Assembly: GCA_937981765.1 (NCBI GenBank)
Contig: CALJOM010000012.1
Location: forward strand, 1-64,000
Direction of reading: 5' to 3'
Source of the DNA: an uncultured Bacteroidales bacterium
Lineage (GTDB): Bacteria; Bacteroidota; Bacteroidia; Bacteroidales; Salinivirgaceae
DNA: 64,000 bases
The position numbers were made by a program, and so were the translations under genes. The number at the start of each line of letters is the position of its first letter. Position 1 is the first letter of the stretch. The notes under the pieces are model-generated. The model saw only the letters and a program-made list of their open reading frames with translations, was not told the origin of the DNA and searched no databases. Shown here piece by piece: positions 1-64,000 of this stretch.

Positions 1-553
1 CTAATTTTTTTGATGTTTTTGGAATTTTGTTTTTTGTCTAACTGTTAGGTTTTGTAGGCATTGTCGGGTTATTTCCAAAACTGAAAACTTTGTCAAGTGG
101 TTGGGTTGTGGGTTGTCATACCGTCAAATTGTATTGACGAGAACTTACCAATCGGGTCAACTTCAAAATTATATAAAATAGGTCAAGCCTTTCTCTCTAC
201 AGACTTTTCGGACAAACTACCTTCCAAACAGATTTAGTACAAACTTTTTCACCTTAACGGACAAGAACAAATTTTAGGGTTACGCCTTCCTAAAAAACTC
301 ACCCGCAACACCAAACTTGCAGCTAACTTTTAAATAAAATCAAAATGTCTTTAAAACCAAGCGTTTATCTAGGACTGTTATCCCACAATATCTGTTTTTT
401 TACCACGCCCAACTCCACAAAAAGTAAAATTTAAGTTCCTTAAAACCAAACATTATAACTATTTTTGCACTATCCGTAAGGCTGAATATTCACCATACGC
501 TTTTTATACCATGGTTTTTATATAACACCTGTTGATTCTTAATGTAGCTATCT
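1..553. other. Non-coding region upstream of the PafA-like gene
   Basis: No open reading frame with coding character is seen on either strand of this AT-rich stretch. It contains a short inverted repeat (CGTCAA at 122-127 with TTGACG at 134-139), a small palindrome CTAACtGTTAG near 39-49, and several GGGTTG-like tracts around 100-118. The right part carries a promoter-like box at about 461. The left part could be the remnant of a lost gene or a repeat unit; nothing in the window repeats it. Confidence 0.5.
461..468 (+). promoter_or_regulatory. Bacteroidota-type -7 promoter box for the PafA-like gene
   Basis: TATTTTTG matches the Bacteroidota -7 consensus TAnnTTTG exactly. It lies about 85 bases upstream of the ATG at 554, which would give a leader of roughly 80 bases. 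No good TTTG is seen at the expected -33 position, so the assignment rests on the -7 box alone. Confidence 0.4.
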
Positions 554-2182
554 ATGCAAAATCTTTTTGTTTTCCTGTTTTTGACAATAAATTCACTCGT
601 CTTTTCACAATCCATACCCAATATCCCTTCAGAAAAACCCAAATTAGTGGTAGTTTTGATCATTGATCAGATGCGTTTCGACCTGATTTCGAAATTCAAA
701 AACGATTTCGGGCCCAACGGATTTAACAAACTACTCGCCGAGGGCTCTTTCTGCGCGAATGCACACCACGAGTACATGCTTACACAACAACTTCCGGGCT
801 ATGCTACGCTGGTTACCGGAGCCTATCCATCCACCCATGGCATAGTATCCGATAATTGGTTTGTTCGCATTAATAATCAAGAAGTTAATGCAGGTGTTGA
901 TAAAACCGTAACAGTTATTGGCAGTGCAAAAAATGAGTTTAATTTTTCTCCACGAGATCTACAAATCCCCACCTTCACCGACGAGCTGGTTTTGGCATCC
1001 CAAAACCGCTCCAAAATTCATTCAGTAGCCATTGAGGGCCGAGCTGCTGCCATTGCCGGAGGCTTTGCTGCTCACGGTGCCTGGTGGTTCGATATTTTCT
1101 CCGGTAACTGGGTAACCAGTTCATATTATCGGCAAGATCTACCCAATTGGCTCAACGAATTTAACAACAAAAAGCTCCCCGAAATTTATGTAGATCGCAA
1201 GTGGACATCAAAAAAATCCAATAGTGCCGATTCCGTTGAGCTTTCTCGTTTTCAACAATTTTTTCGCAAAATTACCTTTAGCTACGATTTGCTCGATTTT
1301 CGACGTGTTTCGCAAAGCTATCGAATACTAACCCAAACTCCTATGGGAAACACCCTCACATTCGACATGGCCAAACAGGTAATTGTTAACGAATCGCTTG
1401 GAAAGGATGATTTCCCCGATGTGTTAATTATAGGATTAAACCCCACTGGAGTAATTATGCGAAAATACGGGCCACTCTCAATGGAAGTGAAAGATACATA
1501 CCTCCGCCTAGATGAAGATCTGGAATATTTCATCAGGTTTCTCGACACAGAAATTGGCCTAAAAGACGTGCTCTTAGTATTAACCTCCGATCGTGGTGCG
1601 TCGCACGATCCAAAGTTTTTGCAGGAATATCGGCTACCGGCCGGAGTATTCGACTCGAAACCGCTTGAAACCCTAACCTCAAGCTACCTAAACGCCATTT
1701 ACGGAAAAGGAAACTGGATTTTGGGGTACAGAAATAAACAGTTTTACCTAAATCACACGCTTATTGAGGATTCCAAGTTGTCGTTACCCGAAGTTCAAGA
1801 ACGGGTTGTTCGATTTGTTTTACAATTTAGCGGTGTATCTTCAGCCCAATCGGCCACCACATTGCAATCTACCAGCTTTAGCCAGGGAATCTTTGCCATG
1901 ATGCAACGCAGCTTTAACCAGCGTCGGTCGGGCGACGTAATTATAAACCTCGAGCCCGGCTGGATCGAAAAATCCGACAACGTGGTTGATGCCAATTCCG
2001 GATACGGTAACGATACCCATGTGCCTCTCATTTGGTTTGGCTGGCGAATTCCGCGGACTGTTATTTACCGTAATCTATCTACCACTTCAGTTGCCGCAAC
2101 ATTGGCAGCTTTTCTCGATATAGTTCCCCCGGCAGGATCTTCTGGAGAAGTTATTACTGAACTAATGCAGAAAAACAGGTAA
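554..2182 (+). CDS. Alkaline phosphatase superfamily protein, PafA-like, probably a pseudoenzyme
   Basis: This 542-residue secreted protein has a signal peptide ending near residue 19 (LVFSQ). Its fold signature is that of PafA-type alkaline phosphatases: LIIDQMR around D38, PGYATLVTGAYPSTHG at 81-96, and DTHVPLIWFG around H489. Compared with Elizabethkingia PafA, most active-site residues are replaced. The nucleophile Thr79 is Gln79, Asn100 is Asp100, and Lys162 is Glu161. Metal ligands Asp305, His309 and His353 are Gly299, Arg303 and Arg347. Asp38, Arg163, Asp346 and His489 remain. Hydrolysis by the normal two-zinc mechanism is therefore unlikely, and a binding or structural role is inferred. 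The reading frame is intact and full length, so it is not an obvious pseudogene. It is monocistronic. Confidence 0.8.
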   Translation: MQNLFVFLFLTINSLVFSQSIPNIPSEKPKLVVVLIIDQMRFDLISKFKNDFGPNGFNKLLAEGSFCANAHHEYMLTQQLPGYATLVTGAYPSTHGIVSDNWFVRINNQEVNAGVDKTVTVIGSAKNEFNFSPRDLQIPTFTDELVLASQNRSKIHSVAIEGRAAAIAGGFAAHGAWWFDIFSGNWVTSSYYRQDLPNWLNEFNNKKLPEIYVDRKWTSKKSNSADSVELSRFQQFFRKITFSYDLLDFRRVSQSYRILTQTPMGNTLTFDMAKQVIVNESLGKDDFPDVLIIGLNPTGVIMRKYGPLSMEVKDTYLRLDEDLEYFIRFLDTEIGLKDVLLVLTSDRGASHDPKFLQEYRLPAGVFDSKPLETLTSSYLNAIYGKGNWILGYRNKQFYLNHTLIEDSKLSLPEVQERVVRFVLQFSGVSSAQSATTLQSTSFSQGIFAMMQRSFNQRRSGDVIINLEPGWIEKSDNVVDANSGYGNDTHVPLIWFGWRIPRTVIYRNLSTTSVAATLAAFLDIVPPAGSSGEVITELMQKNR

Positions 2183-2200
2183 ACTCTCGTGCATTAGGAG

Positions 2201-2225
2201 AACATTAGGTGAAAAATGTTTTTTT
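2201..2225 (+). terminator. Possible weak terminator after the PafA-like gene
   Basis: AACATT (2201-2206) and AATGTT (2215-2220) can form a 6-bp stem with an 8-base loop, followed directly by a T-run. The stem is AT-rich and weak. The rest of the gap (2226-2443) shows only a 9-bp inverted repeat, TTTCTCAAA/TTTGAGAAA, at 2291-2327. Confidence 0.35.
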
Positions 2226-2443
2226 ACTCTTTTGTAGCTCGTCTATTCAAAAAGGAATGTTAATTGAACAGAGTCAACCAAGCGAATATGTTTCTCAAAG
2301 TAAATAATTCTACACCTTTTTGAGAAATTGTTCATCTCAGTTGACAATGATTTCGTAAAGCAATAACAGCTAAGCCCTCTTTTAAAATTTTTAACAGCCC
2401 AGCTAAGCCGTGTGGCTTTTAAACTTTTAAAATAGTTAGAACT

Positions 2444-2839
2444 CTACTTCAGCATAGAAGCGCTTACAAAATCTACATAGTTAGCGAAATGTTCGCCAAA
2501 TGAGGCTTCAATGGAACCTTCTGAAATTTTATAGGTACAATGTTCTCCCTTAACTTGCGAAAAAACTACGGTGTAGCTTTTCCCATCTTCCTCCATTCGC
2601 AAAGCAGCAAGGTTATTGTGCCCTCTAACCGATAAATCGGCCATACATATTGGGCAATGAAAATTAAAAATTTCCCCCTCTTGCATGTGAAACTCAGGAT
2701 GATGCCACACTGAATAATCGCCCAGATGAGGACTTAAAAATAGTAATCCTTGTTTACTGCCCTTCTTTACTGTAAAAACAATCTGATTGTTTACGCTCAA
2801 AATTCCTTTACAATGAGGACAAAAAAATTTCGTATTCAT
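2444..2839 (-). CDS. Zinc-ribbon-like protein of unknown function
   Basis: This 131-residue soluble protein has two CxxC knuckles, C7-x2-C10 and C62-x2-C65, about 50 residues apart. The spacing suits a single zinc ribbon holding one structural zinc. The segment between them is rich in aromatic and His residues (DYSVWHHPEF), and the C-terminal half looks like a small beta domain. No signal peptide or membrane segment is present. It follows the cNMP-binding histidine kinase by 19 bases and is likely co-transcribed with it, so it may act in that signalling pathway; this is inference from position. I do not recognise a named family. Confidence 0.65.
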   Translation of the reverse strand: MNTKFFCPHCKGILSVNNQIVFTVKKGSKQGLLFLSPHLGDYSVWHHPEFHMQEGEIFNFHCPICMADLSVRGHNNLAALRMEEDGKSYTVVFSQVKGEHCTYKISEGSIEASFGEHFANYVDFVSASMLK

Positions 2840-2858
2840 GGCTGCCGGTATTTTGAAG

Positions 2859-4073
2859 TTAGTTTTTGCTTTTTTTTAGGGTGAAATGAAAAGCGGTTCC
2901 CTTACCCATTTGGCTTTCTACCCAGATTTCTCCCTGATGCATTTTAACAAACTCCTTGCATAAAATCAGGCCCAATCCGGTTCCTTTCTCATCGCTGGTT
3001 CCAACGGTTGTTGGGTTTGTGTCGATGCGAAAGAGTTTTGCCTGGTCCTCTGGTGAAATACCTATTCCGTTATCGATGATACTAACTTTGGCATAGAATT
3101 CTGAGTCTTCCCAAGCCACCCTAATTTTCCCTCCGGCGGGCGTAAATTTTATGGCATTGGCTACAAGATTGCGGATTACGGTACTCACAATATTTACATC
3201 AAGGTCCATGTAAAGGGAGTGGTTGTCGATTTCGATGGTAATGTTTTTATGAGTTGCTGAGCCTTGGAGTATCTCTATGGTTTCTTCGGCAATATCTTTA
3301 ATATTGTAAAGGGCTTTTTTGAGTTTTAATCTTCCTGTTTGTGAGCGAGCCCATTGAAGGAGGTTGTCAAGAAGGTTATAAGCGTTTGCCGAATATTTGT
3401 GTATTTGCTCAAGGAAGGATTTAATCTGATCGCGATCGTACCGGTCGTAGTCTGTAAGCAGTAATTCGCTAATGCCCAGTATTGTATTGAATGGATTCTT
3501 TAAGTCGTGAGCTACAATGGTTAAAAACTTATCTTTTGTTTTGTTCAGGCTCATCAGTTCAAGGCGTTCTTTCTCGAGTTCATCACGCTGTTTTAGTAGC
3601 TCGGCTTTTTCTTTCTGTACTTCGATGGTTCTATGCGTAAATTTCTCCTCAAGTAAATTGTTGATACGCAACCTGAGCACAAATTCTTTTAGAAATACAG
3701 ATGCTAATTCTGGGTTTGTGGCAACAATTTCATCAAAATCTTTCCTTGTAAGCTCCAGCAAGTTGCATTCAGAAATGGTTGTTACATCAGCAGCACGGGG
3801 CTCGGGCTCAATGAGAGAATATTCACCGAAAAACTGATGTCGGTTCAAAACGGCAAAAACATAATCGCCATCGTGAACCTTCACGGAGCCATTTTGGATG
3901 AAATACATAGAATCCTGTATTTCCCCTTTACGAAAAATGGTATGATTCTGAGGAAATGAAGCTTCTAATAATTTTGCAGAAATTTTGCTCAGGGTTTTCT
4001 TAGGCAATTCTGCTAGTAGGGGAATTGTCTGAAGAAATTGGATGTGGTTATTGTCCTTCCTGGCAAAAATCAT
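2859..4073 (-). CDS. Sensor histidine kinase with N-terminal cyclic-nucleotide-binding domain
   Basis: This cytoplasmic kinase of 404 residues starts at the ATG at 4073; a TTG two codons upstream is less likely. Residues about 12-135 form a cNMP-binding (CRP-like) domain with a phosphate-cassette segment FGEYSLIEPEPRAAD. A coiled coil follows at about 138-180. A HisKA domain with the phospho-acceptor His189 (VAHDLKNP) and a HATPase domain (N box around N302-N306, DNGIG at 334-338, GTGLGL at 364-369) complete it. There are no membrane segments and no receiver domain, and no response regulator lies next to it. It could sense a cyclic nucleotide or use the fold for another ligand. Confidence 0.88.
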   Translation of the reverse strand: MIFARKDNNHIQFLQTIPLLAELPKKTLSKISAKLLEASFPQNHTIFRKGEIQDSMYFIQNGSVKVHDGDYVFAVLNRHQFFGEYSLIEPEPRAADVTTISECNLLELTRKDFDEIVATNPELASVFLKEFVLRLRINNLLEEKFTHRTIEVQKEKAELLKQRDELEKERLELMSLNKTKDKFLTIVAHDLKNPFNTILGISELLLTDYDRYDRDQIKSFLEQIHKYSANAYNLLDNLLQWARSQTGRLKLKKALYNIKDIAEETIEILQGSATHKNITIEIDNHSLYMDLDVNIVSTVIRNLVANAIKFTPAGGKIRVAWEDSEFYAKVSIIDNGIGISPEDQAKLFRIDTNPTTVGTSDEKGTGLGLILCKEFVKMHQGEIWVESQMGKGTAFHFTLKKSKN

Positions 4074-4123
4074 AAGCAACGTACCTGTGTTGGGCTAAAA
4101 TAATACTTTTTTTTGAATTTACG

Positions 4124-4669
4124 TTATTGTTTGTTTTTCGCATCAAATTCTTTAATCAGGTCTTCGGGCGATTTGCCAAGATGTTGCAGTAGAAATCGGG
4201 TATCGTTTGCCAGAGGGTGTTCTGGGAACTTCTCAACAAACCGTTCGTAATAGGTTTTTGCATCGTGGAAGTTTTTCAAGTTGTTATCGTAGATAAATCC
4301 AGTAAGAAACAAGACGTTGCCCAAATTTACAAAGTTAGGATATTCAGATTCAATTCGTTTTAAGTAAGTTATCGCTTGAAGTGGTTGGTTAATGTAGAGA
4401 GAATTCTCAGCTGCGCGATAAAGAAAAACAGGGGCTAGAGAATCCTGCTTGTAAGTGTCGGCATAGTTAATATAGAGAGCTAGCAAAGAAAAGGTCTCGT
4501 CAGTAACTCTGGATTGAATTTTCCGTAGGCTATCGAGCTCATGTTCAGCTTTTTTAATGTTTTCAATCCATTGTTTCTGCTGGTTGTCTTTTTTAGAACA
4601 ACTAACGACTGTCACTAACGCTAAAAAAATCACATTTGCACTTGCCGCAAAAATTAATCTCTTATTCAT
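4124..4669 (-). CDS. TPR-like lipoprotein
   Basis: This 181-residue protein has a lipoprotein signal with lipobox VVSC, lipidated at Cys24. The mature part is helical with repeat-like segments (about 60-155) resembling tetratricopeptide repeats, including AKTYYERFVEKFPEHPLAND, which is typical of outer-membrane-assembly TPR lipoproteins of the BamD/YbgF kind. It ends with a charged tail. It lies 38 bases downstream of def. The exact role is unknown; an envelope scaffold function is inferred. Confidence 0.7.
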   Translation of the reverse strand: MNKRLIFAASANVIFLALVTVVSCSKKDNQQKQWIENIKKAEHELDSLRKIQSRVTDETFSLLALYINYADTYKQDSLAPVFLYRAAENSLYINQPLQAITYLKRIESEYPNFVNLGNVLFLTGFIYDNNLKNFHDAKTYYERFVEKFPEHPLANDTRFLLQHLGKSPEDLIKEFDAKNKQ

Positions 4670-4707
4670 GGGTTTTCTGGTTTACGTTTGGTTAAAATGG
4701 TTTTTGA

Positions 4708-5262
4708 TTACAAATTGTTTTTAATACGATAGCTAGTGTTTACATTTCCCTTGGCAATTTCCAAAAGCTTTCGTTTCAATAAACGTTTTTTGAGTGGTGA
4801 TATTTTATCTGTAAACAAAATGCCTTCAAGATGGTCGTATTCGTGTTGAATTATCCGGCCAACTATTCCTGTAAAAACCTCCTCGTGAAATTGCCAGTTT
4901 TGGTCGTAATAGGTTAACCGCACATTGGATTTTCGCAACACATCCTCCCGTATTCCGGGAACACTTAAACATCCTTCGTTAAAATACCATTCTTCTCCAA
5001 ATTCTTCTACTATCCTTGGATTGATGAATGTTTTGCGGAAGTCTTTTACCTCCGGGTAGTCTTCGGCAAAAGGGGTGGCATCCACAACAAACAATCGAAT
5101 GGGGAATCCTACCTGAGGCGCCGCCAATCCAACCCCCTCGGCGTGTTGCATGGTTTCATACATATTGGCAATTATCTCCTGGAAATTGGGATAGTTTTTA
5201 TCTATTTCTTCGGCTTTCTTTCGTAAAGTAGGGTGTCCAGCTACCAAAATCGGATAAATCAT
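4708..5262 (-). CDS. def: Peptide deformylase
   Basis: The enzyme removes the N-formyl group from nascent proteins and is an essential cytoplasmic metalloenzyme. All three family motifs are present: GVGLAAPQ at 43-50, EGCLS at 96-100 with metal ligand Cys98, and QHEYDHLEG at 139-147 with His140, catalytic Glu141 and His144. The length of 184 residues is normal. The start codon overlaps the stop of ruvX (ATGA at 5259-5262), which indicates translational coupling. Confidence 0.97.
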   Translation of the reverse strand: MIYPILVAGHPTLRKKAEEIDKNYPNFQEIIANMYETMQHAEGVGLAAPQVGFPIRLFVVDATPFAEDYPEVKDFRKTFINPRIVEEFGEEWYFNEGCLSVPGIREDVLRKSNVRLTYYDQNWQFHEEVFTGIVGRIIQHEYDHLEGILFTDKISPLKKRLLKRKLLEIAKGNVNTSYRIKNNL

Positions 5263-5672
5263 AGGTTTTGTCCTAAATAGGTTTGTAAAATTAGGGTGGC
5301 ACTTATAGCATCGATCAATTCTTTATCTTGCCTTTGTTTTTTAGTGGCGCCGCCTAATATTAAGGCTTGTTGCGAGATTTTCGAGGTAAATCGTTCATCA
5401 ACGCGCACTATGGGAACATTGGGGAATTTTTGTCGGAACCGCTTTATAAATCCTGCAATATGAGGTTCGGTTTCGCTCGGGGAGTTGTTCATTTGTTTGG
5501 GCAGTCCAACCACAAGGGTTTCCACCTCCTCCATGGCCATATAATTTTCCAGGAAACTCATAACTTGATTTGTAGAAACTGTGTTGAGGGCTTGGGCTAT
5601 GATCTTCAATGGATCGGTAACCGCAATTCCACAACGCTTTAAACCGTAATCTATGGCTAAAATTCGTCCCAT
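5259..5672 (-). CDS. ruvX: Holliday junction resolvase-like protein RuvX/YqgF
   Basis: This 137-residue RNase H-fold protein begins with the family motif ILAIDYGLKRCGIAV, whose Asp8 is the first acidic active-site residue. It also has VVGLPKQMNNSPSE, VRVDERFTS and a C-terminal DAISATLILQ segment carrying the last acidic residue. The family is implicated in pre-16S rRNA 5' processing and possibly in resolving Holliday junctions. It overlaps def by 4 bases, a pairing that suits coordinated translation-related functions. Confidence 0.93.
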   Translation of the reverse strand: MGRILAIDYGLKRCGIAVTDPLKIIAQALNTVSTNQVMSFLENYMAMEEVETLVVGLPKQMNNSPSETEPHIAGFIKRFRQKFPNVPIVRVDERFTSKISQQALILGGATKKQRQDKELIDAISATLILQTYLGQNL

Positions 5673-5681
5673 TAGGCCATC

Positions 5682-6803
5682 TTATTTTGTTTCATAAACC
5701 TGAAGCAATCGGGCAGCAGCTTCGAAGGGGGAAATTTTGTTTTGTAACACATTTTGTTCCATTTCGCTAAGTAGTTTCTGAACCTCCGGGTTATTGTAAA
5801 AACGATTCTTTAAGGTATCGTTGATGGTTTCGTAAATCCAGAATTTTGACTGTTGAACCCGATTGGTGAAAAAGTAGTTGTTTTGTTGAGTGAGGCGGGC
5901 ATAATCTTCAACAATATTCCAGACCTCCTCAATCCCTTGATTAAATAGTGCTGAGGTCGTTACTGCTCTGGGAACCCAACCCGAAGGTTTTGGTGGGAAC
6001 AATTGGAGAGCTCCGGCATATTCAGCTTGTGCCTGCAAAGCTTTTTCACGGTTGTTGCTATCGGCTTTGTTTATGACGAGAAGGTCGGCCATTTCCATTA
6101 TTCCACGCTTTATTCCCTGAAGTTCGTCGCCTGCACCGGCGAGCATAAGAAGCAAAAAGAAATCTACCATGCTGTGTACGGCCACTTCCGACTGTCCAAC
6201 GCCAACGGTTTCAACAAATACGGTATTAAAGCCTGCTGCTTCAACCAGAATTATGGTTTCTCGTGTTTTGCGGGCAACTCCTCCTAAAGAGCCGGCCGAT
6301 GGCGTTGGCCGGATAAAGGCATTGGGATTATTGGTAAGTTTTTCCATTCGGGTTTTATCGCCCAATATGGAACCTTTGGAGCGCTCGCTGCTGGGGTCAA
6401 CTGCCAGCACGGCGAGTTTGTTGCCTCTACGGGTAACCTCCATTCCCAGTGCCTCTATGAACGTACTTTTCCCAACACCGGGAACTCCTGTAATCCCAAC
6501 TCTATACGATTTCCCTGAGTAGGGTAAGCATTTTTCGATAATCTGCCGGGCTATTTCCTGATGCTGTGGCAGAGAACTTTCTACCATAGTAATAGCCATG
6601 CTAAGCACCGTTCTGTTTCCCGAGGTTATTCCCGCAAAATATTCATCAGGGGTTAGTTGTAGCTTCTTCTTTCGCCCCCCTTTAGCCCCTAAATGAGGAT
6701 TCACTACCGGTGGTTGTTCAACACCTGGGTTAACTCTCAACGCACTTTTAAAATTCTCGGATGGATTGTCGATGTTTTGCATGGGTCTATATTTTTTAAG
6801 CAT
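5682..6803 (-). CDS. meaB: MeaB/ArgK-type G3E GTPase, methylmalonyl-CoA mutase chaperone
   Basis: MeaB gates cofactor loading and protects B12-dependent methylmalonyl-CoA mutase. The 373-residue protein has Walker A GVPGVGKS at 106-113, a switch segment VETVGVGQSE at 198-207, and the base-recognition motif NKAD at 245-248. The first 50 residues are poorly conserved and basic, and translation could also start at the internal ATG at 6782. The mutase genes are not in this window, so the partner must be elsewhere. It lies 9 bases upstream of ruvX in the same direction. Confidence 0.93.
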   Translation of the reverse strand: MLKKYRPMQNIDNPSENFKSALRVNPGVEQPPVVNPHLGAKGGRKKKLQLTPDEYFAGITSGNRTVLSMAITMVESSLPQHQEIARQIIEKCLPYSGKSYRVGITGVPGVGKSTFIEALGMEVTRRGNKLAVLAVDPSSERSKGSILGDKTRMEKLTNNPNAFIRPTPSAGSLGGVARKTRETIILVEAAGFNTVFVETVGVGQSEVAVHSMVDFFLLLMLAGAGDELQGIKRGIMEMADLLVINKADSNNREKALQAQAEYAGALQLFPPKPSGWVPRAVTTSALFNQGIEEVWNIVEDYARLTQQNNYFFTNRVQQSKFWIYETINDTLKNRFYNNPEVQKLLSEMEQNVLQNKISPFEAAARLLQVYETK

Positions 6804-6860
6804 TAACGATGCTTAAGAAAATTTGTTGGCAGCTTAATCGGCTAGAGAATAAAGATTGCA

Positions 6861-7937
6861 TTATTCTACCACCGTACAGGATAATTTTAGTTTTACTTCC
6901 GATGAAGCGGGATCGTTGCAATAAACGTCGATGTATTGAGCCTGGCGACCTTTACGGCCATGAGTATTGAATGTAACCTTAATGGAAGAGGTTTCTCCCG
7001 GCTTAATCTTGTCGGCTGGAGGGGTTGATGCGGTGCATCCACAACCGGTGCGCACTTTTCTAATGATTAGGGGTGATTTCCCTTCGTTTTTAAAAACAAA
7101 ATCGTATTTAACAACCTCGCCGGCTTTTACCTGACCAACATCAAACTCGGTCTTATTGAAGGTTATTTTTGGGGCGTTTGCTCGTTCCTCAGGTGTCAGT
7201 TTTGAAAAATCTTCTTTAATAGTTGCCGAAATGGAGATCATATTGTTTCTTTCCTCTTTGTTGTTTATTAATAGATAAACTCTGTGGGTAAAAAAACCAA
7301 AATCGTTTACCTTACTACCATCCATAGTGGCTCGTAAAACACCTTTCTGATTTGGTTGCAAAACCTCTGGAACCTGAACAATAGTAATCCAGGCGGGAAG
7401 ATCTTTAACTTTTACTGAAATAGGCTCCTTACCGATATTAATAATTGCTATTTCGCGACTTACCACTTCTGCGTTAGTTATGTTGAAAAATGAAAACTGG
7501 GTGTTTTGTAAGCGTAAATCGCCGATTTGCAAGGGATAATCGTCTTCGATAGAACGTGGTTTAGGCACCACATTCCCGTGGATAGTGATGGTAACGGTAG
7601 CCGGATCTCCGTTGGTACTAACCATTATGCTTTTTGAAAATGGTCCGGGACGATTCGACGGATCAAAAACCGCTTCAATAAAACCTTTTTGATTAGTCTG
7701 AACCGGTTCCTTGGTATAATTGGAAGTAGTACATCCACACGTGGGCTGCACTCTTGTGATGACTAACGGTTGCGCTCCCGCATTGGTGAAAGAAAACCGA
7801 TAGCTTACCTTACCGTCGGCTTCGTTAATGGTTCCAAAATCGTGAGCTGTTTTGTCAAACACTATCCTGGGACTTGCGGTTTGGGCCTGCAATGCAAATG
7901 TTATGACTAATAGAGTGGTTGTTAGTAGTGTTTTCAT
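6861..7937 (-). CDS. Secreted protein with two DUF1573 domains
   Basis: This 358-residue protein has a signal peptide ending near residue 19 (ALQAQ). It carries two DUF1573 modules, Ig-like (ASH/MSP-type) beta sandwiches each marked by a CGCT signature: one around residues 25-125 (Cys67, Cys69) and one around 255-357 (Cys299, Cys301). A less conserved linker domain lies between. The family is widespread and abundant in Bacteroidota, with a likely periplasmic or outer-membrane role that is not defined. It lies 32 bases downstream of the MscS-type channel gene. Confidence 0.85.
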   Translation of the reverse strand: MKTLLTTTLLVITFALQAQTASPRIVFDKTAHDFGTINEADGKVSYRFSFTNAGAQPLVITRVQPTCGCTTSNYTKEPVQTNQKGFIEAVFDPSNRPGPFSKSIMVSTNGDPATVTITIHGNVVPKPRSIEDDYPLQIGDLRLQNTQFSFFNITNAEVVSREIAIINIGKEPISVKVKDLPAWITIVQVPEVLQPNQKGVLRATMDGSKVNDFGFFTHRVYLLINNKEERNNMISISATIKEDFSKLTPEERANAPKITFNKTEFDVGQVKAGEVVKYDFVFKNEGKSPLIIRKVRTGCGCTASTPPADKIKPGETSSIKVTFNTHGRKGRQAQYIDVYCNDPASSEVKLKLSCTVVE

Positions 7938-7969
7938 GACAATTTAAATTTATAAGGTCCATAAAATGT

Positions 7970-9247
7970 TTATGCTTTAGTAACGTTCAAAATGCCTGCC
8001 AATTGTTTAAAATCACTACTGGTAGGTGATTGGAATAGCTTAAGTTCGAAGGTTTCAATTGAGGCTAACAGGTGGTCAAATATGTCGGATTGAACAGCTT
8101 CAAAGTCAACCAATCCTGTTTCGCTGGAGTAAACGTAAAGTTCTATTGGTAAACCCCTATCTGTGGGTTGAAGGTAACGTACCACAAGGGTTAAGTCGGT
8201 GCGAATTTTGGGGTGATTTTTGAGATACTCGGTAACATATCGGCGGAAAGTTCCCAGGTTGGTCATTCGGCGACCGTTAATCGCCAATTCGGTATTTACC
8301 CCCTTCTCTTGGTTGTACTTTTCAATTTCTGCTGCGCGCTCGTTAACATAATCTTTTATTAAATCGATTTTTTTAAATCGCTCCAGCATCTCCGGAGTGC
8401 AAAACTTTACTGAGGATTGATCGATAACCAAATGTCGTTTAATCCTTCGCGCTCCGGTTTCCTGAACTCCTTTCCAGTTTTGAAAGGCAGTAGAAACAAG
8501 AGTGTAAGATGGCAAAATGGTAATGGTATTATCCCAGTTTTGTACCTTAACAAAATTCAAGGTTATTTCTATTACAGTACCATCAGCATTGTGGTTTGGC
8601 ACTGTAATCCAATCTCCAAGTCTTATCGTGCGGTTAAATGCCATTTGAATTCCTGCTGTCAAACCAAGCAAACTGTCTTTAAAGACCAGCATAAGAATAG
8701 CGGTCATAGTACCTAACCCAGCCAAAAGATAGGTAACCGACTTGTTTAGTATTATGGAAATGAAAAATATAGCTGCTACTAAGAAAACTATGATCTGAAT
8801 GGTTTGAATTATTCCTTTTATTGGACGTTCGGCAGCAAAATCAAATTCCTCATAAATGTCGTTCAGGGCGAGCAACACAGAATTTACCACTACTGCCGCC
8901 CAAACTACCATGTAAAGCCTTACAACCTTTTGAAGAATCTCTACTAGGGTAATATCTTCAAGCTGAACTGCCTTGGGAATTAATAAATAAACCAATAAAA
9001 TGGGAATAATCTGAATTGCTCTGGTAAAAACCTTACGCTCCAGAAACTTATCGTCCCAAGTTACTTCAGTTTTTCGAATTATTCGTTCAATAACTACAAG
9101 TACTATTGAACGATTGATATACTGTAGAATAATCGCCCCTATTAAAAGGGCTGTAACAAAAACCAGGTTGGACACAATAATTTGCATCGACTCAGAGAGT
9201 CCAAACTGCTGTAAATAAGCCATAAATAAATTCCTTAATTCACTCAT
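7970..9247 (-). CDS. Mechanosensitive ion channel of the MscS/YbdG type
   Basis: This 425-residue inner-membrane protein has about five transmembrane segments in its first 195 residues. The conserved pore helix and beta domain follow (LGLTAGIQMAFNRTIRLGDW and the NFVKVQNWDNTITILPSY segment), then a long cytoplasmic part. The architecture and length match YbdG-like MscS channels, which contribute to release of solutes during hypo-osmotic shock. It sits between purS and the DUF1573 gene without a functional link that I can see. Confidence 0.88.
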   Translation of the reverse strand: MSELRNLFMAYLQQFGLSESMQIIVSNLVFVTALLIGAIILQYINRSIVLVVIERIIRKTEVTWDDKFLERKVFTRAIQIIPILLVYLLIPKAVQLEDITLVEILQKVVRLYMVVWAAVVVNSVLLALNDIYEEFDFAAERPIKGIIQTIQIIVFLVAAIFFISIILNKSVTYLLAGLGTMTAILMLVFKDSLLGLTAGIQMAFNRTIRLGDWITVPNHNADGTVIEITLNFVKVQNWDNTITILPSYTLVSTAFQNWKGVQETGARRIKRHLVIDQSSVKFCTPEMLERFKKIDLIKDYVNERAAEIEKYNQEKGVNTELAINGRRMTNLGTFRRYVTEYLKNHPKIRTDLTLVVRYLQPTDRGLPIELYVYSSETGLVDFEAVQSDIFDHLLASIETFELKLFQSPTSSDFKQLAGILNVTKA

Positions 9248-9320
9248 ACCTGATAGAATTTGATGGTATCGACTTTAAACCGAATAAAAACAATAAACCT
9301 ATTACAACCAAATGCCTAAA

Positions 9321-9587
9321 CTACTCGGCTTTCTTTAACCGAAATTCATAGCTTTCCATAATTGGGTTGATAAGAACTTTTTTGCAGGCTTCATCGACTA
9401 ATTTTTCAGCTTCCTTGGTGCTTGATGCTTCAATTTCGAGGGTAATGTGTTTTCCAACTCTAACGTTTTCAATGCCCTTGTATCCAATGTTGTGAAACAC
9501 ATTGGTAACAGCTTTACCCTGTGGGTCTAACAATGCCTTGAGTGGCATTACATCGATTTCTACAATAAATTTCATACGTCTCAACAT
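9321..9587 (-). CDS. purS: Phosphoribosylformylglycinamidine synthase subunit PurS
   Basis: This small protein of 84-88 residues matches PurS, which bridges PurL and PurQ in the FGAM synthase complex of purine synthesis. Visible signatures are FIVEIDVMPLKALLDPQGKA, NIGYKGIENVRVGKHITLE and the acidic C-terminal helix. Translation could start at the ATG at 9587 or, more like other family members, at the ATG at 9575 (MKFIVEID). purL and purQ are not in the window. It lies 18 bases downstream of pssA. Confidence 0.88.
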   Translation of the reverse strand: MLRRMKFIVEIDVMPLKALLDPQGKAVTNVFHNIGYKGIENVRVGKHITLEIEASSTKEAEKLVDEACKKVLINPIMESYEFRLKKAE

Positions 9588-9605
9588 TATTAGAGTTAAA
9601 TATTG

Positions 9606-10304
9606 TCAATTTGTTCGGTTGTTCCCTGGAATTTTTCGATTGAGTGTCTGTAAAGCAAAACTCAGTAAAATATATAGAGGGATGATAACCACCCCAGCCA
9701 AGATTTTTAACCACCAAATTGAAACAACCGCCCCCAAAATAAGTAGCGAAATAAAAACAATTTTTCTGCTATCTCCTGAAATTTTCTTGAAGGAAAATAG
9801 AGGAGTTTCAATAACCATAAGCATGAAAAATACAGATATAAGCGAGATTACCGGGAGCTGAAATAGCGAGCTCTGATTCTGTGCCAAGAGGTTTGAAAAT
9901 GAAATAAAAAATATGGCATTAGCAGGCGTGGGCAATCCTAAAAAGTCGACATTTTGACGTGAATCGACATTAAATTTTGCCAAACGTACAGCAGAGAAAA
10001 CTACAATTAGAAACGGTAAAAACGATAACCAATAATAACTCCAGATAGGCTTAGCTGCTATATACAACATAGCCGATGGGGCGAATCCAAAACTAATTAC
10101 ATCGGCCAAAGAATCGAGTTGTTTTCCAACATCAGAATATGCGTCTAATAGTCGGGCAACAAATCCGTCGAGAAAATCGAAAATTGCCGCTAGCAATACT
10201 AAGTATAGCGCCAGATCAAGTTTTTGTTCAAAGGCAAAGACCACCGCTACGCATCCGCTGAACAGATTGGCCGCAGTGATTATATTGGGAATATGCCGGT
10301 TCAT
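9606..10304 (-). CDS. pssA: CDP-diacylglycerol-serine O-phosphatidyltransferase
   Basis: The enzyme makes phosphatidylserine, the precursor of phosphatidylethanolamine, at the inner membrane. This 232-residue multi-pass protein contains the complete CDP-alcohol phosphotransferase motif DG-x2-AR-x8-G-x3-D-x3-D, with Asp46, Gly47, Ala50, Arg51, Gly60, Asp64 and Asp68. About seven hydrophobic segments surround it. It lies 5 bases downstream of the PfkB kinase gene and upstream of purS, so the three are probably one transcript. Confidence 0.92.
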   Translation of the reverse strand: MNRHIPNIITAANLFSGCVAVVFAFEQKLDLALYLVLLAAIFDFLDGFVARLLDAYSDVGKQLDSLADVISFGFAPSAMLYIAAKPIWSYYWLSFLPFLIVVFSAVRLAKFNVDSRQNVDFLGLPTPANAIFFISFSNLLAQNQSSLFQLPVISLISVFFMLMVIETPLFSFKKISGDSRKIVFISLLILGAVVSIWWLKILAGVVIIPLYILLSFALQTLNRKIPGNNRTN

Positions 10305-10309
10305 TATAC

Positions 10310-11278
10310 CTATTTTTTAATCATCAGGGAAATCCGATTCCATTGTTCTTCAGAAATTTTGGCCCCTAGGTTCTGAATAACGTGACCGCTCAAGACGGCC
10401 CCACACCAGGCTGAATCTTTGGGAGAAAATCCATTAATCATGCCGTAAAGAAATCCGGCAGCGTAAAGATCTCCGGCTCCGGTGGTGTCGAGCAAACTGG
10501 CGTCTATTACGCCTACCTCGGCATATTCCCCCTTATGCAGAACCATCGACCCATCCTTACCGAGCTTTACCACAGCTGTGGACACCATATGCGACATTGT
10601 TTCCAAAGCCTCCTTTCTTGTCTTTCCGGTAAAAGCCTTGGCCTCTTCCTCGTTGGCAAAAAGAATATCAACATATTTGGCAACGTAATCTCTCAAAAAA
10701 TCGAGGTTTTCTTCCACAATATTAAAACTTGCCAAATCGAGGGAATATTTCAAATGGTACTTTTGAGCAAAATTTCCTATTGCTGACAGAAGATTGTGGT
10801 TTTGAACTAAATATCCTTCAACGTGTATCATTTGGTAGGTAGAGAAAGTGTTTTCCGATAAATCGGGGGCATCCAATTCAACAGCGGCTCCAAGATAGGT
10901 TGCAAAGGTACGTTCACCATCGGGGCTAATCATGGCAATTGCCCTTCCGGTTTCAGTTTCAGAGTAGCAAATATGACTTTGTATTCCTGAGTCTTGCAGA
11001 TCTTTAATAAAAAAACGCCCTAATTCGTCGTTACCTGTTTTTCCTACAAATCCGGTTTTTATTCCCAAGCGGGCTAATCCATGAATGGTATTGGCCGCAG
11101 ATCCACCAGACGATTGAACCTTAGGAAATCCGGATATTTTGGTTAGAACTTCATTACTGAAATTTTTGTCTACTAATTTCATACAGCCACGGGGAAATCC
11201 TAACTCTTCAAGTAAAACATCGCTCTCAATACGAGCCAGAATATCAACTAAAGCATTCCCAATTCCTAATACATTCAT
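10310..11278 (-). CDS. PfkB-family carbohydrate/nucleoside kinase
   Basis: This 322-residue ribokinase-superfamily enzyme has the N-terminal signature GNALVDILA, the GGSAANTIHGLARLG segment (about 58-72), and the C-terminal DTTGAGDLYAAGFLYG motif that holds the catalytic Asp and anion hole. In Bacteroidota such proteins are usually annotated as adenosine or sugar kinases; the substrate cannot be read from the sequence. It is the first gene of the long leftward run that ends at 2444 and has a good promoter at 11375-11409. Confidence 0.88.
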   Translation of the reverse strand: MNVLGIGNALVDILARIESDVLLEELGFPRGCMKLVDKNFSNEVLTKISGFPKVQSSGGSAANTIHGLARLGIKTGFVGKTGNDELGRFFIKDLQDSGIQSHICYSETETGRAIAMISPDGERTFATYLGAAVELDAPDLSENTFSTYQMIHVEGYLVQNHNLLSAIGNFAQKYHLKYSLDLASFNIVEENLDFLRDYVAKYVDILFANEEEAKAFTGKTRKEALETMSHMVSTAVVKLGKDGSMVLHKGEYAEVGVIDASLLDTTGAGDLYAAGFLYGMINGFSPKDSAWCGAVLSGHVIQNLGAKISEEQWNRISLMIKK

Positions 11279-11374
11279 GCGTTACAAACATTTAACTTTA
11301 CTCAAAACGTAAGAGACACAATTTGGTTTATTCAAGCGTTTATAAGGGTCTAACTTATGTTGTTTTACCCACTT

Positions 11375-11409
11375 CAAAGGTAGCGTTTTACGAGGAAATT
11401 ATTCCCAAA
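11375..11409 (-). promoter_or_regulatory. Promoter of the PfkB-pssA-purS run
   Basis: Read leftward, TTTG (11409-11406) is followed after 23 bases by TACCTTTG (11382-11375), a full match to the Bacteroidota -7 box. Transcription would start near 11368 and leave a leader of about 90 bases before the ATG at 11278. Confidence 0.6.
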
Positions 11410-11480
11410 ATAATCAAAAATTTTGTCCTTCTGCAAAAATTTTGTTTATCTTTAGATTCTGTCGATTACCCAAAATAATC
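11404..11480 (+). repeat. 12-bp direct repeat between divergent promoters
   Basis: CCCAAAATAATC occurs at 11404-11415 and again, identically, at 11469-11480. The first copy covers the -33 element of the leftward promoter, and the second lies just past the expected start of the rightward transcript. A shared regulator binding both copies is possible. Confidence 0.5.
11422..11454 (+). promoter_or_regulatory. Promoter of the 11497/12229 gene pair
   Basis: TTTG (11422-11425), a 21-base spacer and TATCTTTA (11447-11454) match the Bacteroidota promoter form with one mismatch in the last -7 position. Transcription would start near 11461, about 36 bases ahead of the ATG at 11497. Confidence 0.45.
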
Positions 11481-11496
11481 CATTTTATTCTTACAT

Positions 11497-12225
11497 ATGA
11501 CCCCCGATAACTACGACGACCTACGGGAATTTCTCAAAAGCGGAAACTACATGGTCAAGGTATTCGACCAATCGGTCAGTTTGGAAGCTCAACAAGAATA
11601 CTTCGACCTTTCGATGCGTGTAAAAATGAACCTAATCAAGGATAAAGACTACCTTTCAGAAGCCGAGAAAGTTTTCGATCCTCAAGTCAGCATTAACGAA
11701 AAAAAAGAAATTCTTACTACATTTGCCTCAATTGAAAAGGTGGAGTATTACCATTTTTTGGAGAATTTTGAAAAACAAGCGCCGGAAGAACTGAAAGAGT
11801 GGGCAATTCTGGCTCTTTACGAAAGTAGAGCACGGCTTGAAGCTGAACTGCTCGAATTGAATGCTGTTTTTATTACTTCTGGTCTGGGAGGCAAAAACGA
11901 TTCGCTGCGATATTTTGTGGTTCTTTTTAACGACCAGAATAAACCCTTTTCGAGTGTTCAGTTCGAATTAGTACGAAAAGAATTTGAGTTTACTTTTAAA
12001 CAGTTTAATGGTGAGGTTTCTGAAATAACACTCGACGGAAATTTTATCAAAATTGTTTGTTTATTACCTTTTGTTGTAGATATCAGAGAATGCGTTGCTA
12101 AAGCAATTAACGAATGTAATTCTCTGGGGAAATTTATACGTGAAAAATATATTCTCACCAACGCCAAATATCTATCGAACGACGAAATCGAGCACTCTTT
12201 GAACTCTGATTTTAAACACTTTTGA
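11497..12225 (+). CDS. Unknown conserved-looking soluble protein
   Basis: I do not recognise this 242-residue protein. It has no signal peptide or membrane segment. The N-terminal half (about 1-125) is helical and acidic. The C-terminal half (about 130-235) looks like an alternating alpha/beta domain with hydrophobic strands (RYFVVLFNDQNKPFSSVQFE, NFIKIVCLLPFVVDIRE). No catalytic motif or metal-ligand cluster stands out. It is 3 bases upstream of the thiamine-binding-family gene, so the two are co-translated, and the pair has its own promoter. Confidence 0.7.
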   Translation: MTPDNYDDLREFLKSGNYMVKVFDQSVSLEAQQEYFDLSMRVKMNLIKDKDYLSEAEKVFDPQVSINEKKEILTTFASIEKVEYYHFLENFEKQAPEELKEWAILALYESRARLEAELLELNAVFITSGLGGKNDSLRYFVVLFNDQNKPFSSVQFELVRKEFEFTFKQFNGEVSEITLDGNFIKIVCLLPFVVDIRECVAKAINECNSLGKFIREKYILTNAKYLSNDEIEHSLNSDFKHF

Positions 12226-12228
12226 CAT

Positions 12229-12519
12229 ATGGATAAAATTGTTACCGCCTCAATTCAGGTTTTGCCTATTGATAAAAACTCAACCGCTCTTAAAGCAATC
12301 GACAAAGCCATTGAAGTAATTCAGAGTTCAGGAATTCGATACATGGTGTGCCCGATGGAAACTGTAGTGGAAGGAGATATAGAAACAATACAAATAGTCT
12401 TTAACAAAGCCATTCGGGATGCACTTCAAATATCCGATGAACTTATGGTTCATTGCAAATGGCACATATCTGCTTCCCGGAATTTACCAATGGCTGACAA
12501 ATTGGAAAAGTACCGATAG
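12229..12519 (+). CDS. MTH1187-family (DUF77) thiamine-binding protein
   Basis: This 96-residue single-domain protein resembles the MTH1187/YqgV family: a ferredoxin-like fold with VTASIQVLPID at the N-terminus, the central SSGIRYMVCPMETVVEG segment and a helical C-terminal end. Members bind thiamine or hydroxymethylpyrimidine-like ligands, but their physiological role is little known. It directly follows the unknown 242-residue gene. It is convergent with the LytTR gene 12 bases away, with no terminator hairpin between them. Confidence 0.82.
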   Translation: MDKIVTASIQVLPIDKNSTALKAIDKAIEVIQSSGIRYMVCPMETVVEGDIETIQIVFNKAIRDALQISDELMVHCKWHISASRNLPMADKLEKYR

Positions 12520-12531
12520 CCTAAGCAAAAA

Positions 12532-13296
12532 TTATTCGTCAATAAATCTGGCTCCGTTCATAATGGAAAGGAACTCTTTCTTTCTGCGCCTCGAGAGAGT
12601 GGCTTCAACTCCGGTTTGAAGGGTTATGATATTCGTTTCGCGATTGTAGGTTCTAACATGTTCGAGCGAAACAATTTGTGATTTATGAGTCCTGAAAAAA
12701 TTGTTTGGAGGCAAAACTCGCTCCAGATCACCTAAACCACGCGATACCGTGTAACGTTTCCCATCGGTACAATAAATCTGAGAGTAACTGCCCTCTCCCT
12801 CAAGCATTACAATTTCTTCGAGTTTGAGGTACAAAAAACTGTCGGTTGTATTGATGCAAATTTTGGATGGATACCCTGCCGATGAGAAATGGTCGAGCGT
12901 GTGCTTCCAATTTTTGCGCTGAAGTTGTTTGTTTTTTTCGATCCTATCAACCGCCTCCGACAATTGATCAAGCCCAATGGGTTTAAGGAGATAATCAACG
13001 GCATGGAATTTAAACGCTTGAATGGCGTATTGATCGTAGGCGGTAATAAAAACGACATCGAAATTGCGATCCTGAACCTCTCTAAGAATATCGAATCCAT
13101 TTTTCTCGGGAAGTTCTATGTCGAGAAAAACAAAATCGGGAGTATCTTCCTTAATATGATGCACGGCCTCACGAAAATGCTGTGCAGTCCACTTAACAGT
13201 AACATGGGGGCACGCCTCTTTAATCAACATTTTTAAGGTTTCCAGGGCGTAAAATTCATCATCGATTATTCCGCAGGTTAAATGGATTTTTTCCAT
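12532..13296 (-). CDS. LytTR-family response regulator
   Basis: This 254-residue regulator has a receiver domain at about 5-125, with the acidic pair at D12-D13, phospho-acceptor Asp59 (FVFLDIELP) and the lysine in LLKPIG. A LytTR DNA-binding domain follows at about 150-250 (LEEIVMLEGEGSYSQIY, FRTHKSQIVSLEHV). It should be phosphorylated by the propeller sensor kinase encoded 68 bases upstream on the same strand. Together they form a typical Bacteroidota His_kinase/LytTR pair. Targets are unknown. Confidence 0.93.
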   Translation of the reverse strand: MEKIHLTCGIIDDEFYALETLKMLIKEACPHVTVKWTAQHFREAVHHIKEDTPDFVFLDIELPEKNGFDILREVQDRNFDVVFITAYDQYAIQAFKFHAVDYLLKPIGLDQLSEAVDRIEKNKQLQRKNWKHTLDHFSSAGYPSKICINTTDSFLYLKLEEIVMLEGEGSYSQIYCTDGKRYTVSRGLGDLERVLPPNNFFRTHKSQIVSLEHVRTYNRETNIITLQTGVEATLSRRRKKEFLSIMNGARFIDE

Positions 13297-13364
13297 TGTT
13301 AAACAACCTAATTAATGGCACCAAGTTAATAAAAATCTTTGTAAGGTGTTTTGTGAAGGCAATT

Positions 13365-16241
13365 TTAAGCTTCTACTTTTCTTTTTAAGATTGGTAAAAC
13401 CAAAATTACTTTTGTTCCCGCCGGTTGATTTTCTTCATTAAATAAGTCGACTATATGAAACGATATTTTCCCCGGATAAATTTTGTTGTATTGTTTTATT
13501 CGCTTAAAGAGTATTGTCAACCCGGTTTGTTTTTTATTTTTCCAAAAAATATAACGTTGGTTTTGAATGGCTTTGGCTCTTCCATGGCCATTATCCGTGA
13601 GTGTAAAAAGAATGTGGTTGTTTTCCAGGCTAACATCCAACTCAATTTTCCCATTACCGGGAATTTGGGCAACCCCATGTCGGATGGCATTTTCTACAAA
13701 AGGTTGAATTAAAAACGGAGGTACCAATACCTTGAGCGGGTCAATCTGTTCGGAAATTTTCAGATGAAATGTGAAAACATTAGGAAAACGAAGCATCTCA
13801 AGCTCAATGTACATCTTTAACATCGCCAAATCGCTTTCCAGATCAACAAAGTCCTGTGCAGAATAATCGATAACTCCACGCATTAAATGAGAAAATTTGG
13901 TGAGATATCGACTCGATTCTTCCCTATTGTTGGTTAACACAAAATGATGAATAGCACTGAGGGAGTTGAAGGTAAAATGTGGATTAAGTTGCTGTGCCAT
14001 AATTAAATGTGCATTCTCTTTACGTTCGAGCGCCAGCTCGGTTTTTTTCTGGAATAACACAATGCGCAAATAAATCAGATATCCTATAGCTCCGCCAATG
14101 ATTAGTAGAATAGCAATGTAAAATGACGTTTTTCTGTACAAAGGCTTTTCGCGGATTATCTCCAATTCAGTAATTTTTGACCACTGGCCATAATAATTCA
14201 ACCATTCTACATCAATTTTGAATTGGCCAAAACCAGGTAAAAACACCCATACACTTGGTGTGTTGACAATTTGGTGTTGTTGCATGTATGGATGCACAAT
14301 ATAGCGAAACGTAAAAGCTCTCTCATTTTTATATGCACATGGCGAAAAGTTTAGTGCTATACTATTCTGCTCATCGTTCAGGCGTAGTACAGGACAAAAG
14401 TTCATCGGCTTTCCGTTAATCAAAATTTCAGTTTCGAAACAATGGGTGGTATACCTTTGATTGATTTGCGAAATTGGAATAATATCTACACCTCGCTTTG
14501 TTTTCACTATCAAAACATTTTCGTTGCACAACACTTTTTCAATTTCCATAGAAGAAATTCCCCATGCTTTATTTATTAAAAATTGTCCGGTATAGGAAAG
14601 GGTGTTGTTATCAATAGGAACTGCCCACAAACCATGGTTTGTACTCACAAAAAGATATTTTGAATTAGAACAGACCGATGTTATGCTAGCTCCCTCCAAA
14701 ATCACCTCAGTTGGATGATTTCCATTGCCAGATTGTGGTAGTCTAATAATGCCAAGATTTTTATTAACCAGATACTGGTTTTGTCCAACACAAAAAGGTG
14801 CAACAACCGGTTGTGCTTGATTGTTGAGCCCTACCTCCTGTTTAATAAGATTTTCTCCGTTAATGGTATAAATTTCCGACGATGTTATTAAAAACATTCT
14901 ATCTCCGCATGTAGAGAGCCTTGCTTCATTGGGCAAGCTTCTTTTAATTATAGGAACTGTTAATGCTCGTCGCGGACTTAAATAGAATATTCCCTGCGAA
15001 GATGTGAAATAGATTGTATCGTTGTGCAAGGCTAGGCTTGTAACATCCGGCATAGGATGGACCTTAACCTCTGGTTGGCTCTTTGATAACCGAATAGTCA
15101 CCAATTGATTATTGCTGATTCCGGCCAGAATATTGTGATGTTTCAAGTATAGCGCATTCTTTATCGGTACTAGGTTGGGAATAAAAAAGTTCTCCTTTAT
15201 CATTCCGTATTCATTTACCTCATTTATAGAAAAAGACTTCCCTATCAAAAAAAAATGTCCCTCACTAGCATAAGCAATATCGGAGATATCTGAAAATAAC
15301 AGATCGGTTTTGATACTAAAATTCCGTACAAAAAGGTTTTTTATGTAAAACAGCCCGTGTTCATCGGTTGCAATCCAAACCCCATTTTCTTTATCGCTGA
15401 TACAATCGGTTACAGTAGTTGTCGTCAATAGAGTTAAGGGTTTTTTTGGAAAACGAATACAAATCCCATTGCTTTCTACTGCCTGATAGTCAATTCCAAG
15501 TAATTCTCCCTCAGCCGTAATCCGGTTTTGTGTTTTTTCCCAAACTAATTCATCTTTGAAATAGATCCTCCCTCCAAGAAGATAAATTGATGGAGAATCC
15601 TTATGTCGCGAAACTACGGGTGGAATTTGAGTGAGTGTTTTAAAAGGTGAAATATCCAGCCTCTGGACAAATTTTCTTATATCTTCCCTAGGAACTTTTT
15701 TCTCAAACAATAGGATTAACAAATCGGTTAACCACGATTTTTCCGTCTCCAGCCTATCTGCAATTTCCACATTGCCGTTCCGGGAGATGGTAACATTTCC
15801 TAATCCTACAGAGATAAACCCATAGTGGCTTCCTTTTAAATAGAACGTTCCGGGAATAATGGAAAAATCCCTGTTTTTGCTTAAATCGACTGTCGGAAAT
15901 ATATGCCCAACCAATGAATTTTTAACCCAAAAATAGAGGGTGCCGGACTTATCTAAAATTAAAAGGGAGTCTCCTTTTTCGATAAAGTCAACGGCCTCTA
16001 TTGACTCATTCTGAGAAGAATCATCAATTTCTACAAATTTGTATCCATCGAAACGAAACAATCCATATTCGGACGATATCCAGATGTAATTTTGCTGATC
16101 GCAGTGCAATCGATATATTTTTCCACAAATTAACCCCTCGCTTTCATGATAATTAACCGGCAACGGAATCTGTGCAACCAATCGGGTTGTGAAAACAAAA
16201 GCAAGGCCGATAACAACAAAAATCTTACTCCTTATTCCCAT
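13365..16241 (-). CDS. Propeller-domain sensor histidine kinase (LytS/His_kinase type)
   Basis: This 958-residue membrane sensor starts with a signal peptide (TTRLVAQIPLP). A long periplasmic part follows, with two-component-regulator propeller repeats (YIWISSEYGLFRFDGYKF near the start), ending in a Y_Y_Y-like beta domain at about 630-700. After one transmembrane helix near 705-735 comes a His_kinase domain with His755 in QQLNPHFTFNSL, and an ATPase domain with Asn851 and DNGHG at 883-887. The ATG at 16241 is preferred to the TTG one codon upstream. The start lies inside rsmI, a 17-base overlap, which suggests translational coupling. Confidence 0.93.
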   Translation of the reverse strand: MGIRSKIFVVIGLAFVFTTRLVAQIPLPVNYHESEGLICGKIYRLHCDQQNYIWISSEYGLFRFDGYKFVEIDDSSQNESIEAVDFIEKGDSLLILDKSGTLYFWVKNSLVGHIFPTVDLSKNRDFSIIPGTFYLKGSHYGFISVGLGNVTISRNGNVEIADRLETEKSWLTDLLILLFEKKVPREDIRKFVQRLDISPFKTLTQIPPVVSRHKDSPSIYLLGGRIYFKDELVWEKTQNRITAEGELLGIDYQAVESNGICIRFPKKPLTLLTTTTVTDCISDKENGVWIATDEHGLFYIKNLFVRNFSIKTDLLFSDISDIAYASEGHFFLIGKSFSINEVNEYGMIKENFFIPNLVPIKNALYLKHHNILAGISNNQLVTIRLSKSQPEVKVHPMPDVTSLALHNDTIYFTSSQGIFYLSPRRALTVPIIKRSLPNEARLSTCGDRMFLITSSEIYTINGENLIKQEVGLNNQAQPVVAPFCVGQNQYLVNKNLGIIRLPQSGNGNHPTEVILEGASITSVCSNSKYLFVSTNHGLWAVPIDNNTLSYTGQFLINKAWGISSMEIEKVLCNENVLIVKTKRGVDIIPISQINQRYTTHCFETEILINGKPMNFCPVLRLNDEQNSIALNFSPCAYKNERAFTFRYIVHPYMQQHQIVNTPSVWVFLPGFGQFKIDVEWLNYYGQWSKITELEIIREKPLYRKTSFYIAILLIIGGAIGYLIYLRIVLFQKKTELALERKENAHLIMAQQLNPHFTFNSLSAIHHFVLTNNREESSRYLTKFSHLMRGVIDYSAQDFVDLESDLAMLKMYIELEMLRFPNVFTFHLKISEQIDPLKVLVPPFLIQPFVENAIRHGVAQIPGNGKIELDVSLENNHILFTLTDNGHGRAKAIQNQRYIFWKNKKQTGLTILFKRIKQYNKIYPGKISFHIVDLFNEENQPAGTKVILVLPILKRKVEA

Positions 16242-16893
16242 CAATCACTAAAACAATTTCTCCTTTTGGGGGATTGGTAGTAAAATATTCAAAAAGTTCG
16301 GTTAACGTTCCACGAACTGTTTCCTCATAAATTTTAGATATTTCACGGCAAACAGCAGCCCGTCTTTCGGAGCCAAGCAGTTGAATCATCATTTCCAGGG
16401 TTTTAACCAGTCGGTGGGGCGACTCGTAAAAAATCATGGTGCGGGGTTCGTTTGCCAACATCGATATGCGCTTGTTTTTTCCTTTTTTTTGAGGTAAAAA
16501 ACCCTCAAATGAAAAGCGATCGCATGGTAGGCCACTATTAACTACAGCAGGGATTAGGGCTGTTGGTCCAGGCAACGTTAAAACTTCTATCCCTCGATTT
16601 ATACACTCTCTGATTAGTAAAAATCCGGGATCGCTTATTCCCGGCGTTCCAGCATCGGAAGTAAGAGCCATGGTTTCACCGGCTTCCATCCTGTCGGCTA
16701 ATTTATTGACAACAACATGTTCGTTGAATTTGTGAAAAGCTATTATGGGTTTACTAATCTGATAATGCCGCAAAAGAATCCCTGTTGTTCGTGTATCTTC
16801 GGAAATAACAGCATCCACCTCCTTTAAAATCCTGATGGCTCGGAGGGTAATATCTTCCAAATTGCCAATTGGAGTGGGGACTACATAAAGCAT
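16225..16893 (-). CDS. rsmI: 16S rRNA (cytidine-1402-2'-O)-methyltransferase RsmI
   Basis: RsmI methylates the 2'-OH of C1402 in the decoding centre using S-adenosylmethionine. The 222-residue protein has the tetrapyrrole-methylase fold signatures YVVPTPIGNLEDIT at the N-terminus, SEDTRTTGILLRHY, LTSDAGTPGISDPG and FYESPHRL. It is a little shorter at the C-terminus than the E. coli enzyme, as is usual outside Proteobacteria. It lies between the unknown 276-residue gene (4-base gap) and the propeller kinase, which it overlaps. Confidence 0.95.
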   Translation of the reverse strand: MLYVVPTPIGNLEDITLRAIRILKEVDAVISEDTRTTGILLRHYQISKPIIAFHKFNEHVVVNKLADRMEAGETMALTSDAGTPGISDPGFLLIRECINRGIEVLTLPGPTALIPAVVNSGLPCDRFSFEGFLPQKKGKNKRISMLANEPRTMIFYESPHRLVKTLEMMIQLLGSERRAAVCREISKIYEETVRGTLTELFEYFTTNPPKGEIVLVIDGNKE

Positions 16894-16897
16894 AGAT

Positions 16898-17728
16898 CTA
16901 TTGCATAAAACGGCGGTAGATTACCTCAATAAAATTCTTGAAAACTTCGGTCTCCTGATCCCAGGAAAAGTTTTCATGAATATAGCGCAACGCCTCATCC
17001 AAATCACTCAGGTGGTTAAGAGTATCTATAGTTTGTTGATACTTGGCGGCATCACCATTGAAAAGTTCACGAATAAATCCAACTCTATCGTTAATTTTAA
17101 TTGCCTTATGAATGTCGGTAACTGGCTTTCTTCCAAGCAGCGAAGCACGGTCAATAAGAGCCTTACTCTGTCCGATACGATCGTTTAACGACAGGTTGGT
17201 TTCGGTAAATTTATCGGCTAAAGTAACCCGGGTAGCCGTATCGGTGGGCTTTTTAGTTTCTTCTACCTCCATAATATTAGGCCTGCTGACAACGTTTTCC
17301 GATCTCTGCACATTATCTGCCTCATTTGCCTTTGAAGCAGCAACAGCCGTAGGCGCAATATTTGAGGTCATTTCTATTTTGTGAGATTTCGGAGCTATCG
17401 GTTGGCTTGCTTCCTGAATTTCTTTGGAAGAGGGCTTTTTAGAATGGCTTCCCAGCTTTTCATTTTTTGAATTGGCTGTGTGAGGTGTTATCTCAGAGCT
17501 GCTAACCGGATTTTGTAGTTCTGTAGATGTTTGGATAACCACGCCAACGTTACTTGCAGCGAGATTTTCGAACAACGCAGTTACCTCTATTGACAAATTT
17601 TTAATTTTCGATTTTAAAATCTGGGCCTCAATCTTACTAACTGTATATCCTGGTTCTAGTTCATGAATAATTGCAGCAAGCTCTTCAACATCGCGAACCA
17701 AAACGGCCCGAATTGCTTCAAGATTCAT
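16898..17728 (-). CDS. Unknown protein with low-complexity middle and conserved-looking C-terminal domain
   Basis: This 276-residue soluble protein has three parts. Residues 1-70 form a helical segment. Residues about 75-165 are Ser/Thr/Lys-rich and probably disordered. Residues about 168-276 form a compact helical domain (LSLNDRIGQSKALIDRASLL, NDRVGFIRELFNGDAAKYQQ, FIEVIYRRF). I recall such C-terminal domains only from uncharacterised Bacteroidota proteins. It is the promoter-proximal gene ahead of rsmI, with a -7 box at 17751-17758. Confidence 0.65.
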   Translation of the reverse strand: MNLEAIRAVLVRDVEELAAIIHELEPGYTVSKIEAQILKSKIKNLSIEVTALFENLAASNVGVVIQTSTELQNPVSSSEITPHTANSKNEKLGSHSKKPSSKEIQEASQPIAPKSHKIEMTSNIAPTAVAASKANEADNVQRSENVVSRPNIMEVEETKKPTDTATRVTLADKFTETNLSLNDRIGQSKALIDRASLLGRKPVTDIHKAIKINDRVGFIRELFNGDAAKYQQTIDTLNHLSDLDEALRYIHENFSWDQETEVFKNFIEVIYRRFMQ

Positions 17729-17750
17729 AGTTTTCGGTAAAATTTAGTTA

Positions 17751-17779
17751 CAAACATACGAATTTTTTGTAATAACAAC
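17751..17779 (-). promoter_or_regulatory. Promoter of the unknown-rsmI run
   Basis: Read leftward, TATGTTTG (17758-17751) matches the -7 consensus. A GTTG at 17779-17776 lies 17 bases upstream, a short spacing. Transcription would start near 17744, about 16 bases before the ATG at 17728. Confidence 0.45.
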
Positions 17780-17781
17780 GA

Positions 17782-17793
17782 AGGCTGCAGCCT
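17782..17793. promoter_or_regulatory. 12-bp perfect palindrome in a divergent promoter region
   Basis: AGGCTGCAGCCT is a perfect palindrome and GC-rich in an AT-rich gap. It lies just upstream of the leftward promoter and about 125 bases upstream of the rightward one. It is a plausible operator for a dimeric regulator. Confidence 0.35.
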
Positions 17794-17906
17794 GCTAATT
17801 TACATTGTTTATCCAATCATTACGAAATTATTGATAAGAGACTGTACTTTGAGCCTGGAGAAACTTTTATCTACCCAAGTTGTGAATTTAAGGTTTTTTA
17901 TCGATA

Positions 17907-17940
17907 TTTGAACAGAGTTTTGCAATTATAACTATTTTTA
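17907..17940 (+). promoter_or_regulatory. Promoter of the hemerythrin receptor gene
   Basis: TTTG (17907-17910), a 22-base spacer and TATTTTTA (17933-17940) match the Bacteroidota promoter pattern with one -7 mismatch. The start would be near 17947, about 20 bases before the ATG at 17967. Confidence 0.45.
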
Positions 17941-17966
17941 GGCCTTAAAATAAAGACTTTCCCGGT

Positions 17967-20879
17967 ATGATGTCAAAATACATAAAACGGCTGAATATCA
18001 ACAACCAAATGTTGGTGTTCATTTTAGGCACAACGCTGGTAATCTTCATTCTATCTATTGGATACATCAGCCTAAACACCCGAAAAACAACTTTCCAACA
18101 AACCACCGAACTGATTAAAACTATCTGTCAAAACTCGGCCAAAGAAGCAGAAGACGAGCTTAATAAAAGTGCCCATATCATTCGCACCTTAGCCCAAACC
18201 TTTAGCACTTATCATACAATGCCTAGAACCCAATGGCAAAATCTAGTAATCAACATGTACCGAAATGTTTTTGAAAACAACCCCCAGTTTTATAAACTAT
18301 GGGACAGTTGGGAACTTAGAATGATAGACTCTACCTACACCAAAGATTACGGACGATTCGTAATAACCTTTTACCGAGAAAACAAAACCATAAAATACTC
18401 TACAACCTTTCGCAGTATGGATGGTGATCCTCCACTGTATTCAAAAATTAAACGTGAAGCTACCGAGTCAATTTGGGAACCTTATTGGGATGTGTTCCTC
18501 GAAGGTTCACAGGATCAGAAATTCATGACATCTATTTCTGTCCCCATTCTAAAAAATGGACAGTACGTAGGCATTGTTGCAGCCGATATCACCATGGACA
18601 AACTCCAGGAGATTGTGGGCAGAATAAACCCCTTTGCCGACAGTTATGCCTACCTGCTTTCAAACCAAGGAGTTTTTATAGCACACCCCCATAAAGAAGT
18701 TATTGGCAAAAAAATTTCGGAATTTGTTCCAAAATACGATTCTGAACACCAATTGACTCAAAAAATTATCAGCGGTACGAATTTCGATTTTATAGCCATA
18801 GATCCCTTAACGAACAAAGAAACCCTGGTGGTATTCAATCGGATCAACGTAGGGAAAACCAAAACCCCATGGTCAATAGGAATTGCCATCCCCATGGCAT
18901 CCATAATGAAAAAGGCCAATCGTAGTTTTCAGGTTTCAATTATTGTAACCCTTTTAGGGCTACTGATTCTAACAATCTTAATCTATAGGATTTCCCGCTC
19001 CATAAGTCGCCCTTTGGTACTAACCACCGAAACCATAAAACAACTCTCGTTAGGAGACTTAGCCGCTATTGAAAAGCTTAAAATCAACCGTCAGGACGAA
19101 ATTGGCCAAATGGCAGAATCGCTTAATCGTTTGATTGAAGGACTTGAGAGAACAGCAAAGTTTGCCCGACAAATTGGAGAAGGCAATCTCGACGTTGAAT
19201 ATCAGCTTTTAAGTAAGAATGATGTTTTAGGAAATGCATTACTCGAAATGCAGAAAAGTCTTCAAAAAGCAAAAGAGGAAGAAATGAAACGCAAAATAGA
19301 AGACGAAAAGCAACGCTGGATAACCGAAGGCTTGGCGAAATTCAGCGAAATCCTTCGAAACAACAACAACGATTTAAAGAAACTCTCGTTCGAACTCATG
19401 TCGAATTTGGTGAACTATGTCAATGCCAACCAAGGAGCACTCTTTGTCTATTACGACGATAAAGGAGAAGAACCACATCTTGAAATGACAACCGCCATTG
19501 CCTACAACAGGCAAAAATACATGAAGAAAAAAATAACCATCGGCGAAGATCTTGTCGGGCGATGTGCTTATGAACGTAAAACCATTTATCTACTTGAAAT
19601 CCCAGAGAATTATATAGAAATAACCTCGGGCATGGGTACGGCCAACCCGCGCTGTTTGATATTAGTTCCGGTACTGTTAAACGATCAGATTTTTGGAGTT
19701 ATGGAGCTGGCTTCGTTCCATAAATTCGAACCATATCAAATCGACTTCCTCGAAAAAATAGGCGAAAGCGTAGCATCTACCATATCCAACGTTCGGATAA
19801 ACGAAAAAACCCAGCGATTGCTGCTCCAATCGCAACAGCAACGTGAAGAACTTGCCGCTCAGGAAGAAGAAATGCGCCAAAACCTCGAAGAGTTGCAAGC
19901 AACCCAGGAAGAATCGGCTCGGAAAGAATACGAAATGCGTGGTTTAATTCAAGCTCTCAGTGCGTCAACCTACACCGTAGAGTACGATCTCAATGGGCGA
20001 ATAGTTGCTGTTAATGATGCCGTAGCACAACTTTTCGGCCTCAGTAAAGAGCAAATCATCGGCACCTACCATAAAGATGGAACAGATTTCCGCAACCGCG
20101 ATCCGGAAGAATACGAGGAATTTTGGGAAGATCTTCGAAACGGAATACCGCGCAAAGAACTAACCCACATTATTTACAACGGTCGTGATGTATATCTTTC
20201 AGAAACATATACACCAATCCTCGATGAAGACGGAACTCCTTATAAAGTGTTAAAAATCGGGTTCGATGTAACCGACCTCCATAAAAAACAGGAACGAATA
20301 TCGGAACTGGAAAAGAAAATTCAGGAACTTGAACAGCATATAGCAGAACTCAACCAACGACCATCTGCCCAAAATCAGACAAAAAACTCTGAGTCCCTTG
20401 ATGCAGACTCTGAAGAATCGCTTCCAGGTTTCGACACATCATCGACACTAACACTCTCGAGCCTAGCCAACGAGAATAACCAACTAATTGAAAAATCGCC
20501 CGATTTATTGACCAGTCTCAACGAAATCGACGAACAGCACAACCGTATTATTGAACTTGCAAACCATCTTTTCGGAGCATTTCTCGAAGAAAAGTCGAAG
20601 AAAGAAATAAAAGAAATACTCAAAAACCTTATCGATTATACTTCCTATCATTTCAGTACTGAGGAGCGATACTTCAAACAGTTTGGATATGAAAATATTG
20701 AATTCCACACCAAAGAGCACCGTTTATTTACCGAAACAGCCCATAAATTTCAGCAGGCTTATGCATCAGGGAAATACAACGCACCGGAATTTTTCTATTT
20801 TGTAAGACAATGGATTCTCAACCACTTCGGTGAAAGCGATCAAGATTTCGTGCAACTGTTTGTTGAGAACGGATTTTAA
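17967..20879 (+). CDS. Cache-HAMP-GAF-PAS-hemerythrin transmembrane sensor
   Basis: This 970-residue receptor has one membrane helix at about 14-36, a periplasmic dCache-like domain at about 40-315, a second helix at about 322-342 and a HAMP domain at 343-395. A GAF domain (about 455-605), a coiled coil (612-655) and a PAS domain (about 658-770) follow, then a second coiled coil with a Ser-rich linker. A C-terminal hemerythrin domain (about 845-970) completes it. All seven diiron ligands are present: His858, His895, Glu899, His914, His918, His953 and Asp958. It could therefore bind oxygen or nitric oxide. No kinase, GGDEF, phosphatase or chemotaxis signalling domain is seen, so the output is unknown. 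Confidence 0.9.
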   Translation: MMSKYIKRLNINNQMLVFILGTTLVIFILSIGYISLNTRKTTFQQTTELIKTICQNSAKEAEDELNKSAHIIRTLAQTFSTYHTMPRTQWQNLVINMYRNVFENNPQFYKLWDSWELRMIDSTYTKDYGRFVITFYRENKTIKYSTTFRSMDGDPPLYSKIKREATESIWEPYWDVFLEGSQDQKFMTSISVPILKNGQYVGIVAADITMDKLQEIVGRINPFADSYAYLLSNQGVFIAHPHKEVIGKKISEFVPKYDSEHQLTQKIISGTNFDFIAIDPLTNKETLVVFNRINVGKTKTPWSIGIAIPMASIMKKANRSFQVSIIVTLLGLLILTILIYRISRSISRPLVLTTETIKQLSLGDLAAIEKLKINRQDEIGQMAESLNRLIEGLERTAKFARQIGEGNLDVEYQLLSKNDVLGNALLEMQKSLQKAKEEEMKRKIEDEKQRWITEGLAKFSEILRNNNNDLKKLSFELMSNLVNYVNANQGALFVYYDDKGEEPHLEMTTAIAYNRQKYMKKKITIGEDLVGRCAYERKTIYLLEIPENYIEITSGMGTANPRCLILVPVLLNDQIFGVMELASFHKFEPYQIDFLEKIGESVASTISNVRINEKTQRLLLQSQQQREELAAQEEEMRQNLEELQATQEESARKEYEMRGLIQALSASTYTVEYDLNGRIVAVNDAVAQLFGLSKEQIIGTYHKDGTDFRNRDPEEYEEFWEDLRNGIPRKELTHIIYNGRDVYLSETYTPILDEDGTPYKVLKIGFDVTDLHKKQERISELEKKIQELEQHIAELNQRPSAQNQTKNSESLDADSEESLPGFDTSSTLTLSSLANENNQLIEKSPDLLTSLNEIDEQHNRIIELANHLFGAFLEEKSKKEIKEILKNLIDYTSYHFSTEERYFKQFGYENIEFHTKEHRLFTETAHKFQQAYASGKYNAPEFFYFVRQWILNHFGESDQDFVQLFVENGF

Positions 20880-20912
20880 CTAAGTATTAAACACATGAAT
20901 ATATGAATGTTA

Positions 20913-20946
20913 CCACAGAAATATGTTGCTTAACACATTTCTGTGG
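20913..20946. promoter_or_regulatory. 34-base near-perfect inverted repeat upstream of rocD
   Basis: CCACAGAAAT (20913-20922) and ATTTCTGTGG (20937-20946) pair perfectly. The intervening TGTT and AACA extend the stem past one A-C mismatch to a GCTT loop. No T-run follows, so it is not a standard terminator. It lies 33 bases past the hemerythrin gene and 12 bases ahead of the rocD promoter, fitting an operator or an RNA 3' end. Confidence 0.5.
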
Positions 20947-20958
20947 GAGTGTTAATCA

Positions 20959-20990
20959 CTTGTGCTTCCAGAACGCAATTACTATTTTTG
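20959..20990 (+). promoter_or_regulatory. Promoter of rocD
   Basis: CTTG (20959-20962), a 20-base spacer and TATTTTTG (20983-20990), an exact -7 consensus match, lie about 36 bases upstream of the ATG at 21027. Transcription would start near 20997. Confidence 0.6.
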
Positions 20991-21026
20991 CACAAAATAA
21001 TAACCCTTAAATAAAGTAGTATTGTC

Positions 21027-22247
21027 ATGACAAAGATGACCCCACAAGCTTACATGGATCGGGAAGCCAAATACGGCGCCCACAACTATCATCCACTTCC
21101 GGTAGTTTTAGAACGAGGACAAGGCGTTTATCTATGGGATGTTGAAGGAAAACAGTATTACGATTTTCTTTCAGCCTACTCTGCAGTTAACCAGGGGCAT
21201 TGCCATCCAAAAATTATCAAGGCAATGTGTGATCAGGCACAAAAACTCACCCTAACCTCCCGTGCGTTTTACAACAATGTTTTAGGAGAATTTGAAGAAT
21301 ACGTTACCAAATACTTTGGCTACGACAAAGTTCTGCCAATGAACACCGGAGCCGAAGCTGATGAAACTGCAATTAAACTCTGCCGCCGTTGGGGATACCG
21401 CGTTAAAGGGATTAATGATGGAGAAGCTAAACTAATTGTTTGCGAAAACAACTTCCATGGAAGAACCATTACCGTAATTTCCATGTCGACTGACCCAGAT
21501 TCATACGGAGGGTTCGGGCCTTACACTCCTGGATTTATCAAAATCCCCTACAACGATTTGGCTGCGTTGGAAAACGCACTCAAAGATCCAAAGGTTGCCG
21601 GATTTTTAGTTGAACCAATTCAGGGAGAAGCGGGTGTTTATGTGCCCGATGAAGGTTATCTTAAAAAAGCATACGATCTTTGCAAAAAACACAACGTTCT
21701 ATTTATTGCCGATGAAGTTCAAACCGGGATAGCACGCACCGGGAAAATGTTAGCCTGTGATCACGAAGGGGTTCGCCCCGACATTCTTATTTTAGGTAAA
21801 GCTATTTCTGGAGGCGTAATGCCAGTTTCTTGTGTATTAGCCGACGATGAGATAATGCTTACCATTAAGCCTGGAGAGCATGGCTCTACTTTTGGTGGAA
21901 ATCCTCTTGCTGGGAAAGTGGCTATTGCAGCGCTCGAAGTTGTTAAAGAAGAAAAATTAGCCGAAAATGCAGAACGCTTAGGTAAAATATTCCGCGAGGA
22001 GATGAGTTCTATTAAAAGCGAAATGATAGAACTGGTTCGCGGTAAAGGGTTGCTCAATGCGGTTGTAATTCGTAACAAACCTGGAAAAACTGCCTGGGAT
22101 GTTTGTTTAGCAATGGCTGAGAATGGCGTGTTGGCTAAACCTACTCACGGAAACATAATCCGCTTTGCTCCGCCATTGGTAATTACCGAAGAACAGCTAC
22201 GCGATGCTATAGCCAGAATTAAGGATGCATTCAAAAAACTTGAATAA
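21027..22247 (+). CDS. rocD: Ornithine-oxo-acid aminotransferase
   Basis: The enzyme transfers the delta-amino group of ornithine to 2-oxoglutarate, giving glutamate semialdehyde, and links arginine/ornithine breakdown to proline and glutamate. The 406-residue class-III PLP enzyme has [18 protein letters not shown] near the start, [16 protein letters not shown], the PLP-phosphate and ring contacts in IADEVQTG (227-234), and the Schiff-base Lys258 in [10 protein letters not shown]. Length and motifs match RocD closely. It is monocistronic between its own promoter and a bidirectional terminator. An arginine deiminase at 58855 could supply part of the upstream pathway. Confidence 0.95.
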
Positions 22248-22250
22248 ACA

Positions 22251-22279
22251 AAAAAGCCCTCCGTGGAGGGCTTTTTTTT
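22251..22279. terminator. Bidirectional intrinsic terminator between rocD and the OFOR operon
   Basis: GCCCTCC (22256-22262) and GGAGGGC (22265-22271) form a 7-bp GC-rich stem. An A-run precedes it and an eight-base T-run follows, so it can end transcripts from both convergent units. Confidence 0.9.
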
Positions 22280-23546
22280 AAACGGTTGCTAACGCTTCTT
22301 TTATCTTCTCTAAAGGCAACTTATCCGCTTTCCCATCGTTAATGATTACATTCAAGATAGAATCTACCGAAACAATACCTGTTTTTTTAGCAAACACAAA
22401 GGCAGCAAAAAGCGATGAATCACGAGCACCAATGCTTCTGAAATCCAACTGCTCTATTTTTGCGCCAGTAGTCGGTACGGGAAGGCTTTTATCAATAAAC
22501 AACACCCCTGACTTCATTCCCTCAATACGTTTTCTACTGTGGGCTAATCCGTCGGTTGAAGTAATCACGGCGTAATCAGGAATATCTATACCATGAAAAT
22601 GTATTTCCGAAGGCGACAAGTTTATTTCGGCGGTGGAAAATCCAACCCCAACGGTAACCGGATAGCTTCCTTTTTGTGTAATTTCAAGACCTTCGGTCAT
22701 AGCAGCCTTGGTAAGAATTCCGGCGGCAAGCTGAACTCCTTCTCCTGCAGAGCCGCTTAAAACTATCGAAACCGGAGTTTCTAACTTAGTTGATTTAAGG
22801 GTTTCAGCTTTTGGCAATTTATCGAATAGATTTGCTGTTTTTTTCCATTTCGGAAAATCGAATGGTGCCCTGTTACGTTCCCACTCACCAATGGGTTTGC
22901 CCGATGCTTCAACAATCTCGGTAAACTTACGTTTTGGATTTAGTTTTATACCATAGCTGGGGCATATTTCCATAATCTCCACCAAGGAAAAACCATTTGT
23001 GGTAATGGCCTTTTCAATGGTTTTGCTAATGTCGCCAATCCCTACAATTCGAGCAACATACGATGCTCCCGCAGCAAACGACATAGCACAAAGATCATAC
23101 CCTGTAAAAGGATTTCCGTCGGTAGAGGTTGTGGTGGCAAAACCTGTAGGTGTTAATCCCGAACTTTGACCTCCAGTCATTCCATAAAGAAAATTGTTAT
23201 GAACAAGTACTGTTAGGTTGAGATTTAGCCGAGCGGCTTCCATAATATGCTGCAAACCAATGGTAGCTCCACCGTCTCCAACAAAAACAATAATTTTCTT
23301 TTCCGGACTCAAAACACCAAAGCGAATCCCAGCCGCTAACGCGGTAGAACGTCCATGCAGCCCGTGAACCGTGTGGCAATTCAATGCCTTATCGATAATG
23401 CCGTGACATCCGATATCGGTAACAGCAATGGTGTCGAACACATTAATTTTTAAGTAGTCGATAACCTTGGCTACATTCTTGGCTATCAAATCGTGACCGC
23501 AACCTTTGCAGAAGGGTAACGATGATGTATTTAGTAATGGTGTCAT
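22278..23546 (-). CDS. 2-oxoacid:ferredoxin oxidoreductase, beta-gamma fusion
   Basis: The N-terminal 245 residues are an OFOR beta subunit. They include a TPP-binding GDGG at 90-93 with HNNF at 116-119, and cysteines Cys13, Cys16, Cys47 and Cys195 placed as for the single [4Fe-4S] cluster of this subunit. Residues about 255-422 are a gamma (catalytic-gamma/KE-type) domain with SGSAGEGVQLAAGIL and YPVTVGVGFSTAEINL. With the alpha subunit upstream (4-base overlap) it would oxidatively decarboxylate a 2-oxoacid to acyl-CoA, reducing ferredoxin. The substrate is not readable. No ferredoxin-like delta subunit is encoded here. Fusing gamma to beta, not to alpha, is unusual. Confidence 0.88.
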   Translation of the reverse strand: MTPLLNTSSLPFCKGCGHDLIAKNVAKVIDYLKINVFDTIAVTDIGCHGIIDKALNCHTVHGLHGRSTALAAGIRFGVLSPEKKIIVFVGDGGATIGLQHIMEAARLNLNLTVLVHNNFLYGMTGGQSSGLTPTGFATTTSTDGNPFTGYDLCAMSFAAGASYVARIVGIGDISKTIEKAITTNGFSLVEIMEICPSYGIKLNPKRKFTEIVEASGKPIGEWERNRAPFDFPKWKKTANLFDKLPKAETLKSTKLETPVSIVLSGSAGEGVQLAAGILTKAAMTEGLEITQKGSYPVTVGVGFSTAEINLSPSEIHFHGIDIPDYAVITSTDGLAHSRKRIEGMKSGVLFIDKSLPVPTTGAKIEQLDFRSIGARDSSLFAAFVFAKKTGIVSVDSILNVIINDGKADKLPLEKIKEALATV

Positions 23547-24661
23547 GATTGTACCTCCTTGATTATTTGCTGTGGTGTAATCATTTTGCCTAAACCGCCT
23601 ACAAATCGTTGGTTGGGCGCTTTTTTCAATCCGAAAATCAATTCACCGAACTGATTGTTCATGTTCTCTTCAGCTATTACAACTTTTTCGTATTGTCCCA
23701 TAATGGAAAGATATCCTTCCGGAGTAGGAATCATTGTTTTGGGGATTAGAAGATCGGTTGGCACCCCCGCTTTATTTAGTTGTGTGACAGCATCTTTAGC
23801 CGCACCGGCTGTAACTCCAAAAGCTACAATAAGATTACTGGCTCCTTGGTTTTGATAATGCTCAAAAATGGTGTACTCGGGGAGGAAATGTCGAACCTTT
23901 TCCTCAAGACGACGGGTGTTTGCTAAAGCTTCTTCGTCGGTATTCATAAGAATACCTGCCTGATTATGAGTTGAAGCTGTAATACGTACCTGATGTTTGT
24001 TTTGTTCTACAGACAAAAATTCTGGGACGTAGTTAACCGGTTTGTACGGCTTGTATGGTTCTTCGGAAGAGTAAAACTTTCTCTCCACCGGTTTAATTTC
24101 GGGGAGAGTCGAAAGGTCGAAACTTTTCTGAGTCATAACTTCTTCCTTCGATGTAAGCAGGATAACCGGAGTACGAAGCTTAACAGCTACCTCCACGGCC
24201 TTGGCAGAAAGTGTCCAGATATCTTCAAAGGAGGAGGTACATAAAACAGGTGTTGGATGACCTCCCGACATCATTCCTTTGAGAAGTAACAAATCGCCCT
24301 GAGCTCCACAGGTAGCTGTTCCTGTGGCTGGCCCGAGTCTTTGAACCAGTATTATTACCATGGGCAGCTCCATCATGTAAGCCATGTTGATGGATTCAAT
24401 CATGAGCGCAAAACCGGGGAATGACGTTGCTGTTACAGGGAAATGCCCTGCCAATGCAAGTCCCGACATCCATTGTAGAGTTGTAATTTCGTCGGGAGCC
24501 GGCAGCATAATAGGAATTCGCTGGGCACTATACGAATAAAGCAAATTGGCCGGGGTAATGGGGTAGCCAATAAAGGCATCGGCACCGGCTCTGGCGAGGG
24601 CTTCAATCATAATTCTTGAGCCGTCAACGATTTGCCGTTTACTTGTGTCCGGTTTGTTCAT
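23543..24661 (-). CDS. 2-oxoacid:ferredoxin oxidoreductase, alpha subunit
   Basis: This 372-residue subunit has the pyrimidine-binding and domain-II parts of OFOR alpha chains: ALARAGADAFIGYPITPANL, the MSGLALAGHFPVTATSFPGF segment, and the C-terminal VVIAEENMNNQFGELI. It contains no gamma domain, which is instead joined to beta downstream. It overlaps the CoA-transferase by 23 bases upstream and the beta-gamma gene by 4 bases downstream, so all are translationally coupled. Relatives act on 2-oxoglutarate, branched-chain or aryl-pyruvates. Confidence 0.88.
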   Translation of the reverse strand: MNKPDTSKRQIVDGSRIMIEALARAGADAFIGYPITPANLLYSYSAQRIPIMLPAPDEITTLQWMSGLALAGHFPVTATSFPGFALMIESINMAYMMELPMVIILVQRLGPATGTATCGAQGDLLLLKGMMSGGHPTPVLCTSSFEDIWTLSAKAVEVAVKLRTPVILLTSKEEVMTQKSFDLSTLPEIKPVERKFYSSEEPYKPYKPVNYVPEFLSVEQNKHQVRITASTHNQAGILMNTDEEALANTRRLEEKVRHFLPEYTIFEHYQNQGASNLIVAFGVTAGAAKDAVTQLNKAGVPTDLLIPKTMIPTPEGYLSIMGQYEKVVIAEENMNNQFGELIFGLKKAPNQRFVGGLGKMITPQQIIKEVQS

Positions 24662-25862
24662 AAACTATGTTGTTTTGAATGAGTCTATCAATTTTTTCGT
24701 CGGAAAATCCTAGTTCGTTTTTCAGAATCTCGCGGGTGTGTTCAGCGTAGTGTGGCGGGGCTGATAATTCAACGTACTTTTGATTCTGGCCAATAGTGAA
24801 TGCTACTGTGCGAAGGCCTTTGATAGCCATTCCTTTGGTAGTTTTTCCCACCATAATCATATCCTGAACTTCCGGGATTTCAAAAACCTCTTTCATGTTA
24901 TACACCCCGCCGGCAGGAATAGCTCTTTTTTCAAGTTCGGGCAATAGTTTATCGCGATCAACTTGAGATATTAATTCTTGCACAATCCGGTTGCATTCCT
25001 CCCGGTTCTTTACCCTGTTGAAGTTCGTAGAAAAACGCTCATCGTTAGCAAGTTCGGGCCTGCCAAGAAGAGCGACAAGTTCGGTGAATTGTTTATCACT
25101 TCCAACTGCAATAACCAGTGGCTTTTGGTCGCGCGTGTAAAAGATTTTACCGTAAGGCACAATGTTGGGGTGTTCTGACCCCATTCTACCGGGAATCTTA
25201 TTTCCTACAAGCCAATTAGCCGCCTGATTGGCAAGGGAGGCTACTCCGGATTTTATTAGGCTGGTTTCAATATAGGCCCCTTCCCCGGTGCGTTCACGAT
25301 GTAATAGTGAAAGCAAAATAGCCTCCTTAAGCTGATGTCCGGCCAATAAGTCCATAAGCGCCACCGGCATTTTAACAGGCTCTCCGTCGGGTTCTCCGTT
25401 CATGTATGTATATCCGCTCTCGGCCTGAATTATGGCGTCGTATCCGGCACGTTTATTTTTCAATCCATACCCGGTTAGGTGGGCATAGATCAACGCCGGA
25501 TTGTATTGTTTCAATGTATTGTAATCAACCTTTAGTTTTTCTGCATCGCCGGGTTTATAGCTAACCAAAACAATGTCGGAAACTCTGGTTAGTCCATAAA
25601 CAATCTCTAACCCCTCGGTGGAATTCAGGTTTAAAGCCAACGATTTTTTTCCCCAGTTTACACAACTAAAATATCCGCTGATATCGGTGTTTGGATCTTC
25701 GGTAGTGAGTTTCCATGTGCGTGTAACGTCTCCTTGGGTTAACAAATTTTCGACTTTTATTACCGAAGCGCCCATTTCTGCCAAAGCAACACCCACACTG
25801 GGTCCCGCTAACACATTGGCTAACTCTAAAACTTTAATTCCTGAAAGATATCCTTTCTGCAT
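24639..25862 (-). CDS. CaiB/BaiF family (class III) CoA-transferase
   Basis: This 407-residue enzyme transfers CoA between carboxylates through an aspartyl-CoA intermediate. It shows VLELANVLAGPSVGVALAEM at the N-terminus, KSLALNLNSTEGLEIV, and the catalytic Asp171 in ALMDLLAGHQLKEAIL, followed by RTGEGAYIETSL. Its overlap with the OFOR alpha gene implies a common pathway: it could activate an imported acid, or take CoA from the acyl-CoA that OFOR makes. The carboxylate substrate is unknown. Confidence 0.9.
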   Translation of the reverse strand: MQKGYLSGIKVLELANVLAGPSVGVALAEMGASVIKVENLLTQGDVTRTWKLTTEDPNTDISGYFSCVNWGKKSLALNLNSTEGLEIVYGLTRVSDIVLVSYKPGDAEKLKVDYNTLKQYNPALIYAHLTGYGLKNKRAGYDAIIQAESGYTYMNGEPDGEPVKMPVALMDLLAGHQLKEAILLSLLHRERTGEGAYIETSLIKSGVASLANQAANWLVGNKIPGRMGSEHPNIVPYGKIFYTRDQKPLVIAVGSDKQFTELVALLGRPELANDERFSTNFNRVKNREECNRIVQELISQVDRDKLLPELEKRAIPAGGVYNMKEVFEIPEVQDMIMVGKTTKGMAIKGLRTVAFTIGQNQKYVELSAPPHYAEHTREILKNELGFSDEKIDRLIQNNIVYEQTGHK

Positions 25863-25876
25863 AAAGTTGGATATTT

Positions 25877-27337
25877 TTATTTAGCTGACTTCACAAAAAA
25901 TTGTCGGCGAATGTAGCCATAAATAAGGGCAACAATAGCAAAAATAACAGCTCCATAGGTTTTGTCAAGGTGGAACCATCCATATTTATCGGCAATTAAG
26001 CAGAGGAAAATTGCAAGTGTTCCACCGATGAAAGCAAGTTTTACTGTAAATTCATCGATCCAGCCACGGGAATAGATACCCAAAATAATAACAATGGCAC
26101 CAATAGCCCTAATAGCATAGCTTATATACGCTGAATCCAAAACTCCTGCCCTCAGATAATATGCAAGGGGTATGGTTAAAAGGCTTACCACAATAACTAA
26201 CCTACGAGCTATTTGCAGTACTTTTTCATCATTAGCATTGGGATTAATAAATCCATGATAAATATCTTTTGTGGCAATGGTAACCACAGCAAAATTAACG
26301 GGTCCAACCGTTGATAGAATGGCTGCCAGAATGCCTGCTAAAGCTAATCCACCCAAAATGGGATGAATAAATTCAGGATTCACCAGCAGATTTGTCATAG
26401 CCACTTTTGCACTAAAACCAGGTGCATCGGCACCAATGGCATATTTGCCGGTAGCAGCAATCAATCCTAAAATAGCTGTCATTATTCCAAAAGGAGCAAT
26501 ATACGCGGCCGAGAGAATGGCAGCTTTTTTGGCAACCTCAGGGGTTCGTGCAGCAAAAATAGGTTGAATACTTGCCTGCGCCGCCATACCCCCTAAAACA
26601 CCACCCAAGAGCAAACTAAACGCCTCATTAAAACCAACCCCAAACGGGTTATAGACATTACCGATGGTTTTCCCGGCAGCGGCAGCATTGGTGGCCAAAA
26701 TGTTTTGCAATTCACCAAATCCGCCAATATTAACCAATCCAATAACCATGGCTATCCCCAAACCAATAAACATAGCTGCCAGGTGAACTATAGATGTAAT
26801 TGCCAAGGCGTGCATCCCACCAATATATGTGTAGAGGGTAATAACACCGGCACCGATTAATACAGAAGTAAACCAATCTATCTGGAATATTGAACTCATT
26901 ACGCTCGTTGCTGTTTGAAGCTGAACATAGGCCAAAGTAATGTACGCTATTAAAAAGGCTATGGCCGAAACCCTCTTGGCTTGAACACCGAAAAGATATT
27001 CAAGCATCTCGCTAACCGTATGAACATTATTCTTTCTATAATGTTTCGCTACAGTAAAGCCTATGATTATCATACCAATAGAGGTTGCAACATTATAGAG
27101 GATAGGTTGAAACGATAGTTTCTGAAAAGCTTTTTCGCTAACACCAATGGTACTCATTCCCCCAAGCCATTCGGCTGCAACAACAATAGAGCATAATAAA
27201 ATACCAAGATTCCGACCTGCAACCAAATAGTCTGAAACAGAGCGGGAAGCTACTTTCCGTGTAAGAAACGATATCCCAACTACCACGGCAAAATACAAAA
27301 TCACAATCCAAAAATAGATATTTCCAAGTAGTGCCAT
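25877..27337 (-). CDS. Sodium:solute symporter family (SSS) transporter
   Basis: This 486-residue inner-membrane protein has about 13 hydrophobic helices and the LeuT-like SSS features: SDYLVAGRNLG near residue 35, GATIG-like loops, and the LAGILAAILSTVGPVNFAVV segment of the core. Family members import sugars, amino acids, mono- and dicarboxylates with sodium. It is the first gene of the OFOR/CoA-transferase operon (14-base gap). It most likely imports the operon's substrate, probably an organic or amino acid; this is inference. Confidence 0.88.
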   Translation of the reverse strand: MALLGNIYFWIVILYFAVVVGISFLTRKVASRSVSDYLVAGRNLGILLCSIVVAAEWLGGMSTIGVSEKAFQKLSFQPILYNVATSIGMIIIGFTVAKHYRKNNVHTVSEMLEYLFGVQAKRVSAIAFLIAYITLAYVQLQTATSVMSSIFQIDWFTSVLIGAGVITLYTYIGGMHALAITSIVHLAAMFIGLGIAMVIGLVNIGGFGELQNILATNAAAAGKTIGNVYNPFGVGFNEAFSLLLGGVLGGMAAQASIQPIFAARTPEVAKKAAILSAAYIAPFGIMTAILGLIAATGKYAIGADAPGFSAKVAMTNLLVNPEFIHPILGGLALAGILAAILSTVGPVNFAVVTIATKDIYHGFINPNANDEKVLQIARRLVIVVSLLTIPLAYYLRAGVLDSAYISYAIRAIGAIVIILGIYSRGWIDEFTVKLAFIGGTLAIFLCLIADKYGWFHLDKTYGAVIFAIVALIYGYIRRQFFVKSAK

Positions 27338-27391
27338 AAGGATTAGTTTTTAGTTTTGCAATCGTTTTAAATGGTTTTTTTGATGATTTTG

Positions 27392-27507
27392 ACGACAAAT
27401 TTGAGTAAAAAAAACGAGAAAATAATTTTTTGGCACCACTTTTTGTATCCGAACTTGTCGCTGAAATCTATATGTTTGATTATTTTACTTTTAACTCAAA
27501 GTGTCGT
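27392..27507. repeat. Inverted repeat pair between the SSS operon and the DUF2851 gene
   Basis: ACGACA-AAT-TTGAGT (27392-27406) is mirrored by ACTCAAA-G-TGTCGT (27494-27507). The six-base outer arms match exactly and the middles differ by one base in length. The copies are about 90 bases apart in a 245-base divergent intergenic region that otherwise shows no clear feature. They could be two operator sites or chance. Confidence 0.3.
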
Positions 27508-27582
27508 TGGTGGATAGCTTGAATAAAGACTCATTTATTCCTCGTGTTTTAATAATAATTTTTTATTTTGCACAAAAACACT

Positions 27583-28860
27583 ATGAACGAGCGCTTTTAC
27601 CAATTCATATGGCAACATAAGCTTTTTAAATCCAACGATTTAACTACTTTGGAAGGGAACAAGGTGGAAATTATCCATCCCGGTTATTACAATCCCCATT
27701 CAGGTCCTGATTTTATGGAAGCCAAAATCCGCATCGATGAAACCCTTTGGATTGGCTGCGTGGAAATTCATGTAAATTCCGGCGACTGGTATCAGCATAA
27801 CCACCATAAAGACAAAGCCTACAACAATGTAATTCTTCACGTAGTAGCAAGTGGTAATAAACAGGCCATCGACAGCAATTCGAGAAATATTCCAACGTTG
27901 GTTATTTCTCCGGAGAAAAGAATTGCGCTGAATTATACGATTTTACTGAACCAGAAAAAATGGATCCCTTGCGAGGATATTTTTCCACAAATTGATCAAT
28001 TCAGAAAAATTTTCTGGGTTGATGCTCTTGCAACTGAACGGCTGCAACAAAAGTCGGAACGATTATCAAGACTTTTTAAGGAAGTGAATCATAACTTCGA
28101 TGAATTGTTCTACCGATTACTGTCCCAAAATTTTGGTTTCAGAGTAAATTCGCAGCCATTCGAACAACTAGCCCGAATAACTCCCTTGCATATTATTCGT
28201 AGGATTTGCGGTAATCCGATGTCGATTGAAGCCTTACTCCTTGGTCAGGCTTCGCTTTTATCAAAACTCCCATCCGATGAATTTACCAATAATCTTAGAA
28301 AAGAATACCAATACCTTAAACATCGCTTTAATTTATCACAAAGCTCCATCACTGAATGGAAATTTGCACGTGTTCGTCCACAAAATTCGCCTATTCTTCG
28401 GGTTGTACAACTAGCTGCTTTATTAGCAAAGCAACCCGATTTTACAGGAATAGCAATCTCAACTGATAGGTTAGAAACTATAAAAGAACTTCTGAAAAAC
28501 CCCGTTAGCAATTATTGGAAAGAGTATTTTTCATTTGGCAACACTCGACTTAAACCCCTGGGGGCACTTGGAAATGATGCGATTAACGGAATTCTTATCA
28601 ACACAGTTGTCCCTTTTGTATTCTTTTACGGGTTGCACCACGATAACCAGTCACTAAAGAACAAAGCTATCGAATGGCTTGAATCCATTGAGGCTGAGGA
28701 CAATTCCATCAGTAAAGGATGGAGAAGATTGGGAGCCGAAGTGCTGAATGCCCGCCAATCTCAGGCTTATATTCAACTAAAAAATGAATACTGCGATAAA
28801 AGCCGCTGCCTCGACTGTCAAATTGGGAATGTAATTATTAGAGATTCGGAATTATTCTAA
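27583..28860 (+). CDS. DUF2851 family protein
   Basis: This 425-residue soluble protein begins MNERFYQFIWQHKLF and belongs to the DUF2851 family, which is common in Bacteroidota and without assigned function. Conserved-looking segments include HPGYYNPHSGPDFMEAKIRI, GCVEIHVNSGDWYQHNHHKD, NVILHVVA and a C-terminal Cys cluster (CDKSRCLDCQIGN) that may bind metal. The N-terminal part resembles nuclease-like folds with an acidic/His-rich core. The ATG at 27583 is chosen over an in-frame TTG at 27568, which lies in the apparent -7 promoter box. It ends 3 bases from guaD on the other strand. Confidence 0.82.
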   Translation: MNERFYQFIWQHKLFKSNDLTTLEGNKVEIIHPGYYNPHSGPDFMEAKIRIDETLWIGCVEIHVNSGDWYQHNHHKDKAYNNVILHVVASGNKQAIDSNSRNIPTLVISPEKRIALNYTILLNQKKWIPCEDIFPQIDQFRKIFWVDALATERLQQKSERLSRLFKEVNHNFDELFYRLLSQNFGFRVNSQPFEQLARITPLHIIRRICGNPMSIEALLLGQASLLSKLPSDEFTNNLRKEYQYLKHRFNLSQSSITEWKFARVRPQNSPILRVVQLAALLAKQPDFTGIAISTDRLETIKELLKNPVSNYWKEYFSFGNTRLKPLGALGNDAINGILINTVVPFVFFYGLHHDNQSLKNKAIEWLESIEAEDNSISKGWRRLGAEVLNARQSQAYIQLKNEYCDKSRCLDCQIGNVIIRDSELF

Positions 28861-28863
28861 TGT

Positions 28864-29334
28864 TTAATATTTCTTTTTGTTTTCCAGGTTTTTCCATACA
28901 TCGAAAGCCTGTTTGGCTTCTGCAACATCGAGATGAATAAATTTAACGGTTCTTTCCTCCAAGGGCTTTTCCATTTCCTTATAAATAAATTCATCGTCGA
29001 AACCTATGGAAGCAGCATCATAACGAGTATTAGCGTAATAAACCTTTTTAATTTTAGCCCAATAGATCGCCCCCAAACACATTGGGCATGGCTCGCAACT
29101 TGTGTAAATCTCACAATCGCTCAAATCGAAACGATTTAGTTTTGCAGAGGCTTGCCGTATGGCTTCAACTTCAGCATGAGCTGTTGGATCGTTTTTTGGG
29201 ACTACCCAATTTGTTCCAACAGCGATTATTTCACCATTCCGGACAATAACTGCTCCAAAAGGACCTCCTTCATTCTGAATATTTTGCACCGAGGCTAATG
29301 CAGCTTGTTTCATAAATTCAACATCGTTATTCAT
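28864..29334 (-). CDS. guaD: Guanine deaminase (CDA superfamily)
   Basis: This 156-residue enzyme matches the Bacillus-type guanine deaminase, which converts guanine to xanthine. The zinc site is complete: His53 and catalytic Glu55 in TAHAEVEAIR, with Cys83 and Cys86 in PCPMCLGAIYWA. The family-specific segments GFDDEFIYKEMEKP and the C-terminal ENKKKY are also present, and the length is the same as the B. subtilis protein. A tRNA adenosine deaminase is less likely given these segments. It lies between DUF2851 (convergent) and the O-antigen ligase gene (22-base gap). Confidence 0.88.
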   Translation of the reverse strand: MNNDVEFMKQAALASVQNIQNEGGPFGAVIVRNGEIIAVGTNWVVPKNDPTAHAEVEAIRQASAKLNRFDLSDCEIYTSCEPCPMCLGAIYWAKIKKVYYANTRYDAASIGFDDEFIYKEMEKPLEERTVKFIHLDVAEAKQAFDVWKNLENKKKY

Positions 29335-29356
29335 TGCGGTCCAATGTTTTTGAGGT

Positions 29357-30949
29357 TCATTGCAGTTTAGCAGAATCGGCTAGTGAATATTCTTTGGGGA
29401 ATCCCCATGAAAACAGTGAATAGAACAATGCAAAAAAAGTAGCCCCCGCCTGAGTTTCCAGTGTGTCTTCCGACAACATCGACAAAATCGAAATCATGAA
29501 GAAAATCAAAAATAGAAGGTTGATCTTCTTTTTAGTTCCAAAAATTAGAATTGGGTAAAAAATACTCACTATTACAATTAAGAATCCTACAATACCAAAC
29601 GAAATTAGGGATGTAAGAAATTGATTATGAGCCCGAAGGCGCTTCTCCGGGATAAGTTTGCTGTTTACTTTTTGGTAATAGCTATCGAAAGAATCTTTTA
29701 CATCACCTACACCAACACCAAACCAAAAATTTTCCAAAAATATTGCCCATCCCGCTTTTAAATAATAATAGCGTTGCACAACACTTTTATTGTTGGGATC
29801 TCCGGAAAGCCTATATTCTTCAAACTCTCTAAATAGCTCATACAAACGGGGATAAAAGCTGTAATTTTCAAACGAAACAGTGGTGGCAACTCCGTTTTCA
29901 ATGGCACAAATATCCTCATTGGTAAGTGCCGCCACTCCAACCGAATCTTTAGTCAATCCTTTGGATGCCATGTATCTTATTAAAGTCTTTTGTGAAGGAT
30001 AGCCAACAGAATCGTATGGCACCTTGCTACGCCGTTGCCATTGTTCTCGCAATTCTTTTTCGCAAATAAACAGATACACAGCGTGACCGTTCTCGTGCAG
30101 TGTTTGGGTTGTGTCGTGTTTATAGGGATTTCCATTAACGGTATACTCCGGAAGTTGTGCGTAATTGTAATTTATCTTGTAATTGTAACGAGCATAAGCA
30201 CGGATAAAGTAATTAACCACAAAAAAAACAAAGGAGACAGTTGTTACAACAAAAGCCCAGCGAACCAGAAAATTTTTTGAGGAAATAATTTTAAGCAGGG
30301 CAATAAATCCTGCCATTATTAGTAATAAAATTACCCCCGACAAAGCTTTCATTACAATCAATACACTTACCAGTAAAATAATCAGGAACCCTTGAATTAT
30401 TCCGGAAATTGAGATAGGATTATTGTTTTTAGATAAAAAATAAAACACTAAAGCAATGGCAATATTCTGCATCATCGCCAAACGGATGTGACTAATGAAG
30501 GGTGAAATTTTACGATAATCGTATGTGGCATCGTCAGGGTCTTGTAAATGAAACCGTGCAATTCCATATAAGCTAATAGCCAACACGGCAATTATAAAAC
30601 CATAGGCAATCAATTTAAACTCTTTTACGGTAAGTGGCTCTGAAGTGGCTAGCATTAATGGGATAATCAGCAATGGTATTTTAATTTTTAAATCATGAAG
30701 CCCATAGCTCAAGTTATCACTCCATAGCATGCTTATAACATGAACGCCTATGAGGAGTAGAAATACTATCCAGGTTTTATCTTTTGATGCCTTTTTAATT
30801 CTTGCTATTGGATTGTCGAACAACCATCCTAAAACCATAAGCCATTGTCCTATACTTGTAAAATAAGGTGATGATGGTAACGATACCACAAGAACCAAAA
30901 TTCCGAAAATAAAAATATTGCGTGAAATTATCAATTCCCTGATTTTCAT
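29357..30949 (-). CDS. O-antigen ligase/polymerase family membrane protein
   Basis: This 530-residue protein has about 11 membrane helices and a Wzy_C-type ligase core, with FGVGVGDVKDSFDSYYQKVN, RAHNQFLTSLISFG near residues 440-455 and conserved charged loop residues. A long soluble loop (about residues 265-395) separates the core helices. The family joins O-antigen or other glycans to lipid A or polymerises them in the periplasm. It lies downstream of the U32 and GT9 genes, consistent with a role in the cell surface. The acceptor is unknown. Confidence 0.83.
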   Translation of the reverse strand: MKIRELIISRNIFIFGILVLVVSLPSSPYFTSIGQWLMVLGWLFDNPIARIKKASKDKTWIVFLLLIGVHVISMLWSDNLSYGLHDLKIKIPLLIIPLMLATSEPLTVKEFKLIAYGFIIAVLAISLYGIARFHLQDPDDATYDYRKISPFISHIRLAMMQNIAIALVFYFLSKNNNPISISGIIQGFLIILLVSVLIVMKALSGVILLLIMAGFIALLKIISSKNFLVRWAFVVTTVSFVFFVVNYFIRAYARYNYKINYNYAQLPEYTVNGNPYKHDTTQTLHENGHAVYLFICEKELREQWQRRSKVPYDSVGYPSQKTLIRYMASKGLTKDSVGVAALTNEDICAIENGVATTVSFENYSFYPRLYELFREFEEYRLSGDPNNKSVVQRYYYLKAGWAIFLENFWFGVGVGDVKDSFDSYYQKVNSKLIPEKRLRAHNQFLTSLISFGIVGFLIVIVSIFYPILIFGTKKKINLLFLIFFMISILSMLSEDTLETQAGATFFALFYSLFSWGFPKEYSLADSAKLQ

Positions 30950-31009
30950 GCAGTTGTGTTTTGCTTATGCATATAAATTTACCAACTTTATTCGAGTTTT
31001 TCACAAAAC

Positions 31010-32305
31010 CTAAAAGATTTTTACGGTTTTGTTTGGCTTAAAAATGTACATTTTATCTCCCCGTCTAACAAGCTGATTCACAGGAATTGAAACAACTTGA
31101 CCTTTGTGCGCTGAATCTACACTCACATGGTCGTACCGAATTTCCGGTATAATAAATTCAATAACCCCGGTAGTTGGACCAATTATTAATGCTGTTTGCC
31201 CTACTTGAATATCACCAGCCTCCAATTTCAATTCAATGACCTCTAGGTTTTTAAAGTAGTTTGTTATTTTTCCAACATATTCTTTGATGTGGGTGGCTAT
31301 ACTACCATAAACATTACTCCATTCTCCCAGTCGCTGCCCAAGATAATATCCGTCCCAGAATCCACGATTGAACACCTTGGAAAGTTCTGCTTTCCATCGA
31401 TTTATGTTATCGCTCGTGTAGTTTCCGGATATAAGGGCATCTAATGCCTGGTTGTAAACATGGCTTACAGTTTTTACATATTCTGGGCTGCGTGCCCTTC
31501 CTTCAATCTTCAGGATTCTTACTCCGGCATCAATAATTTTGTTTAAAAAGCCAACGGTGCAAAGATCCTTTGGCGACATAATGTATTCGTTATCAATCTC
31601 TAATTGATGCCCGGTTTCTTTTTCAGTTACTATATATCCTTTTCTGCATGTTTGTTGGCAGGCACCACGATTAGCCGATGCTCCGGTTTCGTGCAAACTA
31701 AGGTAACATTTTCCCGATATAGCCATACATAAAGCTCCATGGGCAAATAGCTCAATTTGTATCAGATTGCCTTTGGGTCCCCGAATATTTTGTTCCCGAA
31801 TTTGTCGACTTATATACGCCACCTGATTGAGATTTAGCTCTCGGGCTAAAACAGCCACATCAATCCATTGAGAATAGAATTTGAGTGCTTCAACATTAGA
31901 AATATTTAATTGTGTAGAAGCATGTATCTCAATACCACGTTGTCCTGCGTATTGAAGAGTTGCAATGTCGGTAGCAATAATGGCTGTAATTCCGGAATCA
32001 ACAGCCGCATCTACCAGTTGTTTCATTTCATCAATATCGCTATCGTAAATAATTGTGTTAATGGTTAAATAGCTTTTTAATCCAGCCTCTGCACAACGTC
32101 GAGCCACTTCGGGAAGGTCCTCAACCGTAAAGTTTATCGACGATTTGGCTCGCATATTTAATCGCCCCACTCCAAAATAAACAGAGTTGGCTCCTCCCTG
32201 AATAGCCGCAACCAGCGATTCAAAATTCCCGGCCGGTGCCATAATTTCCACATCGCTCCGTTGAATATTTCCATTCAAAAGAACTCCTTCGTATTTATCT
32301 TCCAT
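31010..32305 (-). CDS. U32 family protein (YegQ/TrhP-like)
   Basis: This 431-residue protein has the U32 signatures MAPAGNFESLVAAIQGGANS at about 19-38, SVYFGVGRLNMRAK, and the cysteine-bearing LFAHGALCMAISGKCYLS with GACQQTCRKGY (about 195-230). The cysteines resemble the iron-sulfur ligands of relatives. Although named peptidases, YegQ-type members (TrhP) take part in prephenate-dependent 5-hydroxyuridine formation in tRNA, which is the likely role. It is 3 bases downstream of the GT9 gene. Confidence 0.83.
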   Translation of the reverse strand: MEDKYEGVLLNGNIQRSDVEIMAPAGNFESLVAAIQGGANSVYFGVGRLNMRAKSSINFTVEDLPEVARRCAEAGLKSYLTINTIIYDSDIDEMKQLVDAAVDSGITAIIATDIATLQYAGQRGIEIHASTQLNISNVEALKFYSQWIDVAVLARELNLNQVAYISRQIREQNIRGPKGNLIQIELFAHGALCMAISGKCYLSLHETGASANRGACQQTCRKGYIVTEKETGHQLEIDNEYIMSPKDLCTVGFLNKIIDAGVRILKIEGRARSPEYVKTVSHVYNQALDALISGNYTSDNINRWKAELSKVFNRGFWDGYYLGQRLGEWSNVYGSIATHIKEYVGKITNYFKNLEVIELKLEAGDIQVGQTALIIGPTTGVIEFIIPEIRYDHVSVDSAHKGQVVSIPVNQLVRRGDKMYIFKPNKTVKIF

Positions 32306-32308
32306 GAA

Positions 32309-33310
32309 TTATTGAAGGTTCCAAAAGTTGTCTATCATTTTTACGATAGCATCTACATCCTGATCAAGCATGCATCGGAAATGTCCTCGAGGACATTTCC
32401 GATATCCGATTTTTGTACAGGGCCGACAAGTCAGTTTTACTTCCGATATGTATGAGATTTCAGGTTTCTTTGGCATATAGGGATACATACCAAACTCTGG
32501 AATAGTATTGCCCCACAAAGAAATAACCGGCCTATATAGTGCTGAAGCAATATGCATAGATCCAGTGTCGGGTGTAATCGCCACTTTTGATTTTTTTAGA
32601 TAAACTGCTGTTTCACTCAGGGATGTTTTCCCCGTCAAATTCAATACAGGAACGTTTAATTGTTTCTCAATCAATACTGCTCGGTCTATATCAGCCGTTC
32701 CTCCCAATAAAATTACCGGTTTAGAGGCGGTGTTTAAAATTTCAACGGCTTTTTCTACAGGAATTTGCTTGGTGTTATGAGCTGCACCGACTATAAAGGT
32801 CAAATATCCGCCTGAAAAAGCTGACGGTAATAAATCCAAACATTTTTCTGCCTCCGATGGTACAAAAAAATCTAAGCCTTCATTATCGTTGTACACTCCT
32901 AGTGGTTTGACAGCGTCAAAATAGCGCTCAACAATGTGTTTCGATGGCAAAACATTGATTTTAAATGCCACCATCAACCATTTTTTAAAATTTATTTTGT
33001 TTACAGTGGTTAATGGCACTCCAAGCCTGAATTTCAGTCGATTGCTCCTAATGTTGTTTTGTAAATCAACAATGTGGCTCAAATGCTCTTCCTTCAATTC
33101 CTTTAGGGTTTTAAAAAAGGATCCTGTGTAAACATGGATATTGTCGATATACGGATTGTTTTCAACTACCGGGAGAAACGACTTCTTGACTAGAAAATGG
33201 ATTTCGACATTTGGCTTTTGTTTTTTCAGGCAGCGAATAATGGGGGTAGTTAAAACAATATCGCCTATTGAACTAAACCGAATTACTAAAATTTTCTCAC
33301 GTTTTTCCAT
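32309..33310 (-). CDS. Glycosyltransferase family 9 (ADP-heptose:LPS heptosyltransferase-like)
   Basis: This 333-residue GT-B enzyme has the family 9 start ILVIRFSSIGDIVLTTP, the PVILLGGTADIDRAVLIEKQ segment, and the donor-site motif AITPDTGSMHIASALYRPV (about 254-272). C-terminal cysteines (CRPCTKIGYRKCPRGHFRC) recall those of WaaF/RfaF-like proteins. It probably adds a sugar, often heptose, to the LPS core at the inner face of the inner membrane. It starts the GT9-U32-O-antigen ligase run. Confidence 0.88.
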   Translation of the reverse strand: MEKREKILVIRFSSIGDIVLTTPIIRCLKKQKPNVEIHFLVKKSFLPVVENNPYIDNIHVYTGSFFKTLKELKEEHLSHIVDLQNNIRSNRLKFRLGVPLTTVNKINFKKWLMVAFKINVLPSKHIVERYFDAVKPLGVYNDNEGLDFFVPSEAEKCLDLLPSAFSGGYLTFIVGAAHNTKQIPVEKAVEILNTASKPVILLGGTADIDRAVLIEKQLNVPVLNLTGKTSLSETAVYLKKSKVAITPDTGSMHIASALYRPVISLWGNTIPEFGMYPYMPKKPEISYISEVKLTCRPCTKIGYRKCPRGHFRCMLDQDVDAIVKMIDNFWNLQ

Positions 33311-33436
33311 CGTTTGCTTACCGTGGCCCTAATTGAGTGCATTGTTTGAGCACTTTAATCGGTATTAGAAATAGTTTTCAACCAAAGAATAGGCTCATTT
33401 TTCAATGAAATGATTTTTTTTTGCACGAAATGCCCA

Positions 33437-33685
33437 CTAAATTTCCTTAATTTCTACCATAATAGATACCACATTATCTTTTACTCGAATAATTCCGCCC
33501 TCTATTTCAAAGTAAAGGGTCTGACCTCCAACCTCGGTAATTTTAATTTTCCCTTTTTCGAGCGAAGATATTATAGGTGCATGATTAAAAAGTACAGCAA
33601 ACGATCCTTTTGTGCCAGGAACCCGAACTTGCCGAACTTCTCCGCTGTAAATCGTGGATGAACTGGAAACTATTTCAACGTGCAT
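33437..33685 (-). CDS. atpC: ATP synthase F1 epsilon subunit
   Basis: This 82-residue protein is the N-terminal beta-sandwich of the epsilon subunit (VEIVSSSSTIYSGEVRQVRV, GSFAVLFNHAPIISSLEKG, EGGIIRVKDNVVSIMVE). It lacks the C-terminal helical domain that inhibits ATP hydrolysis in longer homologues; such short forms are known in Bacteroidota. It follows atpD by 12 bases and is the last ATP synthase gene. Confidence 0.94.
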   Translation of the reverse strand: MHVEIVSSSSTIYSGEVRQVRVPGTKGSFAVLFNHAPIISSLEKGKIKITEVGGQTLYFEIEGGIIRVKDNVVSIMVEIKEI

Positions 33686-33697
33686 AATAGTTGAAGA

Positions 33698-35233
<1,536 letters not shown>

Positions 35234-36214
35234 TTAATATTTTCTTCCTGATAATTGGTTTGCAAAATCCATTAATGCATCGGTACAATATCCATGAGTC
35301 CTTATTTTATCAAGGTTTTCGTATGCCGTGTCGAAATACTTGGTTATTGTTTCCCTGGTAATTTTATCGATTTGCAAGTTACGATAAATTTCGGTTACTT
35401 TTTCAATTTTTTCTTCAGCAGGAATGCTTTTACTATTAACTAACCCTATAAGCTGCTCTTTGTAGGCTCCATTGGAGAGTTCGAGAGATTTAATCAGCAG
35501 ATAGGTTTTCTTTCTCGCAACAATATCGCCGCCAATTCTTTTACCCAATATAGATTTGTCGCCAAACACATCAAGGTAATCGTCTTGGATTTGAAAGGCT
35601 ATACCTAAATTTTCCGCAAAACTGTAGATCAAGCGTTGCTGTTCTGGTGTTGCATTTCCAAGGATTGCACCTATCTGCGCCGATCCGGCAAGTAAAACGC
35701 TGGTTTTTAGACGAATCATTTCAACGTAATCAGCAATTCTAACTTCCATATTGTTTTCAAAATCCAGGTCGTATTGCTGTCCTTCACACACTTGCAACGC
35801 TGTTTTAGTAAATAATGGCAATACTTGCGGTAAATATTGCGCTTCTACCTGAGCCAAATATTTATAGGCTATAAGCATAAGTGCATCTCCGGCCAGGATG
35901 GCGGTATTGGTATTCCACTTTTTGTATACTGTTGGCTGGTGTCTTCGTAATGGTGACTTGTCCATTATGTCGTCGTGAACTAATGTGCTATTGTGGAATA
36001 TCTCTATGGCAAGTGCAGCCGGTAAAGCTTTTTCTGGCTTCGATCCGTACATTTGAGCTGTAAGAAGCAACAGGGCTGGGCGTAATCGTTTTCCACCAAT
36101 CGATAATGCGTAATAAACCGGTTTATACAACCCTTGGGGTTCGAATCCAAAATTTTCACTTTCTAAGGCTTTATTAAAAAGAGCTTGCATTTCTTCTAAC
36201 CGTAACAACTCCAT
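35234..36214 (-). CDS. Polyprenyl diphosphate synthase (trans-prenyltransferase)
   Basis: This 326-residue enzyme condenses isopentenyl diphosphate onto an allylic diphosphate. Both Asp-rich motifs are present: DDIMD at 81-85 and DDYLD at 211-215, with GGKRLRP at 40-46. The residues four and five places before the first motif (Ser76, Thr77) are small, consistent with a product longer than farnesyl diphosphate; chain length is otherwise unknown. It could supply quinone side chains or lipid carriers. It lies inside the ATP synthase locus, 6 bases after the epimerase. Confidence 0.9.
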   Translation of the reverse strand: MELLRLEEMQALFNKALESENFGFEPQGLYKPVYYALSIGGKRLRPALLLLTAQMYGSKPEKALPAALAIEIFHNSTLVHDDIMDKSPLRRHQPTVYKKWNTNTAILAGDALMLIAYKYLAQVEAQYLPQVLPLFTKTALQVCEGQQYDLDFENNMEVRIADYVEMIRLKTSVLLAGSAQIGAILGNATPEQQRLIYSFAENLGIAFQIQDDYLDVFGDKSILGKRIGGDIVARKKTYLLIKSLELSNGAYKEQLIGLVNSKSIPAEEKIEKVTEIYRNLQIDKITRETITKYFDTAYENLDKIRTHGYCTDALMDFANQLSGRKY

Positions 36215-36220
36215 AAGGTT

Positions 36221-37183
36221 TTATTTTTCGAATAATCCGATTTTCAAAATTTTCTCAATTCCTTCTTCAATGGTAAGTAGCGGTCTACCTAGAACTTCTA
36301 ACATAGGCTGATTGTCGGGCTTACGGCGCTTCATATCGCCATCGGGAAGTGGGGGCAGATGTACTATTTTCGACTTGCTTCCGGTTTTATCGATAATAAT
36401 TTTAGCCAACTCCAAGATAGATATTTCAACATTCCCACCAATGTTAATCACGTCGTTTACGAACAATTGCTCGTTGAATATTTTGTAACAAGATTCTATG
36501 TTATCATCAATGTAACAAAAGGTTCTGGTTTGGGTTCCATCACCGTAAATTGTCAAATCTTCATTATTGAGTGCTTTCAATAGAAATTTACTGATCACAA
36601 AATCTTTAGACTGCTTTGGCCCATAGGTATTAAAAAAGCGGAAAATTGTGTAGGGTAGACCATATTCTTTGTTGTAACTTCGAAGGAATGCCTCACCAAC
36701 GTTTTTTACAACAGCATAGGGTAACCGGCTATTTAGCGGAGTGGTGTAAACATTCTGGGGTATCTCAACGGGCTCTCCATAAATTTCTGAAGAACTTGCA
36801 AAAAATACACGTTTAACACCGGTGTTTTTCGAAAGATTTAAAATATTTTTTATGCCATCGATATCGCGAAGAACCAAAACCGGATTCTCTTGTGTACGTT
36901 GTACACCAACAACGGCTGCATAGTGGAAAACATAGTCAAACTTATAACTAAGCATTATTTCAGCGATATCGCGATATTCATTGACGTCGCATTTAATAAA
37001 CTTCCACATCCCCGGTCGTGAATCCAACGACGGTATTTTTCCTAAATGTCCTGTCGACAGGTTATCAACAATAACCACATAATTTTCCTGATCCCGCATA
37101 AGACGCTCGGCCAAGGCACTTCCAATAAATCCCGCTCCCCCTGTGACAAGTATTTTCTTAATCTTTTTCGTCGACTTTTCCAT
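36221..37183 (-). CDS. NAD-dependent epimerase/dehydratase (extended SDR)
   Basis: This 320-residue extended short-chain dehydrogenase has a Rossmann GGAGFIG at 15-21, the catalytic Ser131/Ser132 in FFASSSEIYGEP, and Tyr156/Lys160 in LPYAVVK. The overall pattern (FRFFNTYGPKQ, TIYGDGTQTRTFCYIDD) is that of nucleotide-sugar 4-epimerases, 4,6-dehydratases and UDP-glucuronate decarboxylases. It probably makes a nucleotide sugar for surface glycans. It lies between the RND gene (11-base gap) and the polyprenyl synthase within the ATP synthase locus. Confidence 0.88.
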   Translation of the reverse strand: MEKSTKKIKKILVTGGAGFIGSALAERLMRDQENYVVIVDNLSTGHLGKIPSLDSRPGMWKFIKCDVNEYRDIAEIMLSYKFDYVFHYAAVVGVQRTQENPVLVLRDIDGIKNILNLSKNTGVKRVFFASSSEIYGEPVEIPQNVYTTPLNSRLPYAVVKNVGEAFLRSYNKEYGLPYTIFRFFNTYGPKQSKDFVISKFLLKALNNEDLTIYGDGTQTRTFCYIDDNIESCYKIFNEQLFVNDVINIGGNVEISILELAKIIIDKTGSKSKIVHLPPLPDGDMKRRKPDNQPMLEVLGRPLLTIEEGIEKILKIGLFEK

Positions 37184-37194
37184 AGGGTATAATT

Positions 37195-39570
37195 TTAGAA
37201 GAGGTCTTCTTCCTCATCGATTTCAAGTTCTTCATTGGATAATGTTTCCCGAAACGATTTCGTGGTAATTGAATCTTTAAACGACAGTAAAAGTGAAGGA
37301 AGAATTACCAGGTTAGCAAACATGGCAAAAAGCAACGTTAAACTCACTAACGTTCCAAGAGCTTTGGTGCCTCCAAACTCTGAAACTGAAAAAATAGCAA
37401 ACCCGCAAAAGAGAATTACGCCTGTGTATAGTATGCTTACCCCTTTTTCGCGAATGCTTCGTAGAACCGATTCATGAATATTCCCTTTTAAAAATTTCAG
37501 CTCCTGCCGATATTTGGTAAGAAAGTGTATAGTGCTATCGACAGATATTCCATAAGCAATGCTGAACAATAAGATGGTGGAAACTTTTATGGGAATTCCA
37601 ATAAATCCCATGATTGATGCCGTTAATATTTGGGGTATCAAGTTTGGAATTAGTGAAATTAAAACCATTCGCCAACTGACAAACATATAGCTCATTACAA
37701 TGGTGATAACAATAATGGCTATGGCTAAGCTGATAAATAAATTCGTAACCAGATACTTTGTCCCCTTACTGAAAACTATACTAGTCCCTGTTACTATGGT
37801 ATGATATTTATTTTTTGGAAAAACGGTATCAATATCTGCCTGAATGTCTTGAAGTAAGCGTTCCATTTGATATGTACCCACATCGCGCATTTGGAGAGAC
37901 ATTCTAGTGATTCTGAACGATGTATCAACGTAAGCGTTCAGTATGCTTTTGTGATTACTCTCTTGGTTCAGTTTCAAATGTTGTGCTATGGCAATTCTCT
38001 CTTTTTCAACAGGAATTCTATAGCGACGCGGGTCTCCGTCGTAATATGCCTGTCGAAGAAATTTTGAGGCTTCTGCCAAGGAGTATGGACGAGATAGTTC
38101 CGGATATTTCTTAAGAGAATCCTGAAGATTATCCAGTCTTCTAAGGGTTTCCAGTTTAAAAGCCCCTTGTTTTTCGTTCGTATCAATCAAAATCTCAACA
38201 GGAATTATCCCATTAAAATATTTTTCAAAAAACTTCAGGTCTGCGTAAATGGGATCGTCATGTGGAATATCATCCACCATATACCCGGTTGTATGAATTT
38301 TTGTAATTTCATATCCGGCTATGAGCAGAAGAACAAGGGTTGTAAGAAAAACCTTCTGACGGTGGCAAATCGCAAGATTTTCTATCTTTTTTACAACTAA
38401 TTCAGTCCATCGTTTTTCAAGATGTTTAACATGCTTGTGTTTTGGTGGACCAGAAAAGCTGAAAATTATAGGGATTAAGGTAATTGTTAGCAAAAAAACG
38501 GCTAGTATACTCAACGAAGCTACCACTCCAAATTCTATTAGTATTTGACTGCTGGTTAGAATAAACGTTGCAAAACCAATGGCAGTTGTAAGGTTAGATA
38601 AAAATATAGCATTCCCTGTTTTGGTAATAACTCTCTGCAACGCCCGTATTTTATTCCCATGACGCTTAAACTCGTAATGGTACTTATTTAGCATAAATAT
38701 GCTGTTGGGAACGCCTATTATTATAAGCACGGGCGGAACCATTCCGGTAAGCACGGTGATCTCATAGTTGAACAATCCCATGAACCCCAACGACCAAACA
38801 ACACCAACTCCAACAATGGAAAGAGAAAAAAGCACTGCTTTTATAGAGTGAAAAAACAGGTACAGGATTAAGCCTGTCACAAAAAAGGCCAGAACTACCA
38901 ATAGTGCCAATTCTGACTTTATTTTTTTGCTGATCTCGGTTCTGATAAAGGGTAATCCGCTATAATGGAATTTTATGTTTAGCTTCTGCGCATATTTTTC
39001 AGCAATATCATGTATGTTATCTATAATTTGAATTCGCTCTGAAGTGTTTAAAAGATTTTTATCCATGGTTATTGCAATAGGGAAAACCATGGCTGAGTCG
39101 TTATAAACAAGGCCTTGATAGAATGGCATTGAACGAAGTTGTTGAACTATCGAATCTAATTGTTCCTGGCTTTCAATCTCCTTTGGAAAAAGTTTTTGTA
39201 TTTCAAACTTTTCTAAAGAATCGTTACGAACAACTTTTACAATTTGTCCCACCGAAATAGCTTCTGTTATGCCATATTGGGATTTGATTTCTTTGACAAG
39301 GTTCTGGTAGGTATTAAAACGCTCGATTTGGAAAAAAGTGCTGTCTTTAACTCCAATAACAAAAACATTCGCTTCTTCCCCAAATATCTCTTTAAACCGA
39401 AGATGTTGCTGAAAAACAGAATCCGATTGGGGAAGCATCTGAGCGTAAGTGTACGACATCTTAACCTGACTGCCCCTATAAACCATAAGTGCAGTAGTGA
39501 GAACAAACATGTTGATAAACAACAATCTATATCGTAAAATAATCCGAGCTATCTTATCCCAAAATCCCAT
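37195..39570 (-). CDS. RND superfamily exporter (MMPL/SSD type)
   Basis: This 791-residue inner-membrane protein has two similar halves, each with one helix, a large periplasmic loop (about 40-215 and 430-600) and five more helices, giving 12 in total. The first half contains a sterol-sensing-like segment (VLTGMVPPVLIIIGVPNSIF) and both halves have core Gly-rich helices. Relatives (MMPL, HpnN, Patched-like) move lipids across the envelope. It follows atpG by 11 bases and precedes the epimerase by 11, so it appears to be co-transcribed with ATP synthase. The substrate is unknown. Confidence 0.88.
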   Translation of the reverse strand: MGFWDKIARIILRYRLLFINMFVLTTALMVYRGSQVKMSYTYAQMLPQSDSVFQQHLRFKEIFGEEANVFVIGVKDSTFFQIERFNTYQNLVKEIKSQYGITEAISVGQIVKVVRNDSLEKFEIQKLFPKEIESQEQLDSIVQQLRSMPFYQGLVYNDSAMVFPIAITMDKNLLNTSERIQIIDNIHDIAEKYAQKLNIKFHYSGLPFIRTEISKKIKSELALLVVLAFFVTGLILYLFFHSIKAVLFSLSIVGVGVVWSLGFMGLFNYEITVLTGMVPPVLIIIGVPNSIFMLNKYHYEFKRHGNKIRALQRVITKTGNAIFLSNLTTAIGFATFILTSSQILIEFGVVASLSILAVFLLTITLIPIIFSFSGPPKHKHVKHLEKRWTELVVKKIENLAICHRQKVFLTTLVLLLIAGYEITKIHTTGYMVDDIPHDDPIYADLKFFEKYFNGIIPVEILIDTNEKQGAFKLETLRRLDNLQDSLKKYPELSRPYSLAEASKFLRQAYYDGDPRRYRIPVEKERIAIAQHLKLNQESNHKSILNAYVDTSFRITRMSLQMRDVGTYQMERLLQDIQADIDTVFPKNKYHTIVTGTSIVFSKGTKYLVTNLFISLAIAIIVITIVMSYMFVSWRMVLISLIPNLIPQILTASIMGFIGIPIKVSTILLFSIAYGISVDSTIHFLTKYRQELKFLKGNIHESVLRSIREKGVSILYTGVILFCGFAIFSVSEFGGTKALGTLVSLTLLFAMFANLVILPSLLLSFKDSITTKSFRETLSNEELEIDEEEDLF

Positions 39571-39581
39571 ATCTCTTTATC

Positions 39582-40460
39582 CTACCCTCTCAAGGCATTC
39601 GCTCCTGAAACAATTTCATTAATCTCCCGAGTAATATTATCTTGTCGAGCTTTGTTGTAGGTTAATCGTAGTGTATTTATTAATTCTGATGCATTATCGG
39701 TAGCCTTATGCATAGCGGTCATTCGAGCTCCATGCTCCGACGCAATTGAGTCCAGAATTATTCGATGCATTTTAATTTCCAATAGCTTATGCGAATAGCT
39801 CTCAACTAATTCAATTGGCGATGGTTCGAAAATATAATCAATGTGTCTTTTCTGATCTTTAATACGCACAACCTCGATCGGCAACAAGGTTTCCATGCAT
39901 TGAATCTGGGAAGCAGCTGTTTTGAAACTATTGTAAAACACAATTACTCGATCAAATTCTCCCTTGACAAATCGTACCGATAACTCCTTTATGAAAAATG
40001 AAGTAAATTGGTACGATGGTTTTTGAATCAAATTGTCCTCTCGCCCTATTATCGGCAGCTTATTTCTGGTTATAGTTTCAAACCCTTTCTTTCCAATGAT
40101 AAAAAAGGAAAATTGATGATCTTTTTTGCCACCTGGAAATTCCTTTTTAACCCACTCAAGGGCTTTCCTAGTAATAGCCGAATTGAATGTCCCACAAAGA
40201 CCCTTGTTGGAGGTTATAAGTATTATTAGGGTTTTCTTTGGCGGTCTTTGTTTAAATAGGGGTGAGCTAATGTCTTGAGGAAGTTCCTGAAAAAGCGTAT
40301 TGAAAATATCCTCAATTCCGGAGGCATATGGCCTCATCTTGAATAAGGCATCCTGAGATTTCCGAAGTTTGGCTGCAGAAACCATTTTCATGGCATTAGT
40401 AACCTGTCTGGTGTTGATTACCGACGAAATTCGCAACCGTATATCCTTAAGATTTGCCAT
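39582..40460 (-). CDS. atpG: ATP synthase F1 gamma subunit
   Basis: This 292-residue central rotor-shaft subunit has the N-terminal helix signature LKDIRLRISSVINTRQVTNA with MKMVSAAKLRKSQDA, the ITSNKGLCGTFNS segment of the Rossmann-like domain, and the C-terminal helix NKARQDNITREINEIVSGAN. It follows atpA by 56 bases. The RND exporter gene comes next in place of the expected atpD. Confidence 0.97.
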   Translation of the reverse strand: MANLKDIRLRISSVINTRQVTNAMKMVSAAKLRKSQDALFKMRPYASGIEDIFNTLFQELPQDISSPLFKQRPPKKTLIILITSNKGLCGTFNSAITRKALEWVKKEFPGGKKDHQFSFFIIGKKGFETITRNKLPIIGREDNLIQKPSYQFTSFFIKELSVRFVKGEFDRVIVFYNSFKTAASQIQCMETLLPIEVVRIKDQKRHIDYIFEPSPIELVESYSHKLLEIKMHRIILDSIASEHGARMTAMHKATDNASELINTLRLTYNKARQDNITREINEIVSGANALRG

Positions 40461-40516
40461 GGGGGATTTCGTTGTTTTGAATAAAAATTCACTTTACTGT
40501 CTTTTCACTTCTTTTA

Positions 40517-42097
40517 CTAATTTATAAATTGTTTCATCACTTGTAAGGCCGCATTTCTGATTGCTTCTTCATCATCCGGGGTAAGTTCTCCTTTTCTTAA
40601 ATTTTCCAATGTTGGCTTACAATTATGTCTTAAATAATCAATATACTGAACTTTCCATGCCTTTATTTTATCGATAGAAATTTCACGTAAAATTCCCCTA
40701 GTTCCAACATAAACCAATGCAATCTGATATTCAACTTCCAGCGGTGAATATTGAGGTTGCTTAAGCAATTCAACGTTTTTCCGTCCTTTATCCAATATTG
40801 CTAGAGTAGCTTGATCAAGGTCGGAACCAAATTTTGCAAAGGCTTCAAGTTCTCGGTATTGAGCCTGGTCTATTTTTAGAGTACCAGCTACTTTTTTCAT
40901 TGCCTTTACCTGGGCATTTCCACCAACACGCGAAACCGATATTCCTACGTTGATTGCAGGTCGTATTCCGGCGTTGAATAAGTTCGATTCCAGAAAAATC
41001 TGACCGTCGGTAATAGAAATTACATTGGTAGGTATATACGCCGATACGTCTCCGGATTGCGTTTCAATGATTGGCAGTGCAGTAAGACTTCCTCCACCCT
41101 TTACCACGTTGCGTAAGACGTCTGGCAAATCGTTCATTTTCCGCGCAATTTCGTCGGATTCGATAATTTTGGCAGCTCTTTCCAATAGACGGGAGTGAAG
41201 ATAGAAAATGTCGCCGGGATATGCCTCACGGCCGGGGGGGCGACGTAAAAGCAACGATACTTCACGATAGGCTACGGCCTGTTTCGATAAGTCGTCGAAC
41301 ACTACAAGGGCGTGCCTGCCCGTATCTCTGAAGAACTCTCCAATTGCAGCTCCGGCAAACGGTGCATAAAACTGCAAAGCAGCTGGATCGGCAGCTGTAG
41401 CCGATATGATAATGGTGTAGTCCATGGCTCCATATTTCTGCAATGTTGATGCGATTTGAGCAACAGTGGAGCCCTTTTGTCCCACAGCTACATAAATACA
41501 ATATACAGGGTCACCTTCTTCGAAATTTTTTCTCTGATTTATTATGGTGTCAAGGGCTATGGTGGTCTTCCCGGTTTGGCGGTCTCCGATAATCAGCTCA
41601 CGTTGCCCACGACCAATTGGTATCATGGCATCGATTGCTAAGATACCTGTTTGCAGCGGTTGCTTTACCGGCTGGCGAAAGATTACCCCAGGCGCTTTGC
41701 GTTCCAGTGGCATATCATAAAGAGCACCCTCAATAGGGCCCTTCCCATCCAGAGGTTCTCCCAGTGTGTTAATTATTCTGCCTAACAATCCATCGCCTAC
41801 AGGAATTGAAGCAATTCTTTTGGTGCGTTTAACTACATCTCCCTCTTTGATATTTCCGGTTGGACCAAGGAGTACAACCCCAATACTATCTTCTTCAAGG
41901 TTTAATACCAATCCTTTAGTACCATTTGAAAATTCTACCAATTCATTGGCCTGAACATCATTCAAACCGTAAACTGTGGCAATACCGTCGCCTATGGATA
42001 GAACGGTGCCCCCTTCTTCAAAACGTCCCGTCAGATCAATCTCAGCAATTTGCTTTTTGATTATCTCGGAAATCTCGGTTGCTCTTATTTCAGCCAT
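40517..42097 (-). CDS. atpA: ATP synthase F1 alpha subunit
   Basis: This 526-residue non-catalytic nucleotide-binding subunit has Walker A GDRQTGKT at 171-178, [20 protein letters not shown], and [11 protein letters not shown]. The arginine finger region lies in [17 protein letters not shown]. It is the typical length for the family. It follows atpH by 22 bases. Confidence 0.98.
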
Positions 42098-42119
42098 ACT
42101 AATATATCGTTAAGTACTG

Positions 42120-42653
42120 TTATCGTGTTAAACTCCTTTTTATATTGTCTAGCTTAGTTTTTACCGTATGATCGTAAATCCGGTTTCCCACCATAACCAG
42201 AAACCCGCCTATGATGGTTTCATCAATTTGAGCTTCTATTATTGGTTTTCTATGGAAAACACTTTTTACATGTTCTTTTATTGCTTCAAGCTGATTTTCT
42301 CGTAAAGGAATGGCACTTGTTAGCTTAACTTCTATGAATCCTTCTGTTTCGTAATGAATTTTCCTAAACTCTAAAACCATCCTTTCAAAAAAGGCCTCTC
42401 TTCCTTTATCAACTACGTATTCCAGAAATTTGATAACTAAAATATTAACCTCTGGCAACAAGGTTTTAAGAAGATTTTTCTTTTCTCTTTTTGAATAAAC
42501 TGGATTTAAAATAAATTGATTCAGATCATGGTTTTGCTTAAAAAGCGCAAGGACAAACTCAATATCTGTAAAAACCAGGTCCACTTCACCTTTATCGCTG
42601 GCTAATTTGTATAGAGCCTTTGCATATCGTACCGGTATGGCACCTAAATTCAT
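42120..42653 (-). CDS. atpH: ATP synthase F1 delta subunit
   Basis: This 177-residue stator subunit connects the F1 head with the b-subunit stalk. It has the OSCP/delta start RYAKALYKLASDKGEVD, a helical N-terminal domain, and the C-terminal IIEAQIDETIIGGFLVMVGN signature. It lies 49 bases after atpF and 22 before atpA. Confidence 0.95.
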   Translation of the reverse strand: MNLGAIPVRYAKALYKLASDKGEVDLVFTDIEFVLALFKQNHDLNQFILNPVYSKREKKNLLKTLLPEVNILVIKFLEYVVDKGREAFFERMVLEFRKIHYETEGFIEVKLTSAIPLRENQLEAIKEHVKSVFHRKPIIEAQIDETIIGGFLVMVGNRIYDHTVKTKLDNIKRSLTR

Positions 42654-42702
42654 AGAATCGAAAAATTATGGTTCTTGGTTATCTTGTACTTTAGAAAAAT
42701 CC

Positions 42703-43197
42703 TTAGTTAAGTTTAATCTCATTTAAGTACTGATCAATTAAACTTTGTTGAACCTTTTCATTTTCAAGCTTTTGCCGTAAAATCATCTCGGCAATTTCAA
42801 CTGAATAGGTTGCAATAGCTTTCTTTAGCTCATTAATAGCAGCCTCTTTTTCTTGTGAAATTTCTTTTCGAGCCTCCTCAATTAACCGTTGGCTAATCTT
42901 TAAAGCTTCTTGCTGAGCTTCTGCCAAAATCCTAGTACGTTCCTCGTTGGCCAGTTTAAGAATCTTGAGCCGCTCATCTTGAGTTTCTTTTACTAATTTC
43001 TGTTGCTCCTGTTGAAGTTTGCTGTACTCTTCACGAGCTTTCTCTGCCATGGATAACGACTCCGCAATGGTTCTGTCTCGTTCGTTCAATACATCGATTA
43101 ACGACTTCCAGACATATTTTTTCATGATAAATAAAAAAATGCCAAAAGCTAAAACTGTCCAGAAAAAGAGACCTAAATCGGGTTGAAAAATTTCCAT
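42703..43197 (-). CDS. atpF: ATP synthase Fo b subunit
   Basis: This 164-residue stalk subunit has one N-terminal membrane helix (about 6-26, FFWTVLAFGIFLFIM) and a long charged coiled coil that reaches delta. The length is standard. It starts 57 bases after the atpE stop, and the gap holds a strong hairpin with a T-run that could lower its expression relative to atpE. Confidence 0.95.
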   Translation of the reverse strand: MEIFQPDLGLFFWTVLAFGIFLFIMKKYVWKSLIDVLNERDRTIAESLSMAEKAREEYSKLQQEQQKLVKETQDERLKILKLANEERTRILAEAQQEALKISQRLIEEARKEISQEKEAAINELKKAIATYSVEIAEMILRQKLENEKVQQSLIDQYLNEIKLN

Positions 43198-43210
43198 ACC
43201 TTTCAGTGTT

Positions 43211-43246
43211 AAAAAGATTTCATGCAGCCTACCGCTGCATGAAATC
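43211..43246 (-). terminator. Hairpin with T-run between atpE and atpF (attenuator or processing site)
   Basis: GATTTCATGCAGC (43216-43228) and GCTGCATGAAATC (43234-43246) are perfectly complementary: a 13-bp stem with a 5-base loop. Read leftward, the stem is followed by five T. It begins 8 bases after the atpE stop codon and ends 13 bases before the atpF start. Partial termination or 3' end stabilisation would give more c subunit than other subunits. Confidence 0.7.
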
Positions 43247-43254
43247 GTGTTTGA

Positions 43255-43509
43255 TTAAACAAACAAAATCAGGAAGCAAACTGCCAATGCAAAGAAGGAA
43301 ACCCCCTCTATCAAAGCGCACGAAACAATCATTCCGGAACGAATATCTCCGGCAGCTTCTGGTTGCCTTGCAATGGCTTCCATAGCAGCTACCCCAATCC
43401 GTGAAATTGCTAACCCGGCACCGATGGTTACTACTCCAGCTCCAATTGCAGCACTAACTTGCCCTAAAGAAAATCCTGTTGCTTCCAATAAAACCATTAA
43501 ACTTACCAT
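43255..43509 (-). CDS. atpE: ATP synthase Fo c subunit
   Basis: This 84-residue hairpin of two membrane helices forms the rotor ring. The first helix is Gly/Ala-rich (GAGVVTIGAGLAIS), the polar loop reads ARQPEAAGD, and the ion-binding carboxylate is Glu68 in the second helix (ALIEGVSFF). The sodium ligands of Na-type rings (Gln32, Ser66, Thr67 of Ilyobacter) are replaced by Ile, Gly and Val, so proton coupling is expected. It is followed by a strong hairpin before atpF. Confidence 0.96.
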   Translation of the reverse strand: MVSLMVLLEATGFSLGQVSAAIGAGVVTIGAGLAISRIGVAAMEAIARQPEAAGDIRSGMIVSCALIEGVSFFALAVCFLILFV

Positions 43510-43527
43510 AATTTTGATATTAAAAGG

Positions 43528-44601
43528 TTAATGATGCTCTGCTACAGCAGATCCAATGAAAATTGCTGTCAATAGAGTAAAAACATATGCTTGAATAAAT
43601 GCAACTAATATCTCAAGTGTCCATATAAACAAAACGAAAACTATAGAAAAAGGAGACACTAATCCTGCGGCGAGTTCAGACATCTGAGCAAAAATAAATA
43701 TCAAGGAGAAAAACGCTAGTGTTACTATGTGTCCTCCTAAAATGTTTGCAAAAAGTCGGATGGCTAAAACAAGGGGTTTGAGGATTAATCCTATTAATTC
43801 TACCAAGGGCATAATTGGTATTGGGAATTTCATAAACCATGGTACGCCAGGTGTATTGTAAATATGCTTCCAATATTGTTTATTAGCGTTGATGTTGATG
43901 ATTAAAAATGAAAATAATGCCAAACCCAATGTAACCGATAAATTTCCTGTAACATTGGCGCCAAAAGGTGGAATCGGAATCAATCCTGAAAGATTGGTTA
44001 TCAATATCATAAAAAACAATGAGAGTAAAAACGGAACAAATTTATCAGGGCGATGTGAAATGCATGCTCGCGCTATATCATCTCTTACAAAAAGAACTAA
44101 AGGTTCTGTTGCAGATAAGAGCCCCTTAGGCGGCATACCTCTTCGACTCTCCGCAATTTTTAATGATTTTCTATGGATGAAGAAAGTTAAAAAAATGCCC
44201 AAAAACAAGCCGACCACATTTTTTTTTATACTGAAATCGTAAGGTTTTCCGTCTAATAGGTTGCCATCTGAATCGTATTCAACAATGCTCCCTTTGTTTT
44301 TACCTACAGTTACATATTCAAAATTTTTGTAGCGTTCGTGTCCGTGATGAAATTTTGAGGACATAAAAATATGTATTCCTGTGTATCGACTGTATAAAAT
44401 AACAGGTAAGGGGATTGATATATGCTTCCCCGAAGGTAAGGTCATAATATGCCACTCATAGGAATCCGCTAAATGACCCATGATTACTTTACCGGCATTG
44501 AACGACTTTTCTCCCTCAGTTGGTGTATTTGTAGCTTTTATTCCTACAATAGGAATTATCGTTAGCGCCAATAGTGAAAATAATTTTTTAATACTCCTCA
44601 T
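43528..44601 (-). CDS. atpB: ATP synthase Fo a subunit
   Basis: This 357-residue membrane subunit forms the proton half-channels. The essential arginine is Arg282 in PLVLAIRLFANILGGH, and the helix pair around residues 265-355 is typical. Like other Bacteroidota homologues it has a long N-terminal extension (about 1-125) with a signal-like segment and a probably periplasmic domain that E. coli AtpB lacks. It lies 23 bases after the small membrane protein gene and 18 before atpE. Confidence 0.95.
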   Translation of the reverse strand: MRSIKKLFSLLALTIIPIVGIKATNTPTEGEKSFNAGKVIMGHLADSYEWHIMTLPSGKHISIPLPVILYSRYTGIHIFMSSKFHHGHERYKNFEYVTVGKNKGSIVEYDSDGNLLDGKPYDFSIKKNVVGLFLGIFLTFFIHRKSLKIAESRRGMPPKGLLSATEPLVLFVRDDIARACISHRPDKFVPFLLSLFFMILITNLSGLIPIPPFGANVTGNLSVTLGLALFSFLIININANKQYWKHIYNTPGVPWFMKFPIPIMPLVELIGLILKPLVLAIRLFANILGGHIVTLAFFSLIFIFAQMSELAAGLVSPFSIVFVLFIWTLEILVAFIQAYVFTLLTAIFIGSAVAEHH

Positions 44602-44624
44602 TTCGCAATAAGCTAACGGGTTGT

Positions 44625-45035
44625 TTACGAATTAGGTTCTTCAGAACTAAGCTTGGTCATCTTTTTTATCCAAGATACCTCTACAAAGGTATAAATTAAG
44701 TACAAAATAAATAGTGATGCAATATTCTGATATTTCAGCTCCGGAAAAAGTTTCAAAAAAACTGCAAAACTGGTTAGAATCAATAACAACTTCGCTAAGG
44801 AAGTTGCTGTGTAAGCATGAACAAATTTCTTAGTTTGTACTTTATGTGAGAGATACCTATATGACCCGTAGTAAATACCGTCAAATATGAGGAGATTTAC
44901 TATCGCTAACCATGGAAGGACCGAATCGGTTAAAAATCTATAAGTAATAAGCATTAAAAGAAATCCGAGATTAATTATCCCGATTTTTTTGATATAACTT
45001 TTTTTATGTTTTTCACTGAGCTTCATGCAGTGCAT
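44625..45035 (-). CDS. Small membrane protein at the head of the ATP synthase operon (AtpI-like position)
   Basis: This 136-residue protein has four predicted membrane helices (about 19-36, 40-58, 77-95, 102-122). It stands where an AtpI-like assembly factor or its Bacteroidota counterpart is usually found, 23 bases upstream of atpB. I do not see a diagnostic AtpI motif, so the name rests on position and topology. Translation may start at the ATG at 45035 or at the one at 45026. A -7-like box (TATTTTTC, one mismatch) lies just upstream at 45051-45044. No AtpZ-size gene fits in the 124-base gap before bactofilin. Confidence 0.65.
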   Translation of the reverse strand: MHCMKLSEKHKKSYIKKIGIINLGFLLMLITYRFLTDSVLPWLAIVNLLIFDGIYYGSYRYLSHKVQTKKFVHAYTATSLAKLLLILTSFAVFLKLFPELKYQNIASLFILYLIYTFVEVSWIKKMTKLSSEEPNS

Positions 45036-45095
45036 TTTCTTGCGAAAAATAGTAAATTTTTAGTTCATTAAAAAGATAATTTCTCTTTTTATTTG

Positions 45096-45123
45096 AAAAA
45101 AAAAGGGAAGTCTATTCCTTCCC
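45096..45123 (-). terminator. Intrinsic terminator after the bactofilin gene
   Basis: Read leftward, GGGAAG (45123-45118), a short loop and CTTCCC (45110-45105) form a stem followed by a nine-base T-run. It closes the DUF177-rpmF-plsX-fabH-bactofilin unit and separates it from the ATP synthase genes. Confidence 0.8.
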
Positions 45124-45159
45124 CCTTCTATTATGAATTGTTTATCAAAACATTCAATA

Positions 45160-45528
45160 TCATTTTTTTTGTTCATTAGCCTCCGGTTGTGTTTTCATCT
45201 GGCATGTGCCATTGAAAATTGCGCCGGGTTCAATAGCGATTTGTCGTGTAGTTACCTCTCCAACAAAAGAGCTGGTGCTTTTTAGAGAAAACAAATCTGT
45301 TACCGAAATTTTACCCTCAATCTTTCCTTGAACATCGGCATTCTTACAGGTAATTTCTCCTGTAATTTTGCCCGTTGTTCCTACTACTAACTTGCCTTTG
45401 GCAACCAAAGTTCCTTCAAGCGTTCCGTCAATTCGAATTTCTCCACTGGTGGAAATGTCGCCGCGAATAGATGTTCCTTCGCAGATTATGTTAATTGCAT
45501 TTGGGTCAATCATTCCTGTTTTAGCCAT
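45160..45528 (-). CDS. Bactofilin (polymer-forming cytoskeletal protein)
   Basis: This 122-residue protein has the bactofilin beta-helix core built from short repeats: ICEGTSIRGDISTSGEIRID, GTLEGTLVAKGKLVVG, GKITGEITCKNADVQGKIEG. Polar tails flank the core. Bactofilins polymerise without nucleotides and help shape cells or place envelope enzymes. It follows fabH by 12 bases and precedes a terminator, so it is the last gene of a lipid-synthesis operon. Confidence 0.93.
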   Translation of the reverse strand: MAKTGMIDPNAINIICEGTSIRGDISTSGEIRIDGTLEGTLVAKGKLVVGTTGKITGEITCKNADVQGKIEGKISVTDLFSLKSTSSFVGEVTTRQIAIEPGAIFNGTCQMKTQPEANEQKK

Positions 45529-45540
45529 AGTTAGTGAATG

Positions 45541-46539
45541 TTATTTTCCGTCGTAAGCCCATTTAAGATACATAGCACCCCAGGTAAATCCTGCACCAAA
45601 GGTTGCTAATATAATATTGTCGCCTTTTTTTAGGCGGGGTTCCCATTCCCACAAACACAATGGAAGTGTTGCCGCGGTAGTATTGCCGTATTTTTGGATA
45701 TTAATCATTACTTGTTCGGGACTTATTCCCATGCGTTTTGCAACGGCTTCAATAATTCGCATGTTGGCTTGATGAGGAACAAGCCACGCTAAATTTTCTG
45801 GGGTTATATTATTGCGTTGCATAACTTCAACGGCAACATCAGCCATTTTGGAGACAGCCCACTTAAAAACCGCCTGACCTTCTTGATAAATGTAATGTTC
45901 ACGCGCATCAACGGTTTCGTGTGATGCTGGTTTTACTGAACCTCCGGCTTTTTGATGCAAATGCACCCTTCCTACACCATCGGATTGTAATATCTCATCG
46001 AAAATGCCTACTTCTTCGGTTGTTGGTTCCAACAAAACAGCTCCGGCTCCGTCTCCAAATATTGGACATGTGGTTCTATCCTGGTAATCAACTATACTAC
46101 TCATTTTTTCTGCACCAACCACTACAGCCTTTTTGCATTTCCCTAATTCTACATACCGGGCAGCTATGGAAAGTGCGTATAGAAATCCGCTACATCCAGC
46201 ATTTATATCAAACGAAAAGGCATTTCGGATGCCAATTTTATCGCTAATTACATTCCCATTGGCTGGGAATTGCATATCTGGAGTAACGGTGGCACAAACC
46301 AAAAGGTCTATTTCCTCGGGTTTTGTTCCTGTTTTGGCCAAAAGTTCCCTTACTGCTTTTGCTCCTATTTCAGAGCTCCCTACTCCCGACTCCCGGATAA
46401 TTCTTCGCTCTTTTATTCCTATACGGGTCATTATCCATTCATCGCTGGTGTCAACCATGCGACTCAATTCGTCGTTGGTAAGGATATAATCAGGAACTGC
46501 TCCTGCCACTCCGGTTATTGCTGCTCTGATTTTATTCAT
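45541..46539 (-). CDS. fabH: Beta-ketoacyl-ACP synthase III
   Basis: FabH starts fatty acid synthesis by condensing an acyl-CoA with malonyl-ACP. The 332-residue thiolase-fold enzyme has the complete Cys-His-Asn triad: Cys116 in [12 protein letters not shown], His256 in [10 protein letters not shown] and Asn286 in YGNTTAAT. It lies 38 bases after plsX, the classic plsX-fabH arrangement. Confidence 0.96.
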
Positions 46540-46577
46540 AACTAATTTTTTGAACGGACAAATGTAAAAATTTTATT

Positions 46578-47525
46578 CTATCGTTGGATTAATCGTTCCG
46601 AAATTTTTGACGACAAATTCGCTTCGACAACCCGAATTGAGTGATGAATCATGTTTTTTATAGCAGTTGCTTTAGATACTCCGTGACCTATGATAATGTT
46701 TTTGTTTACACCCAACACGGCCGTACCGCCATAAAGTTCAAAGTTGAATCGATTAATGAATTCATCGTTGATTCCACGTTTTTGTGCAACTCGGTAGAAC
46801 GATTCGGTATGTTTCAACACTACGTTGCCTGTAAAACCATCGGTTACAGTAACATCGGCTACATCGGGACGGAATAAGTCGGAACCTTCCACGTTTCCTA
46901 CAAAGTTAATTTTGTTGCTTGAAGCCATCAATTTGTAGGCTTCTCGCGCCAGCAGATTGCCTTTCCCTGGTTCCGATCCAATATTCAACAAAGCTACTTT
47001 AGGATTTTCAACTTTATAAACTTCCTGAGAATATACCGAGCCTAGGATGGCATATTGCAAAAGGTTTTCGGGCTTTACATCCGCGTTAATGCCAACATCA
47101 AGTAATAGCCCATCGGTCCCGTCAAGTTTAGGTAAGTGTGTTGATATACTTGGTCTTGATATTCCCTCCACAGGTTTAATAACCATAATGGCTCCGGCGA
47201 GCATGGCACCGGTGTTCCCGACACTGGCAAATGAATCTATCTTCCCTTGAGCTAGGTGATTAAATCCAACCACAATGCTGGAGTTTGTTTTGCTCTGAAA
47301 TGCCTTTGCAGGGTGATCGTGCATTTCGATTACTTCGGTTGTTGGAACTATTTCAAACCGTGAGGGGTCGAAAGCGTTTTCCAAACAAATCTCCTTAATT
47401 TTGTCTTCGTCGCCGAAAAGCACGAGCCTAACGTTGCTCGATATCTCAGAAAATGCAGCTATGGCGCCTCTAACTATTTCAATGGGGGCATGGTCGCCAC
47501 CCATAACGTCGATTCCAATTCTCAT
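46578..47525 (-). CDS. plsX: Phosphate acyltransferase PlsX
   Basis: PlsX makes acyl-phosphate from acyl-ACP for phospholipid synthesis. The 315-residue protein starts with MRIGIDVMGGDHAP and has ASVGNTGAMLAGA, the LLDVGINADVKPENL segment, and LLNIGSEPGKGN. It sits between rpmF and fabH, and the 81-base gap to rpmF carries a long hairpin. Confidence 0.96.
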   Translation of the reverse strand: MRIGIDVMGGDHAPIEIVRGAIAAFSEISSNVRLVLFGDEDKIKEICLENAFDPSRFEIVPTTEVIEMHDHPAKAFQSKTNSSIVVGFNHLAQGKIDSFASVGNTGAMLAGAIMVIKPVEGISRPSISTHLPKLDGTDGLLLDVGINADVKPENLLQYAILGSVYSQEVYKVENPKVALLNIGSEPGKGNLLAREAYKLMASSNKINFVGNVEGSDLFRPDVADVTVTDGFTGNVVLKHTESFYRVAQKRGINDEFINRFNFELYGGTAVLGVNKNIIIGHGVSKATAIKNMIHHSIRVVEANLSSKISERLIQR

Positions 47526-47547
47526 ATAGTTGTTGGTTTAAAAATTT

Positions 47548-47582
47548 AAACCCAAGTAAAATAAATTATTTTACCCGGGTTT
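47548..47582 (-). promoter_or_regulatory. Long hairpin between rpmF and plsX
   Basis: AAACCC (47548-47553) pairs with GGGTTT (47577-47582), and inside it GTAAAATAA (47556-47564) pairs with TTATTTTAC (47566-47574). The two stems are separated by 2-base internal bulges. The T-run on the leftward side is interrupted. It may terminate part of the transcripts after the abundant L32 message or mark a processing site. Confidence 0.5.
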
Positions 47583-47606
47583 ATAACTTCTATGATGAGA
47601 TATAGC

Positions 47607-47792
47607 CTATACAGTGGCTACTTTCTCATTAACCAATCGCCCTCTGTAATATCCGCATTCTGGGCAAACCCGGTGATATCTGTGTGTTGCTCCACAATTT
47701 TGACATTTTGTTAATTGTGGTGCTACTGCCTTGTAGTGTGTTCTTCTTTTGTCTCTCCGGGTGCTTGAGTGTCTGTGCTTAGGATTTGCCAT
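47607..47792 (-). CDS. rpmF: 50S ribosomal protein L32
   Basis: This 61-residue basic ribosomal protein starts with ANPKHRHSSTRRDKRR and carries an intact zinc knuckle, Cys30-x2-Cys33 and Cys43-x2-Cys46, so it is the zinc-binding form. It lies 30 bases after DUF177 and ahead of plsX, the usual yceD-rpmF-plsX order. Confidence 0.97.
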   Translation of the reverse strand: MANPKHRHSSTRRDKRRTHYKAVAPQLTKCQNCGATHRYHRVCPECGYYRGRLVNEKVATV

Positions 47793-47822
47793 TTTTCTCT
47801 GTTTTTTTTATTATTATATAAA

Positions 47823-48308
47823 TTACTCGATGATATATTTTTTTAATAACTCCAGCATAGTTAGGTCGCATGTTGGATTCCCCGATTCATCTTTAGGGTG
47901 CTGTTTCTGAATGGGTATTTCCAAAACTACTATATCGTAAAGGTCTTGTGTAAGGTCTAGCTCAACAGTATCTTTGGGAAGGGTTTGAATATCGTCGTTG
48001 TTTGTTGGTTTCATGCCCAAAGTATAGGGTATGCTTTCCGATACTTTTATGGGAAAATTGAACTCTTCAAGACAAAAATCACAGGAGATGCGAATTGTGC
48101 CAAAGAAATTTAAAAAAGCTACTAAACTATTTGAGCTCTTTTCTACTTTTACTGCCACACGCACATCTCCCCCCAGAATATCGGGATTTTGAAAAAACGC
48201 AAAGAATTGATCGTCTAAACGAAAATCATAGCTATGATCTCCATCGGACAACCCCGCTATGGGAATAGTGTAGCTCCCATGTAGTCCTATTTCCTTTGAT
48301 GTTTTCAA
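47823..48308 (-). CDS. DUF177 (YceD-like) protein
   Basis: This 161-residue protein belongs to the DUF177/YceD family, genes of which usually precede rpmF; family members have been linked to 23S rRNA processing. It contains a central CDFCLEEF motif and a C-terminal Cys. No ATG fits the conserved N-terminus, and translation appears to start at the TTG at 48308 (KTSKEIGLHGSYTIPI). A strong promoter predicts transcription from about 48328, only 20 bases upstream, which supports that start. Confidence 0.85.
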   Translation of the reverse strand: MKTSKEIGLHGSYTIPIAGLSDGDHSYDFRLDDQFFAFFQNPDILGGDVRVAVKVEKSSNSLVAFLNFFGTIRISCDFCLEEFNFPIKVSESIPYTLGMKPTNNDDIQTLPKDTVELDLTQDLYDIVVLEIPIQKQHPKDESGNPTCDLTMLELLKKYIIE

Positions 48309-48334
48309 AGATTTAGCTTTAAATAAAAATCGTG

Positions 48335-48366
48335 CAAAAGTAATAATTCTATTTTATCTGAACAAA
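48335..48366 (-). promoter_or_regulatory. Promoter of the DUF177-rpmF-plsX-fabH-bactofilin operon
   Basis: Read leftward, TTTG (48366-48363), a 20-base spacer and TACTTTTG (48342-48335) match both Bacteroidota promoter elements exactly. The start would be near 48328. Confidence 0.65.
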
Positions 48367-48440
48367 TATTTTTAAAAAGCAAAATTAAGAAGCGATTGTT
48401 TGTGATTGTAATTACTGATTACCTGCGTCAACAACCTTAA

Positions 48441-49616
48441 TTATTCAACATGGGGCTGCGTTTCAATCAAAGGTAAAATAATCCGGATTACTGTTCCTTT
48501 ACCGGGTTCAGAAGTTTTAACATAAATTTTCCCGTGATGGTATTCTTCAATAATTCGTTTGGATAGTGAAAGTCCTAATCCCCATCCACGTTGCTTGGTG
48601 GTAAATCCGGGAGAGAAAACGGTTTTGTGGTATTTTTTTTGAATCCCTTTTCCTGTATCTTCAACGTCGATCAAAATTTTCCGCTCTTTACTCTGAACTA
48701 AAATTTTTACTTCGCCTTCTCCCTGCATTGCATCTATGGCATTTCGCACAAGATTTTCTATTACCCACTCTAGTAGATTTTCATTAATCAGACCTTTAAT
48801 TGAGTGGTCGATAGAGCTTTGGTAGGTTATAGATATGCGGTTTGGAACTCGGTATTTGAGATAATCCACAGCCCTTTGAATGGTCTGATTTATGGAAACA
48901 ATCTGGAGATCGGGCAAAGAACCGATTTTAGAGAATCTATTCACAATGGTATTTAATCGTTCAATATCTTTTTTCATATTCTCCACATATGGGCGGGCTT
49001 CTTCAATGTCGTTCAAAATTTCGGTCCAGGCCAATAACGATGAAATAGGGGTCCCAAGCTGATGAGCTGTTTCTTTAGCCATTCCTGCCCAAACCCTGTT
49101 CTGTTCTGCTTTTCTGCTGTTGCTAAAAGCAAGATAGGCAGCTACCACAAAAAGAACAAATACCGATAATTGAATTATTGGATACCAGAAGAGGGCTGTA
49201 AGAAGTGTAGAATCGTGATAATATACCTTTTGACTTTTATTGTCTAAAAGCGTTATGATAATGGGCTCGTGTGCCCGTTTCATTTTTTCCAATTCACGGT
49301 AAAGTTTTTCAGGGTTATTATTAAACGTTGATAGAAGATTAACGAACGCTAAAATACTATCGTTTTCATCGGTCAATATCAGCGGAATGGTAGTGTTACG
49401 AGTAATGATTTCGGTTATTAGAGACATGTCAGCATCAAGGTTGTCGTTTTCAGCAAATTTTTTCATGGCCGAGGCATACACCTCCATTTTTCTTCGCTCT
49501 TCTTCCTTAAGTTTTCCAACCAGATAGTTAGAATAAATCAGCGAGAACGAGCCAACAATCACAGCCAACAACAGAATTATATATTTCAGCCTTCGTTTCT
49601 GATGATAATACTCCAT
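48441..49616 (-). CDS. Membrane sensor histidine kinase, orphan
   Basis: This 391-residue kinase has two membrane helices (about 10-33 and 140-163) around a small extracytoplasmic sensor domain of about 105 residues. The HisKA-like region carries His185 in MAKETAHQLGTPISSL. The ATPase domain has Asn292, DTGKGI at 320-325 and GWGLGL at 344-349. It lacks a HAMP domain and no response regulator is adjacent. It stands alone between the DUF177 operon and ispD. Confidence 0.9.
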   Translation of the reverse strand: MEYYHQKRRLKYIILLLAVIVGSFSLIYSNYLVGKLKEEERRKMEVYASAMKKFAENDNLDADMSLITEIITRNTTIPLILTDENDSILAFVNLLSTFNNNPEKLYRELEKMKRAHEPIIITLLDNKSQKVYYHDSTLLTALFWYPIIQLSVFVLFVVAAYLAFSNSRKAEQNRVWAGMAKETAHQLGTPISSLLAWTEILNDIEEARPYVENMKKDIERLNTIVNRFSKIGSLPDLQIVSINQTIQRAVDYLKYRVPNRISITYQSSIDHSIKGLINENLLEWVIENLVRNAIDAMQGEGEVKILVQSKERKILIDVEDTGKGIQKKYHKTVFSPGFTTKQRGWGLGLSLSKRIIEEYHHGKIYVKTSEPGKGTVIRIILPLIETQPHVE

Positions 49617-49624
49617 GGTTGTGT

Positions 49625-49632
49625 TACCTTTG
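49625..49632 (+). promoter_or_regulatory. -7 promoter box upstream of ispD
   Basis: TACCTTTG matches the -7 consensus on the rightward strand. It is 59 bases upstream of the ispD ATG. The upstream element is not clear. Confidence 0.35.
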
Positions 49633-49691
49633 TATATTAAACGAATGTTTTAGTGTTTCATTTTCGAAAGTAACGAATTTTTTTTGTACTC

Positions 49692-50387
49692 ATGGGGGAA
49701 AAAACAAAAAATGCTGTGATAATTGTAGCCGGTGGGTCGGGTAAACGAATGCAAAGCTCGCTTCCTAAACAATTTCTCCGGGTGAATGATAAGCCGGTGT
49801 TATTCCACACGTTAGAACGTTTTTTCGCGTATGATACTAACTTACATATTACCTTGGTGCTTCCTCCATCGCAAATTACATACTGGGAACAATTAACTCA
49901 GGAAGAAAAATTTTTCGTACCCCACAACGTTGTTTCTGGTGGTTCCGAGCGCTTTCATAGTGTGAAAAACGGCCTTGATTCCCTGGAATCGGAATCCGGA
50001 ATTAACCTAGTGGCTATTCACGATGGTGTTCGCCCCCTAATTTCCAGAGAACTAATAACTCGTTGCTTTCAGACAGCTGAAAGGCTGGGGAATGCAATTC
50101 CTGCCATATCTCCCACCGAAACCGTACGTTATGGCACACCCAACGCCAATCGATTGTTGGATAGAAATTCAACGTTTTTGATTCAGACACCGCAGGTTTT
50201 TCGTTATGAAATGCTAGTTCAGGCTTATAAAACCCATTTTTCTCCAGCTTTTACCGACGACGCTTCGGTAGTGGAAAGCCTAGGGGTTAAAATTCATCTT
50301 GTGGATGGAGAGAGAACTAATATTAAAATTACATCTCCATCGGACCTTAGCCTGTGTGCGTTTTTACTGAAAGAACAATGTTGTTAA
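49692..50387 (+). CDS. ispD: 2-C-methyl-D-erythritol 4-phosphate cytidylyltransferase
   Basis: IspD is the third enzyme of the MEP isoprenoid pathway, transferring CMP to methylerythritol phosphate. The 231-residue protein has the nucleotide-binding start IIVAGGSGKRMQSSLPKQF, VSGGSERFHSVKNGL, HDGVRPLIS and TDDASVVESLG. It ends one base before the convergent sugar transferase stop. Isoprenoid precursors from this pathway would feed the polyprenyl synthase at 35.2 kb. Confidence 0.95.
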   Translation: MGEKTKNAVIIVAGGSGKRMQSSLPKQFLRVNDKPVLFHTLERFFAYDTNLHITLVLPPSQITYWEQLTQEEKFFVPHNVVSGGSERFHSVKNGLDSLESESGINLVAIHDGVRPLISRELITRCFQTAERLGNAIPAISPTETVRYGTPNANRLLDRNSTFLIQTPQVFRYEMLVQAYKTHFSPAFTDDASVVESLGVKIHLVDGERTNIKITSPSDLSLCAFLLKEQCC

Positions 50388-50388
50388 T

Positions 50389-51804
50389 TTATTTCCCGCT
50401 GGCCTGAAAAACCGTTTTAATGGTGTAAATCATAATTTTTATATCGAAATAGATAGACATGTTTTCGATATAAATCAGATCGTAGCGCAGACGTTCTATC
50501 ATTTGATCAACATTTTCGGCATACCCGAATTTCACTTGCCCCCAGGATGTAATTCCCGGCCTGACACGTAGCAGGTGTCGGAAAAGCGGAGCTCGAGGAA
50601 CTATCTGATCGATGTAATATTGCCTCTCCGGACGTGGACCTACCAGCGACATATCTCCCTTCAGAACGTTATAAAACTGTGGTATTTCATCGAGACGGGT
50701 TTTCCGCAAAAAACGTCCAAACGGGGTAATTCTGCTATCGTTTTTGGAAGATAATGCGGGACCGTTCTTTTCTGCATCAACCACCATTGAGCGAAATTTG
50801 TATATCTTGAATGGTTTGCCGAAACGTCCAATGCGTTCGTGGCTATAGATTATTGGACCGTTGGAAGAAAGTTTAACTCCGATGGCCAATACTATGTACA
50901 AAGGTATTCCAACGGTCATAAACAATAATGAACCTACTATATCCATAAAACGTTTGGTGTTTTCCTGCCATGCCGGCATCAAGTCTTTGGAGATCTCAAG
51001 CAGAGGGGCATCGTGTAATCCGGATGTAACAGCTCTGGCGGTAATAATATTATACATTTCCGGAATAAGCTTAATTTTTATATCGTAAAACTCAATTTGC
51101 GAAATAAGCCATTCCAGCTTCTCTTTCTCAGAGCTATCGGTAGAAATTATTATTTCCCTGATATCGTGTTTTTTAATGATTTGATCGATTTCGTCCAAGT
51201 AACCGAGCATGGGTAGGCACTGGTTAGCTTCATACTCCGAAATTCTGTTTATAGCAACAAAACCAATGATTCTGAGCCCACTTTGCGAAATTGTGTTTTT
51301 AACCTCATTATAAAAATCAAGACAACGTTTACCTCCACCAAGAAATACTGTATTAAAGGCAATTTCTCCGGATCTGAGCCTTCGTATCATTCTGCTAGTG
51401 ATGATTAAGCGAGGGATATAGGTTAGAACAAAATGTATGGTGAAGAACGTTATGTAAAGAAGATAGTAATCCCTATAGCTTGAGATAAAATCGTCGAGAA
51501 AAAGTACAAAGAAAAGTATGGTTGTTCCAACCAAGGTTGTATAAAAAGTTTGCCCTAGTTCCTGCAACCTAGACCGGTAGTAGGGGCTTCTGTAATGCCC
51601 GGTTAGGTAGTAAAACAAAAGCCAGCAGAGAGGAAGTATTGATAACCCAATAATCAATCGGTTGTTGAACGAAAAGTCAACTTCTCCTATAAATGGCTTT
51701 TCAATGTAAATTTTCCGGTAATAGAAAAATATTACCCAGGATAAAAGAGCTGAAAAATAATCAGCAACAACATATTTTACTATCTGGTGTTTAGGCTTTA
51801 GCAT
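50389..51804 (-). CDS. Polyprenyl glycosylphosphotransferase (exopolysaccharide initiation)
   Basis: This 471-residue protein has four N-terminal membrane helices, a CoA-binding-like domain (about 130-260) and a further helix near 285. The bacterial sugar-transferase domain follows: KRFMDIVGSLLFMTVGIPLY, HERIGRFGKPFKIYKFRSM, TRLDEIPQFYNVLKGDMSLVG. It loads the first sugar-1-phosphate on undecaprenyl phosphate for capsule or EPS synthesis. It lies one base downstream of the lipoprotein gene. Confidence 0.92.
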   Translation of the reverse strand: MLKPKHQIVKYVVADYFSALLSWVIFFYYRKIYIEKPFIGEVDFSFNNRLIIGLSILPLCWLLFYYLTGHYRSPYYRSRLQELGQTFYTTLVGTTILFFVLFLDDFISSYRDYYLLYITFFTIHFVLTYIPRLIITSRMIRRLRSGEIAFNTVFLGGGKRCLDFYNEVKNTISQSGLRIIGFVAINRISEYEANQCLPMLGYLDEIDQIIKKHDIREIIISTDSSEKEKLEWLISQIEFYDIKIKLIPEMYNIITARAVTSGLHDAPLLEISKDLMPAWQENTKRFMDIVGSLLFMTVGIPLYIVLAIGVKLSSNGPIIYSHERIGRFGKPFKIYKFRSMVVDAEKNGPALSSKNDSRITPFGRFLRKTRLDEIPQFYNVLKGDMSLVGPRPERQYYIDQIVPRAPLFRHLLRVRPGITSWGQVKFGYAENVDQMIERLRYDLIYIENMSIYFDIKIMIYTIKTVFQASGK

Positions 51805-51805
51805 G

Positions 51806-52678
51806 TTAATTTCGTTTTAGGTAGGCAATTCGTATGTCGTCGATTGAAAGATTGATGGTATCAACAGCGTTAAAAGATTCGAGTTTTTGTACCCGAAAAT
51901 AGGGTTTATAAAAGGTTCCCACACCAAATTCTCTGACAACTGAAGCGAAATTAATGTAAATCCGCCTCCAATCGGTGGGTGAAGGTCTTACCCACATCAG
52001 AAAAACGTCTTGAATCAGAGAGGTTGCAATGTTGTATGTTTTCAGCCTTAACTCAAAAGGGATATTGCTTCGGTAGCTTAGTTCGTAAAATCCAGGAACT
52101 GCTTCGAAATATATTTGCATGGAATCGATAGCAGAATAGTCGAAAATCTTTTTTAAGGTGTCTGAAGGAGTAATGATAATTTGTCCGATAGAACCACTAT
52201 TCCCCGGTCTTGGTTCCCGAACAATTCGGATTCTTGGGGTGAGCGTGTCCGTTGGAAGAATTGTAATGGCTGAGTTATCAAAATTTTCTTCCCAAACAGT
52301 TTCTACATTTTCATGGGTAGTAAATTGTGGAGTGATGGTTGTAATCTGCCCCGGAACTAATGTTTGCCGTACTTCGAATGGATTTATCAAACGATATATC
52401 TCGCGTTCGTAAGGATAATCGTTGATATCGATTCCTGCACGGACAGTTATTCTGCAATCACCCTGTTCCAATACCGGAATTAGTGCCGGAACTTCAAAAA
52501 CGCCAATTATCTGATAGTTGACATACACAAAAACGCAAGAGAATCCACTAGGAGTTGTACCCGGATAGTTCAGCCTATCTATTTGCAGGTAGGAGGGTAT
52601 TTTTTCTTCTTTATCAAACACCTCGCATCCGGTGAAGAGCAGAAGCACTAATATTGGGATTATTCCACGCCAATTCAT
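51806..52678 (-). CDS. Lipoprotein of unknown function linked to polysaccharide genes
   Basis: This 290-residue protein has a lipobox (LLLFTGC) with lipidated Cys18. The mature part is beta-rich with segments such as QGDCRITVRAGIDINDYP and a C-terminal half that resembles a jelly-roll or carbohydrate-binding fold (YRSNIPFELRLKTYN, WRRIYINFASVVREFG). No catalytic motif was recognised. It is 50 bases after kdsD and 1 base before the glycosylphosphotransferase, so it probably serves polysaccharide assembly or anchoring. Confidence 0.7.
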   Translation of the reverse strand: MNWRGIIPILVLLLFTGCEVFDKEEKIPSYLQIDRLNYPGTTPSGFSCVFVYVNYQIIGVFEVPALIPVLEQGDCRITVRAGIDINDYPYEREIYRLINPFEVRQTLVPGQITTITPQFTTHENVETVWEENFDNSAITILPTDTLTPRIRIVREPRPGNSGSIGQIIITPSDTLKKIFDYSAIDSMQIYFEAVPGFYELSYRSNIPFELRLKTYNIATSLIQDVFLMWVRPSPTDWRRIYINFASVVREFGVGTFYKPYFRVQKLESFNAVDTINLSIDDIRIAYLKRN

Positions 52679-52728
52679 ATAAGGTTTTGGTCCGAATACT
52701 TAGTTAACGAAAAATTATAAAAAATATT

Positions 52729-53709
52729 TCACACAATTCCTTCCCTCAGGAGGTCGTGCAGATGTATGATTCCCGAATACTTTCCGTTTTTAAGCACGGC
52801 AAGTTGAGTAATACTATATTTTTCCATTAAATAAAAGGCATTCACTGCCAATTCATCTTCAGAAACCACTTTGGGATTAACTGTCATAAAATCAATGGCC
52901 TTTATGGTAGCCAAGTCTCTGCCGGATTGCAACAACCGTCGCAAATCACCATCGGTAATAATTCCCAAAAGATTATCCTGCTCATCAACAATAGCAGTGG
53001 CTCCTAATCGTTTAGAAGATATTTCCAAGATTATTTCGCTCAGAGAAGCATTTTTACTGGTTTTGGGTACGGGATTGGATACGTAGATATCTGCAACCCG
53101 CATGTATAATTTTTTTCCAAGAGCGCCTCCGGGATGAAATTTTGCAAAGTCCGAAGAGGTGAACCCCCTCAGCCGCAAAAGGCAAACTGCCAGGGCGTCT
53201 CCTAACACTAGTTGTGCGGTTGTACTTGTAGTAGGAGCCAGGTTGTTCGGACAAGCTTCGCGTTCAACGGTTGCCTTGAGAAGAATGTCGGACTGTAGTG
53301 CTAAATACGAATCGGTATTGGAAACCATTCCTATCAAGGTATTGCCAAAGCGTTTGATTAGCGGCACCAAAACTTTTATTTCCGGTGTATTGCCACTTTT
53401 ACTAATACACATAACCACATCGCCAGTCTGAATCATTCCCAAATCGCCATGAATAGCATCCGCAGCATGCATGAAAATGGCGGGAGTTCCTGTGCTGTTT
53501 AATGTTGCCACAATCTTTCCGGCAATGTGGGCACTCTTACCTATTCCTGTAAGAATAACTCTCCCGGGGGCATTATAAATAACCTCCACGGCTTTTGCAA
53601 AATCATCGTCCAGAAAATCAACCAAACGTTCAATAGCTTTCGATTCAAACCGGATGGTTTCGGTAGCATATTTTTTTATATCTTGAAAATCAATTATATT
53701 TGAATTCAT
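52729..53709 (-). CDS. kdsD: KpsF/GutQ D-arabinose-5-phosphate isomerase
   Basis: The enzyme converts ribulose-5-phosphate to arabinose-5-phosphate, the precursor of Kdo in LPS. This 326-residue protein has an SIS domain (about 30-180; VILTGIGKSAHIAGKIVATL, CISKSGNTPEI, and PTTSTTAQLVLGDALAV) and two CBS domains (about 205-326). It heads a leftward run with the lipoprotein and glycosylphosphotransferase, and has a -7 promoter box at 53747-53754. Confidence 0.94.
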   Translation of the reverse strand: MNSNIIDFQDIKKYATETIRFESKAIERLVDFLDDDFAKAVEVIYNAPGRVILTGIGKSAHIAGKIVATLNSTGTPAIFMHAADAIHGDLGMIQTGDVVMCISKSGNTPEIKVLVPLIKRFGNTLIGMVSNTDSYLALQSDILLKATVEREACPNNLAPTTSTTAQLVLGDALAVCLLRLRGFTSSDFAKFHPGGALGKKLYMRVADIYVSNPVPKTSKNASLSEIILEISSKRLGATAIVDEQDNLLGIITDGDLRRLLQSGRDLATIKAIDFMTVNPKVVSEDELAVNAFYLMEKYSITQLAVLKNGKYSGIIHLHDLLREGIV

Positions 53710-53746
53710 TGTTTGATTTTTTTAAAATATGCACACTTTTTGCACT

Positions 53747-53776
53747 CAAAGGTAGTGAATTATACCTTATAACCAA
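53747..53776 (-). promoter_or_regulatory. Promoter of kdsD
   Basis: Read leftward, TTGG (53776-53773), an 18-base spacer and TACCTTTG (53754-53747) resemble the Bacteroidota promoter. The start would be near 53740, about 31 bases before the ATG at 53709. Confidence 0.5.
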
Positions 53777-53811
53777 CTAAAAACCGTATTTAAGTGTGTG
53801 AAGCGGCAACT

Positions 53812-55992
53812 ATGAATATACTGGAGAAACCTTTGCATTTCTATCTGAAACAATATTTTGGCTTTGACACGTTCAAAGGGCAACAGGAAGAAATTATAAA
53901 AAATGTTCTTGCTTGCAACGACTCCTTTGTCCTCATGCCTACAGGCGGTGGTAAATCGCTGTGTTATCAGCTTCCTGCTTTACTTATGGAAGGAACGGCA
54001 GTAATAATTTCACCGCTTATCGCCTTAATGAAAAATCAGGTTGATGCTATGAGGGGGTTTAGTGAAGACGACGGAGTTGCCCACTTTCTGAATTCAAGCC
54101 TTAATAAAACTGAAATTCAACGGGTTAAGAAAGATATTATCGAAGGTAGAACCAAAATGTTGTATGTAGCTCCGGAGTCGTTGAATAAAGAGGAAAATGT
54201 AGATTTTCTAAAGAAAGCCAAAATAAGTTTCTACGCCGTTGATGAAGCGCACTGTATATCAGAATGGGGACACGATTTCAGACCCGAATACCGTAAAATC
54301 CGCCCTATTGTTGACAGAATAGGGCCAGCGCCAATAATTGCCCTTACGGCAACTGCCACTCCCAAGGTGCAAAACGACATACAAAAAAACCTGGGGATAA
54401 CCAACGCCACAGTTTTCAAATCGTCGTTCCGTAGGAATAATCTGTATTATGAGGTTCGTCCCAAAGGGAACAATATTGAAAAAGAAATCATCAAATATAT
54501 TAAATCCAATCCCGGAAAATCCGGAATAATTTACTGTTTGAGCCGTAAAAAAGTAGAAGAACTTGCCGAGGTTCTCCAGGTTAACGGAATAAAAGCCCTG
54601 GCATATCATGCTGGCATGGAGGCTTCTAAACGCACTCTTCATCAGGATCTGTTCCTTCAGGAAGAAGTGGATGTAATTGTAGCTACCATTGCTTTCGGAA
54701 TGGGAATAGACAAACCCGATGTTCGATATGTGATTCACTACGACATTCCTAAAAGCCTCGAGGGCTATTATCAGGAAACAGGCCGTGCCGGCCGCGATGG
54801 CGGCGAAGGACGTTGCATAGCCTTCTACAACTACAAAGACATTGTTAAGTTGGAAAAGTTTATGCAAGGTAAGCCTGTAAGTGAGCAAGAAATCGGGAAA
54901 CAACTCTTAACCGATGTGGTAAGCTATGCCGAATCGTCCGTGTGCAGAGTTATTCAACTGCTCAACTACTTTGGAGAAAAACTCGAAGAGCCATGCGGAA
55001 ACTGCGACAACTGCCTCAATCCAAAAGAAAATTTTGAAGGCAAAGACTATATATTAGATGTTTTAACGGCAGTTCTGGCTGTTCGTCAAGAATTTAAGCC
55101 AGATCATATTGTGCATTTTCTCACGGGAGAGCAGACCTCCGGAATTAAATCCTACCGACATCACGAACACGAAGATTTCGGTATAGGTAGAGAAAAAGAC
55201 AGTAAATTCTGGCATGGAGTTATCCGTCAAATGTTAATTTTAGGGTTGATTGAAAAAGATATCGTAAACTACGGAACTATACGCCTGACACCAAAAGGTT
55301 ATGAGTTTCTGGAAAAACCTTATGAGGTAAGCCTCACCAAAGAACGCAATTACGAAACCGACGACGATGACCTTCCAATGGAACGAGGTGCCAGTGCTCT
55401 CGACCAAACGTTGTTTGATATGCTTAAGGCATTACGAAAAAAAATTGCACAAAAAAACAACGTTATGCCATGGATTATTTTCCAAGATCCCTCGTTGGAG
55501 GAGATGGCAACCCAGTACCCTATTACCCTTGAAGAACTCCAAAACATTTCGGGTGTTGGACAAGGAAAGGCCAAACGCTATGGAGAACCCTTTATAGAGC
55601 TAATCCGCAAATATGTTGAAGAAAACGAAATTGAGCGACCGAGTGATTTAGTAATAAAATCAGTAATTAATAAATCCGGCCTAAAGGTCAACATTATTCA
55701 AATGATCGACCGCAAAGTGCCACTAGACGATTTTGCCGACTCCAAAGGTATGGAAATGAGCGAACTTCTGTCGGAGATTGAAACCATTGTTTATTCAGGA
55801 ACCAAAATTAATATCGACTATTACATTAATCAGGTAATGGATGCTGAACATCGGAACGAAATATACGAATATTTCCGTACTGAGGCTGAAAACGACTCCA
55901 TTGAGGTGGCTTGTAAAGAGCTTGGGTCCGATTTTACGGAAGAGGAAATACGTTTGGTGCGTATAAAATTTATTTCTGAAATAGGGAATTAA
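53812..55992 (+). CDS. recQ: ATP-dependent DNA helicase RecQ
   Basis: RecQ unwinds recombination and fork-repair intermediates. Numbered from the ATG at 53812 (preferred over a GTG 18 bases upstream), the 726-residue protein has Walker A PTGGGKS at 43-49, DEAH at 144-147, and TGRAGRDG in the second RecA domain. An RQC zinc site follows at Cys378, Cys395, Cys398 and Cys401, then a winged helix and an HRDC domain at about 530-604. A helical C-terminal extension of about 120 residues follows HRDC; the E. coli enzyme lacks it. Confidence 0.95.
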   Translation: MNILEKPLHFYLKQYFGFDTFKGQQEEIIKNVLACNDSFVLMPTGGGKSLCYQLPALLMEGTAVIISPLIALMKNQVDAMRGFSEDDGVAHFLNSSLNKTEIQRVKKDIIEGRTKMLYVAPESLNKEENVDFLKKAKISFYAVDEAHCISEWGHDFRPEYRKIRPIVDRIGPAPIIALTATATPKVQNDIQKNLGITNATVFKSSFRRNNLYYEVRPKGNNIEKEIIKYIKSNPGKSGIIYCLSRKKVEELAEVLQVNGIKALAYHAGMEASKRTLHQDLFLQEEVDVIVATIAFGMGIDKPDVRYVIHYDIPKSLEGYYQETGRAGRDGGEGRCIAFYNYKDIVKLEKFMQGKPVSEQEIGKQLLTDVVSYAESSVCRVIQLLNYFGEKLEEPCGNCDNCLNPKENFEGKDYILDVLTAVLAVRQEFKPDHIVHFLTGEQTSGIKSYRHHEHEDFGIGREKDSKFWHGVIRQMLILGLIEKDIVNYGTIRLTPKGYEFLEKPYEVSLTKERNYETDDDDLPMERGASALDQTLFDMLKALRKKIAQKNNVMPWIIFQDPSLEEMATQYPITLEELQNISGVGQGKAKRYGEPFIELIRKYVEENEIERPSDLVIKSVINKSGLKVNIIQMIDRKVPLDDFADSKGMEMSELLSEIETIVYSGTKINIDYYINQVMDAEHRNEIYEYFRTEAENDSIEVACKELGSDFTEEEIRLVRIKFISEIGN

Positions 55993-56053
55993 CCTTTGAC
56001 TCAATATTTCAAAGACCAGGCAAAACAGCCCGACAATCAATGTTGAAGCAGAT

Positions 56054-56083
56054 AAAAAAAGCTGCCCTAGGGGCAGCTTTTTT
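56054..56083. terminator. Bidirectional intrinsic terminator between recQ and the S9 peptidase
   Basis: GCTGCCC (56061-56067) and GGGCAGC (56071-56077) form a 7-bp GC-rich stem with a 3-base loop. A seven-base A-run is on the left and a six-base T-run on the right, suiting both convergent genes. Confidence 0.92.
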
Positions 56084-56099
56084 ATTTGTTTATAGGGGA

Positions 56100-58214
56100 T
56101 TATTTTACCTTAGGGGTAAAGTCCATGTTATAAAAAGCAAATGACCATAAATCAGCATACTCCTGAATAATCATTGCCGTAGGTTTACCGGCACCGTGAC
56201 CGGCCTTAGTCTCAATTCGGATTATAACAGGGTTTGTTCCTTGATACATGTTTTGCAAAGCAGCGGCAAATTTAAAAGAGTGTGCCGGGACCACACGGTC
56301 GTCATGGTCAGCCGTGGTAACCATGGTAGCAGGGTACGTGCTTGTGGGGATGGTATGCAGCGGGCTGTAATTTTTCAGGTAAAGAAACATCTCCTCACTG
56401 TCTTGGCTTGTACCATAGTCGGTTGCCCAATAGCGTCCGATGGTGAAAAGATGATAACGTAGCATATCCATTACACCTACAGCAGGAAGCGCCACGGCAA
56501 AAAGTTCCGGACGTTGGTTAGCTACAGCGCCCACAAGCAATCCACCATTGGAACCACCTTGTATGGCAAGACGTTTCGGGTTGGTGTATTTGTTGTTGAT
56601 TAAATATTCTGCGGCGGCAATAAAATCATCAAAAACATTTTGCTTTTGCATCTTGGTACCGGCTTTGTGCCATTCTTTACCAAATTCACCACCGCCGCGT
56701 AGATTTGCCAAAGCAAAAACACCGTCGTTTTCAAGCCAGATAAGGCGTGTAACGCTAAACGAAGGAGTAAGACTTACGTTGAAACCACCGTAACCATAGA
56801 GCAGCGTGGGACGCTTTCCGTCGAGTTTAAGTCCTTTTTTATGTACAATAAACATAGGTACCTTGGTGCCATCTTTGCTGGTATAAAATACCTGCTGTGT
56901 CTCATATTGAGACGGGTCGAAATCGATATTCGGACGCTCATACAATTCCGACTTATTGTTCTGAATATCGTAACGATAGATAGTAGCCGGCGTGGTAAAC
57001 GATGTTAGCGTGTAAAATGTTTCGGAATCATTGATATCCCCATCAAACCCTCCGATAGTACCAATTTCATCGTTGTCGAGATTGTAAAGGTATTTTCCTT
57101 CCAAGTCGTAAATCTTGATTCTGGAATAGGCATTCTCCATATAATTCGCAATCATTTTCCCACCAACAAGCGAAACACTACGAAGAACACCTTCTCCTTC
57201 CGGAAGAACATCCGCCCAATTCGACGAAACATGATTTTTCGGATCGATGGCAATAACCTTATATTTTGGCGCATTGTTATTGGTCATAAACAATAGTTTA
57301 CCATTAACATGGTCGATGAGAAAATAGTCGTTATCAAAATTTTCGACTATTTTAGTGATTTTCTGAGTTTGCATATCGCGAATGTAAAGGGCGTTTCCGC
57401 TGGTAGTACGAGTTATGCGGATGGCCATGTACTTTTTGTCTTCGGAAAGCGAAACGTTGTAACCCCATTGGGGATTTTTCGGGTCTTCATAAATTAGAAC
57501 GTCGGAAGATTGAGGAGTTCCCAATTTATGGTAGTATATCTTGTTGTGCTCGTTCACTCCTTTGAGTTCATCGCCGGGTTTAGGTTCGGGATAGCGAGTA
57601 TAGAAAAATCCATCGTTATACCAAGAAATGCCTGAAAACTTAACCCATTGAATATGATCGTCGAGGGTTTTGCCGGTTTCTATCTCTTTTACGAAAAATT
57701 CGTTCCAATCGGAACCACCTCTTGAAATACCATAAGCTACATATTTACCATCGTCCGATACTTCAAAGGTGGTTAGCGAAACCGTTCCATCTTCGCTAAA
57801 CGTATTGGGATCGAGCAACACCTGTGGTTCGTCGCCCAGATTTTTCATAAAATAGGCAACACTCTGATTTTGCAATCCATTGTTTTTGAAAACAAAGTAG
57901 TAGCCCCCCTTTTTGAATGGAGCAGAACTACGGGGATAATCCCAAAGTTTAGTTAAACGCTCTTTTATCTGGTCGCGAAATGGTATTTGTTGTAAATACC
58001 ACTCGGTTAGCTCGTTCTGAGCTTTAATCCAAGCCTTAGTCTCTTCCGAGTTATCGTCCTCCAGCCAGCGGTATGGATCGGGCACAGCATGTCCGAAATA
58101 GTAATCAACAGTATCAACTTTGGCTGTTTCCGGGTAGTTTAGTCTGGATTTTTTAGCTTTGCCACACGACCAGAACATTGAAGCAATCGTTAACATAAAT
58201 ACAATTTTTCTCAT
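56100..58214 (-). CDS. Prolyl oligopeptidase (S9A) lipoprotein
   Basis: This 704-residue enzyme cleaves short peptides after proline. The N-terminus is a lipoprotein-like signal with FWSC (Cys17), so the protein is probably anchored in the envelope. A seven-bladed propeller spans about 75-430. The alpha/beta-hydrolase domain has the triad Ser555 (GGSNGGLL), Asp639 (ADHDDRVV) and His673 (KAGHGAG), at nearly the same positions as in the mammalian enzyme. It stands alone between a terminator and its own -7 box. Confidence 0.94.
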   Translation of the reverse strand: MRKIVFMLTIASMFWSCGKAKKSRLNYPETAKVDTVDYYFGHAVPDPYRWLEDDNSEETKAWIKAQNELTEWYLQQIPFRDQIKERLTKLWDYPRSSAPFKKGGYYFVFKNNGLQNQSVAYFMKNLGDEPQVLLDPNTFSEDGTVSLTTFEVSDDGKYVAYGISRGGSDWNEFFVKEIETGKTLDDHIQWVKFSGISWYNDGFFYTRYPEPKPGDELKGVNEHNKIYYHKLGTPQSSDVLIYEDPKNPQWGYNVSLSEDKKYMAIRITRTTSGNALYIRDMQTQKITKIVENFDNDYFLIDHVNGKLLFMTNNNAPKYKVIAIDPKNHVSSNWADVLPEGEGVLRSVSLVGGKMIANYMENAYSRIKIYDLEGKYLYNLDNDEIGTIGGFDGDINDSETFYTLTSFTTPATIYRYDIQNNKSELYERPNIDFDPSQYETQQVFYTSKDGTKVPMFIVHKKGLKLDGKRPTLLYGYGGFNVSLTPSFSVTRLIWLENDGVFALANLRGGGEFGKEWHKAGTKMQKQNVFDDFIAAAEYLINNKYTNPKRLAIQGGSNGGLLVGAVANQRPELFAVALPAVGVMDMLRYHLFTIGRYWATDYGTSQDSEEMFLYLKNYSPLHTIPTSTYPATMVTTADHDDRVVPAHSFKFAAALQNMYQGTNPVIIRIETKAGHGAGKPTAMIIQEYADLWSFAFYNMDFTPKVK

Positions 58215-58254
58215 AGGTGGGTGTTTTTGAGGTTTTTTAACTAGGTTTAGTTCA

Positions 58255-58262
58255 CAAAGTTA
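58255..58262 (-). promoter_or_regulatory. -7 promoter box of the S9 peptidase gene
   Basis: Read leftward, TAACTTTG (58262-58255) is an exact -7 consensus match, 41 bases upstream of the ATG at 58214. A clear -33 element is not seen. Confidence 0.45.
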
Positions 58263-58311
58263 GAAAAATTATGACAATAAAGAATTCCTTTTCACATGGC
58301 ATTGTTTTTGG

Positions 58312-58319
58312 TAACTTTG
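58312..58319 (+). promoter_or_regulatory. -7 promoter box of the MORN-repeat lipoprotein/arcA pair
   Basis: TAACTTTG is an exact -7 consensus match, 48 bases upstream of the ATG at 58367. It has the same sequence as the divergent leftward box 50 bases away. Confidence 0.5.
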
Positions 58320-58366
58320 CGTGGAATTTTATTTAGTTTCTTTTAACCGTTTTCAATCCTAAATCT

Positions 58367-58849
58367 ATGTCACAACGTTGGAATATCCTCCTGCTAACCT
58401 TGTTGTTAATCTCATGCAATTCCGACCCTCAATATCAGGTTATAGAGAATTATCCTTCGGGGAAGCCAAAAATAAGAGTTGCCGTTATTAGTGAAAAGAC
58501 AGGCGAAATAGTTGAGCATTATGAAGAACTTTGGGAAACCGGCGGGATAAAGATTAAAGGTGTTTTACGAAATGGTAAACGTAGTGGAGAATGGAAGTCG
58601 TTTTATGAGAAGGGTAACGTTTGGAGCGTTGGCTACTACGCAGATGGAGTTCGTAACGGACAATCTTTGGTTTATTACCCCGATGGAACATTAATGATGA
58701 AAGGCTATTATAAAAACGATCTTCAAGACAGCAGCTGGGTTACCTTTACCGACAAAGGTGATACGCTTCAAACTGCACTGATTCGTGAAGGGAAAGTTGT
58801 GTTTCTGTCGAATAAGGAAAATTTGGTCCCTGTAAAAAATCAACAATAA
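58367..58849 (+). CDS. MORN/YwqK-repeat lipoprotein
   Basis: This 160-residue protein has a lipobox (LLLISC) with Cys17. The mature part holds MORN-like repeats of the YwqK type: WETGGIKIKGVLRNGKRSGE, WKSFYEKGNVWSVGYYADG, YYPDGTLMMKGYYKNDLQDS. Repeats of this kind make beta-sheets used for binding. It is often annotated as a YwqK-family antitoxin homologue, but nothing here points to a toxin. It is 5 bases upstream of arcA and shares its promoter. Confidence 0.82.
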   Translation: MSQRWNILLLTLLLISCNSDPQYQVIENYPSGKPKIRVAVISEKTGEIVEHYEELWETGGIKIKGVLRNGKRSGEWKSFYEKGNVWSVGYYADGVRNGQSLVYYPDGTLMMKGYYKNDLQDSSWVTFTDKGDTLQTALIREGKVVFLSNKENLVPVKNQQ

Positions 58850-58854
58850 AAGCT

Positions 58855-60114
58855 ATGAGAAATGTATTAAGGACAAATGTTACATCCGAGATTGGAAAGT
58901 TGGAAGCTGTTGTTTTGCATGTGCCCGGCCAGGAAGTGGAAAACATGACTCCCCAAAATGCTGAACGAGCGCTGTATAGTGATATATTAAACCTATCTGT
59001 TGTTCAACAGGAGTATTCCAATTTCAAGGGGGCTATTGAAAAACATGCTAAAGTCTATCTAGTTAAAGATTTACTGAAGGAGGTACTATCAAACTCAAGA
59101 GCCAAAGATACCTTGCTCGAACAAATTTACCTGAACGAAAAACCTGATTTTCCAAAGGGCTTTCTACTCTCCTTGAGCGACGAAGAGCTTTCACGTCAAT
59201 TAATAGAGGGAGTAATTCTAACTCCCGATAATTTAACAAAGTATCTCAGCAAAGAACGTTATGCGTTACGCCCCTTGCATAACTTCTTTTTCACCCGCGA
59301 TTCTGCCATAGCCGTACGGGATAAAATGCTAATAGCCCGAATGGCAAACCAGGTTCGTGAACGGGAGTCGCTGATTATGCAAACCATTTTCGACTTTCAT
59401 CCGGCGTTTCGTACTACAACCATCAACCCGCTTCAACTTTCCAAAAAACCCGAAAAAATTACTATCGAAGGAGGTGATATTTTGGTGGCTCGTGAAGATG
59501 TGCTTTTGATAGGCTTGAGCGCCCGAACCTCAACACAGGGAATCGATTTTATACTTGAACAACTCGAAAGCAAAGAGCAAATTCGCCACATTATTGTTCA
59601 AGAGTTACCTCCAACTCCGGAGTCGTTTATTCACCTCGATATGGTTTTTACCTTTGTGGATTACGACACCTGTATGGTCTTTGAGCCGGTTGTGCTACGT
59701 CCAAACCGTTATCAAACCATCCACATTTCAATCGACAACGGGAACATTCATTTTAAAAACGAAGAAAATCTTCTGGTTGCGCTAAATAAACTTGGATTTG
59801 ACCTTAAGCCAATTTTTTGTGGTGGAACCAAAGACCCCTGGGTACAAGAACGAGAGCAGTGGCATAGCGGAGCTAATTTCTTTGCCCTGGCTCCCGGCAA
59901 AATTATCGGGTACGGCCGAAATCTTTATACTATTGAGGAACTAAATAAAAACGGTTTTGAAGTTCTTTCAGCCGCCGATGTGGCTAACGGTTTGGTGGAT
60001 ATAAACAATTATAAACGGTATGTTATTGCCCTTGAAGGATCTGAACTACCTCGTGGAGGAGGCGGAGCCCGATGTATGACAATGCCTCTTTTACGGCAGG
60101 ATGTTTCATGGTAA
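58855..60114 (+). CDS. arcA: Arginine deiminase
   Basis: The enzyme hydrolyses arginine to citrulline and ammonia. This 419-residue guanidine-modifying enzyme shows FTRD at 146-149, EGGD at 205-208, His260 and Asp262 in FIHLDMVFT, and the catalytic nucleophile Cys407 in GGGGARCMTMPL. It is about the usual length. Carbamoyltransferase, carbamate kinase and antiporter genes do not follow, so the classic ATP-yielding arc operon is not present here. With rocD at 21 kb it may feed ornithine use. Confidence 0.92.
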   Translation: MRNVLRTNVTSEIGKLEAVVLHVPGQEVENMTPQNAERALYSDILNLSVVQQEYSNFKGAIEKHAKVYLVKDLLKEVLSNSRAKDTLLEQIYLNEKPDFPKGFLLSLSDEELSRQLIEGVILTPDNLTKYLSKERYALRPLHNFFFTRDSAIAVRDKMLIARMANQVRERESLIMQTIFDFHPAFRTTTINPLQLSKKPEKITIEGGDILVAREDVLLIGLSARTSTQGIDFILEQLESKEQIRHIIVQELPPTPESFIHLDMVFTFVDYDTCMVFEPVVLRPNRYQTIHISIDNGNIHFKNEENLLVALNKLGFDLKPIFCGGTKDPWVQEREQWHSGANFFALAPGKIIGYGRNLYTIEELNKNGFEVLSAADVANGLVDINNYKRYVIALEGSELPRGGGGARCMTMPLLRQDVSW

Positions 60115-60125
60115 CCTAATAATTA

Positions 60126-60157
60126 AAAACGAGGCTTTATGTAAAGCCTCGTTTTTT
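60126..60157. terminator. Bidirectional intrinsic terminator between arcA and the cyclophilin gene
   Basis: CGAGGCTTTA (60130-60139) and TAAAGCCTCG (60142-60151) form a perfect 10-bp stem with a 2-base centre. A-run on the left, six-base T-run on the right. Confidence 0.92.
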
Positions 60158-60191
60158 ATCACCACAAAAATTAAGCTAGATATTTACGAAA

Positions 60192-61004
60192 TTATTTCAA
60201 AACCCGCATCTCCATTTTGATATCTTTCACCGGCCTGTCGCCAGGTTTAGTAGGTTGTGCCGCTATGGAGTCGATTACATTCAACCCTTCCACCACTTCA
60301 CCGAAAACGGTGTAATTTTGATCTAAATGTGGTGTCCCGCCAAGTTCCTGGTAAATCCGTCGCTGCTCAGGAGTATATCTAAAGGATTTGTAGTCAGGGG
60401 ATGAGATAATTTTTTGATAAATACGTTGATAAAGCATTTCTATAGAATCTTGTAGTCCTGCGTTCTTGAACTCGCGGAATTTTTGATCGTATTGGGGATT
60501 CTTTTGCATGTATTCGCGCATAAGGGCTTGAATCTGTGATTGATTAATCTGATTCTCCATTGCGTCGAGTTGCTGAGCATTGAACTTTCTCCCCTGAACA
60601 ATATAAAACTGACTTCCGGAGCTGGCTTTGGTGGGGTTTATATTATCGCCTTGACGGGCTGCAGCAAGAGCTCCCTTCTTATGTATCAACGTTGGCCGAA
60701 ATTCGGCTTCAATGGTATATCCAGGACCGCCGTTTCCAAGGGCATCGTTGGGACCGGCATTACGGGAATTGGGATCTCCTCCCTGAATCATAAAATCCTT
60801 GATGCATCGGTGGAACAACAGGCCATTGTAATAGCCTTCAGAAACCAGTTTGAGGAAATTGTCTCTATGCTTGGGCGTTTCGTTATAGAGCTCAACGACC
60901 ATTTTCCCATAAGGGGTGGTAATCTCCACACGAGGCCTTTTGCTTTGTGCTATAGAATAAAGCGAAATCGTTAGTAGCAAGAAGATTACAGCTGTTCTTT
61001 TCAT
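60192..61004 (-). CDS. Secreted cyclophilin-type peptidylprolyl isomerase with helical insert
   Basis: This 270-residue protein has a signal peptide ending near residue 20 (YSIAQ). The cyclophilin core is recognisable by VEITTPYGKMVVELYN, GLLFHRCIKDFMIQGGDP (61-78), SSGSQFYIV (128-136) and the C-terminal YTVFGEVVEGLNVID. An insert of about 85 residues (141-225, helical, charged) interrupts the core before the last strands. It is 27 bases after the hybrid kinase and may be the third gene of its operon; a periplasmic folding role is expected. Confidence 0.9.
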   Translation of the reverse strand: MKRTAVIFLLLTISLYSIAQSKRPRVEITTPYGKMVVELYNETPKHRDNFLKLVSEGYYNGLLFHRCIKDFMIQGGDPNSRNAGPNDALGNGGPGYTIEAEFRPTLIHKKGALAAARQGDNINPTKASSGSQFYIVQGRKFNAQQLDAMENQINQSQIQALMREYMQKNPQYDQKFREFKNAGLQDSIEMLYQRIYQKIISSPDYKSFRYTPEQRRIYQELGGTPHLDQNYTVFGEVVEGLNVIDSIAAQPTKPGDRPVKDIKMEMRVLK

Positions 61005-61031
61005 ACTTGTTATTATTTGTATTGTGAGTTA

Positions 61032-62939
61032 TTAAGACTGATTTTCCGGTTCCTGTGGGGTGGTTAATGTAAAAATTTTCTTTATCAGTTGTTTGGCGTT
61101 AATCGGTTTAGTAATATAATCGTCACATCCAACGGCTATACATTTTTCTATTTCCGGCTGTCCGGCATAAGCCGTTTGCATTATAATGTGCTGTTTAGAG
61201 CTAATTCTTTTTATAATTTTCGTAGCCTCGTATCCATCAACTACTGGCATTTTAACGTCCATTAAAACTACATCGTAAAGTTTCGATTGACAATAGTTGA
61301 TGGCTTCCTGACCATTTGTGGCATGAGTTATTGAAATATTAAACGCGGAGAGCACTTGTTTAAGAAATTCAAAGTTGTGTGGGTCGTCTTCAACAATCAA
61401 AATGTCGAGATGTTTCGAAAAGTTTATTTCGCTTCCCACGACTTTCGGCTTTGTTTGGCTGGACGTAATAACAGACACCTCTTTGGCCGGAAGAGTTAAA
61501 TAGAATTTGCTTCCTACTCCCAGGGTAGATTCAACGGTTATTTCTCCCTCTAACAATTCCGACAGTTTTTTGCAAATTGCTAACCCTAACCCGGCCCCTC
61601 GAAATAAGCGGTTTTTCTCATTGTCAATTTTTGTAAACCGATCGAAGATATAAGGCAACTGTTCTTCACTGATGCCAATACCCGTGTCTTTAACATAGAA
61701 AATTACTTTACCATCCGCAATGTCATGAACTCCAAACATTACGTAACCCTTCTCCGTAAATTTTAACGCATTTCCAATCAGATTCATTAAAATTTGTCGT
61801 AGGCGGTGAATATCGGTTATGAGTACAAGATTGCTTGTATCAACATTATTGTTTAGAATAAGTTCAATATCGTAAAGGTTACGCTGGTTTTTAATTTCCA
61901 GAAACGACAAATACAATTCATCTAAAACATTGCCAATGTGTACAGGGCCGTGGGTAATTTTAAGTTGTCCAGCTTCAATTTTTGATATATCAAGAATATC
62001 CTCAACCAGATTTAGGAGTGTATTTCCGCTTTGGGTGATAATTTCGACAAATTGTTTGCGTTTTTCGTCGGAAATTCCAGATTCGGTGAGTAATGCAGAA
62101 AAACCGAGTATGGCGTTCATAGGTGTGCGCAGCTCGTGCGACATATTAGTCAGAAATGCTGTTTTCAACCGGTCGGCTTCTATGGCTTTATTTTTAGCAA
62201 TCTCAAGCTTCTTTTCAATTTCATCGCGGTTTTTGTCGCGTAATTCTATTTGATTGAGCAGATTGTTAAAAGCATGATATAGGTCGGTGATTTCATCTCT
62301 ACTAGTTCTGTTCACACGGGTAGAGTAATCGCCAGATTCGGCAACATAGTGTGAAACTGATGCGAGATGCAGAATGGGTTCGGATATTATTTTCTGAAGC
62401 TGAAAAGCTCCCAACGCAGCAAGTATGGCAATAACCAATAAGGAGAGTACAAGATTAAAAGCATACGCTTTCATTTCATTTCGAAACGACTTAGTTTCAG
62501 CATAAGCGGCCAGAAATCCAAGGTGAGAGTTTTTAAACGTTATAGGAGTGATAAAAAAAACTAAATCGTCGTGGTTGGTGAAATACCGAGGATTAAATTT
62601 GTATGGGAAGGCAACTGGCATGGTGTAAGCCGTATTAACAAAATGGGATAAAAGATTGTTGTTTTTATCATAAACAGCTAATCCAACCATGTATGGAATA
62701 GCCTCTGCACGTAGCAGGATATTGTGTAATTCTATTGTATCGTTAAACGATAACGGAGCAATGGTGTAATCGGCTATTAATTTAACCCCCATTCCCATAT
62801 TTTTATTAAACGAAACCCTGGTTTTGTGAATGTTATGAACCATTATTGCAGCAAACCACAACAAAATACTACCGTAGGTAACTACAAGCGTGATGAAAAG
62901 AATTTTATTTCGTATCGAAAGGTTGTGAATCCACTTCAT
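61032..62939 (-). CDS. CHASE8-HAMP hybrid histidine kinase
   Basis: This 635-residue inner-membrane sensor has helices at about 12-35 and 160-180 around a CHASE8-like periplasmic domain (about 37-155, with IADYTIAPLSFNDTIELHNI). HAMP follows at 180-233 and a HisKA domain with His268 (NMSHELRTPMNAILG). The ATPase has Asn386/Asn390, DTGIG at 418-422 and GAGLGL at 448-453. A C-terminal receiver has Asp561 (VVLMDVKMP) and KPI at 611-613. The sensor module is that of YfiN, but the output is a kinase. It overlaps yfiR-like by 4 bases. Confidence 0.92.
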   Translation of the reverse strand: MKWIHNLSIRNKILFITLVVTYGSILLWFAAIMVHNIHKTRVSFNKNMGMGVKLIADYTIAPLSFNDTIELHNILLRAEAIPYMVGLAVYDKNNNLLSHFVNTAYTMPVAFPYKFNPRYFTNHDDLVFFITPITFKNSHLGFLAAYAETKSFRNEMKAYAFNLVLSLLVIAILAALGAFQLQKIISEPILHLASVSHYVAESGDYSTRVNRTSRDEITDLYHAFNNLLNQIELRDKNRDEIEKKLEIAKNKAIEADRLKTAFLTNMSHELRTPMNAILGFSALLTESGISDEKRKQFVEIITQSGNTLLNLVEDILDISKIEAGQLKITHGPVHIGNVLDELYLSFLEIKNQRNLYDIELILNNNVDTSNLVLITDIHRLRQILMNLIGNALKFTEKGYVMFGVHDIADGKVIFYVKDTGIGISEEQLPYIFDRFTKIDNEKNRLFRGAGLGLAICKKLSELLEGEITVESTLGVGSKFYLTLPAKEVSVITSSQTKPKVVGSEINFSKHLDILIVEDDPHNFEFLKQVLSAFNISITHATNGQEAINYCQSKLYDVVLMDVKMPVVDGYEATKIIKRISSKQHIIMQTAYAGQPEIEKCIAVGCDDYITKPINAKQLIKKIFTLTTPQEPENQS

Positions 62940-63460
62940 GATTTCGAAACCGGATGAATTATTTTTATTGCTAACGACATAAGACGGTAATTTATGTAAA
63001 ATGAGGACTCCCGAATGGAAGTTTCATTGACCTCAAAACGGAGACGATTTTCAAATATCACAAAATTAATCATTACTCCTTTTTCACAACCATTCTGACT
63101 ATGTGCTATAGTCAAAATCGGCTTTTGCTTTAGCAGCGTTACCCCTTTGGGAATAAGATTTTCATTTCCAATATAGAGTACGTGGGGTAAAGCCCTAATA
63201 GATAATTCTTCCGAATAAATGATGGTTACAGGCTTATTTTTTATCGTGTGGTTGGTGAATTGCTTCTTCATCACTTCATATAAGGCATAATCTCCAACAA
63301 TTTGTATGAGAAATGTTTCGCTTGAATCGCTAGGCCATTCGATAAACTGCGTAAACCGCTCAATGTAGATGGCTTTCATCGAAGTAATGTTCACCTGTGT
63401 GCTGTTCCCCAGGGTGGTAAACAGCAACACCAAAAAAATCAATCTTCGAAAAAAGCGCAT
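62936..63460 (-). CDS. YfiR/HmsC-family periplasmic protein
   Basis: This 174-residue protein has a signal peptide ending near residue 21. The rest matches the YfiR (DUF4154) family: KAIYIERFTQFIEWPSD, FLIQIVGDYALYEVMKKQ, RALPHVLYIGNENLIPKG, GVMINFVIFENRLRFEVN, and SFYINYRLMSLAIKI. In Pseudomonas, YfiR binds the periplasmic part of the diguanylate cyclase YfiN and holds it inactive. Here the next gene (ATGA overlap) encodes a CHASE8 hybrid kinase, so YfiR probably controls that kinase. Confidence 0.9.
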   Translation of the reverse strand: MRFFRRLIFLVLLFTTLGNSTQVNITSMKAIYIERFTQFIEWPSDSSETFLIQIVGDYALYEVMKKQFTNHTIKNKPVTIIYSEELSIRALPHVLYIGNENLIPKGVTLLKQKPILTIAHSQNGCEKGVMINFVIFENRLRFEVNETSIRESSFYINYRLMSLAIKIIHPVSKS

Positions 63461-63648
63461 ATAACCCCTCTATGTTTTCTGTAACGTTATAAAAATAATA
63501 TTCTTTGATAATAAAAACAAAACAACCCCACAAAAATTAAAGCAAATTATTTACCCGATCCCTGCATTTTTATTTACTTTGTAGCGGGACAAATTGTTTT
63601 TGCGTGTTTAATGTTTTTTGACCATCGACACCCATTTTTTATAAACCC

Positions 63649-64000
63649 ATGCCTTACACCTTTAAATCGGTCGAGCGTATTAAGAGCCGAAAGGCTATTG
63701 AAGAATTAATTTTGCGAGGTGTTGGGTATTATACATATCCATTACGTGTGGTGTTCCTGTTTAGAGCCAAATCCAGAAACGAACCGCTCCGGGTTGCCAT
63801 GAGTGTCTCCCGCCGAAAGTTTAAACATGCCGTTGACCGAAACAAAATTAAAAGAAGACTGAAAGAAGCATGGCGATTAAACAAAGAATTGTTGAGAGAA
63901 AGCCTTAATAAGCTAAATCTGGAAGCCGACGTTCTTTTAATTTACACCTCCAACACCGAAGAAAGTTTTGAACTGGTAAATGAAAAAATAATGTTAGTTT
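63649..64000 (+). CDS. rnpA: Ribonuclease P protein component, 5' part (cut by window edge)
   Basis: The first 117 codons read into the window end without a stop. The product begins MPYTFKSVERIKSRKAIEEL and has the RnpA signature SVSRRKFKHAVDRNKIKRRL, which binds the leader of pre-tRNA and P RNA. It is the protein partner of RNase P in tRNA 5' maturation. The gap 63461-63648 upstream holds a weak -7-like box TTACTTTG at 63574-63581. The ATG at 63649 is the only suitable start. Confidence 0.93.
   Translation, partial: MPYTFKSVERIKSRKAIEELILRGVGYYTYPLRVVFLFRAKSRNEPLRVAMSVSRRKFKHAVDRNKIKRRLKEAWRLNKELLRESLNKLNLEADVLLIYTSNTEESFELVNEKIMLV

Follow-up and report, generated by a model that had tools for sequence, protein, structure and literature searches.

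A YfiR-family protein paired with a CHASE8-like hybrid histidine kinase as a likely envelope-sensing unit in Bacteroidales

The window analyzed here, a stretch of 64,000 nucleotides from an uncultured Bacteroidales bacterium, carries a YfiR-family gene that overlaps the gene of a hybrid histidine kinase with a CHASE8-like periplasmic domain. The best explanation of our observations, and one that we consider likely, is that the two genes form an envelope-sensing unit, in which YfiR sets the state of the CHASE8-HAMP part of the kinase. YfiR has been studied almost only as a regulator of cyclic-di-GMP. Pairs of this kind consist of two parts and lend themselves to studying, whatever the output, how a PAS/Cache-like sensor is put into one state or another by a periplasmic protein.

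Anatomy of the two genes and their neighbors

The yfiR gene (62936..63460, minus strand) encodes 174 amino acid residues beginning with a signal-peptide-like stretch. Its DUF4154 domain (62969-63382) matches the Pfam model PF13689 with 100.9 bits (cut-off 24.9) over profile positions 2-142 of 143. The best NCBIfam match, NF053591 (TOL_0243 family YfiR-like periplasmic protein), covers nearly the whole model with 96.7 bits, which is below its cut-off of 125 bits, so that the protein is not a member by NCBI's rule. In sequence searches of the PDB, the protein alone reached YfiR with an E-value of about 0.7 and the profile of its family with 2e-14. The AlphaFold model (pLDDT 83.6) has the YfiR fold: its top 15 PDB matches are all P. 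aeruginosa YfiR chains, either free or with YfiB, the best having an E-value of 1.2e-7 and a TM-score of 0.65. The promoter motif TTTG-N18-20-TAnnTTTG is absent before yfiR; the whole window has one match, with 2.3 expected by chance.

C125 is the only cysteine of this protein. It occupies the position of C145, Asn132 occupies that of C152, and alignment with YfiR of P. aeruginosa and E. coli revealed no equivalents of C71 and C110. With a single cysteine, neither of the YfiR disulfides (C71-C110 and C145-C152) can form, which rules out redox sensing through them in the window protein. The two cysteine pairs are a feature of proteobacterial YfiR and not of the Pfam family DUF4154.

The kinase gene (61032..62939, minus strand) begins within the end of yfiR: stop and start share the four bases ATGA (62936..62939, minus strand). 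It encodes a 635-residue protein with the layout TM-CHASE8-TM-HAMP-HisKA-HATPase_c-REC. On the same strand, Pfam models identify HAMP (62244..62390; 27.4 bits, cut-off 25), HisKA (61968..62165; 72.5 bits, motif SHELRTP with H268), HATPase_c (61482..61814; 96 bits, with N, G1 and G2 motifs) and the receiver (61074..61403; 97 bits). All catalytic motifs are complete, namely H268, N390 and two glycine boxes in the kinase core and D561, T589 and K611 in the receiver, and the protein is a hybrid histidine kinase. Hydrophobic windows at approximately residues 11-37 and 155-186 flank the periplasmic part. The original prediction of a YfiR-family gene overlapping a CHASE8-HAMP-HisKA-HATPase-receiver kinase by four bases is thus confirmed by the ATGA overlap, the domain matches and, for CHASE8, a match at the family level.

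The CHASE8-like domain (residues 42-142; 62514..62816, minus strand) scored 19.7, 21.4 and 23.2 bits against PF17152 in separate runs, with a cut-off of 27. Because the kinase sequence alone stays below the cut-off, we tested its family. PF17152 matches each of the 30 aligned N-terminal sequences, E. coli DgcN included, with an E-value of 0.01 or less. A profile built without DgcN from the other 29 aligns to the periplasmic domain of E. coli DgcN (YfiN) over 97 columns (91%, E-value 1e-6, hhalign). The CHASE8 profile found nothing significant when searched against PDB sequences. In the AlphaFold model of the kinase N-terminus (pLDDT 83.5, 12 sequences), two long helices surround a small sheet, and the fold is most similar to those of the PAS/Cache-like sensor domains of WalK and DctB and of the LapD-type periplasmic domain of CdgS9. 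The predicted PAS/Cache-like fold is a common one and says little by itself. Taken together, the family-level match, the hhalign result and the fold rule out the misassignment of CHASE8 that the low score of the single protein had brought to mind.

Downstream of the kinase gene, at a distance of 27 bp and on the same strand, lies the cyclophilin gene named in the original prediction (60192..61004, minus strand; Pro_isomerase, 142.6 bits; signal-like N-terminal stretch). It is probably on the same transcript as the pair. A cyclophilin gene also follows the pair in one relative from the same genus (L097) and does not in L098-L100; because the adjacency is limited to the window and this relative, cyclophilin was rejected as a member of the conserved module. 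Further along the window, an arginine deiminase-family gene (58855-60114, plus strand; ADI, 230.5 bits) adjoins a gene for a MORN-repeat protein.

Conserved pairing and common inheritance

We searched 149 genomes of the order, calling CHASE8-like domains with the family profile. DUF4154 was found in 58 genomes and a CHASE8-like domain in 33. For 36 of the 47 CHASE8-like domains, a YfiR match lies directly upstream on the same strand, with a spacing of 129-313 bp, which rules out a chance neighborhood. When the loci of the 11 exceptions were read, two more proved to have YfiR directly upstream and another a divergent YfiR gene nearby. The count thus rises to 38 of 47, and the pairing is real. 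The pair is also present in records labeled Chitinophagaceae, Sediminibacterium, Chryseolinea, Melioribacteraceae, Verrucomicrobia, Phycisphaerae and Nitrospirota. A literature search, covering few subscription journals, found nothing on YfiR in Bacteroidetes and a single paper dealing with DUF4154 beyond YfiBNR. Among CHASE8 kinases lacking a YfiR neighbor, three (L132, L133 and L139) have, instead of a fused receiver, a receiver encoded by the next gene.

In the YfiR tree, proteins encoded before CHASE8 kinases cluster, with 3 label changes compared to 26.8 in shuffled trees; the tree is poorly resolved and the shuffles show clustering only. Pairwise distances over 29 YfiR/kinase pairs, uncorrected for shared ancestry, show correlations of 0.86 for YfiR with CHASE8, 0.79 for YfiR with HAMP and 0.51 for YfiR with the HisKA-HATPase core; for CHASE8 and the core within one chain the value is 0.49. 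A thinned set gave the same ranking (0.81, 0.75, 0.39 and 0.37, respectively). The ranking also holds in both subsets, with a smaller contrast inside the order (0.86 versus 0.75). These correlations lead us to conclude that YfiR, CHASE8 and HAMP have been passed on together as if they were a single unit and that kinase cores have been swapped at larger distances. In this the distances reproduce the modularity that Malone et al. claimed; they are silent on which output was first, and nothing in our data shows the direction implied by the original wording of an output "exchanged from cyclic-di-GMP".

We find it very improbable that the genes are merely co-inherited neighbors, with YfiR serving another partner, for example TonB-dependent receptors, and CHASE8 sensing directly. 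The second YfiR-family gene of the same genome (locus L062:2988-5816, G000 contig 5) does precede a TonB-dependent receptor gene by 15 bp, an arrangement seen for 15 of the 93 YfiR ORFs of our set, and some CHASE8 kinases have no YfiR neighbor. However, this reading is opposed by the clustering of YfiR proteins found beside CHASE8 kinases, by the closer tracking of CHASE8 than of the kinase core by YfiR, and by an aromatic contact residue that goes with YfiR linkage, as described below.

Contact residues and the proposed switch

Suppressor genetics in P. aeruginosa mapped the surface of YfiR that binds YfiN to the region of F162, E163, I169 and L183; in YfiN, the stretch that binds YfiR was placed at AAVVF (PMC3375315). 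In a crystal structure, E163 and I169 of YfiR touch YfiB as well (PMC4655355). The four YfiR residues align with F142, E143, I149 and L163 of the window protein, within a putative YfiN-type binding surface formed by residues 142-163 (62972..63037, minus strand; roles according to PMC3375315). On the kinase side, APLSFND (residues 61-67; 62739..62759, minus strand) aligns at the place of AAVVF (PMC3375315). At the position of F65, each of the 29 aligned kinases linked to YfiR has either Phe or Tyr. In a control comparison, an aromatic residue is present in 30 of 31 linked kinases (the exception being L140) versus 3 of 8 unlinked ones; the p-value of 0.0005, or 0.002 when the weakest unlinked kinase is omitted, is too small because the rows share ancestry. 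The direction of this contrast in the alignments is what YfiR binding predicts. Retention of the contact residues, along with the preference of YfiR for tracking CHASE8 over the kinase core, upholds the earlier proposal that the YfiR/CHASE8-HAMP sensing module is kept.

In the switch that we favor, YfiR would be exported to the periplasm, where its C-terminal hydrophobic surface would bind the APLSF stretch of the CHASE8 domain. By analogy with YfiN, bound YfiR would lock CHASE8-HAMP in one signaling state, most likely with the kinase off. Should YfiR be withdrawn, unfolded or bound elsewhere, HAMP would switch its state and the kinase would autophosphorylate at H268; the phosphoryl group would then pass to D561 of its own receiver and on to a further acceptor. 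The binding of YfiR to CHASE8, the repression, the stimulus and the downstream partner are the elements of this scheme that we infer.

The opposite sign is unlikely, although the conserved pairing and contact residues would fit it equally well. YfiR would then be an activator or co-receptor, whose form loaded with a small molecule or envelope component turns the kinase on, or turns it into a phosphatase, as in the LuxP-LuxQ system of Vibrio. LuxQ is indeed found, together with other PAS/Cache-like sensor domains, when the N-terminus of the kinase is compared by fold, and the YfiR model has weak matches to substrate-binding proteins from Rhodothermus and Vibrio. LuxP-LuxQ also consists of a periplasmic partner and a hybrid kinase with a PAS/Cache-like periplasmic domain; LuxP, however, is a ligand-binding protein of another family, which makes the likeness an analogy only. 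The fold matches go to a very common fold, and the only YfiR proteins studied are repressors, which have no known ligand in those studies (PMC3375315, PMC4655355).

Outer-membrane inputs, output and related systems

Repression by YfiR could be relieved from the outer membrane. In such a three-layer arrangement, YfiR would be captured by an OmpA-domain outer-membrane protein or a TonB-dependent receptor encoded elsewhere, and the unit would report the state of the outer membrane or cell wall as YfiB does for YfiN. This extends the favored switch and does not compete with it; we regard it as rather doubtful for the window pair. Relatives do suggest candidates for such an input. Among 32 related pairs, 8 (L049, L054, L055, L067, L069, L104, L106 and L120) have the gene of an OmpA-domain protein immediately ahead of yfiR, in most cases with an overlap, and 10 have a TonB-dependent receptor gene there. 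The OmpA-domain proteins have 780-930 residues with OmpA at the C-terminus, and four of five scanned contain PD40 repeats. At the window locus, yfiB (encoding an OmpA/Pal-like lipoprotein) is absent, and so are genes of either of these kinds: the neighbors are the cyclophilin gene downstream and a divergent gene upstream, presumably rnpA-like. Being of the same domain type as YfiB, which has an OmpA-like domain (PMC4655355), the PD40-OmpA proteins are possible counterparts of YfiB in these relatives, but they are about five times its size and their binding to YfiR is putative.

Cyclic-di-GMP is a poor candidate for the output. No GGDEF domain was matched in the window's genome, which is 92% complete, and control genomes gave the expected matches. 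In the order as a whole, GGDEF is present in 5 of 149 genomes, and none of these five belongs to the 33 that carry a CHASE8-like domain. It is therefore very unlikely that the output here runs through a GGDEF enzyme, and control of CHASE8 by YfiR in this order must mean something other than cyclic-di-GMP. As a tentative generalization, for which we would claim no more than a modest chance, YfiR/CHASE8 may be a common envelope-to-kinase switch in this order, where GGDEF is nearly absent, with PD40-OmpA proteins and TonB-dependent receptors as exchangeable inputs that capture YfiR. If true, this would be the three-layer logic of YfiBNR operating without cyclic-di-GMP.

The phosphorelay output envisaged in the original prediction is plausible from the intact receiver, but no free-standing Hpt partner was found in the window's genome. 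The kinase itself carries no Hpt domain; in the genome, Hpt was matched in a protein resembling CheA and within hybrid kinases of larger size, a third match being weak.

Comparison with YfiBNR (YfiB-YfiN/TpbB-YfiR in P. aeruginosa, yfiR-dgcN-yfiB in E. coli) shows a common sensing part and different surroundings. In both, yfiR directly precedes and overlaps a CHASE8-HAMP gene (by 11 bp in E. coli), and the YfiR fold and the contact residues on both sides are kept. In contrast to YfiBNR, the output here is HisKA-HATPase-REC and not GGDEF, the window YfiR lacks disulfides and its genome lacks GGDEF. The pair thus has neither of the two features of YfiBNR proper, a CHASE8-HAMP-GGDEF output and yfiB in the operon, and the switch proposed at the outset is YfiBNR-like in its sensing module but not in a YfiB input or a redox mechanism.

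The pair has the arrangement of the divergent Yfi systems of Malone et al. 2012, in which almost all operons lack yfiB, GGDEF often gives way to GGDEF-EAL, Hpt or a sensor histidine kinase, and contact residues are conserved (PMC3375315). MCP outputs also occur among these YfiR-YfiN[PAS] systems, and Thauera sp. MZ1T has a hybrid sensor kinase (PMC3375315), with two YfiR homologues per kinase where the window has one. The window pair shares with them the defining features, namely the synteny of YfiR with a YfiN-type periplasmic domain and the conserved hydrophobic contacts, as well as the kinase output and the absence of yfiB (which in those systems is general though not universal). Since replacement of GGDEF by histidine kinases, hybrids included, had already been described there (PMC3375315), the original proposal is a rediscovery and not a new idea. 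Our additions are the scale, the control by linked and unlinked residues, a setting with hardly any GGDEF proteins, the lack of both disulfides in YfiR, PD40-OmpA genes that precede the pair in some relatives, and a class of fused YfiR proteins.

In this fused class, 26 ORFs of relatives encode single-chain YfiR sensors (for example L118:4925-6769, L121:5028-6842, L072:2923-4983 and L070:1780-3549). Our literature search, again covering few subscription journals, found no report on YfiR with SpoIIE, the most frequent output of these proteins: a SpoIIE phosphatase is present in 19 of the 26, HisKA-HATPase in five and guanylate cyclase in two. An N-terminal hydrophobic stretch is followed by the YfiR domain (residues ~30-170), a long linker, a transmembrane segment at ~240-380 and the output domain. 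In the YfiR tree, the single-chain sensors make up one side of a branch.
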